This document shows positions 1 through 43,843 of a DNA stretch of 43,843 bases, piece by piece. Source of the DNA: a virus. A model generated the notes under the pieces. It was not told where the DNA came from and did no database searches. It saw only the letters and a program-made list of their open reading frames with translations. Both the position numbers and the translations under genes were made by a program. The stretch is taken from positions 1 through 43,843 of IMG/VR virus record IMGVR_UViG_3300020442_001382. One strand, given 5' to 3'. How positions within the stretch are numbered: position 1 is the first letter of the stretch; the number at the start of each line of letters is the position of its first letter.

Positions 1-505
<505 letters not shown>

Positions 506-534
506 TTGCATTTCACTTGAAAACGTGATATACT
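506..534 (+). promoter_or_regulatory. Sigma70-like promoter just after psbA
   Basis: TTGCAT (506-511) and TATACT (529-534) are separated by 17 bp. The predicted start, near 541, falls inside the terminator hairpin. It would serve the small ORF at 565 and the oxygenase-halogenase genes. The -35 match is only partial. Confidence 0.45.
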
Positions 535-535
535 G

Positions 536-560
536 AAGGGACCTACGGGTCCCTTTTTTT
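536..560 (+). terminator. Rho-independent terminator of psbA
   Basis: An 8-bp stem, AAGGGACC (536-543) with GGTCCCTT (548-555), has a TACG loop and is followed by a run of T to 560. It lies 30 bases after the psbA stop. Confidence 0.85.
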
Positions 561-564
561 ATTG

Positions 565-684
565 ATGGATGATGAAGAACTTATGGGCGAAGTTGATGTC
601 GAACGAGAGTTTCTACAATGGTTGTATGATTTCTCTGAAGAATATGAACTGGAGTATGATGATGAGTCAGGAGCAGAAGTATGA
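565..684 (+). CDS. Small acidic protein, 39 aa, unknown function
   Basis: An ATG at 565 opens a 39-codon frame ending in TGA at 682-684. The TGA overlaps the ATG of the next gene (ATGA, 681-684), the usual coupling style in this genome. The product begins MDDEELMGEVDVERE and is strongly acidic, with many Asp and Glu and no Lys. No family is recognised. An internal ATG at 583 is an alternative start. The stop/start overlap supports it being translated. The acidic composition could suit a DNA-mimic or antirepressor role, but that is speculation. Confidence 0.5.
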   Translation: MDDEELMGEVDVEREFLQWLYDFSEEYELEYDDESGAEV

Positions 685-1340
685 CACTTGAGTATGATAG
701 GTTCCATATCTTCCCACGGTTAGTTGGACGTAGTTACGATCCTACATTTGTGGAAGAGTGCCAGAAAGATATCGTAGAGTATGGTCGCAATCAAATCTAC
801 AAGGGGCAGAATGAGAACGACAAGATCTTACCTTCTAATGCATTCGATGGTGGGTGGTGTCTTGGGGTGAACTATCAACCACCTACATGTGAAATGTGTG
901 GTGATGGCAGAGAAGAAATGCCCTTCTTAGAAAGAGTACGGGAACAAATTAGACAGACATGTTATCATGCATATGGTATTTACGAGGGTCTAAATATTTC
1001 CGTCTACTGTCAGTGGATGAACTGGACTGAACCTCATGGGTATGCTATCAGTCACATCCATGGTTCTACATCTATGCTTACTGGAGCATACTTTGTGGAC
1101 ATTCCAGAGAACTCTGGTAACCTAGTCTTTGAAGACGTGGGTATGGAGATCATGCCTACATGTGGTTATCAAGATGATACTCTCGTAAAAAATACAGAGA
1201 ACAATATCAATACACATTATGTGTATGAACCCAAAGCAGGTGAGTGTGTTATCTTCCACCCTATGATTAGACACAGGGTAGGTACAAACCAATCAGACAA
1301 ACCTCGTATCTCTTTAGCATTTGATTTGAAAATAGGATGA
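681..1340 (+). CDS. 2OG-Fe(II) oxygenase-like protein
   Basis: The 219-residue protein has the arrangement of phage 2-oxoglutarate/Fe(II) oxygenases of the TIGR02466 type. There is an H-x-H pair at His125 and His127, a beta segment (LTGAYFVDIP), then a distal His198 in an IFHPMIRHRV segment and Arg209, which would bind the 2OG carboxylate. These enzymes couple oxidative decarboxylation of 2OG to hydroxylation of a substrate that cannot be read from sequence. The start overlaps the upstream small ORF, and the stop overlaps the halogenase-like gene (ATGA at 1337). The oxygenase and flavoprotein are therefore translationally coupled and may modify the same target. Fold confidence is good; substrate unknown. 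Confidence 0.8.
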   Translation: MTLEYDRFHIFPRLVGRSYDPTFVEECQKDIVEYGRNQIYKGQNENDKILPSNAFDGGWCLGVNYQPPTCEMCGDGREEMPFLERVREQIRQTCYHAYGIYEGLNISVYCQWMNWTEPHGYAISHIHGSTSMLTGAYFVDIPENSGNLVFEDVGMEIMPTCGYQDDTLVKNTENNINTHYVYEPKAGECVIFHPMIRHRVGTNQSDKPRISLAFDLKIG

Positions 1341-2902
1341 CTCAAAGCATTATTATTGTTGGTGGTGGTTCTGCAGGATGGATGTCCGCAGCAACTCTCA
1401 TACATTATTTTCCTGATAGAAAGATTACCATCATTGAGGACCCAGATGATCCTGTAGTTGGTGTAGGTGAGAGTACGCTGCAACATATTCGCCCATGGAT
1501 GAAAGCATTGGGCATCGAAGAAGAAGATTTCATGTCGTACTGTGATGCGACATACAAATCTACAATTTATTATGAGGACTTTTACAAGATTGGTGACAAG
1601 GGATTCCATAATCCTTTGGGTCGTCCTGCAGTATCACAGGATTTCCTTGGTCTGAATGACTGGCAAGTAAAGAAGTTCTATAATCCTGATCTCGACAACC
1701 GTGAATACTGTAGAGATTTCTATAGTATCATGGCATGTGTAGAGAATAATAAAATCTATGATGGTGATGATCTAGAAGAGTATAAGTTTGAACGTGACAC
1801 TGCATACCATATTGATGGTGTAAAGTTTGGTCAGTGGTTGAAGGAACACTATTGTTTGAAGCGTGGTGTTCAACTTATCCCTGGTCGTATTGCTGATGTC
1901 TCGGTAGATGAAGGTGGTATTGCATGTGTTTCTGTTGCAATGAGTGATGATCCCCTTAGCAGCACGTTCAATGTTGCTGGTGATTTGTACGTTGATTGTA
2001 CTGGATTCAATAGTGTTCTGATGAATTCTTTTGAAGATCAATCCTTTGTTGGATGGCATGATGTTCTTCCATGCAATCGTGCTTGGGCAACCAAAGTATC
2101 CTACAAAGATAAGGATGCTCAAATGAAACCTTATACATCATGCAAAGCACTATCACACGGATGGGCATGGGATATTCCTCTGTACTCACGTCGTGGTGTA
2201 GGATATGTGTATGATAGTAATCTATTAGATCCTGAAATGGCGAAGGATGAGTTCCTCATGCACCTGGGAGTTTTTGAGGACGAGGTTGAACTGCAAGACA
2301 TTCCTATGCGTGTAGGTTTGCAGAATGAACCATGGAAAAAGAACTGTGTTGCTATTGGTTTAGCAGCAGGATTTGTTGAACCTCTCAACTCTAGTGGTTT
2401 GTTTACTGTGCATGAGTTCTTGTTAGTTCTTGTTCGCAACTTGCAGCGTGAACGTTACACTCAATGGGATAGGGATGTATACAATAAGACAGTCATCAAA
2501 ATGTTTGAAGACTTTGCTAACTTTGTTATTCTTCACTATGCATTGTCTATCAGAAATGATTCACAATTCTGGCGCAAGGTTACTAACACAGCATACCTGA
2601 CGTACTCAAGTAATCCATGCAGTGATCTTGCAGAACGACAGATGAAACTACAGGATCATAGACCAGTTGGTATTCACCCTGTCGCTATTGGTATGGACTA
2701 TAGAATGATTGATCAGACTGCTATCGATCACTATCTGTGGTACTATCCTGGATATAGTCAAGGGCGTGGTGATGATAGTATTATCAAGAAAAATATTGAG
2801 AAGTTTACTAACTGGAGAACCCAGTTCAGAGAACGGTGGAAGAACATAGAAAGGCGTTCTCCGACCATGTATAGATATATTAGAGACAGATTTTATAGTT
2901 AG
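1337..2902 (+). CDS. Tryptophan-halogenase-like flavoprotein (first copy)
   Basis: The 521-residue protein belongs to the flavin-dependent halogenase family. It has an FAD-binding GGGSAGWM near residue 9, a VGEST segment, the conserved Lys (Lys74, in ATYKSTIYY, equivalent to PrnA Lys79) and the family signature W-x-W-x-I-P at 276-281. These enzymes use FADH2, O2 and halide to form HOCl, which is held by the lysine and delivered to an aromatic substrate. The position matching PrnA Glu346 (normally P-L-E-S-T-G) reads P-L-N-S-S-G here, with Asn351, so normal catalysis is doubtful. The gene is coupled to the upstream 2OG oxygenase by an ATGA overlap. Length is normal for the family (about 510-540). 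Confidence 0.88.
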   Translation: MTQSIIIVGGGSAGWMSAATLIHYFPDRKITIIEDPDDPVVGVGESTLQHIRPWMKALGIEEEDFMSYCDATYKSTIYYEDFYKIGDKGFHNPLGRPAVSQDFLGLNDWQVKKFYNPDLDNREYCRDFYSIMACVENNKIYDGDDLEEYKFERDTAYHIDGVKFGQWLKEHYCLKRGVQLIPGRIADVSVDEGGIACVSVAMSDDPLSSTFNVAGDLYVDCTGFNSVLMNSFEDQSFVGWHDVLPCNRAWATKVSYKDKDAQMKPYTSCKALSHGWAWDIPLYSRRGVGYVYDSNLLDPEMAKDEFLMHLGVFEDEVELQDIPMRVGLQNEPWKKNCVAIGLAAGFVEPLNSSGLFTVHEFLLVLVRNLQRERYTQWDRDVYNKTVIKMFEDFANFVILHYALSIRNDSQFWRKVTNTAYLTYSSNPCSDLAERQMKLQDHRPVGIHPVAIGMDYRMIDQTAIDHYLWYYPGYSQGRGDDSIIKKNIEKFTNWRTQFRERWKNIERRSPTMYRYIRDRFYS

Positions 2903-2908
2903 ACTACT

Positions 2909-5900
2909 ATGGCGGTCTATAGACCTAATGGAGAGATGGGACCAGTATGTGATCCCCCTCTCCTAGACGATGAAGAACTATCTGCCGTGGGTCTGAGTAC
3001 ACTTATAGATCCACAGGTTGGTGATGGTGTCGTAGTAGATCTAACTGGGCAAAGTGGTAGCGAGTTTACAGGGTATACGGGTCCTACAGCACCTTACTTT
3101 CCCTTTGGGACCATGGGTCCTGCGTGCGATCCTATGGACCCTACAACGCCTTCTGATGCGTTAGAGGATGCAGACCCCCTGGTGCAGGATCCCTTCGTGC
3201 CAGAGGAGGAGGAAGTCGATCCTTATACTGGTCCCACTCAACCCTATTATCCTGCTGGTCTTATGGGTCCAGCATGTGATCCTAAGAATCCTAACGTCCG
3301 TCCTACTCCAGAGAATGTTACACCAGCGGTGCAGGAAGAGGATGAGACTACAACAGACGAACCACTGGTTGTCAACCCAGCACCACCACCTGCAGTTGTA
3401 GAGGATAAATGTTTCCCTCGTGGTCTAACAAGACCAGAAAATTATCTTGGTCCTATCTGTGACCCTGCTCCTGATCCTAGAGATTGTAAGACAGGTGCAG
3501 AAGATGACCAACCGACATCAGATCCCGATGATTTTGATCCTGATGATGGATTCCCAGGACCAGGAGATTTTCCTGATGGATGGTACAATCCAGATACAGG
3601 TGGTCTATTCCCACCAACAATAGGACTGCCACCTACTTCAGTCTATGATGATGGTATTGATATTGGAACCATCGAGAATCTATATTTCAAATATGATCCA
3701 CTGTGGAACACTGATGATGTAAGTCAGATTCCTAATTCATTTACGTTTGATGATCCTGACACTGGTCCACAAGATTGGGACTGGGGATTTGGATGGTATA
3801 ACGGTGGCAATTTCAACTATGATACTAACGAAGTTTGGAATGGTCTCACTTGGCAGGATATGAACAACTACATCAAAGATAGTATTGATGATGAAACTGC
3901 CGTAGGTGAAGGTGATACTAGTTTTTTCCAAGCACAACAATACTGTGAAGAACCTTTCAGTGATATCATTCTAGATCCAGACATTGATGGTGACGGTAAC
4001 AAACGTTACTATAAACTTAGATCACGACCCAGAACATATAAAGTAGATCATGAAATCTTTGACGAAGAATTCAAAGAGAAGTCTGCATGGATCTCTCATG
4101 GTCATTGTAGTTTTGAAGGTAAGACTAGACTGATTGGTAATGCTGCTAACTTCTCATCTCCTATTAGTATTCCATCAACAGATCAGTATTGTATTAGATA
4201 CAAATTTTACAAGAGGGGTGAGATATTTCTAAACTATTTTGGTGCTCCTATTGTTGGTGCTGGAGAGATCACAGGATTTTTGGTAAGAACTAGTGCTTTC
4301 TTTACTGACCCTGAAACAGGAGAACCAGATCCAGACAACTCAGAAGGTGGGGCGCAAGGAACCACAAGTGGAGCATGGCAAGATAGTAAGGTAGGATATA
4401 GAGTTGGTTCTCCACCATGGACATCTGCTTCTGATTCACCAATAGAAGTTACTCAGGGATTAGTATATAAAAGTGGTAGTGGAACTGGATCAGGTGCTGT
4501 TGCAACTATCAAGTTTTCACCATGGGAAGTCAATGGAACCGTTTACACCAAATATAGAGTCAAAAGTGTCTCGGGTGGATCTGGATATCGTGGTGGAGAT
4601 GTTCTTTCAATTCCTCTTTGGAACAATTGGCCTGGTACAGCAGATAGACTTATAAAAGTTACTTCTGTGTCTGGTCCTGGTCAGGGTTCTCCAGACGCTA
4701 CAATCACTTTGGTTAGTGATCAACAGGGTGCGGGAACTGTTGCAGGTAAACTAAAGAAATTTTCTCTCAAGTCAAATTATAATGTCAGTCCTGGATACTA
4801 TGAAAGAAGTATTGATGAATGGGCACAGCTAACTGGTGGTGGTGTTGAAGCGGTGTTCTCTTCTAATGGTAAGAGACTAGAGACGACGGGTTCTGGCACT
4901 GCTACTGTTAGTATCAAGTTTACTTGGGATGATAACCCAAACACTAAGGGTCAGTCAGTTGGTACAGCAATCATCAATGGAGTTGAGTTTTCTCAGGGTA
5001 ATAATGAGGAAGGATCTGTAACTAAGGATGTAACTGTAACTGGTGGGCAAAACTATAACATTCAATATCTTGGACAGAGTAGTAGTGCAGGACCTAAACT
5101 CGAATCTGGTGGTCTAGTTCTGAAGTGGGATGATGATGCTAATAATGGATTCGATGAGAATGCTAAGTTTGAAATCAAAAGTGTGCTTGCTACTTCTACT
5201 GATCCGAATGGTTTCTGGTCAGCACTAGGAGAAAAAGATACTGCCACTGTATTTTTGACTGGTGGTAGTGGATCTGGAGCACAAGTAAGTATTCAGTTCA
5301 AAGCATTGGCAGATGATAATGGTCTACCAAACAATACTCAGTATAGAATTAGAGAAATTGTTGATGCTGGTACAGGTTATCTAAATGGAGACGTACTAAA
5401 AGTACCTGCTTTTGGTGGTAGAGATTATTCATCTTTGGGTAATCTTATTCGCGTTGACTCTACAGAGACTGGTACATTCAACGATAGATGGAAGACTACA
5501 TGTGTGAACATCGAAGCAGGAGAGTATGAAATTACAACGTGGATTGAAAACTATACTGTAGGTACATATCAAGCACTGTGGAAAGATTCACCAGCAGCAT
5601 GTGCTATTGAAATCTTCCAAGGTTCATTCAATAAAACTAAAGGTGAGATCCCATGCAACATTGGTATCTCTGAAAGTAGTGGAAGTGGCACAGCAACATT
5701 CAATTCTAGTGGAGATCTGGTAGTCACTGGATATGCTGAGGTTGAATTTACTTTCCAGTGGGATGATGATTCAGCGAACGCTGGTACAGCATTGACTTCT
5801 CTATCATACTCAGATCTTTCTTTGACCTTCTCATATAATGGTCAAGAGGAAGGATCTACTAGGGTATCAAGGAGTATGGCTCCTGGAACATATGCTATGT

Positions 5901-6790
5901 CTATTCAAGGCAACAGTAATGGTTTCGCCGTACAGAATAGTGGAGAAAAACTTTGTTTCTATGATGGAAGTGGTAGTGATTGTAACGCTGAACTTAGAAT
6001 CAAGGTCAAAAGTATTGGTGCTGCTGGAGAAGGTATTACTTTCTCGTGTGGATCTACAACAGAAGTAGAAATGAAACTAACCTATGATGATGATCCTGAT
6101 ACGCAAGGACTAGCATTGTCAGAGGCGACTTGGACTGATAGTGGTATTACTTTGGTTAGAGACACTAACAAGGAAGAGGGGAGTAGAACAGTAACTAAGG
6201 ATGTAGCATCAGGAACGTATCCATTTGTGGTTACTTCTAATGCTGGCGGTTACAATGCTTCTAGTTCTACTATCAACCTACTCGACGGTGGTGGTAACGA
6301 TGTCAATGCTACGATCAGACTAAAAGTCCTTGGTGGTACTGGTGCTGATGCTAGTGCATCATTCGATTCTAATGGTAACTTAGTAGTAACAGGAGGAGGA
6401 GGGTGGACAAATTCCTATATTGCTGGTACACTAGACCGTGGTGCAGCGTTCAATCTATCGCATTGCAACAGTGAATACGTCTTCACTGCTACTGACCCTG
6501 CTAAGGGTATGTCCGTACAGATCGGTTTGATTCCTAGGGTCTCAAACAACGGAGGCACCAACGTGATCTCTGTGGATGCAGCAGTGAAAGAAGTCTATAA
6601 CTACGGTTTTGGGTATGCGGTTGACGAAACGTGGACAACCAGTTATACTGGTCCAGTTGGCGGGTCGATCGATATCAACGTCAAGGTGTTCTCCACTAGG
6701 AAAGCACGCGAGACAGTTGGTAATCTGATCTGGTCAACCAAAACCAACGCTGTTGGTTATGATACATCTTCAACCCCATTTGATGACTAA
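2909..6790 (+). CDS. Large modular virion structural protein (fibre/adhesin-like)
   Basis: A 1293-residue protein with no recognised enzyme domain. The N-terminus carries four short repeats built around a G-P-[AVI]-C-D-P core (Cys14, Cys73, Cys123, Cys184), separated by Pro/Asp/Glu-rich linkers. Farther on are two copies of a module with GSGxGA...YR...GxGYxxGDVL (around residues 520-580 and 785-850) and three copies of a beta module with a W/Y-D-D-[DN] strand and an EEGS turn (around 667, 947 and 1052). Composition (Gly, Ser, Thr, Asp, Asn) and repeats suit a beta-rich virion or tail-fibre protein. It starts six bases after the halogenase-like stop without an obvious ribosome binding site. 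The exact location in the virion cannot be told from sequence. Confidence 0.7.
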   Translation: MAVYRPNGEMGPVCDPPLLDDEELSAVGLSTLIDPQVGDGVVVDLTGQSGSEFTGYTGPTAPYFPFGTMGPACDPMDPTTPSDALEDADPLVQDPFVPEEEEVDPYTGPTQPYYPAGLMGPACDPKNPNVRPTPENVTPAVQEEDETTTDEPLVVNPAPPPAVVEDKCFPRGLTRPENYLGPICDPAPDPRDCKTGAEDDQPTSDPDDFDPDDGFPGPGDFPDGWYNPDTGGLFPPTIGLPPTSVYDDGIDIGTIENLYFKYDPLWNTDDVSQIPNSFTFDDPDTGPQDWDWGFGWYNGGNFNYDTNEVWNGLTWQDMNNYIKDSIDDETAVGEGDTSFFQAQQYCEEPFSDIILDPDIDGDGNKRYYKLRSRPRTYKVDHEIFDEEFKEKSAWISHGHCSFEGKTRLIGNAANFSSPISIPSTDQYCIRYKFYKRGEIFLNYFGAPIVGAGEITGFLVRTSAFFTDPETGEPDPDNSEGGAQGTTSGAWQDSKVGYRVGSPPWTSASDSPIEVTQGLVYKSGSGTGSGAVATIKFSPWEVNGTVYTKYRVKSVSGGSGYRGGDVLSIPLWNNWPGTADRLIKVTSVSGPGQGSPDATITLVSDQQGAGTVAGKLKKFSLKSNYNVSPGYYERSIDEWAQLTGGGVEAVFSSNGKRLETTGSGTATVSIKFTWDDNPNTKGQSVGTAIINGVEFSQGNNEEGSVTKDVTVTGGQNYNIQYLGQSSSAGPKLESGGLVLKWDDDANNGFDENAKFEIKSVLATSTDPNGFWSALGEKDTATVFLTGGSGSGAQVSIQFKALADDNGLPNNTQYRIREIVDAGTGYLNGDVLKVPAFGGRDYSSLGNLIRVDSTETGTFNDRWKTTCVNIEAGEYEITTWIENYTVGTYQALWKDSPAACAIEIFQGSFNKTKGEIPCNIGISESSGSGTATFNSSGDLVVTGYAEVEFTFQWDDDSANAGTALTSLSYSDLSLTFSYNGQEEGSTRVSRSMAPGTYAMSIQGNSNGFAVQNSGEKLCFYDGSGSDCNAELRIKVKSIGAAGEGITFSCGSTTEVEMKLTYDDDPDTQGLALSEATWTDSGITLVRDTNKEEGSRTVTKDVASGTYPFVVTSNAGGYNASSSTINLLDGGGNDVNATIRLKVLGGTGADASASFDSNGNLVVTGGGGWTNSYIAGTLDRGAAFNLSHCNSEYVFTATDPAKGMSVQIGLIPRVSNNGGTNVISVDAAVKEVYNYGFGYAVDETWTTSYTGPVGGSIDINVKVFSTRKARETVGNLIWSTKTNAVGYDTSSTPFDD

Positions 6791-7044
6791 TGGATATTAG
6801 TATCGACAAGAACTTTCTACCAAAAGAGATCCGAGACAAGTTGTCTGATGATGTTGTGATGGAAACGTTCTATGGCGACGTTGATCCAATGCTGATCGAC
6901 GCCTTTGGTAATCCTATCCAAAGAGACATAGACAATATGCGTGCAGAATATGCAATACGCAAATCAGTGTCTGAAATGAAAGTCACTAAACCCAAAAAGA
7001 AAAAGAAAAAGCATTCTGTTATTGATGAACTGAAATCATTATGA
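6790..7044 (+). CDS. Conserved-looking small protein, 84 aa, unknown
   Basis: The ATG shares one base with the stop of the large structural gene (TAATG), so it is probably translated by re-initiation. The product is charged, with an acidic N-terminal half and a very basic stretch (KPKKKKKKHS) near residues 66-76. No domain is recognised. Its stop overlaps the start of the next gene (ATGA at 7041). The position suggests an accessory to the preceding structural protein, but this is inference. Confidence 0.65.
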   Translation: MDISIDKNFLPKEIRDKLSDDVVMETFYGDVDPMLIDAFGNPIQRDIDNMRAEYAIRKSVSEMKVTKPKKKKKKHSVIDELKSL

Positions 7045-7400
7045 TAAAAAATCTTACCAAGAGATACATTCATCTCTTGAAGAAGATTCCTGAAAGGCAA
7101 TACTGGCCTATCTTCATCTTCCTGTCATTGTACTTTGTCGTACCGTACAGTGAGTTTGTTGTTACAGCGTTAGCGTTGCTGTACTTCAAGTTTGAGCAAT
7201 CGTTCCGAAAAGCATTTACTAAATGCACTGCGTTCCTACCTGAGTGGGTTCGTCTAGGAGGGTCTGTAATCTTTTTCTTGGTGATGCTTGACGATACTAT
7301 TGCGTATGCTTGTATTATTCTTCTAGCATTCTGGAGCGGCAGAGCAGTCAAGAAACAAAAAGAACTTGACAAGGACGCAGATTCATCCTATAATGGGTGA
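7041..7400 (+). CDS. Small integral membrane protein, 119 aa
   Basis: Hydrophobic segments near residues 22-36, 38-50, 73-83 and 85-99 suggest three to four membrane passes, with a basic N-terminus and a charged C-terminal tail (KKQKELDKD). It is coupled to the preceding gene by an ATGA overlap. It contains no motif of holins or transporters that I recognise, although a small multi-pass phage membrane protein could act at the host inner membrane. Function unknown. Confidence 0.65.
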   Translation: MIKNLTKRYIHLLKKIPERQYWPIFIFLSLYFVVPYSEFVVTALALLYFKFEQSFRKAFTKCTAFLPEWVRLGGSVIFFLVMLDDTIAYACIILLAFWSGRAVKKQKELDKDADSSYNG

Positions 7401-7458
7401 CATTGATGAGTCGTTCCTATGACCATCATAAGATGCCATAATGCTTGGTGTCTTCAGG

Positions 7459-7466
7459 TATAAATA
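7459..7466 (+). promoter_or_regulatory. T4-type late promoter (TATAAATA)
   Basis: A perfect TATAAATA box upstream of the exported protein gene at 7572. The start would be near 7472, at the edge of a 20-base inverted repeat. Confidence 0.8.
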
Positions 7467-7470
7467 CTCC

Positions 7471-7490
7471 ATTGTAATGCGCGTTACAAT
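7471..7490 (+). promoter_or_regulatory. Hairpin at the 5' end of the late transcript
   Basis: ATTGTAA (7471-7477) pairs perfectly with TTACAAT (7484-7490) around a TGCGCG loop. It sits at the predicted transcript start and may shield the mRNA 5' end. No T run follows, so it is not a terminator. Confidence 0.55.
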
Positions 7491-7571
7491 CTGAAACAAT
7501 ACGCAGACATGTCGAGTCTGCTTTCATCTGCGGGTATCCATTCCGCAAGTAACACAAAAGGTACTATTCAA

Positions 7572-7943
7572 ATGATCAAAACTACTCTCGCAGCAGTTGC
7601 TGCTACCACTTTGTCCGCTGGCGCTGCTGTTGCAGGACCATACGTCAACGTAGAAACCAATGCAGGTTGGACAGGTTCCGACTATAATGGTGCAACTACA
7701 GATTTCCATGTAGGCTACGAAGGTGCGCTGGGTGAAAGCGCAACTTATTACGTCCAAGGCGGTGCTAGTCTGGTGACTCCTGATGGTGGTTCTGACGACA
7801 CCGTTCCTTCTGGTAAGGCAGGTATCGGTGTTGCCGTTACGGATGCTGTTGGTGTCTATGGTGAAGTTTCCTTCATCGGTTCTGGCGATTCCAGCATCGA
7901 CCGTGGATACGGTGGTAAACTGGGTCTGAAGTATACCTTCTGA
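7572..7943 (+). CDS. Exported outer-membrane-barrel-like protein, 123 aa
   Basis: The chosen start (7572) gives a clean signal peptide: Met-Ile-Lys, a hydrophobic Ala/Thr/Leu core and an A-V-A cleavage site before Gly-Pro at about residue 21. A longer frame from 7509 would bury this signal. The mature part alternates polar and hydrophobic residues with Gly/Asp turns and ends in KYTF, a terminal Phe as in outer-membrane beta barrels. At about 100 mature residues it is short for an independent barrel. It stands alone between a late promoter and a terminator, so it is a single-gene late unit. Could be an outer-membrane protein made by the phage, or a virion protein with a false signal; family not identified. 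Confidence 0.7.
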   Translation: MIKTTLAAVAATTLSAGAAVAGPYVNVETNAGWTGSDYNGATTDFHVGYEGALGESATYYVQGGASLVTPDGGSDDTVPSGKAGIGVAVTDAVGVYGEVSFIGSGDSSIDRGYGGKLGLKYTF

Positions 7944-7965
7944 TCCCTGTATAGATAACAGTAAG

Positions 7966-7990
7966 GGGATCCTTCGGGATCCCTTCTTTT
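7966..7990 (+). terminator. Rho-independent terminator
   Basis: GGGATCC (7966-7972) and GGATCCC (7977-7983) enclose a stable TTCG tetraloop and are followed by TTCTTTT. It ends the exported-protein transcript. Confidence 0.85.
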
Positions 7991-8002
7991 ATAGGAGTCG
8001 TT

Positions 8003-8239
8003 ATGAATTTCAAAGTATATACTAGGTCTGGATGTCCTTACTGCACTAAGGTAAAGCAAGTTCTATCTGGAAAAGGTTTCAATTACGAAGAGTATGTACT
8101 GAACTCAGACTTTACCAGGGAACAATTCTATTCTCAATTTGGTAACGGTTCAACTTTCCCTCAGGTTATGATGGATGGTAAGTCTATTGGAGGTTGTACT
8201 GAAACGGTACAATATCTGAGAGAACAAAAACTTATCTAA
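8003..8239 (+). CDS. grx: Glutaredoxin
   Basis: The 78-residue protein has the full glutaredoxin layout: first strand FKVYTRSG, redox motif Cys11-Pro-Tyr-Cys14, the TFPQV segment with the cis-proline, and GGCTE near the glutathione-binding end. Glutaredoxins reduce disulfides with glutathione. In T4-like phages such proteins donate electrons to ribonucleotide reductase, which supplies deoxynucleotides. A good ribosome binding site (AGGAG at about 7993) precedes the ATG. It follows directly after a terminator, so it needs its own promoter or read-through. The stop codon is embedded in a CTAAATA box. Confidence 0.93.
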   Translation: MNFKVYTRSGCPYCTKVKQVLSGKGFNYEEYVLNSDFTREQFYSQFGNGSTFPQVMMDGKSIGGCTETVQYLREQKLI

Positions 8240-8242
8240 ATA
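8236..8242 (+). promoter_or_regulatory. Candidate late promoter (CTAAATA)
   Basis: CTAAATA overlaps the glutaredoxin stop codon. It would lead to the membrane-anchored gene at 8304, but a possible terminator (8259-8284) lies between. Confidence 0.5.
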
Positions 8243-8258
8243 AAAATAGTTTCGCATC

Positions 8259-8284
8259 ATTGGGAGGTTGGGTTCCAATTTTTT
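8259..8284 (+). terminator. Possible terminator after glutaredoxin
   Basis: ATTGGGA (8259-8265) pairs with TTCCAAT (8273-8279) with one G-T pair, followed by five more T. The stem is AT-rich, so moderately convincing. Confidence 0.45.
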
Positions 8285-8303
8285 GACACTTAGGAGTAAA
8301 CCC

Positions 8304-8543
8304 ATGGTAGTAGCACTAGTAGTTCTAGTAGTAATTGGTTCCTTTATCCTGGGATCATCGATCACATGGATAGCAAAGGGACACATTGATGCTTACGTTG
8401 ATAACGCAGCGTATGCTAAAGCAATCATTCATCCAGAAATGCTGGATGATGAAGGTAACATTCTTAGGGATGAACTGATCTATCTTAGGGCAGATCAAGG
8501 TGATATTTGGGATGAAGACCTTGAAGATGATGATGAAGAATGA
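8304..8543 (+). CDS. Small membrane-anchored acidic protein, 79 aa
   Basis: The start at 8304 is chosen because AGGAG (8292-8296) sits seven bases upstream; a TTG at 8268 in the same frame has no such site. The product has one N-terminal membrane helix (residues 2-24, VVALVVLVVIGSF) and an acidic C-terminus ending in DEDLEDDDEE. No family is recognised. It probably faces the cytoplasm with its acidic tail, but topology is an inference. Confidence 0.7.
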   Translation: MVVALVVLVVIGSFILGSSITWIAKGHIDAYVDNAAYAKAIIHPEMLDDEGNILRDELIYLRADQGDIWDEDLEDDDEE

Positions 8544-8556
8544 CTTGAGGTAAATT

Positions 8557-9021
8557 ATGGCAAGACAATCTTTGGTAAACAGTAGCAACAGGTTGCTTAT
8601 TAGCGAGATCCTGCAGAAGGTTCACAACGCTAAGACCAAAAAGGAGAAGATCTCTCTTCTCCAGAAGCATAACTCTGTTGCACTTCGCCAACTTTTGATT
8701 TGGAATTACGATAAGAGTGTACAGAGTATGATTCCTGAGGGAACTGTACCTTACACTCCTAACGAAGCGCCTGCGGGCACAGATCACGCTCGTCTAGAGC
8801 ACGAGTATCGTGGTCTCTATCGTTTCTGTAAGGGTGGTGCTGATACACTACCTTCACTCAAACGTGAGACTATGTTCATTCAACTTCTGGAGGGACTGCA
8901 CGAAAGTGAAGCAGAACTGCTCTGCCTCGTGAAGGACCACAAACTTACAGATAAATATCGCATCACCCACGCCGTTGTAAAAGAAGCATTTCCTAGCATC
9001 GAGTGGGGAGGACGCAGTTGA
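8557..9021 (+). CDS. Conserved cyanophage protein, 154 aa (possibly DUF6433)
   Basis: This 154-residue protein, starting MARQSLVNSSNRLLISEIL and ending IEWGGRS, resembles a family that recurs in T4-like marine phages; from memory it may be the one catalogued as DUF6433. It looks mostly helical with no membrane segment and no catalytic motif I can identify. A SD-like GAGG lies a few bases before the ATG. Its stop overlaps the next gene's TTG start (TTGA, 9018-9021), and it heads a chain of overlapping genes running towards thyX. Function unknown. Confidence 0.8.
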   Translation: MARQSLVNSSNRLLISEILQKVHNAKTKKEKISLLQKHNSVALRQLLIWNYDKSVQSMIPEGTVPYTPNEAPAGTDHARLEHEYRGLYRFCKGGADTLPSLKRETMFIQLLEGLHESEAELLCLVKDHKLTDKYRITHAVVKEAFPSIEWGGRS

Positions 9022-9278
9022 AAGTATTCAAACAGAATTGCGACCCTGGTGATGCAGAAGACCGTACACTACCTTATACCTGCTATCTTGTAGAGTATAA
9101 GGTAGACGGCAAAGAGACATATGATCTTGTTATCTCTTCTAAGAAGGTAGAGATGTTTGATTATTATTGGGATCTCTATGGTAAAGACTTTGTAGGTTGG
9201 AAACAATCTGAAGGTAGATCTAATCCAAAATTATGGCAAGACCCGAATCAAAAGGACAAAAAGAAGAAAACAAAATGA
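9018..9278 (+). CDS. Small unknown protein, 86 aa, TTG start
   Basis: The preferred start is the TTG at 9018, which overlaps the upstream stop (TTGA) and has GGGAGGA (9006-9012) five bases before it. An in-frame GTG at 9003 lacks this spacing. The product begins MKVFKQNCDP, has an aromatic-rich middle (MFDYYWDLYGKDFVGW) and a Lys-rich C-terminus (KKKKTK). No family is recognised. It is coupled to the following gene by an ATGA overlap. Confidence 0.65.
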   Translation: MKVFKQNCDPGDAEDRTLPYTCYLVEYKVDGKETYDLVISSKKVEMFDYYWDLYGKDFVGWKQSEGRSNPKLWQDPNQKDKKKKTK

Positions 9279-9541
9279 CCGTCTATCTTGATAACAGATC
9301 TGTTATTGAGGAAGAGGAAGCAGAGAAAGAAGAACTGCAACAGGAAGAAGAGAGAATCAAATCAGCAAAGCAAGTAGCAACTGTACTGTGGCACGTCGTT
9401 GTCGCACCAGTTGCTTTTTGGTTGTTGTGGAATACTATCTTGACACCGCTCTTTGGATTTGCTACAATAGGATATCTGAAGGCACTTGGAATTTTATTCA
9501 TGGCACATTTATTGAGAGGATCAGTCACTAATGCAGACTAA
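9275..9541 (+). CDS. Small membrane protein with acidic coiled N-terminus, 88 aa
   Basis: The start at 9275 is chosen because its ATG overlaps the preceding stop (ATGA). The frame stays open upstream to 9233, but that part overlaps the Lys-rich end of the previous gene. Residues 10-35 are an acidic, heptad-like Glu/Gln/Lys stretch, followed by two hydrophobic segments (about 40-58 and 60-80). Probably an inner-membrane hairpin with a cytoplasmic helix. Its end overlaps the thyX start by 11 bases. Function unknown. Confidence 0.6.
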   Translation: MTVYLDNRSVIEEEEAEKEELQQEEERIKSAKQVATVLWHVVVAPVAFWLLWNTILTPLFGFATIGYLKALGILFMAHLLRGSVTNAD

Positions 9542-10235
9542 TGTAAGACTTGTCTCTAATACCCCTAATGGTGAAGCGATGATGGGGTATATCGCTAGGG
9601 TAAGTAACCCTGCAAACCAGGAGAATCCTAACGTTGCAGGACTCCTGAAGTATTGTATCAAGCATGGACACTGGTCTGTGTTTGAACAAGCATTCATGAC
9701 TCTGGAAATTGAAACTACCAGGGCAATCGCAGCTCAAATTTTGAGGCATCGTAGCTTCACATATCAAGAGTTTTCGCAACGGTATGCTTCAACTAATCTA
9801 TTGTCTGAAACTATTCCTTTGCCAGATCTTCGTCGTCAAGATGTAAAGAACAGGCAGAATAGTATCGATGATATTGATCCGTACACTCGCCAAGAGTTTC
9901 AAATCAAAATGCAGAAACTCTTCAAGGATAGTATGGAACTTTACAATGAGATGTTAGAACGTGACATCGCAAAGGAATGTGCTAGAATGGTATTGCCTCT
10001 GGCAACGCCAACCAGAATCTACATGACGGGTTCATGCCGCTCATGGATTCATTATATCACCCTACGCTCTGCTAATGGAACGCAACAAGAACACATGGAT
10101 ATTGCACTGGGTGCTAAGAGGGTCTTTACTTGTACGTTCCCAACCGTCGCTGCTGCACTGGACTGGAATTGTCCTGATGGCGATTGTGGATGCGAAGAAA
10201 TTAGAGAACTCCAACCATCATTGAGGATTGACTAA
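9531..10235 (+). CDS. thyX: Flavin-dependent thymidylate synthase
   Basis: The 234-residue protein carries the ThyX signature R-H-R-x7-S at Arg72-His73-Arg74...Ser82, with Arg84 just after. The substrate-binding segment LPLATPTRIYMTGSCRSW (about residues 156-173) is also present. ThyX methylates dUMP to dTMP using methylenetetrahydrofolate and FAD/NADPH, giving dTMP for phage DNA. Length is typical (about 220-250). The start overlaps the end of the preceding membrane protein gene, and the stop abuts the next ATG (TAATG), so it is part of the replication operon. Confidence 0.97.
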   Translation: MQTNVRLVSNTPNGEAMMGYIARVSNPANQENPNVAGLLKYCIKHGHWSVFEQAFMTLEIETTRAIAAQILRHRSFTYQEFSQRYASTNLLSETIPLPDLRRQDVKNRQNSIDDIDPYTRQEFQIKMQKLFKDSMELYNEMLERDIAKECARMVLPLATPTRIYMTGSCRSWIHYITLRSANGTQQEHMDIALGAKRVFTCTFPTVAAALDWNCPDGDCGCEEIRELQPSLRID

Positions 10236-10465
10236 TGCCTACTTATCCTGTGATAAATAAGATCACTGGAGAGAAAAAGACTCTCCACATGTCCATGACT
10301 GCTTACTGCGAATGGAAAGATGCCAACCCTGACTGGGATAAAGATTGGCAAGAGGGTGTCGGAGGTCATATGTATGGCAAACCTACACCCGACCAGGGTT
10401 TCAAAGAAGTCATGAGCAAAGTACAAAGAAAGCACCCAGGTGCTAACCTAAGTCGTTTTACATAG
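10235..10465 (+). CDS. Small conserved-looking protein, 76 aa, unknown
   Basis: It starts on the last base of the thyX stop. The N-terminus (MPTYPVINKITGE...MSM...CEWKDANPDWDKDW) resembles in rhythm the FmdB-type short zinc ribbon, but the pairs of cysteines are missing and only one Cys (residue 25) remains. It may be a degenerate ribbon or an unrelated fold. It lies between thyX and phoH with one base to the next ATG. A GATAAATA at 10252-10259 inside this frame is more likely a chance match than a promoter. Confidence 0.65.
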   Translation: MPTYPVINKITGEKKTLHMSMTAYCEWKDANPDWDKDWQEGVGGHMYGKPTPDQGFKEVMSKVQRKHPGANLSRFT

Positions 10466-10466
10466 T

Positions 10467-11231
10467 ATGCCAAGATCTAGAAAGTCTCGTAATGGTGCCC
10501 CTCCTGTACCCCCTGGTATGACCGCCAAACAAATCAAACGTCGAAGACCTATTGATTCATCCTACATGGTTCCTATCGAACCTATCACGGATAATCAGGA
10601 GTACATGTTCAATGAGTATGCACAGGGTAAGAACCTGATGCTTCATGGAGTTGCTGGTACTGGTAAAACGTTTATCACTTTGTATAATGCACTCAATGAA
10701 GTGCTTGACGAGAACTCACCTTATGATAAAATCTATATCGTAAGGTCTCTTGTTCCTACTCGTGAGATTGGTTTCCTTCCTGGAGATCATGAAGACAAGT
10801 CGGCACTATATCAGATTCCATACAAGAACATGGTACGATACATGTTCTCTATGCCTGATGACAATTCCTTTGAGATGTTGTATGATAATCTCAGAGCACA
10901 AGAAACTATTAGTTTCTGGTCAACGTCATTCCTTAGAGGTGTCACCCTTGACAACTGTATCGTTATCGTTGATGAGTTCTCCAACCTAAACTTCCACGAA
11001 CTAGATTCTATCATCACCCGTGTTGGTGAAGATTCTAAGATCATGTTCTGTGGAGACATCACACAGTCCGATCTCACTAAGGAGAGTGAGAAAGCAGGCA
11101 TCTCTGAATTCATGAAGATCATTCAATCGATGGAAGAGTTTACTGCAATTGAGTTCGGTATCAATGATATCGTACGCTCTGGTCTGGTCAAGAATTATCT
11201 CCTTGCCAAATACAAATTAGGCTATACATAA
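10467..11231 (+). CDS. phoH: PhoH-like P-loop ATPase
   Basis: The 254-residue protein shows a Walker A motif, GVAGTGKT at residues 61-68, and a Walker B segment, IVIVDEFSN, at about 166-174. A sensor-like CGDITQSD follows, the order seen in PhoH proteins. The N-terminus is basic (MPRSRKSRNG). phoH is common in marine phages; its biochemical role in phages (RNA or nucleotide-related ATPase) is not settled. It sits in the DNA metabolism operon and shares one base with the next start (TAATG). Confidence 0.93.
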   Translation: MPRSRKSRNGAPPVPPGMTAKQIKRRRPIDSSYMVPIEPITDNQEYMFNEYAQGKNLMLHGVAGTGKTFITLYNALNEVLDENSPYDKIYIVRSLVPTREIGFLPGDHEDKSALYQIPYKNMVRYMFSMPDDNSFEMLYDNLRAQETISFWSTSFLRGVTLDNCIVIVDEFSNLNFHELDSIITRVGEDSKIMFCGDITQSDLTKESEKAGISEFMKIIQSMEEFTAIEFGINDIVRSGLVKNYLLAKYKLGYT

Positions 11232-11899
11232 TGTTCAACTTTGTGAAGACTATCGACTTCCAAGAACCTCAGGTTACTCAGGAAGACGGTATTCGTTTTT
11301 ATAAATTCCCCAACCAGACTAAATATTATCCAAGTGTTACTTCTGTAACTGGCATTCGATCCAAACAATCTATTCTTGAATGGCGTCAACGTGTCGGTGA
11401 AGAAGAAGCAAACAGAGTATCTGCACGAGCAACCTCACGCGGCAATGCGTTCCACAACCTTGCTGAGAAGTACATCAAAGGTACACTCGACAAGGAAGAT
11501 AAGGATCATCCCCTCGCCTGGTACATGTTCTCTTCAGCGAAGTCAACTCTTGATCGAATTGATAACATTTACTGTCTAGAAACACCACTGTACTCAGACT
11601 ATCTTGGTCTGGCAGGACGTGTCGATTGCATTGCCGAGTTCGATGGTGAACTCGCAGTGATAGACTTCAAGACCTCTACCAAACCTAAGGAAGAGTCCTG
11701 GATTGAAAACTACTTCGTTCAAGAGACTGCCTACGCTGCTATGTTTTTTGAACGTACAGGGTTAGAGGTAAAGAAAATTGTCACACTGGTCGCGGTCGAA
11801 GATTACTCTATTCAAGTATTTGAGAAGTACAATATTGATGACTATCTACAATTACTCAAGTCTTATATCGAAGAATTCGTCAGGAGTCAGCATGAATAA
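11231..11899 (+). CDS. PD-(D/E)XK exonuclease (MGME1/Cas4-RecB-like)
   Basis: The 222-residue protein has the RecB-family nuclease pattern: R-G-N-A-F-H (70-75), Glu117 in LETPLYS, G-R-V-D with Asp132, the core I-D-F-K with Asp145 and Lys147, and Gln164 in YFVQETAYA. These residues bind Mg2+ and cut single-stranded or flapped DNA. The layout resembles mitochondrial genome maintenance exonuclease MGME1 and phage exonucleases. Location between phoH and gp33 and just upstream of gp59 and gp32 fits a role in recombination or replication end-processing. The end overlaps gp33 by eight bases. Confidence 0.85.
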   Translation: MFNFVKTIDFQEPQVTQEDGIRFYKFPNQTKYYPSVTSVTGIRSKQSILEWRQRVGEEEANRVSARATSRGNAFHNLAEKYIKGTLDKEDKDHPLAWYMFSSAKSTLDRIDNIYCLETPLYSDYLGLAGRVDCIAEFDGELAVIDFKTSTKPKEESWIENYFVQETAYAAMFFERTGLEVKKIVTLVAVEDYSIQVFEKYNIDDYLQLLKSYIEEFVRSQHE

Positions 11900-12143
11900 G
11901 CGTGAAGTCGAAAAGAAATTTATGACTTCCGCTAAGTTCGCTGAAGAGATCGAGTCTATTGTCAAGAATGGCAATGGTCTTGTGAACTACATCGATGCTA
12001 TCATCTGTTTCTGTCAAGAGAACGACATTGAGATGGAGACAGTACCTAAACTGATCTCCAAGTCACTGAAGCAAAAACTACAGTATGACGCACAAAAACT
12101 AAACTTTATCAAGAAAACATCTAGAGGAGTTCTACCATTGTGA
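11892..12143 (+). CDS. gp33: Late promoter transcription co-activator (T4 gp33 homologue)
   Basis: The start at 11892 is set by AGGAG (11882-11886) five bases upstream; the frame is open farther 5' but only as an overlap with the nuclease gene. The 83-residue product aligns with T4 gp33 through the helix pairs (YIDAIICFCQENDIEMETVPKL and the following SKSLKQKL) and ends in a hydrophobic LPL tail, as T4 gp33 ends in a clamp-binding hydrophobic motif. gp33 joins RNA polymerase bearing gp55 to the sliding clamp and activates late promoters. This matches the many TATAAATA-type boxes in the window. It overlaps gp59 (GTGA at 12140). Confidence 0.85.
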   Translation: MNKREVEKKFMTSAKFAEEIESIVKNGNGLVNYIDAIICFCQENDIEMETVPKLISKSLKQKLQYDAQKLNFIKKTSRGVLPL

Positions 12144-12739
12144 CGGGGTTTGAAGTGTACCAAATGTACCTTTCATTGAAACAACACTTCACCAAAGAAA
12201 AATATGATTACTTCCGCTACGGTGGGAGAACTAGAGCAAAAGAATCTACGTTCGATAAACGTAAGGACGTATACTTTTTCAAGAAACTAGCAACCAGACA
12301 TAGCAACGATGACATGCTATACTATCTGGTTGCTAATTTTATTCATGATTTTGGTGGATACATACGCAACTTTAGCGACGATGTATACAAGAAGTGGAAG
12401 ATCCAGCAGGAGTCTTTCACATATAAATTCAAACAGGATGTTGAGTACCTACTAGACGAGGTAGAAGCACCCTATGAAGAAAACTTTGACAAACTATTCA
12501 AACATCAACCAGGGGAACACCCTATCCTGCTCAAGAGTTTCTACGCAAGTGAGATTTCTTTAGAGACCATGGCAGTTTTTGAGCACTGTCTTGGGTATGT
12601 AAAAAACTTTGACAATAGCATCTCTGATCCAGTATGGGTAGAGACTCGCCTAAAAATCATCAAGTATATTCCTTTCCTTGATATCGAATGCTCAAGATAT
12701 CGTAAGGTGATACTTGATACTATTCAGAGGAAGCTATGA
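12140..12739 (+). CDS. gp59: Helicase loader (T4 gp59 homologue)
   Basis: A GTG start overlaps the gp33 stop. The 199-residue product has the gp59 pattern: VYQMYLSLKQHF near the N-terminus, then KRKDVYFFKKLA, VANFIHDFGGYIRNFSDD, a helical FKFKQDVEYL-like region and a C-terminal ...IPFLDIECSRYRK segment. T4 gp59 is 217 residues. It loads the gp41 helicase onto gp32-coated single strands at forks and recombination intermediates. The adjacent gp32 gene fits this partner relationship. Its end overlaps the DUF1825-like gene by ATGA. Confidence 0.88.
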   Translation: MTGFEVYQMYLSLKQHFTKEKYDYFRYGGRTRAKESTFDKRKDVYFFKKLATRHSNDDMLYYLVANFIHDFGGYIRNFSDDVYKKWKIQQESFTYKFKQDVEYLLDEVEAPYEENFDKLFKHQPGEHPILLKSFYASEISLETMAVFEHCLGYVKNFDNSISDPVWVETRLKIIKYIPFLDIECSRYRKVILDTIQRKL

Positions 12740-13071
12740 GTTTTTTCAAATCAGAAATCGTACAGAGCGACCTGCAAGATATCTTTGATACTTACAAGAC
12801 TATTGCACAGATGTCTGCAGAGTTGCCAAACATGAATACACGAGAGCGTGTGTCACATATCAATGAGACCCTGGGTCTTGTGGAAAAGCAGAAACTGTTC
12901 TATACTAGGTTGGTCCTCGCATCAAAGGAGTGTGAGGAAGCAGCAGACATGAGGAACAGGATCGATAAGTTGACATCCTCCTTCGGGTATGCTAACCTAA
13001 CTGAGTGCATTGAGGCGATGTCCCTCATCCTTCACGAAGCACTCAAAAAAGAACTGGAGTCCGATAAATAG
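12736..13071 (+). CDS. DUF1825-like protein
   Basis: The 111-residue helical protein starts MSFFKSEIVQ, matching the FFxSEIVQ opening of cyanobacterial DUF1825 proteins. A D-x-Y-x-x-I helix and a K-Q-K-L-F-Y-T-R-L segment follow. Function of the family is unknown; it is conserved in cyanobacteria, so this is likely of host origin. Position between gp59 and gp32, where T4 instead has dsbA nearby, hints at a role in replication or recombination (inference). The stop codon lies inside a GATAAATA box and a hairpin. Confidence 0.75.
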   Translation: MSFFKSEIVQSDLQDIFDTYKTIAQMSAELPNMNTRERVSHINETLGLVEKQKLFYTRLVLASKECEEAADMRNRIDKLTSSFGYANLTECIEAMSLILHEALKKELESDK

Positions 13072-13077
13072 TATCGG
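13061..13077 (+). promoter_or_regulatory. Late promoter (GATAAATA) inside a perfect hairpin before gp32
   Basis: GATAAATA (13063-13070) overlaps the upstream stop. CCGATA (13061-13066) pairs with TATCGG (13072-13077) around AATAG. The start would be near 13076, about 50 bases before gp32. Confidence 0.65.
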
Positions 13078-13127
13078 TACGCTCATCCAGTACCAACAAA
13101 CCAAATCCATTCAATACGGAGAATACA

Positions 13128-14093
13128 ATGTCTTTCGCAAGTCTGAAAAAGTCCAGTGGCAGCAATTTTGCAAAGTTGACTGCTGAGATTGAGAAGATCA
13201 ATCAACCTCAAGGTAGCGGCGGTGATGACCGTCTGTGGAAACCAGAACTGGACAAGGCAGGCAACAGTTATGCTGTCATCCGCTTCCTTCCTGCACCTGA
13301 GGGAGAGGAAATGCCATTTGCTAAGGTGTGGTCCCATGCATTCAAGGGACCTGGTGGTTGGTACATCGAGAACAGTCTCACAACCCTCGGCAAAAAAGAT
13401 CCTGTTGGAGAACTGAACCGCGAACTGTGGAACAGTGGTGTTGAGGCAGACAAAGAGACTGCTCGCAAGCAGAAGCGCAAACTCTCTTACTACACTAACA
13501 TCTATGTTGTTAGTGATCCTTCTCGTCCTGAGAATGAGGGTCGTGTGTTCCTCTACAAATTCGGCAAGAAGATCTTTGACAAGATCGTAGAGGCAATGCA
13601 ACCACAATTTGCTGATGAGACTCCAGTCGATCCTTTTGATCTCTGGAAAGGTGCTGACTTCAAACTGAAGATTCGTCAAGTCGAAGGTTACTGGAACTAT
13701 GACAAGTCTGAGTTTGCTGGTCCTGGCACCCTTGGTGACCTTAGTGATGATGATCTAGAGAAGGTCTGGAAGCAAGAGTATTCGTTGTCTGATTACACAG
13801 ACCCGAAGAACTTCAAGACCTATGAGGAACTTCAACAACGACTTACTACTGTACTGTCTTCAGGTTCTGCACGTCCACGATTTGATGCGGAGACTGCAGA
13901 GAACGAAGAACAGTCCATGTCATTCGGATCCACCGCTAACGAGCGATTCGGATCTACCAAGGCACCATCCTCTGAACAGTCCTGGACTGAAGAGGTATCG
14001 AATTTCCGAGAGAAAGCAACTGCAGTCGCTCCATCTACTGCTGAGTCAGAAGACACGCTATCGTACTTCGCACGACTCGCAGAGGAAGACTGA
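13128..14093 (+). CDS. gp32: Single-stranded DNA-binding protein (T4 gp32 homologue)
   Basis: The 321-residue protein follows T4 gp32 closely: basic N-terminus (MSFASLKKSS), OB-fold core with VWSHAFKGPGGWYIE, SYYTNIYVVSDPSRPENEG and FLYKFGKKIFDKI, and an acidic C-terminal tail (LARLAEED-like) that would bind partner proteins. It coats single-stranded DNA at phage forks. The T4 zinc site is not present: the His remains (His70), but the three Cys positions are Ser, Asp and Gly, and the whole protein has no cysteine. It is the last gene of the replication operon and has its own late-type promoter box. Confidence 0.95.
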   Translation: MSFASLKKSSGSNFAKLTAEIEKINQPQGSGGDDRLWKPELDKAGNSYAVIRFLPAPEGEEMPFAKVWSHAFKGPGGWYIENSLTTLGKKDPVGELNRELWNSGVEADKETARKQKRKLSYYTNIYVVSDPSRPENEGRVFLYKFGKKIFDKIVEAMQPQFADETPVDPFDLWKGADFKLKIRQVEGYWNYDKSEFAGPGTLGDLSDDDLEKVWKQEYSLSDYTDPKNFKTYEELQQRLTTVLSSGSARPRFDAETAENEEQSMSFGSTANERFGSTKAPSSEQSWTEEVSNFREKATAVAPSTAESEDTLSYFARLAEED

Positions 14094-14099
14094 TAAATA
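14092..14099 (+). promoter_or_regulatory. Candidate late promoter (GATAAATA)
   Basis: GATAAATA overlaps the gp32 stop. Transcription from it would soon meet the hairpin at 14101 and the terminator at 14153, so its use is uncertain. Confidence 0.45.
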
Positions 14100-14100
14100 A

Positions 14101-14125
14101 AGTGTCGCCTTTCGTGCGCGACACT
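14101..14125 (+). other. Strong hairpin after gp32
   Basis: AGTGTCGC (14101-14108) pairs perfectly with GCGACACT (14118-14125). No T run follows, so it may protect the 3' end of the gp32 mRNA or pause transcription. Confidence 0.7.
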
Positions 14126-14152
14126 CTACGACGGATTCGCTACCAACGTAGG

Positions 14153-14178
14153 AGGAGGGGTTGACGCCCCTCCTTTTT
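14153..14178 (+). terminator. Rho-independent terminator after gp32
   Basis: AGGAGGGG (14153-14160) pairs with CCCCTCCT (14167-14174) and is followed by TTTT. The six-base loop is TTGACG, which is also the -35 box of the next promoter. Confidence 0.9.
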
Positions 14179-14189
14179 CGTGCTATCAT
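14161..14189 (+). promoter_or_regulatory. Sigma70-type promoter for the His-rich protein
   Basis: TTGACG (14161-14166) and TATCAT (14184-14189) have an ideal 17-bp spacer. The start near 14196 gives a leader of about 20 bases to the ATG at 14216. The -35 lies in the loop of the terminator. Confidence 0.75.
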
Positions 14190-14215
14190 ATATACATACA
14201 GTTCCAAATCATCCC

Positions 14216-14491
14216 ATGAAACGTTTCGCCCTACTTCTAGGTGCTGCTCTTCTAGCACCTGTGGCAGCAGAAGCACATCCAAGGCATCACGTTACCCCGT
14301 ACACTGAACATCATAATCACTATCATGTTCACCACAAAGATTACTACACTTGTCACGCGCACCCACGCAAAGATATCTGGGAGCACTGCCACGGACACAA
14401 CAAATGGAAGCACGGTAGGTTCAAGAGATTTTACTACCGTACTCACAGGCATTCAACAACGCCGCCAACAATTTTCCACTTTGATTTCTAG
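14216..14491 (+). CDS. Histidine-rich exported protein, 91 aa
   Basis: The start at 14216 gives a textbook signal peptide (MKRFALLLGAALLAPVAAEA) with A-E-A cleavage before His21. The mature 71 residues contain 18 His, many in HH, HxH or HCH groups, and two Cys (in YTCHAH and EHCHGH). This composition suggests a periplasmic metal binder for Zn, Cu or Ni, but no family is recognised. It is a single-gene unit with a host-type promoter, so probably made early. Its stop overlaps that of gp53 on the other strand (shared CTAG, 14488-14491). Confidence 0.75.
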   Translation: MKRFALLLGAALLAPVAAEAHPRHHVTPYTEHHNHYHVHHKDYYTCHAHPRKDIWEHCHGHNKWKHGRFKRFYYRTHRHSTTPPTIFHFDF

Positions 14492-15480
14492 TAACCGTAA
14501 CCAGAACCAGAGGATCCAGAGCTACCACTACTGCTCGAACTGCCACTGGAACCACTGCTTCCGCTGCTGCTGCTCGATGAACCACTGCTAGAACTGGAAC
14601 TAGAACTAGAACTAGAACTATCACTGCTAGAACTACCAGAGGTTACACTATCAGGGTTATAGAAAGCAGCGTTACCTGTCAGACTAGACTGGATGGTTAC
14701 ACCTCTATTGATTTGAACAACTTCTTCCTCCTGTAGCACTGCTCTTGTAGACTGTGCAGCAGCGAGGAAGTTTTTGTATTTACCGAACGTAGGATAGATT
14801 GCAACACCACTTTGACTACCTAGATATCTACCAACCTCTAGTAGTTCAGTCAGTGGAGCACCATCTTCTTCCAGTTCTTCATGCTCTTCATAAGCACAGA
14901 GGTTCTCAAACTCATCGATGAACTGGTCAATGATATTAGGATCCATAACATAGATGAATCTCTTCTTCTCGTTCAGGTTTTGTTCGTACTCATAGTTACT
15001 TACTGAGTATGCTGGGTTGATTACAGCAAGACCTGTGAATGGATCTTTGAATGTGAAGTTAGGCATGACATGCATACCACCTTGAAGGATGACAGTATCA
15101 CCACTCTTTACTTCTTTGGTTTCCCAGTGGTGGACCTTGACATCATTACCTTCTCCATAGATCTCATCACAATATCTTTTCAATTCTTGTTCGCTCTTAG
15201 GCCACTGGATATACATGTCGAAGATATCATTGGTCAACAATATCAACCAGTCCAGTTCTGGATCACCGTATAGATCTACAGCAACGTTATCAGGTCTCTC
15301 ACCATCACCAATGTAATGTGGTTTGAAGAGTGTAGCATACTCCTCAAAGTCATCTCTAATCCTAGCACTCCGAAAGAAGTTCTTTCCGAGGACGTACTCG
15401 ATGGAGTTTTCTTCCAAGTAGTTCTTGGAAACCTCTACTCCATAGTAAATATCTGGTAAGTAATCGAAAAAATTTGCCAT
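14488..15480 (-). CDS. gp53: Baseplate wedge protein (T4 gp53 homologue) with Ser/Gly tail
   Basis: The N-terminal part resembles T4 gp53: a FFDYLPDIYYG opening and the core DLYGDPELDWLILLTNDIFD followed by W-P-K-S-E. T4 gp53 is 196 residues; this is 330. The extra length includes an insert after about residue 130 and a final 50-residue tail (281-330) made almost only of Ser and Gly, ending GYGY. gp53 joins neighbouring baseplate wedges. The gene is cotranscribed with gp48 (TGATG overlap at 15480) on the minus strand. The tail is encoded partly by a GAACTA microsatellite. Confidence 0.88.
   Translation of the reverse strand: MANFFDYLPDIYYGVEVSKNYLEENSIEYVLGKNFFRSARIRDDFEEYATLFKPHYIGDGERPDNVAVDLYGDPELDWLILLTNDIFDMYIQWPKSEQELKRYCDEIYGEGNDVKVHHWETKEVKSGDTVILQGGMHVMPNFTFKDPFTGLAVINPAYSVSNYEYEQNLNEKKRFIYVMDPNIIDQFIDEFENLCAYEEHEELEEDGAPLTELLEVGRYLGSQSGVAIYPTFGKYKNFLAAAQSTRAVLQEEEVVQINRGVTIQSSLTGNAAFYNPDSVTSGSSSSDSSSSSSSSSSSSGSSSSSSGSSGSSGSSSSSGSSGSSGSGYGY
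14597..14620. repeat. Six-base microsatellite (GAACTA x4) in the gp53 Ser tail
   Basis: Four perfect tandem copies of GAACTA as read on the plus strand, encoding Ser codons on the minus strand. In-frame slippage would change the tail length in two-residue steps. Confidence 0.85.
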
Positions 15481-16451
15481 CAGTATCCTTGTAGTGCGAG
15501 TTCTTTGGTGACGTATGCAACTTCTTTGAAAGACAATTGAATTGCAACAGCAGGAACCTGTAGAACATTAGCTTCTCCTTCTGCATCTGCAAAAGAAACA
15601 TACTGTCCGTCAGGTGTGTAGTTCACATCAAGACCTGCTAAGAAACAGGGATTGAATTTATAATGTGGAACCTCCATCAGTTCCTTACCGTCAGCAGATA
15701 GACGTTTGAATGATAATCTAAACTTGTCAGGAACATGTAGGTATCTTCCATCCAAGTTACCTTCACCGATGTCAGTGTTACCACCAGCAGTTTCATCTTG
15801 AGGGTTGAATGACGATAGCATACCTGCTTTTAGATAACGAATGATGGCACCGATGACTCCTGCCTCACCTGAATTTCGTGCAACCATTTTGAATTGGAAT
15901 TTATGTTCTCTAAATTCCATACCTTGGAAGACCATCTCTTCATAGGGATTGAAGATCTTACCCTGCGACATTGCTAGCAAGTCATTCTTATCGCCACCAA
16001 AGTTTGAACCAGCTGCAGTGCCAATACCTTTAGTTGCACTTGCAACACCCTGGAGGATTGCTTCAGGAACTTGATCACCAGCAAATTGTGCAAGTTCTGT
16101 TGCTGCTGAGTCAGCATTCAATGCTGAACCTTGTGCTAGCAAGTTCGTTGCTGCTACACCAACACGTCCAAACTCTACAGCATCATACTTTACTCCATAA
16201 CTGGTAGCGATAGATGGCGGACATGCAATGTAGCATGTGGTAGAACTATTTTTTGTTGAACCCTTTGCACCACCTGCTTGGTTGTAGAAGAAACCTTTTG
16301 CACCAGCAGATGCTTTCTGATCACGAAACCTTTGTATTTGTAGGTAGTCTACAGCACCAGTAGGTCCATCTTCATCATACATATCGAAGATTCCTGGCTC
16401 AGGTACACCTGTGGGGTACACTAATGTGGATGCTGAAGACGATTTTGCCAT
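15480..16451 (-). CDS. gp48: Baseplate tail tube cap (T4 gp48 homologue)
   Basis: The 323-residue protein contains the gp48-type core NPYEEMVFQGMEFREHKF, then FQFKMVARN and a following R-Y-L-K-A-G-M, with a C-terminal HYKFNPCFLAGLDVNYTPDG segment. The family fold is tail-tube-like. gp48 caps the central hub and, with gp54, forms the platform on which the tail tube grows. It is the first gene of the minus-strand pair with gp53. Its promoter is the CTAAATA box at 16486-16492. The assignment to gp48 rather than a paralogue rests on pattern memory and on adjacency to gp53. Confidence 0.82.
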   Translation of the reverse strand: MAKSSSASTLVYPTGVPEPGIFDMYDEDGPTGAVDYLQIQRFRDQKASAGAKGFFYNQAGGAKGSTKNSSTTCYIACPPSIATSYGVKYDAVEFGRVGVAATNLLAQGSALNADSAATELAQFAGDQVPEAILQGVASATKGIGTAAGSNFGGDKNDLLAMSQGKIFNPYEEMVFQGMEFREHKFQFKMVARNSGEAGVIGAIIRYLKAGMLSSFNPQDETAGGNTDIGEGNLDGRYLHVPDKFRLSFKRLSADGKELMEVPHYKFNPCFLAGLDVNYTPDGQYVSFADAEGEANVLQVPAVAIQLSFKEVAYVTKELALQGY

Positions 16452-16462
16452 CGTTGGAGTGC

Positions 16463-16469
16463 CTAAATA
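16463..16469 (+). promoter_or_regulatory. Late promoter (CTAAATA) for gp4
   Basis: CTAAATA at 16463-16469 gives a predicted start near 16475, about 20 bases before the gp4 ATG at 16494. It faces the minus-strand box at 16486. Confidence 0.7.
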
Positions 16470-16485
16470 CTTTTAGTCTATCTAC

Positions 16486-16492
16486 TATTTAG
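16486..16492 (-). promoter_or_regulatory. Late promoter (CTAAATA) for gp48-gp53
   Basis: On the minus strand the bases read CTAAATA, with a predicted start near 16480, about 30 bases before the gp48 ATG. Confidence 0.7.
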
Positions 16493-16493
16493 T

Positions 16494-16916
16494 ATGCGTT
16501 ACCAGGGAAAGTATAGACCTTCCTTTCCCATGAAGTATAAAGGTGATACCTCTAACATCATTTATCGTTCGTCATGGGAGTACAAATTCATGAAGTGGTG
16601 TGATATCACACCTTCTGTACTCGAATGGGGAAGTGAAGAGTTCTTTATACCATATGTATCACCTGTTGATGGTAGAATGCACAGATACTTCCCAGATTTT
16701 TATGTAAAAATCAAAGGAAGCGGTAAATATGTAGTAGAAGTCAAACCGTTCTACCAAACACAAGAACCTAAGACCCAGAAGCGTCACACCAAAAAGTATA
16801 TCAATGAGGTGGTTACATACTCTGTGAACCAAGCGAAGTGGAAAGCAGCGAGGGAATTTTGCAAGGATAATTCAATGGAATTTATGCTAATAACTGAGAA
16901 GGAGCTCAAAGTATAA
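16494..16916 (+). CDS. gp4: Head completion protein (T4 gp4 homologue)
   Basis: The 140-residue protein has the gp4 pattern, which is also an endonuclease-like fold: Arg25-Ser-Ser-Trp-Glu29, Pro67-Asp68 in RYFPDFYV and Glu82-Val-Lys84 in VVEVKPF, that is the E...PD...ExK arrangement. T4 gp4 (also called gp50/65) completes filled heads so that tails can join. The start at 16494 is close to the predicted late transcript start. It ends one base into the next gene (TAATG). Confidence 0.87.
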   Translation: MRYQGKYRPSFPMKYKGDTSNIIYRSSWEYKFMKWCDITPSVLEWGSEEFFIPYVSPVDGRMHRYFPDFYVKIKGSGKYVVEVKPFYQTQEPKTQKRHTKKYINEVVTYSVNQAKWKAAREFCKDNSMEFMLITEKELKV

Positions 16917-17710
16917 TGGCAGGATCTCAATTCAATCAAATGAAAGAAGGGATGGAGACCACGTTAGGTGGATCCTTCCAACAAATGATGGCAGCCGTCA
17001 CTGGTGATAAGAAGGGAACCCAGGGCGTATCTACTTCTCAACTTTGGTATGTTGCATTCTCCTATCCTGCTATCCTATCAGGTGTTGGTGGGTCTGGTGG
17101 GCACCAAGGTAGAGGTGCTTTCAGTAAGAGTATGATCAGTCATTTCAGAACACTGTCCTTGTATGCTAGTGAGGTAAACACACCTACACGTCAGGTAACA
17201 ACAGCAGGAGTAAGAAATGTGGGTGCTGAGTATAAGTATGCTACTGGTACTGCATTCTCTGAGACATCAATTCAATTCTATATTCCTAGATCTTATCTGA
17301 ATCTCTGTATCTTTGAGAGGTGGATGCAGATCATGGCACCAGATTCAAACCAGTATGTATCATACTACCATGACTATGTTGCCCCAAGGATTTACATCTA
17401 TAAACTAGAGCAAGGTGGTGGTCCTAAGATGGACATCAATCAATTTGATAAAAGAATACGTCAGTATTATCAGGGTCCTGATGGCAAGTCAATTCCATTG
17501 ATGAATAAAGTTGTTGCTGGATGGCATCTACATAATGTGTTCCCTAAATCTGTAGGTACATTACAGTTCAGCAATCAACCTGGACAACTCCTTACATTAG
17601 ATGTATCATTCTCCTACGAAAGATATAGATTCTATCCTGATCCTAAGTTTGATGTGAGAGGTAAGATGAGAGATGGTGGTAAGAAAAAGAAACCTCCAAG
17701 GTTGACGTAA
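16916..17710 (+). CDS. gp54: Baseplate tail tube initiator (T4 gp54 homologue)
   Basis: The 264-residue protein has the tail-tube-like fold signs: LSLYASEVNTPTRQV near residue 82, a GTAFSETSIQFYIPRSY strand, and a C-terminal W-H-L-H-N-V-F-P...L-D-V-S-F-S-Y-E-R-Y-R-F segment like gp19/gp54 proteins. Together with adjacency to gp48 and gp4 this favours gp54, on which the first tube ring assembles. T4 gp54 is 320 residues, so this is somewhat shorter. The C-terminus is basic (GGKKKKPPRLT). A tail tube (gp19) identity is possible but less likely because of the gene context. Confidence 0.72.
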   Translation: MAGSQFNQMKEGMETTLGGSFQQMMAAVTGDKKGTQGVSTSQLWYVAFSYPAILSGVGGSGGHQGRGAFSKSMISHFRTLSLYASEVNTPTRQVTTAGVRNVGAEYKYATGTAFSETSIQFYIPRSYLNLCIFERWMQIMAPDSNQYVSYYHDYVAPRIYIYKLEQGGGPKMDINQFDKRIRQYYQGPDGKSIPLMNKVVAGWHLHNVFPKSVGTLQFSNQPGQLLTLDVSFSYERYRFYPDPKFDVRGKMRDGGKKKKPPRLT

Positions 17711-17717
17711 CCAAATT

Positions 17718-17791
17718 CGACTTTGAATTACCATAAAGTCGGAAAAAAATTCCCGCCAAAAATTTGACCCCTATAGATTTTCTACTAAATA
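17718..17791 (+). repeat. Hub-operon leader module, copy A (hairpin, A7, CCCGCC, late promoter)
   Basis: CGACTTT (17718-17724) pairs with AAAGTCG (17735-17741). This is followed by GG, seven A, TTCCCGCCAAAAA, TTTGACCCC and then CTAAATA at 17785-17791. The same order recurs at 28617-28691 before gp5. Non-coding in both places. Confidence 0.75.
17785..17791 (+). promoter_or_regulatory. Late promoter (CTAAATA) for gp26
   Basis: CTAAATA lies 23 bases before the gp26 ATG at 17814 and terminates leader module copy A. Confidence 0.75.
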
Positions 17792-17813
17792 CTTTTACTG
17801 AGTTGATTACACC

Positions 17814-18539
17814 ATGGCATTACCAAAGATTGCGACTCCGCAATACACACTGAAGTTACCTTCTACTAATAAGCAAGTAAAGTATCGTCCATTCCTTGTG
17901 AAGGAAGAGAAACTACTGCTGATGGCAATGGAGAGTCAAGATGAGACTCAAACTATTGATACCATCAAGAAGATTATTAGAGACTGTACTAATATTACTG
18001 TCCCTGTTGATCAACTACCAACCTTTGACATTGAGTATCTGTTCCTGAAGATTCGCTCTAAGTCTGTGGGTGAAACCTCCAAGGTACAATTGATTGCACC
18101 TGATGATGGTGAAACTGAAGTGGTAGTTGACATCGATCTCAATGCTATTGAGATGTCTGAAGATGATGAACACGATAAGAAGATTGAGTTCTCTGATACC
18201 ATGGGTATGGTCATGAAGTATCCATCGCTGGATACATTTGTGAAGATGAACATCACTCCTGATGAAGAGGAAACTAGGTCTGAAATGGAGCAGGTTTTTG
18301 AACTTGCCGCTGACTGTATTGATCACATCTATGATGAGAACCAGGTATATCCTGGCGCTGACTCCACTAAAGAAGAGAAGAAAGAATTCCTGGAGCAACT
18401 GACATCTGAGCAGTTTGCTAAACTACAGAGGTTCTTTGAGACTATGCCTAAACTTACTCATGAAGTACAGGTTGTCAATCCTAACACTGGGGTTGAAAGC
18501 ACAGTAACACTTGAGGGATTGGCAAGTTTTTTCGGGTAG
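17814..18539 (+). CDS. gp26: Baseplate hub / tail assembly protein (T4 gp26-like)
   Basis: The 241-residue protein has the T4 baseplate protein family pattern (PF12322 as I recall it): an N-terminal KYRPFLVKEEKLLLMAMES segment, an acidic middle, and a C-terminal helix pair with EQFAKLQRFFETMPKL. T4 gp26 is 208 residues and takes part in central hub assembly. It is first in the hub gene block and has its own late promoter. The last codons read AGT TTT TTC GGG TAG; this contains a canonical T TTT TTC slippery heptamer, and a -1 frame stays open past the stop into the next small ORF, so a longer product is likely. Confidence 0.82.
   Translation: MALPKIATPQYTLKLPSTNKQVKYRPFLVKEEKLLLMAMESQDETQTIDTIKKIIRDCTNITVPVDQLPTFDIEYLFLKIRSKSVGETSKVQLIAPDDGETEVVVDIDLNAIEMSEDDEHDKKIEFSDTMGMVMKYPSLDTFVKMNITPDEEETRSEMEQVFELAADCIDHIYDENQVYPGADSTKEEKKEFLEQLTSEQFAKLQRFFETMPKLTHEVQVVNPNTGVESTVTLEGLASFFG
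18527..18533 (+). other. Putative -1 ribosomal frameshift site (T TTT TTC)
   Basis: The heptamer is in register with gp26 codons TTT and TTC. After a -1 slip the frame reads through to the TAA at 18719. A perfect 8-bp hairpin, CCTCAAAA (18556-18563) with TTTTGAGG (18568-18575), lies 22 bases downstream. Confidence 0.65.
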
Positions 18540-18541
18540 CG

Positions 18542-18721
18542 ATGTTGCACAACAGCCTCAAAAATTATTTTGAGGTCAACTTCGCCCTGATGCACTACCA
18601 TAAATGGAGTCTAGAGTGTGTAGAGAATATGATACCTTGGGAAAGGGAAGTTTACATGAATATGTTGATGGATTATCTCAAGGAAGAAGAACGTCGTTAT
18701 AAAGAACAATCTAGACAATAA
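18542..18721 (+). CDS. -1 frame extension of gp26 (59 aa as a stand-alone ORF)
   Basis: From ATG 18542 the ORF encodes a 59-residue helical peptide with NYFEVNFALMHYHKWSLE, then IPWEREVYMNML, a pattern like the C-terminal halves of tail assembly chaperones (small helical domain with a P-W-E-R-x-x-Y core). No ribosome binding site precedes the ATG. It lies exactly in the -1 frame of gp26 with no stop between the slippery site and the ATG, so the main product is probably a gp26 fusion of about 302 residues. It ends eight bases before the tape-measure-like gene. Confidence 0.7.
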   Translation: MLHNSLKNYFEVNFALMHYHKWSLECVENMIPWEREVYMNMLMDYLKEEERRYKEQSRQ

Positions 18722-18729
18722 CATTCCGA

Positions 18730-21700
18730 ATGGCACAACTAGGTTACAAATTTGTGAATCCCTCTCTCACCCCAGCGGATAAGGAGAGGGCAAAACTTGC
18801 TGGTATCAAACCTGATGGTAAAAAGTTACCTAGTGGCAAGGTAATTCTAGGTGTCAATAGAATTGGTGCTCTCACTAATAGCATCTATGATAGTGTAAAA
18901 GGACTCAAAGCAATTGAGGAAGTCCGTGCAATATCGCTGCGTGATAAGGCTGTAGAAGAACGCAGAGACGAAAGAGATAGAAAATTAGATGAGAGGGAAG
19001 CGAGCACTGAGCGTGGTGCTGTAGGAGTAACCCCAGCAGATAATAAAAAGGTAGTAAAAGAAGCAGAGAAAGATAGGAAACTAAAGAAGAAGAGAGGTTT
19101 TCTAGCATCAATACTAGAACCTATCTGGAACTTGATCAAACCATTTATCAAGTTCGCTGCTATTATATCTGTCCTCAAGTGGTTCCAAGATGAGAAGAAC
19201 CAGGACAAGGTAAGACGTGTCGTCATGTTCTTGGGCGAGGTCTTCAAGTTCCTATGGAAGTGGGGGACCTTTGGCGTCACTAATTTGATGTCAGGTCTAG
19301 GTAAGACCTTTGGTGGTATCAATAAGATTATCAAAGGAGATGTTATAGGCGGTGCATGGGATACCGTCATGGGATTTGGTCAACTCTTGGTGGGATTCTT
19401 AGCCCTCAAGGGACTGGCGATGTTCTTGAACCCATTCAGTTTGATGGGTGGCATCCTGGACATGCTCAATCTATTGAGTGATGATACACCTGACATTGAT
19501 ACGCCAGACAAACCGAAGAAGCCTAAAGGTAAAGTAAAGGCAAAGACTTGGTTGCAGAAGATGATGCAGCGAGTCCGCATCATGTTCAAGAGGATGCGTC
19601 GCCGTGTAGTAAAGGCACTCAAGGCAGTATTCAGGAAACTGAGCATTGCACTTGGTAAACTTGCTCTCAAGATTAGTATCTGGGCAACAAAACTATTCAA
19701 GAATGTTGTCAAACCACTAGTAGATAGACTAGTAAAGAAAGCACTCGCTAAACTAAAGCCAGTCATTGATCCTCTTGTCGATGTGGCAAAGGGTGTAGGG
19801 AGAGGGATACAAAGAAATGTTATAGATCCTGTTGCTCGTGAAGCAGATCGTGTACTGAAACCAGTTATTGAAACAGTTACACCTGTCATCAACACAGCAA
19901 AGAAAGAGATCACAGAACTGGTAGATGATCCTGCAAAGTATCTTGCAGGCAAAAGAAAGGCTGCAGAAGAAGCACTGGAAGCAGGTACTAACGAGGCAAA
20001 GAAGAAGGCGTTTGCTTTTTTTGACTGGGCAAGAAACACTCAGGTAGGTCAGTTTATTGAAGGTGGTGTCAAAAGCACTGGCGAATTTATCACTAAAACT
20101 TGGACTGGATGGACAGATAATCTAAACAAAGCATGGAAAGAGGTAACATCGTTACCAGGTAAAGTTCAGAACGGTTGGAAGGCACTAGGCGAAACTGTTG
20201 ACCAATGGAAGAAAGAAGCTCTTGATAAGATTGTCAAGAAGTTTATCGAACCTATGAAGGCTGGGGTCGATGACTTTATCAAGAACACACCTATTCTTCA
20301 GACTCTTATCAATAAGTTCAAGGGTAAACCTGGAAGGAATGCAGCGAAAGAAGCATTTCAAGCATTTGTAAAGAGAGCGAAACCAGTTGTCAGGGGTGTC
20401 AAAGATGCAATGGATGCATCACCTGTCAAGATTGGTCCTCTAGACATGATCATTGAGGGCATCTTTGCTCTAATGGATCTCCAATCTGGTGTTCCACCTG
20501 CTCGTGTTGCTTTGAGATTGGGTGGATCTATTGCAGGTTTGCTTGCTGGTACTGCTATCCTGGGTGCTATCGGTGCTGGTACTGGTGGTCTGGGTGCTGC
20601 TATCTTAGGTGGTATTGTTACTGGTGCTGCACAGTTTGGTGGTGAGTGGATTGGTGATAGGATTGCTGACATGTTGGGCATTCCTACTGGTGATGAAGAT
20701 CTCGATCAAATAATGTCTGAGGCTAACATCAACTTGACGGGTGAGGGTTCAGGATCTCCAAACCTTACAGAAGTACAAGAGAAATCTGCTGGTGGTATTG
20801 TAAAAGTCAGTCATCCTAAGACTGGTTCTGGGTATCAACCTGCAGGTGCTACAGATGCTCAAGGTAGACCTGTTACTTTATCTCAGGGTGCAGCAGGCGC
20901 ATTTGCTAGGATGATGGAAGATTCTGGTGGTGTAGTTAGAGGTGCTGATGTTGCTAGTAGTCAGAGAAGTAAAGAGCATAATGCATATGTTGGTGGTGTA
21001 GCAAACTCCAACCACTTGTATGGTAATGCACTAGACATTCATGGCGGATCTAATAATTGGTTGAGAGCAAATGGTCCTAAGTATGGATGGGTTGTCAATG
21101 ACTATCCTGGTTCTCATGGTGGTCACTTCAACTATAAGGGTAGTGGTCAATCCAATACAGATAAAGGTGACGCAAAACAAGAGTCTGAAAAGCAAGTAAA
21201 GAATACTGATCAGGTAACACAAGGATCACTTGAGGCAGAACTAAACAAAGCGATTGCTTCTGGTGATGTCACAAGAATCAATGTAGCACAGGCAGCAGTT
21301 GATGAATTCAAGAAGAGACAAGAAGAGAGTGGAGCTCCACCAGATCTATCGTCTATCGTAAACACTGGCGGTGTATTTGGTGCAGGAAGTGTACTTCTGC
21401 AAGTGATGAAGGCACTGTTCCCTAATCTAAATCCAAGTGCTAGTAAGAGTGATGGTGGAGATGATGATACCACCACCAGCGATGATGGATCTGTAACTGG
21501 TGGTGGTAGCGGATATTCTGGTGACCCTGGAACTCTTGCTGTATCTGGTAGTGTTATAGACAAGGGTGTAGACATCTCTAAATCCATCATGAAAGATGGT
21601 GGTGCTACTAAACAAGCAGCAGCTGCTATTGCTGGTAACATGGCACATGAATCTGCTGGATTCATTCCTGGTATTAGAGAGGGTGGACCTTTCGGTAAGA

Positions 21701-22251
21701 GTTCTAAACCATGGGCTAAGGGTACAGTTGGTAAGGGATATGGATGGGCACAGTGGACTAACTCTAGACCTGGCGACAGATATGATAAGTTTATTGAGTC
21801 TTATGGTGGTGACTACAATAAGATTCCAACTAATGCGGACAACTATAAGTTCTTGATGGGTGAGTTGCTCACAGGTAATGGTGGATTTATCAAGAAAGGA
21901 GCTGGAACATCTGGTTCTTGGATGGAGTTCAAAGCAAAGACTGATCTAGTCAATGCTACTGTAGACTTCAGAAAGACCTGGGAACGTGCTGGTGTAGCAC
22001 ACGATGAGTCGAGGATCAAATATGCTGAGCAGTTCTTACCTAAATTATCTGCAGGTGGTAAACTCAATGGTGCTAGACTGAATAAAAAATCTGTTGGATA
22101 CTCACGACATCGTGAAGATGTAGAGTCTGATGTAGCAATGGTAGTCATACCAAAGGTTATTCCTATGCCAATAAATAGGGTACAGGGGGTCACCGCCCGA
22201 CCAGTTGTCGCGGGTAAATCCGCATCCGCAGAACGCTTCGGTAGTTACTAA
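18730..22251 (+). CDS. Tape-measure-like tail protein with M15-type peptidase and tail lysozyme domains
   Basis: The 1173-residue protein has a charged N-terminus with coiled-coil character (residues 55-125), then hydrophobic and amphipathic helices (about 130-660) typical of tape measure or hub-core proteins. Near 740-805 is a peptidase-like segment with His762, Asp769 (SNHLYGNALDIHG) and His799 (HGGHFNY), the zinc-ligand pattern of family M15, although the usual catalytic Glu is not evident. Near 945-1110 is a phage tail lysozyme-like domain with AAAIAGNMAHESAG (candidate catalytic Glu974) and YGWAQWT. The region at 130-220 resembles residues 115-190 of the next gene product. It is coupled to that gene by TAATG. 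It could be the true tape measure (gp29 role) or a hub-associated murein hydrolase. Confidence 0.68.
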   Translation: MAQLGYKFVNPSLTPADKERAKLAGIKPDGKKLPSGKVILGVNRIGALTNSIYDSVKGLKAIEEVRAISLRDKAVEERRDERDRKLDEREASTERGAVGVTPADNKKVVKEAEKDRKLKKKRGFLASILEPIWNLIKPFIKFAAIISVLKWFQDEKNQDKVRRVVMFLGEVFKFLWKWGTFGVTNLMSGLGKTFGGINKIIKGDVIGGAWDTVMGFGQLLVGFLALKGLAMFLNPFSLMGGILDMLNLLSDDTPDIDTPDKPKKPKGKVKAKTWLQKMMQRVRIMFKRMRRRVVKALKAVFRKLSIALGKLALKISIWATKLFKNVVKPLVDRLVKKALAKLKPVIDPLVDVAKGVGRGIQRNVIDPVAREADRVLKPVIETVTPVINTAKKEITELVDDPAKYLAGKRKAAEEALEAGTNEAKKKAFAFFDWARNTQVGQFIEGGVKSTGEFITKTWTGWTDNLNKAWKEVTSLPGKVQNGWKALGETVDQWKKEALDKIVKKFIEPMKAGVDDFIKNTPILQTLINKFKGKPGRNAAKEAFQAFVKRAKPVVRGVKDAMDASPVKIGPLDMIIEGIFALMDLQSGVPPARVALRLGGSIAGLLAGTAILGAIGAGTGGLGAAILGGIVTGAAQFGGEWIGDRIADMLGIPTGDEDLDQIMSEANINLTGEGSGSPNLTEVQEKSAGGIVKVSHPKTGSGYQPAGATDAQGRPVTLSQGAAGAFARMMEDSGGVVRGADVASSQRSKEHNAYVGGVANSNHLYGNALDIHGGSNNWLRANGPKYGWVVNDYPGSHGGHFNYKGSGQSNTDKGDAKQESEKQVKNTDQVTQGSLEAELNKAIASGDVTRINVAQAAVDEFKKRQEESGAPPDLSSIVNTGGVFGAGSVLLQVMKALFPNLNPSASKSDGGDDDTTTSDDGSVTGGGSGYSGDPGTLAVSGSVIDKGVDISKSIMKDGGATKQAAAAIAGNMAHESAGFIPGIREGGPFGKSSKPWAKGTVGKGYGWAQWTNSRPGDRYDKFIESYGGDYNKIPTNADNYKFLMGELLTGNGGFIKKGAGTSGSWMEFKAKTDLVNATVDFRKTWERAGVAHDESRIKYAEQFLPKLSAGGKLNGARLNKKSVGYSRHREDVESDVAMVVIPKVIPMPINRVQGVTARPVVAGKSASAERFGSY

Positions 22252-25200
22252 TGGCAGATCAGAGAGTCAATCAACAGAAACGAAAGAAGAAGATCAATTT
22301 CTACAAGTTTGTAGGAAAGGTCGAGGATACTAAGGGCGTCGTCAACGTTGGTAACGATAAAGTTGTTGAGTCTGTAAACAATCTAGGTAAATCCGTCAAC
22401 GGTATTGCTAGAGAGTTTGAAGCATACAAATCTCTTGCTGCAACAAACTTCCTGAAGCAGCAGAAGATGACGGAAGATGCTAAGAAGAGAAAGAAACTAC
22501 AACCAGACAAGAAAAAGAAAAGTAATTTATTTGGTGGTGCTGTCCTAGGTGGACTTGCTTCACTAGTTGCAGCAGGTGCAGGCGGTATCCTAGACCTATT
22601 GGGTGGTCTATTCAAATTCTTTGTTGTCGTTCCACTGATGAAGTGGATGAGTAAAGAAGAGAACAGAGAAAAACTAGCTAATATTATTAGTGGTATCATT
22701 GCTGTAGGTAAATTCCTATTCAATGTCACGAAAGGTATTGTATTCACTACCTTGGATCTGATAGCAGGCTTCACTAAGATGCCTTTCTGGAAAGAGATCC
22801 TAAACTTTGGTTTGTTTGCCATCTCGTTAGGTGTATCGTTCCTAGCATTCAAGAAACTATTTGGCGGTAAAGCAGTCAAGTTTGTTGTCAAGGGTATCTT
22901 CAAACTCTTCAAAGGTTTCTTCAAATCAATGCTGTGGTTCAGCAAGAAACTGGCGAGGATGGTTGCCCGTCGTGGGCTTGGTGGACTGAGAGGTCTCTTC
23001 AAAGGTAGCCGCGGCAAGGCGCTTGCATTCACTGCGGCATCTGTTGGTACATCAATGGTGCTTGCTAATGCTGTTGGTGATGGTGTATCTGGAAAGGATC
23101 TTGAGGAAGCAGAGCAAGACCTTACTACTCAAGAGGAGCAGGATGAGTCTGAGATTGATGCACTAATCGCTCAACTGCAAGGTGATATTGACAAGGTTTC
23201 AACTGCACTTGATAGATCTGTCGAAAATCCAACAGAAGATGTCAAGGCAGAGGCAGAAGGTGTTAGTGGTCCATCAGCTAAACCTGAAAGTGTAGGTGGT
23301 GTACAAGAAGCGAATCAAAAGACTGGTCCTACAACTGGTGAAGATGGACTACCTAAAGAAGGTGATGTTGAACCTCCTAAGCAAGGACTAGATGCAGTCA
23401 AGGAGAGAGCAGGTCAAGGTATCAATTTTGTAAAGACTGGTTTCTCTAATATTCTGAATGGGAAATCATTCTTTGATCAAGAGGGTGATAGTGCAGGACC
23501 TGCAGAAGAGTCGAAGGCATCTGGTGGAAGACTCAAGTCATTTGCTGGTGGTGGTTGGATTCAAGGACCACAGACAGGATATCCTGTATCACTTGACGGT
23601 GGTAAGAGCACAGCATTTATTGGTCATGGCACAGAGTATGTTGCAACCAAGGCAGAGGGTGGTGGTGTTGGACCAGCATTCGTTATTCCTTTTGATACTC
23701 CAGCAACCAGAGGTAATCCTAACCTAACAGAAAGACGCACTAAAGAAGCAAAGAGTAGTGGATTCCTAGGATACAGTGAGGGTGGAGAGGTCAACCAACA
23801 ACAGGATATGTTTGGTGGTGATGCCCGTGCTCGTGGTGCAGAACCTAATATGGGTGGTGGTGAGGGACCTGTATCAGGTCAACCACTATTCAATCCAGAT
23901 GTAATCAAGAAACTATTACCTAAAGGATACTCTACAGGTGGTAACACTGATGATGGTGGAGACAATGGTCCTAATTCAGAAGCACCTGATGTACAACCAA
24001 AAGATGGTGGTGTAGGTCAGGGCAAAGCAATCCTTGAGGGTGCTAAGAAAATTATTGGTCTGAAGAAAGGCGTTGGTGACATGTGTGCCTTTACCACAAG
24101 AGCGGCACTTGCAGCAGCAGGTCACAACTTCGCTGAGAAGAGAACTCAAAAAGGTGACCTAGACACACCAAAAGGTACAGGATACAATGGTAGAAACTAT
24201 GCTGCATCCTTTGGTGGTAGTGACATGGGCACTATCAAGACATCAAGATCTCAGGTTACAGCGGGTGATGTTATCTTATGGAGAGACTACGCTGGTGGTA
24301 GATACGGTAAGGGAGCAATCACACACGTTGGTATCGCTGCAACTGATGGTCTGACTCACCAGTATGACCACAACAGACGCAGTGGATGGCACTATCGTCC
24401 ACACTGGGACAAGTATGGTGGTACAGAATGGTTTGCTGGTGTTACTCTAGGTGGTAAAGCTAGTGGTGCAGTACCTGGAGACTCTAATGGTGATGTGAAG
24501 ATAGGTCCAGATGGCAAACCAATCACCAATCAGGATGCAAATGCAGCGGCAGAACCTGATCCTGCAGCGATGGTCACGAGTCTTCGTGATATGATCTTCA
24601 AGTTCCTGGGTAAAGAACCACCAGGAGAATCCATTTCGCCACCAGGAGAGGAGAAAGCGGACAAAGAGATTAGTGCGGCATTCAATACTGACATGCCATC
24701 TATTCTAAAACCCGAAGAGCAGGCGAAGATTGTTGAGAGAAGTAAGGACATCAAGATTGATTACAATTCAAGTCCAGCGATATCATTTGCTGACACATTG
24801 AAGATGTCGAGTCCTCTTACTGACATGCCTAAGATAGAATTCAAAACGGACATGTCTAGCATGTTCTCTGATTCTAGTGCCTATACAAGTCTTGCTACAG
24901 ACACCAGTACAGAAAAGGGATATGCAGCGGGTGGTACTATAGCAGTATCTAAAAATTATGATAAGAGATTGAAGCATCTCAAGGATAGGATTGAGGGTGC
25001 ATTGAGTATGCCTATGCCTCCAATAGGATACATGGATCCTGCCACCAACAGTATCATGACTAAGAATGATCTGAAACAGTTGAAGGCAAAGTATGATAGG
25101 ATGCTATCTTTGAAGAAGATTAGGGTGAGGTCTCGCACACCTGAACCTGCACCTGCACCTGCTGCAAGGGATGCAGATGGAACTGCATTGGCATGGGGTG

Positions 25201-31845: not shown

Positions 31846-32041
31846 ATGGTCTCACGGAGGTCTTCCTCGCAAGTCAGTAAACATCCTCAGGTTACTATCC
31901 GAACTTGAAGGATGTTATCAACTTACCAAATACATGGCATTTGACGAGGATAATGCTATACTGGATGAGATGAAGCAGAGGTATTACAAACTCTACTTCA
32001 AAACATCCAAAGAAGAACGCCAAACTAGCTCAGCTGGATAG
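31829..32041 (+). CDS. Small unknown protein, 70 aa, ending inside tRNA-Thr
   Basis: The start is at 31829 or the in-frame ATG at 31835. The product is helical (SVNILRLLSELEGCYQLTKY, then NAILDEMKQRYYKLYF). The last seven codons and the TAG stop lie within tRNA-Thr, with the stop formed by the D-loop GGATAGAGC. No family recognised. The overlap repeats what is seen for cpeT and tRNA-Val. Confidence 0.6.
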   Translation: MSMTSEWSHGGLPRKSVNILRLLSELEGCYQLTKYMAFDEDNAILDEMKQRYYKLYFKTSKEERQTSSAG

Positions 32042-32092
32042 AGCAACGGTTTTGTAAACCGTAGGTCAACGGTTCAAGTCCGTTGTTTGGCT
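32019..32092 (+). tRNA. tRNA-Thr (UGU anticodon)
   Basis: Acceptor GCCAAAC (32019-32025) pairs with GTTTGGC (32085-32091), with discriminator T. The anticodon stem ACGGT/ACCGT holds the loop TTTGTAA (anticodon TGT). The T-arm is AACGG TTCAAGT CCGTT. No CCA is encoded. Confidence 0.95.
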
Positions 32093-32094
32093 CT

Positions 32095-32167
32095 GGGGAA
32101 TTAGCTCAGTTGGTAGAGCGCCTGCTTTGCAAGCAGGATGTCAGCGGTTCGAGTCCGCTATTCTCCA
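32095..32167 (+). tRNA. tRNA-Ala (UGC anticodon)
   Basis: Acceptor GGGGAAT (32095-32101) pairs with ATTCTCC (32160-32166) with one G-T pair, discriminator A. The anticodon stem CCTGC/GCAGG holds TTTGCAA (anticodon TGC). It starts two bases after tRNA-Thr, so the two are processed from one transcript. Confidence 0.95.
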
Positions 32168-32231
32168 TCGGGGGAGTACAAAAGACCTCTGTATAGAAAG
32201 AGCGCCCCCTTGTAAATTAGATTTTGTTATC

Positions 32232-32528
32232 ATGATCAAACTCTTTAGAATGGCATCAGGCGAGGAAGTTATTTGCGAAGTCCTTGAAGAAACTGATGAC
32301 ACTGTAACTGTTTCTAATCCGATCGTCGCCATCCCTGGAGAAGGTAACAAGATCGGATTTGTATCTTGGGCACCGTTCCTTGATCAAGAGTCCACAGATA
32401 AACTTGAAGTTCAAAAACGCTTCATTGTTTTTAGTGGTAGTGTGAATGACGATATTCACGATTACTACACCAATACTTTTAGTCCGATTATCAAACCATC
32501 TGCAAACTCTAAAAAACTGGTACTCTAA
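32232..32528 (+). CDS. Small Sm-like-fold candidate protein, 98 aa
   Basis: The start at 32232 (MIKLFRMASGEEVICEVLEE) is chosen because an upstream in-frame extension to 32127 would run into tRNA-Ala. The order of a short strand, S-G-E-E-V-I-C-E-V, then D-D-T-V-T-V-S-N-P and a following I-G-F-V-S-W-A-P-F strand resembles Sm/Hfq-like barrels seen in marine phage small proteins. RNA binding is possible but not shown. The next gene follows directly after its stop. Confidence 0.65.
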   Translation: MIKLFRMASGEEVICEVLEETDDTVTVSNPIVAIPGEGNKIGFVSWAPFLDQESTDKLEVQKRFIVFSGSVNDDIHDYYTNTFSPIIKPSANSKKLVL

Positions 32529-32774
32529 ATGACTAAAAAACCCGAGCGACCCTTTCTGGGTCTCGACACAACTTACTCACAACAGCGTAAGGAAAGAATG
32601 GGCGATGCTATTGGAGATTATCTGAGCGATGAAAAAGTGGACGCGGCGCAAGCATACCAGGAAATGCTTTCCGAGACGCAGGAGTGGGTCAAGTACCACC
32701 ACACCCAGTGGCAAAAAGGAAAAGACCTCCTTGAACTCATGCTCGGACACAGGCAAAGTCCGCCCCTTGACTGA
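32529..32774 (+). CDS. Small helical unknown protein, 81 aa
   Basis: The ATG follows the preceding stop without a gap. The product (MTKKPERPFLGLDTTYSQQRK...) is polar and helical, with W-V-K-Y-H-H-T-Q-W-Q-K-G-K-D-L-L-E-L near residues 53-70. No family recognised. It overlaps a possible TTG-started small frame at 32767. Confidence 0.6.
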   Translation: MTKKPERPFLGLDTTYSQQRKERMGDAIGDYLSDEKVDAAQAYQEMLSETQEWVKYHHTQWQKGKDLLELMLGHRQSPPLD

Positions 32775-32877
32775 TTGGGAAAGTTATCGAGAAGCATGTG
32801 AATCTCTTGGTGTAAAAGTATCAGTGTGGCGATTTATACGCTACAATACAATATTTCCTAACACTGACAGAGGTTGA
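32767..32877 (+). CDS. Possible 36-aa protein with TTG start
   Basis: A TTG at 32767 overlaps the end of the previous gene and opens a 36-codon frame (MTDWESYREACESLGVKVSVWRF...) ending in the TGA that forms part of the talC promoter -35. The helix-strand look and the close packing make coding plausible, but no ribosome binding site is clear. Confidence 0.4.
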   Translation: MTDWESYREACESLGVKVSVWRFIRYNTIFPNTDRG

Positions 32878-32901
32878 CAAACGCTAATAATTTGCTAGTA
32901 T
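32874..32901 (+). promoter_or_regulatory. Sigma70-type promoter for talC
   Basis: TTGACA (32874-32879) is followed after 16 bp by TAGTAT (32896-32901), with TATAGA at 32899 as an alternative -10. The talC ATG is at 32935. The -35 contains an upstream stop codon. Confidence 0.7.
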
Positions 32902-32934
32902 AGATAAGGTATGCCCTGTCGTACGGAGCAAACG

Positions 32935-33597
32935 ATGAAAATTTTCCTAGACACCTCTGATCCCGAGTTGATCAGGTCGGCACACAAGACGGGTCTAATT
33001 GATGGAGTCACAACAAATCCATCTCTTATGTTGTCACAGGGGCAAAAACCTCTGGACGTTATCAAAGAGATTGCTGACATCTTTGATGGGTCTGCCGCTA
33101 GTATTAGCGCAGAAGTAAATAGTGAAACAGCGGAGGAGATGTTAGAAGAGGCAAAACCCTTCTATTATCTACATCCGAATGTCACTATCAAAGTGCCATG
33201 TAACTATGATGGACTGCTTGCTTGTAAAGAGTTAGCAGATCAAGGTATCGCAGTAAACGTAACACTTATTTTCTCAGTATCTCAAGCAATCCTTGCTGCT
33301 AAAGCAGGAGCAGCGTATGTATCACCATTTGTCGGTAGAGTTGAAGATCAACGATTCGACGCTATGGGTCTAATCAAAGACATTGTGCAAACATATGAAT
33401 ATCAAGCTGTTGATGATACTGAAATTCTAGCAGCATCAACTAGAACAGTAGATCATATTGAAAAATGCTTCAAATATGGCGCTGATGTAGTTACGATGCC
33501 ACCAGCACTATTCTGGAAAATGTATAAACATTCATTGACCGATGCTGGACTAGACAAGTTCAAACAAGATTGGGAATCACTAAAATCTAAACTATGA
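32935..33597 (+). CDS. talC: Transaldolase (TalC/Fsa type)
   Basis: The start at 32935 (MKIFLDTSDP) is supported by GGAG at 32925-32928; the upstream frame from 32911 has no such site. The 220-residue enzyme has Asp6, the GVTTNPSL loop (24-31) and the Schiff-base Lys86 in NVTIKVP, matching Fsa/TalC Lys85. It moves a dihydroxyacetone unit between sugar phosphates in the pentose phosphate pathway. Phage transaldolase is typical of cyanophages and works with CP12 to give NADPH and ribose for nucleotides. It has its own sigma70-type promoter and overlaps the next gene by ATGA. Confidence 0.97.
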   Translation: MKIFLDTSDPELIRSAHKTGLIDGVTTNPSLMLSQGQKPLDVIKEIADIFDGSAASISAEVNSETAEEMLEEAKPFYYLHPNVTIKVPCNYDGLLACKELADQGIAVNVTLIFSVSQAILAAKAGAAYVSPFVGRVEDQRFDAMGLIKDIVQTYEYQAVDDTEILAASTRTVDHIEKCFKYGADVVTMPPALFWKMYKHSLTDAGLDKFKQDWESLKSKL

Positions 33598-34673
33598 AAA
33601 TAGCAGTTCTAGGTAAAGGTCTCGCTGGAGTTCTTACTGCCCTACATTGGAAGCAGTACGCACCTAGAACTGAGATTGAATTATTTTATGATGAAGACAT
33701 CCCAATTGCGCCCGTAGGATCAGGATCCTTTCCTGGTCTTACGGGTTTTCTTGCTGATACATTTGGTTGGAGTTTGAACTGGGATAACAATACCTTCAAT
33801 GCTACTCCTAAGATGGGTATCATGTATGAAGGTTGGGGAAAGAAAGGTAACTGGTTTCATCCATTCAACTTCAATGAGGTTGGGATGCACTTCGATCCCC
33901 AGGCATTTACTGAATCTATGTGCTATTCAGGGTTGTTTCCTACAACTCAAAAGCATATAACTTCATATGATCAGGTAGATGCAGATTATGTCTATGATTG
34001 TAGAGGATTTCCGACAGATTATAGTGACTATAATATACTGACTAATCCTCTCAACAAAGTAATGCTATGCACTATGCCTAATCCAGAGTATGTACCCTGG
34101 ACTAGGACAGTAGCAACTCCAGACGGATGGACCTTTGTCATTCATCTGGATGATCGTATTCAATATGGATACTTATATAATAGTGATATTACTAGTGATG
34201 CTGAAGCAGAAGTAAATTTCCGCAATCAATTTGATATCGATCACATTGATAAGATATTCTCGTTCAAGAATTATTATGCCAAGTCTCCTGTAATTGATGG
34301 CAGAGTATTTCTGAACGGTAACAGATATTTCTTCATTGAACCTATGGAAGCAACATCCGTTGCTGGTTATATGAAGTGGATTCACGGTACTATGGAAGCA
34401 GTATGGGGTGAGCGTCCTATACAGAAGGTAGAGTATGACATGCAACGCTCCATCAAAGAGAATGCTAACTTCATCCTATATCACTATAAGTTTGGATCGG
34501 CGTATGATACGCCATTCTGGGAGTATGCCAAGTCTCTAGAGTTGACTGATAAACATATCGATAACATTATTGACATGGATGTGAGAACTAATATGATCAC
34601 TTATGGGTTCCACACGTCTCAGTCAGTGATGAACATGTATGAGAATCTAGGGCAGATTTACAAACCAGTATAA
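33594..34673 (+). CDS. Halogenase-like flavoprotein (second copy, short)
   Basis: The 359-residue protein has an FAD-binding G-K-G-L-A-G (7-12), a G-S-G-S-F-P segment, Lys73 in ATPKMGIMYEGWG (PrnA Lys79 position) and Glu252 in FIEPMEATSVAG (PrnA Glu346 position). The W-x-W-x-I-P signature has become W-T-F-V-I-H (179-184). It is much shorter than the typical 510-540 residues and than the first copy at 1337, with which it shares the family fold but little close identity. It could halogenate, oxidise or merely bind flavin. The start is coupled to talC (ATGA). Its stop is embedded in a late promoter. Confidence 0.8.
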   Translation: MKIAVLGKGLAGVLTALHWKQYAPRTEIELFYDEDIPIAPVGSGSFPGLTGFLADTFGWSLNWDNNTFNATPKMGIMYEGWGKKGNWFHPFNFNEVGMHFDPQAFTESMCYSGLFPTTQKHITSYDQVDADYVYDCRGFPTDYSDYNILTNPLNKVMLCTMPNPEYVPWTRTVATPDGWTFVIHLDDRIQYGYLYNSDITSDAEAEVNFRNQFDIDHIDKIFSFKNYYAKSPVIDGRVFLNGNRYFFIEPMEATSVAGYMKWIHGTMEAVWGERPIQKVEYDMQRSIKENANFILYHYKFGSAYDTPFWEYAKSLELTDKHIDNIIDMDVRTNMITYGFHTSQSVMNMYENLGQIYKPV

Positions 34674-34676
34674 ATA
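34669..34676 (+). promoter_or_regulatory. T4-type late promoter (TATAAATA) for the tail-fibre genes
   Basis: A perfect TATAAATA overlaps the stop of the halogenase-like gene, with a start near 34682 and the GTG of the next gene at 34708. Confidence 0.8.
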
Positions 34677-34707
34677 ACTTTTGTAAGAACTATGTAATCG
34701 TCAGTCC

Positions 34708-36027
34708 GTGGGAACTAAAAAGATTTCGCAATTATCCGACATTGCAGATGCTAGTCTATCTGGAGAAGCAATTCTGCCTGTCGTGGTGTCTGATCCACTT
34801 ATCCCTAACAGGAAAGCGAGGATCAATCAGTTGTTCAAAGGCGTAGCAGCAGGAACTAAAGCAGATCCTGGAATTTGTTTCGATTTGGACAGAAATTCTG
34901 GTATCTACCAGAATGCTTATGATCAACTAGGATTATCGTGGGGACCTGGTGGGGTATACTTTACCAGACTCTTGAATAGTGATGGTAGTACATCAAACTA
35001 CATCACAGCACTAGATGATCTTGTCGATAACTCTGACCTAGTTCTTGCACCTAAAGGTTCTGGCGCTGTACGAGTTACAGGTCAGTTCAGGGTTGACGAT
35101 ACTGCATTCATCCTAGAAGATTCTCAAGGTTTGAAAGCACGATTTGAAATTTCTGGTATTGGTAGTGGTTCTTCTACTAGAATTTTCAATCTCCCACCTA
35201 TTACCTCTGGTAGTGGCACAGTTCTTGTCGGTGATGATACTCAGCAAACACTGAGGAACAAAACTATCCTCATTGAGGAAGATAACTTTGTTATTGTCGA
35301 TGGTACTGAAGAAGCAGTATTCCAAATTCTCTGGGATGAAACAACTGCTGCTAGACGTTCTTACTTCCTTCCTGATGCTGGTGCTATCACCACAACATCG
35401 GAACCTAATGCAAACCACTCTACTCTGCTAGATACAAAAACTACGCAGACAATTCTTGGTAAGACATTCGTCCAACTGACGACTAAACAGACATTTGATA
35501 GTGAATTCTCTGTTTCGTTCAATACAGCGGCAGTTACTGCCAACCGTATTATCTCTGTTCCTGACCTTAGTCTGACTCTGTTAGGTACAACTACTACTCA
35601 GGACATTACAAACAAGACGTATCAGAACCCTATTTTTGCTTCTGAGACTACTATCACTAAGAAAGTCAATTTCAATCTTGACAATCTTCTTGAGAATACT
35701 AACGAGACCTATCAGTTCCCTCCAAACAATACGCTAAATAATGCAGGTGGTAACAACTTATTTGTTACCGAAAGAGCAGCGCAAGATCTTAGAAATAAAG
35801 TTCTATTGTCACCTGTAATTCGTCCTGCGTTTGGTGGACCTGGATCGGTTGTCTTCAACCTAGATAACCTACAAGCAACTAGAACTATCAAGTTCCCTGA
35901 TGCTGATGCAACGCTTCTCTCTACTGAGAACGTTACTCTGGATGACGTTACATTCGGTGCTGGTATCGGTGCTGCTACCCTTACCGCAAGGACTCGTCAA
36001 CAACAATTCTTCTACGCTGGATTCTGA
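34708..36027 (+). CDS. Tail fibre / virion structural protein, 439 aa
   Basis: A GTG start is used (MGTKKISQLSDIADASLSGE, an opening I associate with cyanophage fibre proteins). The body is beta-rich with repeats of the form T-x-x-T-L-R/D-I-T/R-N-K-T (near residues 180, 300 and 360) and D-N-L segments, typical of elongated trimeric fibres. No catalytic motif. It is the first gene of the late fibre block. Exact fibre part unknown. Confidence 0.72.
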   Translation: MGTKKISQLSDIADASLSGEAILPVVVSDPLIPNRKARINQLFKGVAAGTKADPGICFDLDRNSGIYQNAYDQLGLSWGPGGVYFTRLLNSDGSTSNYITALDDLVDNSDLVLAPKGSGAVRVTGQFRVDDTAFILEDSQGLKARFEISGIGSGSSTRIFNLPPITSGSGTVLVGDDTQQTLRNKTILIEEDNFVIVDGTEEAVFQILWDETTAARRSYFLPDAGAITTTSEPNANHSTLLDTKTTQTILGKTFVQLTTKQTFDSEFSVSFNTAAVTANRIISVPDLSLTLLGTTTTQDITNKTYQNPIFASETTITKKVNFNLDNLLENTNETYQFPPNNTLNNAGGNNLFVTERAAQDLRNKVLLSPVIRPAFGGPGSVVFNLDNLQATRTIKFPDADATLLSTENVTLDDVTFGAGIGAATLTARTRQQQFFYAGF

Positions 36028-36035
36028 TACTAAAC

Positions 36036-37517
36036 ATGGCAACACAAACAGGAAAACTAGCATCAGCGAAACCAGCGGCGACCACATGGACACCTCTGTA
36101 CAGAGCACCTATTGACTCCTCTGCGAGTGGTGTTTTGAACATGGTCAGTGATGGCACTGCCGCTAATGTTCGTGTTGGTGTGAAAAAGCATGACATCGAG
36201 GCAACTCTCGATGCAACAACATATCTTCTGCACAAAGGAGATGTTATTACTAATAAAACTCTAACTTTTGATACTCCAATCCCTATCCAAACTGATCAGC
36301 AAGATACATTTACCGCTGGTCAATTGATTACTATGAATGATGGAGAGACCACATTCAAATGGGAATCATATTATGTTCCACCTACTACTGATTTCTACGT
36401 CAAGAAACTTTCTCTTCTGAGTCATACTCTAGAGAACCAGACTGGTAATTTTGCCATTGGTGAAACTGTAACTGGTGGTACAGGTGGTGGAACTGCGGTA
36501 GTCTACGATATCATCGCAGGTTCTTTCGGTGGTTCTACATTGTATGTCGGACCTATTACTGGTACTGCATTTGTTGAGGGTGAAACCCTAACAGGTGGGT
36601 CATCTACTGCAACTGGTGACGTTGCTGCTGGTGGTATTGGTGTTGCTCGTAACGAACTTGTCTTCTCGGACAACGGTGCAGGTGGCACATATTCACTTCG
36701 CAGATCTACTACTATCACTATGTTGCTTGATAGAACTTACAGGTTCTATGTACAAGACGCTACCATGAGTGGTGTTGGTTTTGCACTCTCTACTACCACC
36801 AATGGTACATGGGGTATTGATGAAACTGCGGGAACATCTGATGACGGAACTGAATACACTTCGGGCAAGACAACTAGCGGCACTGCTGGATCTAGCGGTG
36901 CATATGTTCAATACGACATGTCCCAGAACGGTGGCGGTACTGCCACTTACTATTACTACGATAGTGCGGACGGTACTCTAGGTGGTGGTGATCAGTCTGT
37001 ACAACTTTCTGTAGACTATTCCTATGATACCATCTATGTTTATGATGTTGTAGGTCCTCTGACTAACTCTAGTGATTCAATCACTCTTGGTCAGACAACA
37101 TACACTATGACTGCTAACGCTGGTTCAAAGTGGGGTTATGTTACTGACTTCACTCTTGGTGCTGCTGGTATTAGTATTGTAACTGGTCTCGGTTCTGCTG
37201 ATTTTGCAGGTTCCGATACGTTCTACGATGCTCCTAAAGTTGGATCTGTAGCACGTCAACTAGTAACTATTTCCTCTATTGATCTGGCATCAAATGCTAT
37301 CGGTTCTGTAGATCAAATTCTACATGACAAGAACATCAATGGAGAGCACAGACTGACATCTCTATTGGTTGGTCCTGGTCAAGTTCTGATGGTCTATGCC
37401 GCGACTCAGAATATTAGTTTTGATTATAGTGGATTCCAAGATACCTCTTCTGACTTTACTCTGCGTTCCTTCGATGTGAATGCTCAGGTTGCTCAGGCGG
37501 GTGGATCTGGCGGCTAA
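36036..37517 (+). CDS. Virion structural protein, 493 aa
   Basis: Begins MATQTGKLASAKPAATTWTPLYRAP, nine bases after the previous gene. It is rich in Gly, Thr, Ser and Tyr with beta repeats (two GETxTGGT/S segments near residues 142 and 187, and a YYYYDSADGTLGGG loop near 308). A long beta-sandwich or fibre-associated protein is likely. No family is recognised with certainty. The stop lies in an AATAAATA box. Confidence 0.68.
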   Translation: MATQTGKLASAKPAATTWTPLYRAPIDSSASGVLNMVSDGTAANVRVGVKKHDIEATLDATTYLLHKGDVITNKTLTFDTPIPIQTDQQDTFTAGQLITMNDGETTFKWESYYVPPTTDFYVKKLSLLSHTLENQTGNFAIGETVTGGTGGGTAVVYDIIAGSFGGSTLYVGPITGTAFVEGETLTGGSSTATGDVAAGGIGVARNELVFSDNGAGGTYSLRRSTTITMLLDRTYRFYVQDATMSGVGFALSTTTNGTWGIDETAGTSDDGTEYTSGKTTSGTAGSSGAYVQYDMSQNGGGTATYYYYDSADGTLGGGDQSVQLSVDYSYDTIYVYDVVGPLTNSSDSITLGQTTYTMTANAGSKWGYVTDFTLGAAGISIVTGLGSADFAGSDTFYDAPKVGSVARQLVTISSIDLASNAIGSVDQILHDKNINGEHRLTSLLVGPGQVLMVYAATQNISFDYSGFQDTSSDFTLRSFDVNAQVAQAGGSGG

Positions 37518-37523
37518 TAAATA
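37516..37523 (+). promoter_or_regulatory. Late promoter (AATAAATA)
   Basis: AATAAATA overlaps the preceding stop and lies 24 bases before the ATG at 37548. Confidence 0.7.
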
Positions 37524-37547
37524 ACAAAGAAGGATAGTAGATAGGAA

Positions 37548-40500
37548 ATGTCACTAACTAGACTCAAGAATATTATTACGTCCAGAACTGGACGTATCAT
37601 TTATGTCAACCCTGACGATTTTGACGCATCAGACTCGATTGATAACAGAGGTAACTCTTCCCTGAGACCTTTCAAGAGTTTGCAGCGTGCATTTCTTGAG
37701 GTGGCACGTTTCTCGTATCGTGTTGGTTTGTCTAACGACGAATTTGACGCATTCTCGATCTATCTGTATCCTTCGGAGTACATCGTTGACAACAGACCTG
37801 GAGAGGTTCTGTATACAAACGTAGCACCACTCGACGCTAACTCTAACTTCGACATCACGTCACCTAACAACGTATTGTATAAGTACAATTCTGTTGAGGG
37901 TGGCATTATTGTTCCTAGAGGTTGTTCCATCGTTGGTTCTGACCTTCGTCGTACTAAGATTATTCCTAAGTACGTTCCATATCCTACTATCTACGCTGCT
38001 AAAAACATCAACACTGAGGATCAGGTTCCTAAACCTTGCAATATCTTCAGCGTAACTGGTGGTTGTTACTTCTGGCAGTTCTCCTTCTTTGATGGTGATG
38101 ACACTGGTGTATATTTTAGACCAGACTCTACTGAAACTATCCCACCATCCTATTCGCACCATAGACTAACAGCATTTGGATTTGCTGATGGTGCAAACAC
38201 ACTACAGTATTTGATCGAAACTGAAGGTACAGTTCCAGCAGGTGACTATTCAGCAGTTCCTAACATTCTTGAGCGTACTGACCTGGACATCTATTATCAG
38301 AAGGTGTCGAAGGCGTTTGCTACTATTCCAGATACATCTGGCGATCCTCAGGTTGACCAAATTCAGGCAAGGGTCGAAGAAAACAGAATCGTTGGTCCTA
38401 TCTCCGACGAATATCGTATTTCTCAAATTACTCGTAACGGTCAAACTGCAACTGCTGTTACTGTTGACGAGTTTGGAAACCCACGGAACCACGGATTCTC
38501 AGTTGGCGTGAACGTCAACATCAGTGGTGTTACATCATCCACAGGTACATCTGGTGAACTAGATGCATCTCTGTATAATGGTTCTTTCCAAGTTACATCT
38601 GCATCTGGTAACGTCTTTACCTATCAGATGGTAAACGAACCAACTGGTACTGCTATTGGTACAAACATCGTTGTCAAGGTTGAGATTGATACCGTTGACT
38701 CTGCATCTCCATATATGTTCAACCTATCACTGAGATCAGTGTGGGGTATGAATGGTATGCACGCTGATGGTAGCAAAGCAACTGGTTTCAAATCGATGGT
38801 TGTGGCTCAGTTCACTGGTCTGTCACTACAAAAAGATGACAGAGCGTTCGTAAGATATGATGAGTCAACAGGTAACTACCTCGCTGCAACTTCAGGAGAC
38901 GGTGCTCACCTTGATGGTTTCGCAAGATATAGAAAAGGATGGGGACACACCCATGTGATGGCATCAAACGATGCATTTATTCAGGTCGTTTCTGTGTTCG
39001 CTGTGGGTTACGCTGACCACTTTGCTGGTTATCGTGGCGCTGACATGTCGATCACGAACTCTAACTCTAACTTTGGATCCACAGCTCTTAGATCTAAGGG
39101 ATTCAAACAAAAAGCATTTACAAAAGATAAGTCTGGTAAACTAACTCACATCATTCCACCTAAGTCTCTTGCAGACGTGGAAGAAGTATCGGTAAACTGG
39201 GTCAACATTGACATCCAACGTACAAAGGAAGTCAACTCACAGTTACCTAACATTGGTATTGCAGCAGGTAGTAGACTATATCTGTATGGATATACTACAC
39301 AAGATGCACCTCCATCAACTCGCGTTCAGGGTTATGTTGTTGGTGCTAGACAAGATGGTACAGGTGCAAACGCAGTTGCCGATAAACTGAAGTGTCTATT
39401 GGTTGCTCAAGGTGCAAATGCTGCAACTGTACAATCTGCATCAATTTCTCCATTCGGTCCTACTGTTTCTACTTCTACACCTGGTGAGGCAGGTTCGCCA
39501 CTACAATATGACTCTGGTACATATGGCGGTGTCTTCGGTCAGAGTGGTACTGATGCTAATGGTAACCCAATCTACAATCCTGCAGGTTGGTATCTAAGCA
39601 CAAGTTCCGTCAATAACGAGATCTATCAGACTCTAGCAAATAATACACAATATAATACAGTCAACTTTACACCTACGACATTTATCAACCGTGTTCCTGA
39701 CGCAAGAAACTTGGTTGACAGAACATATCGTGTTCGTATGGTGATTGATCAGGATCAGCAGTTACCACTGCCACGTTCTCCGATCTCTGGTTTCGTCATG
39801 CAACCACTCAACACTGACGTTACTAGATACGAACTTACAGAAACATTCTATCTGTATGATATCTACACTCAACAAAAGTTTGTCCGTGGTGAAGCAGATG
39901 GTATTTACTACCTGACACTACTCTGGGCATCTGTCATTCCTGGTGAAGCAGGTTCTCCTGTTGGTAACTATGATGATAAGAGATTCTCTCAGAACGTCAA
40001 TGAAGTATATCCATCGTTCGATAGAGACAACCCTGTAGCAGATCCAGAGGCAGCAGTTTCTGTTGCTGATGCTAGAACTATTGGTCAAGTATATGCAACC
40101 AACGGTTCTACGCCTGGTGCAAACAACAAAGATCCACAACGCTCTATCACTAAAGAAGCAATCTTGAAACTGATTGCTGATGCCAAGTGGGCAGAACCTG
40201 GTACTACACCTAACTGGGACGCACCAAATAATCAACTGTCTGGTATTGCTTTGACTGCACGTCTTGGTGATGAAGAGACTCGTAAGATTCCTATCAGAAT
40301 TGATGGTGATGGTAACATCAATCCTATTCCTGTAGAACTGAGAAGACACTCCATTCTACGTTCTGGTAACCACACGTTTGAATATACTGGTTTCGGTCCT
40401 GGTAACTACTCGACTGCATTCCCACAGACTCAGGTTGAGACGCTATCTGAAGATCAGATCAAGTTCTCTCAATCTATCAAGGAAGATGCAGGTGTTGCAT

Positions 40501-41369
40501 TCTACTCTGGTCTGAACTCTAACGGTGACCTGTTTATTGGTAACCAGGTTATCAACCCTGTTACAGGTCAGATCACTAACGAAGATATTGCACAGTTGAA
40601 TGTTGTTGGTGAAGAGAACACTACGATCCAGACATTCTCTGAGTTGGTTCTGACTGATAAACTCACCGTTATCGGTGGTGCGTCTAACGCATTGGAATCT
40701 ATCTTTGCTGGTCCTGTCACTTTCCAGAGCACACTGTCTTCGACAGACAACATTCTTGCTAAGAAACTAACATATTTCAACCAAGATGGTACTGTACTGA
40801 AGCAGACACTACTTGCACCTGAGGATTCAAACGGTCTACCTGACTTCTCTACTATCACTGGATATGATACTCCTGATGATGGTGACCTCGTATATAACAT
40901 CAACTGGAGACCAGGTAAGTCACTTGGATGGATTAGATTCAACCAGCAATGGAAAGAGTTTGGTCTAACTAACACTGACATCTTTGACATTGGTCCTTAC
41001 AATGCTGCATCGCAAACACTAACTGAGAACATCGGTATTGGTGTTGCTGCTGATTCTACCAACAAAGTTCGGATCCTTGGTAACGCATATGTAGATGGTG
41101 ACTTGACTGTTACTGGTCGTGGTGCTGTTTCTCCTGCTAAGTACATCACTCGTGAGTATGTCCTATCTGCTGCACAAAGCACATTTGCTATTACAGCGTA
41201 TAGTTCACTATCTCACACTGCAAGTTCTGTACTTGTGTTTATCAATGGTGTATGTCAGATTGGCGGTGTAAACTATAACATTGATAGCAACGGAACTAAC
41301 GTTGTATTTGATACAGGAACCACTCCACAATCAGGTGATACCGTACATATTGTTGAGATGCCTATCTAA
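37548..41369 (+). CDS. Large virion structural / tail-fibre protein, 1273 aa
   Basis: The N-terminus (TSRTGRIIYVNPDDFDASDSIDNRG then SLRPFKSLQRAFLEVAR) resembles parallel beta-helix or pectate-lyase-like virion proteins, with the S-x-R-P-F-K-S-L-Q-R-A start of a right-handed helix. A middle section has GWGHTHVMASND and NSNSNFGS repeats, and the C-terminus has a compact AAQSTFAITAYSSLSHTAS...GDTVHIVEM domain. No nucleophile triad is evident, so I do not claim a depolymerase. A likely long fibre or baseplate-attached spike in the host-recognition block. Confidence 0.72.
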   Translation: MSLTRLKNIITSRTGRIIYVNPDDFDASDSIDNRGNSSLRPFKSLQRAFLEVARFSYRVGLSNDEFDAFSIYLYPSEYIVDNRPGEVLYTNVAPLDANSNFDITSPNNVLYKYNSVEGGIIVPRGCSIVGSDLRRTKIIPKYVPYPTIYAAKNINTEDQVPKPCNIFSVTGGCYFWQFSFFDGDDTGVYFRPDSTETIPPSYSHHRLTAFGFADGANTLQYLIETEGTVPAGDYSAVPNILERTDLDIYYQKVSKAFATIPDTSGDPQVDQIQARVEENRIVGPISDEYRISQITRNGQTATAVTVDEFGNPRNHGFSVGVNVNISGVTSSTGTSGELDASLYNGSFQVTSASGNVFTYQMVNEPTGTAIGTNIVVKVEIDTVDSASPYMFNLSLRSVWGMNGMHADGSKATGFKSMVVAQFTGLSLQKDDRAFVRYDESTGNYLAATSGDGAHLDGFARYRKGWGHTHVMASNDAFIQVVSVFAVGYADHFAGYRGADMSITNSNSNFGSTALRSKGFKQKAFTKDKSGKLTHIIPPKSLADVEEVSVNWVNIDIQRTKEVNSQLPNIGIAAGSRLYLYGYTTQDAPPSTRVQGYVVGARQDGTGANAVADKLKCLLVAQGANAATVQSASISPFGPTVSTSTPGEAGSPLQYDSGTYGGVFGQSGTDANGNPIYNPAGWYLSTSSVNNEIYQTLANNTQYNTVNFTPTTFINRVPDARNLVDRTYRVRMVIDQDQQLPLPRSPISGFVMQPLNTDVTRYELTETFYLYDIYTQQKFVRGEADGIYYLTLLWASVIPGEAGSPVGNYDDKRFSQNVNEVYPSFDRDNPVADPEAAVSVADARTIGQVYATNGSTPGANNKDPQRSITKEAILKLIADAKWAEPGTTPNWDAPNNQLSGIALTARLGDEETRKIPIRIDGDGNINPIPVELRRHSILRSGNHTFEYTGFGPGNYSTAFPQTQVETLSEDQIKFSQSIKEDAGVAFYSGLNSNGDLFIGNQVINPVTGQITNEDIAQLNVVGEENTTIQTFSELVLTDKLTVIGGASNALESIFAGPVTFQSTLSSTDNILAKKLTYFNQDGTVLKQTLLAPEDSNGLPDFSTITGYDTPDDGDLVYNINWRPGKSLGWIRFNQQWKEFGLTNTDIFDIGPYNAASQTLTENIGIGVAADSTNKVRILGNAYVDGDLTVTGRGAVSPAKYITREYVLSAAQSTFAITAYSSLSHTASSVLVFINGVCQIGGVNYNIDSNGTNVVFDTGTTPQSGDTVHIVEMPI

Positions 41370-41372
41370 ATA
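41366..41372 (+). promoter_or_regulatory. Late promoter (CTAAATA)
   Basis: CTAAATA overlaps the previous stop, 26 bases before the ATG at 41398, which also has AGGAG. Confidence 0.7.
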
Positions 41373-41397
41373 AAGTAGGGGTAAAACTAGGAGCAAC

Positions 41398-41832
41398 ATG
41401 GCACTAACTCAAATCAATGGCAGAAATATATCCCAAGCAACTAATGCTACTATTTCTGCACTACAATTCTTGAATACCAACGGTAACGCTGTTCTACAGT
41501 TGCCTGTTGGTACTACCGCACAGAGACCTACTGGTATCGGTGAAGGTACAGTTCGATTCAATACCACTGAACTTGCTGCAGAAATCTATAGACAGACTGC
41601 ACCTGGTTCTGGTACTAACGACTGGTTCCCTCTCGCTGGTGGTGGTCCTGCTATTGGTGATAATAGTATTATTAGAACTAACGCAAATACGATCAATGAA
41701 GATTTGACTGTTGGTCCTACAGGCACACAAACTGGAGCAGAATTTGCTAACGGAATGAGTGCAGGACCGATTACAATCGCAACAGGTCGAACTGTTACCG
41801 TTCAGTCAGGGGCAGCATGGAGTGTTAGATAA
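41398..41832 (+). CDS. Small fibre-associated structural protein, 144 aa
   Basis: Has AGGAG five bases before the ATG. The product includes TTAQRPTGIGEGTVRFNTTELAAEIY, a short module shared in form with the next two genes (Q-R-P, Gly, F-N-T, E, W), and ends PITIATGRTVTVQSGAAWSVR. It overlaps the next gene by one base. Probably a tail-fibre subunit, connector or trimerisation part. Confidence 0.7.
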   Translation: MALTQINGRNISQATNATISALQFLNTNGNAVLQLPVGTTAQRPTGIGEGTVRFNTTELAAEIYRQTAPGSGTNDWFPLAGGGPAIGDNSIIRTNANTINEDLTVGPTGTQTGAEFANGMSAGPITIATGRTVTVQSGAAWSVR

Positions 41833-42746
41833 TGGGTCGTCTAAACGTTACTAACATACAGGGTTTAGACGCCGCTGCTAACAGCATTCCTGCGTTCACT
41901 ACGAACGTAGATGATACCTTGCGTGTTGATGGAACACTTCAATTCCAATCAACTGCTGGTGGATTCCCCATACCTCATGCTCCAGAAAATGTACGCCCCC
42001 TAAAAGGTACACGAGTCGGTTCTCTATTCTTCAATGAGACTGATAATGTCATTGAAGCATGGACTGGTGAAGAATGGGTTCAATCTGGCACGGGTTCTAC
42101 AAGTGCAACAACTTTAGGTACACCATCTAACCCTGCTCCTAGTGGTCAACACCTAAACTATTACGGATTTGAGACTGGATATTATTATATTAGACCAAAT
42201 AACGAGAGTACAATGTACAGAATGTATGTTGACAATCGTAGATATGCTGGCGGTTGGACTCTAGCAGTTGTTATTAGACGTGAAGATTGTCAGGCACATG
42301 TGACAAATGGTCAGGTTGGTACATTCACTAGAACCGATGGATATCAACAGGGTCCAGTGTTTGATGCTCAGGTTACTATCAAAATGGGAGATGGTTTCAT
42401 TCAAAACCTGAGAAATAGTAGTCTATATAGAGGACAGACTCCTTATTGGTTGGAGTCTGGTCACTGGACTAATAACTATGGTCCTGTGAATCATTTCTTT
42501 CCTTATGCGATGACGATTGACTTGCTCAATAGTGCAAGTGGTCAAAACGCAAGAACAACAGTAGCATTACAATATGAAGGACAATTCTCCGACAGAAATC
42601 CCAATACAGGTACTCGCGGTATGGGAGATCACCATACAGGTGGGGGTACTTATTTCGCTTATGGCCGCCACCCTGAACAAGGGAACAACTGCGGACTGAG
42701 AAGCGATCAATTCGGTCAAGCAAATGGATGGTTCTGGGTAAAATAA
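41832..42746 (+). CDS. Tail-fibre adhesin-like protein with fibrinogen-like C-terminus, 304 aa
   Basis: The N-terminal part has the shared fibre module (KGTRVGSLFFNETDNVIEAW then EEW, residues about 58-84). The C-terminal half includes AGGWTLAVVIRREDCQ (near residues 138-153) and DHHTGGG, then HPEQGNNCGLRSDQFG, which in rhythm resembles fibrinogen-related or other lectin-like domains with a Cys pair. This would be a receptor-binding tip. The similarity is weak, so the family remains uncertain. Confidence 0.65.
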   Translation: MGRLNVTNIQGLDAAANSIPAFTTNVDDTLRVDGTLQFQSTAGGFPIPHAPENVRPLKGTRVGSLFFNETDNVIEAWTGEEWVQSGTGSTSATTLGTPSNPAPSGQHLNYYGFETGYYYIRPNNESTMYRMYVDNRRYAGGWTLAVVIRREDCQAHVTNGQVGTFTRTDGYQQGPVFDAQVTIKMGDGFIQNLRNSSLYRGQTPYWLESGHWTNNYGPVNHFFPYAMTIDLLNSASGQNARTTVALQYEGQFSDRNPNTGTRGMGDHHTGGGTYFAYGRHPEQGNNCGLRSDQFGQANGWFWVK

Positions 42747-43843
42747 ATGAGTGAAGCATACGTCAGCGAATTATCAGGTACTACTCTAGGAGTCGTAAGA
42801 TCTCCTGTAGGGCAAAACCTAGTTATCAATGCTCACTTGGATGCTAGGTGTGGCAATGGTGCAGTACGTCTACCTAATATCTCCACAGCACAACGCCCTG
42901 CTAATCCTGTTAGAGGTATGATAGCATGGAATACTGATGTAAACCAAGTAGAAGTATACAATGGTGCTGGATGGCAACCTGTTACTACTGCTAGTACGTT
43001 GACTGCTGGTATGGCAGCAACTGGCGGTAACTATGTCTATGACTTTGATGGTTGGCGTATCCATATGTTTACCAGCAATGGTACGCTTGCTGTATCATCT
43101 CCTGGATTCGCTGAGGTATTGATGGTCGGCGGCGGAGGCGGCGGTGGTGGTCGCTCTGGCGGTGGCGGTGGCGGCGGAGGTGTCGTCTATTATGGTGGAG
43201 AACAACCAAGAATTGGAACAGAAAAACAATTTCCCGTTACAGGCAATCACACAATATCTGTAGGTACTGTTGGTGGTGGCGGTAGCGGATCAGGTGGTAA
43301 TGGTGCTAACGGTGGTAATAGTAGCATCACTGGACCTGGAGGATTTACAAACATCACTGCAAATGGCGGTGGCGGTGGCGGTGCTGATGGAGGTAACACT
43401 GGTGCTAATGGTGGATCTGGTGGCGGTGGTAGATATGATGCCAATGGTGGCACTGCAACCCAACCTGGATCTGCTACAGGTGGTTTTGGTAATAATGGTG
43501 GTTATGGTACATCGAACACCTGGAATGGAGGTGGCGGCGGTGGCGCTTTGATGCCTGGTAACAGAGGTTGGGGTCCATCTACTGGTGGTGGTAACAACGT
43601 CTCTGGCGAATGTGGTGATGGTGGTGTTGGTCTCCAGTATAAAATTACTGGTGCTAATAAGTATTATGGAGGAGGCGGTGGTGGCGGATCACACAACCCC
43701 GCTCATGTTGGAGGTTTTGGTGGTCCTGGTGGCGGGGGTAATGGCGGTGCTCCTGGAGGAAACAACGGGGGTATTGGTGGCGTCGATAACACTGGCGGCG
43801 GAGGTGGTGGAGGTTCTACCGACTCTGGCAACGGTGGCGGTGG
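42747..43843 (+). CDS. Glycine-rich tail-fibre adhesin-like protein, 3' end outside window
   Basis: The ATG at 42747 follows the preceding TAA directly, and the frame is open to the window end (365 codons seen). Residues about 45-80 repeat the fibre module (STAQRPANPVRGMIAWNTD, then VEVYNGAGW). After a hydrophobic strand (AEVLMVGGG), from about residue 128, the protein is dominated by runs of Gly with scattered Asn, Ser and Tyr. Such Gly-rich blocks are known from phage adhesins (for example gp38 of T2/S16-like phages), where they pack as polyglycine-II helices and expose variable loops. Identity as the distal adhesin is inferred. Confidence 0.75.
   Translation, partial: MSEAYVSELSGTTLGVVRSPVGQNLVINAHLDARCGNGAVRLPNISTAQRPANPVRGMIAWNTDVNQVEVYNGAGWQPVTTASTLTAGMAATGGNYVYDFDGWRIHMFTSNGTLAVSSPGFAEVLMVGGGGGGGGRSGGGGGGGGVVYYGGEQPRIGTEKQFPVTGNHTISVGTVGGGGSGSGGNGANGGNSSITGPGGFTNITANGGGGGGADGGNTGANGGSGGGGRYDANGGTATQPGSATGGFGNNGGYGTSNTWNGGGGGGALMPGNRGWGPSTGGGNNVSGECGDGGVGLQYKITGANKYYGGGGGGGSHNPAHVGGFGGPGGGGNGGAPGGNNGGIGGVDNTGGGGGGGSTDSGNGGG

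Follow-up and report, generated by a model that had tools for sequence, protein, structure and literature searches.

A near-invariant slippery site and a conserved -1 frame at gp26 of T4-like cyanophages suggest a frameshifted tail-assembly chaperone pair

In a T4-like cyanophage genome fragment, the gp26 gene ends just past a run of six T, and a conserved coding frame continues beyond its stop codon in the -1 register. Is that frame expressed as a separate small protein, or is it the C-terminal part of a longer form of gp26? The fragment ("the window") is the whole analysed stretch of 43,843 nt (IMG/VR record IMGVR_UViG_3300020442_001382), and its nearest named relatives are Synechococcus phages S-ShM2 and S-RIM14 (Kyanoviridae), with 74.8% DNA identity over the gp26 locus. 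The first-pass annotation of this DNA had proposed a programmed -1 frameshift, by analogy with the G/GT tail assembly chaperones of lambda-like phages. Our analysis supports both the frameshift and the analogy, because the slippery heptamer, its phase and the -1 domain are conserved and because T4 gp51 carries both domains fused in frame. We put the probability that the gp26 locus uses -1 frameshifting to encode a pair of G/GT-type tail-assembly chaperones at about 0.9. That the shift occurs, how efficient it is and that the products act as chaperones are what we infer from comparing sequences. The relevant features are these:

17,814-18,539, plus strand: gp26 ORF in the 0 frame, the short form, putative tail assembly chaperone "G" or TAC-N; homologous to T4 gp26 via PF12322 (E 1e-72), and matching phrog_150 (E 2.8e-81)
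18,513-18,517, plus strand: Shine-Dalgarno-like GAGGG, a putative 5' frameshift stimulator 9 nt upstream of the heptamer, with family-wide enrichment at the same spacing
18,527-18,533, plus strand: slippery heptamer T TTT TTC (U_UUU_UUC), in phase, read from the sequence and kept in 126 of 127 non-redundant relatives
18,527-18,721, plus strand: -1 frame from the slip site (FFRVAMLHNSL...), a gp51-like "T" or TAC-C domain, assigned from phrog_634, a motif and codon-position mismatch rates
18,537-18,539, plus strand: 0-frame stop TAG, one codon past the heptamer, at the same distance in 123 of 126 relatives
18,539-18,585, plus strand: predicted RNA stem GCGA.GUUG / CAAC.UCGC, which begins 5 nt past the heptamer and is kept in a four-member clade
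18,556-18,575, plus strand: apical perfect 8-bp hairpin, CCTCAAAA-ATTA-TTTTGAGG, 22 nt past the heptamer and specific to the window
18,730-22,251, plus strand: 1173-aa ORF directly after the -1 extension, tape-measure/tail-lysin-like by position and domains (PF18013)

We suggest that most ribosomes would halt at the TAG at 18,537 and yield the short form, and that in a minority two tRNA-Phe would slip in tandem on U_UUU_UUC and set the ribosome back by one base. These ribosomes would go on for about 60 codons to make a long form consisting of gp26 plus the gp51-like C-terminal domain. Pairing of GAGGG with 16S rRNA and the downstream stem would probably stimulate the shift. Many short and few long copies would then coat the tape measure protein, like lambda gpG/gpGT, and the extra C-terminal domain of the long form may recruit tail tube subunits. 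An AlphaFold2 model of gp26 (pLDDT 85) matches T4-like baseplate hub proteins in BFVD, and among PDB structures the HK97 tail assembly chaperone 2OB9 comes out with the highest probability; this match is weak (probability 0.63, E 1.1, TM 0.41 on the target), and the likeness of fold is only suggestive. A sequence search of the PDB with the gp26 profile returned nothing real. As to the tape measure itself, the 1173-aa ORF has no similarity to T4 gp29 and could not be aligned with it; the genes downstream of gp26 in phages OC and ValKK3 match tape-measure PHROGs (E 4e-8 and 2e-6, respectively). The 1173-aa ORF is the first of two consecutive ORFs of about 1150 aa each (18,730-22,251 and 22,251-25,712), both matching phrog_1200 and phrog_790 and, by eye, resembling each other near the N terminus; the first bears M15 peptidase-like and tail-lysozyme domains, and either may be the tape measure.

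gp26 is 241 aa long and its final codons read AGT (18,525) TTT TTC GGG TAG, so that the first-pass coordinates of the gene, and the position and phase given there for the heptamer, prove right when re-read from the sequence. Among window ORFs of at least 100 aa, gp26 alone carries a T6 or A6 heptamer that is in phase and no more than 40 nt from the stop. We compared 196 gp26 loci, clustered at 85% identity into 127 representatives and at 55% into 15 clusters; these relatives share kinship, and the counts that follow are not independent events. They also exclude the T4/RB43-type two-gene phages and the Ackermannviridae, both of which are without the heptamer. Heptamer and phase were present in all 29 loci of our first set, and U_UUU_UUN stands in phase in 126 of the 127 representatives (72 UUC, 53 UUU and 1 UUG; the lone exception, L136, reads G_UUU_UUU) and in 15 of the 15 clusters at 55% identity. 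Phages carrying it include Sinorhizobium phiM7 and phiM9, Cronobacter LPCS28, Vibrio ValKK3, Aeromonas 65, Pelagibacter Mosig, Ochrobactrum OC and Stenotrophomonas Yut3. The first-pass annotation had pointed to relatives as the place to look for conservation of the heptamer and the -1 ORF, and both are kept across very diverse T4-like phages; alignments spanning all the families were too diverse for collection scans. The first Phe codon at the slip site is TTT in 126/126, compared with 967 of 1342 (72%) across the gene body. The preceding codon has T as its last letter in every one of the 126, against 40% for codons overall and 56% for those of Ser. The heptamer is thus conserved far beyond chance.

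Upstream, the distance of 9 nt between GAGGG and the heptamer falls within the 9-14 nt given as the Shine-Dalgarno spacing rule for stimulation of -1 shifts in a 2016 recoding review (PMC5009743). GAGGG is invariant in the nearest clade of the window, and GGAGG is found at exactly -15 from the heptamer in 44/126 relatives, as against 0.1% of control windows. At this site Glu is encoded by GAG in 63% (27% in the gene body) and Gly by GGA or GGG in 60% (32% in the gene body). The predicted anti-Shine-Dalgarno energy of the relatives is -7.27 kcal/mol; when their codons are resampled synonymously it is -5.70 (sd 0.11), and 0 of 100 such draws reach so low a value. Across the family, therefore, the GGAGGG/GAGGG element is stronger than codon usage accounts for; the window's own GAGGG is not above its synonymous null (-6.4 vs -7.2).

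Downstream of the heptamer, mean folding z-scores for lengths of 60 and 100 nt were -1.36 and -1.89, compared with -0.02 and +0.31 in control stretches; the window's own fold has z of -3.6 at 60 nt but only -1.5 at 100 nt and -1.74 at 87 nt. The perfect 8-bp hairpin that the first-pass annotation had singled out is indeed present 22 nt downstream, where it occurs once in the window, but it is not itself conserved even in the closest relatives, and we rejected it as a conserved signal. It caps the longer predicted stem at 18,539-18,585, which is conserved in the window's clade (n = 4) as GCGA.GUUR/YAAC.UCGC with one pair covarying between G-C and A-U. For the U7 clade we predict an 11-bp stem (columns 13-23 with 62-72) in which 87% of cells are paired, versus 22-49% when the arms are slid, and in which 42 cells have two-sided changes; this stem was chosen after looking: we noticed it by eye when folding single sequences, and the comparison with controls came afterwards. 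RNAalifold returned no structure for the U7 clade, and the predicted folds of S-MbCM6, S-RIM8 and S-B64 are weak downstream. The downstream stems are thus clade-specific predictions, that of the U7 clade covarying. In the window, the Shine-Dalgarno-like element and the stem are both there, individually modest.

The -1 frame is open from the heptamer to a TAA at 18,719-18,721, and the first-pass reading of an open frame past the gp26 stop, FFRVAM and onwards to 18,721, holds; the frame is likewise open in those loci of relatives that we checked. The -1 peptide belongs to PHROG 634, a gp51-like family named "baseplate hub assembly catalyst" (E 5.5e-26), and shares the conserved motif HK-[YW]-S...E...PWER..Y. 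A comparison of the frame among relatives gave mismatch rates of 0.33, 0.21 and 0.52 at positions 1, 2 and 3 of the -1 codons; this third-position excess of changes indicates that the -1 frame behaves as a translated frame under protein-coding selection. The peptide also weakly matches the C-terminal end of phrog_150, a hint that some family members hold the domain in frame.

T4 provides such a case. Residues 1-201 of T4 gp51 match PF12322 (E 3.9e-52), its last 45 residues match the -1 peptide profile (hhalign probability 93, E 3.5e-7), and phrog_634 matches both the window's -1 peptide and T4 gp51. By these matches, T4 gp51 is a gp26 paralogue with the C-terminal domain fused in frame. T4 gp26 matches PF12322 only, as the short form would, but unlike the window gene it has no slippery site at its end and a stop in its -1 frame, and T4 genes 26 and 51 lie on opposite strands, divergently oriented. 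With gp51 fused and gp26 short, T4 splits between two genes what in cyanophages appears to come from a single one. T4 gp26 also weakly matches the gp28 PHROG (phrog_1140, E 0.00094; T4 gene 28 is at 8349-8882 of L028), hinting that T4 gp28 may be a further distant gp26 relative.

The alternative that survives best, though we consider it improbable, is that the C-terminal domain is a separate small protein made by termination-reinitiation at the ATG at 18,542 (TAGCGATG), as present annotations imply. This ATG lies two nt after the gp26 stop and would give a protein of 59 aa; many relatives have an ATG among codons 4-8 of their -1 frame, "gp51" stands as an entry of its own in GenBank records, and TAATG overlaps occur in some Ackermannviridae. 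The first-pass remark that the ATG has no ribosome binding site is a fair one (predicted anti-Shine-Dalgarno pairing of -3.9 kcal/mol), and most other window genes do no better. The family speaks against it. No start codon precedes the heptamer in the -1 frame of any of 126 relatives, and the first 12 codons of that frame have no ATG in 43/126 and no ATG, GTG or TTG in 25/126. Annotated starts vary among phages and some fall within the domain, and S-MbCM6 and S-WAM1 have none annotated. Moreover, reinitiation has no need of a near-invariant in-phase heptamer, the position of GGAGG is fixed relative to the heptamer and too distant from the ATG, and T4 has the domain fused. A separate start at 18,542 is conceivable for the window but fails to explain the family.

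Less credible still is RNA polymerase slippage on the T run, by which mRNAs with a missing or added base would give both forms through transcription. The run is 6 T here and reaches 8 T in some relatives, but six T is short for such slippage, which is discussed for runs of 9 in the 2016 review (PMC5009743). The flanking signals, Shine-Dalgarno-like upstream and a stem downstream, implicate the ribosome instead, and the strict phase and T-ending preceding codon fit tandem tRNA slippage. That the heptamer is a mere by-product of a conserved S-F-F (or D-F-F) in an AT-rich gene where TTT is the commoner Phe codon, with no biologically relevant shift, we regard as very improbable, given the invariance of TTT and of the T-ending codon before it, a conserved -1 domain that often has no start of its own, and the flanking signals.

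The 2022 abstract of Vladimirov, Gautam and Davidson reportedly describes frameshifting as conserved in several T4-like groups. Papers citing that work credit it with identifying the T4-like tail assembly chaperones (Virology 566:9-15, as cited in PMC10885494 and PMC12846349): the PRFect paper (PMC10885494) cites it for T4-like phages with one short gene and one fused long gene, and PMC12846349 gives it as the source for poly-T slippery sequences of T4-like TAC-N genes. The first-pass remark that no such description was known for the gp26 family thus does not stand. By these accounts the T4-like TAC-N/TAC-NC system is like the window in its gp26 family, its short and long forms and its poly-T slippery site. 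The core idea goes back to that 2022 prediction for T4-like phages, and the window is a further instance; the Shine-Dalgarno enrichment, the covarying stem and the breadth counts were computed here and add detail that may be new. The 2016 review, for its part, describes G-T frameshifting as conserved in long-tailed phages "except T4" (PMC5009743).

Other known systems resemble the window in arrangement. Lambda gpG/gpGT and P2 gpE/E+E' likewise have a short gene with a -1 extension and a heptamer near the 3' end, and lie just ahead of the tape-measure region, as the window pair may do; the likeness is one of arrangement, and the lambda slippery sequence, GGGAAAG, differs from that of the window. 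E. coli dnaX shares the 5' Shine-Dalgarno-like stimulator, the homopolymer heptamer and the 3' stem, but it is another gene and its shifted product is the short one.

The Ackermannviridae speak against the frameshift model, as they retain the -1 domain without the heptamer. Members of this family and related Vibrio phages (L036, L037, L038, L042, L043, L217-L234), as well as Pseudomonas phage Cygsa01, keep the domain with no U_UUU_UUN; their junction resembles GARATTTTCATTTAAT and holds just one U_UUC. A TAATG overlap is present in some of them, and in others an ATG is missing altogether. A scan with the gp26 of one Ackermannviridae-like Vibrio phage (L037) found no relatives. We consider it an even bet that T4-superfamily chaperone genes carry a dnaX-like cassette, with a Shine-Dalgarno element at 9 nt, a U6-7 heptamer and a lineage-specific stem about 5 nt after it, whose strength is tuned by lineage. 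On this reading, loss of the heptamer would have left the Ackermannviridae with a weaker U_UUC or a stop-start layout, and T4 would have escaped through duplication into genes 26 and 51.

Our preferred reading, frameshifting into the long form, has consequences for annotation. Hundreds of marine T4-like genomes hold a small ORF that is unannotated or misannotated, and this reading assigns it to one product, the long gp26; "gp51" in these phages should be merged with gp26 into a joined CDS. Not one GenBank record that we examined has such a join. In cyanophage records (e.g. L208-L213) the gp51-like ORF has inconsistent starts or is unannotated, and some starts cut the conserved domain. Finally, the gp26 3' end of Stenotrophomonas phage IME-SM1 (KR560069) has five T where its close relative Yut3 has six. 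We put the apparent frame change in IME-SM1 down to this one missing T, probably an error in sequencing the homopolymer, by which the 0-frame stop disappears and the slip site is masked.
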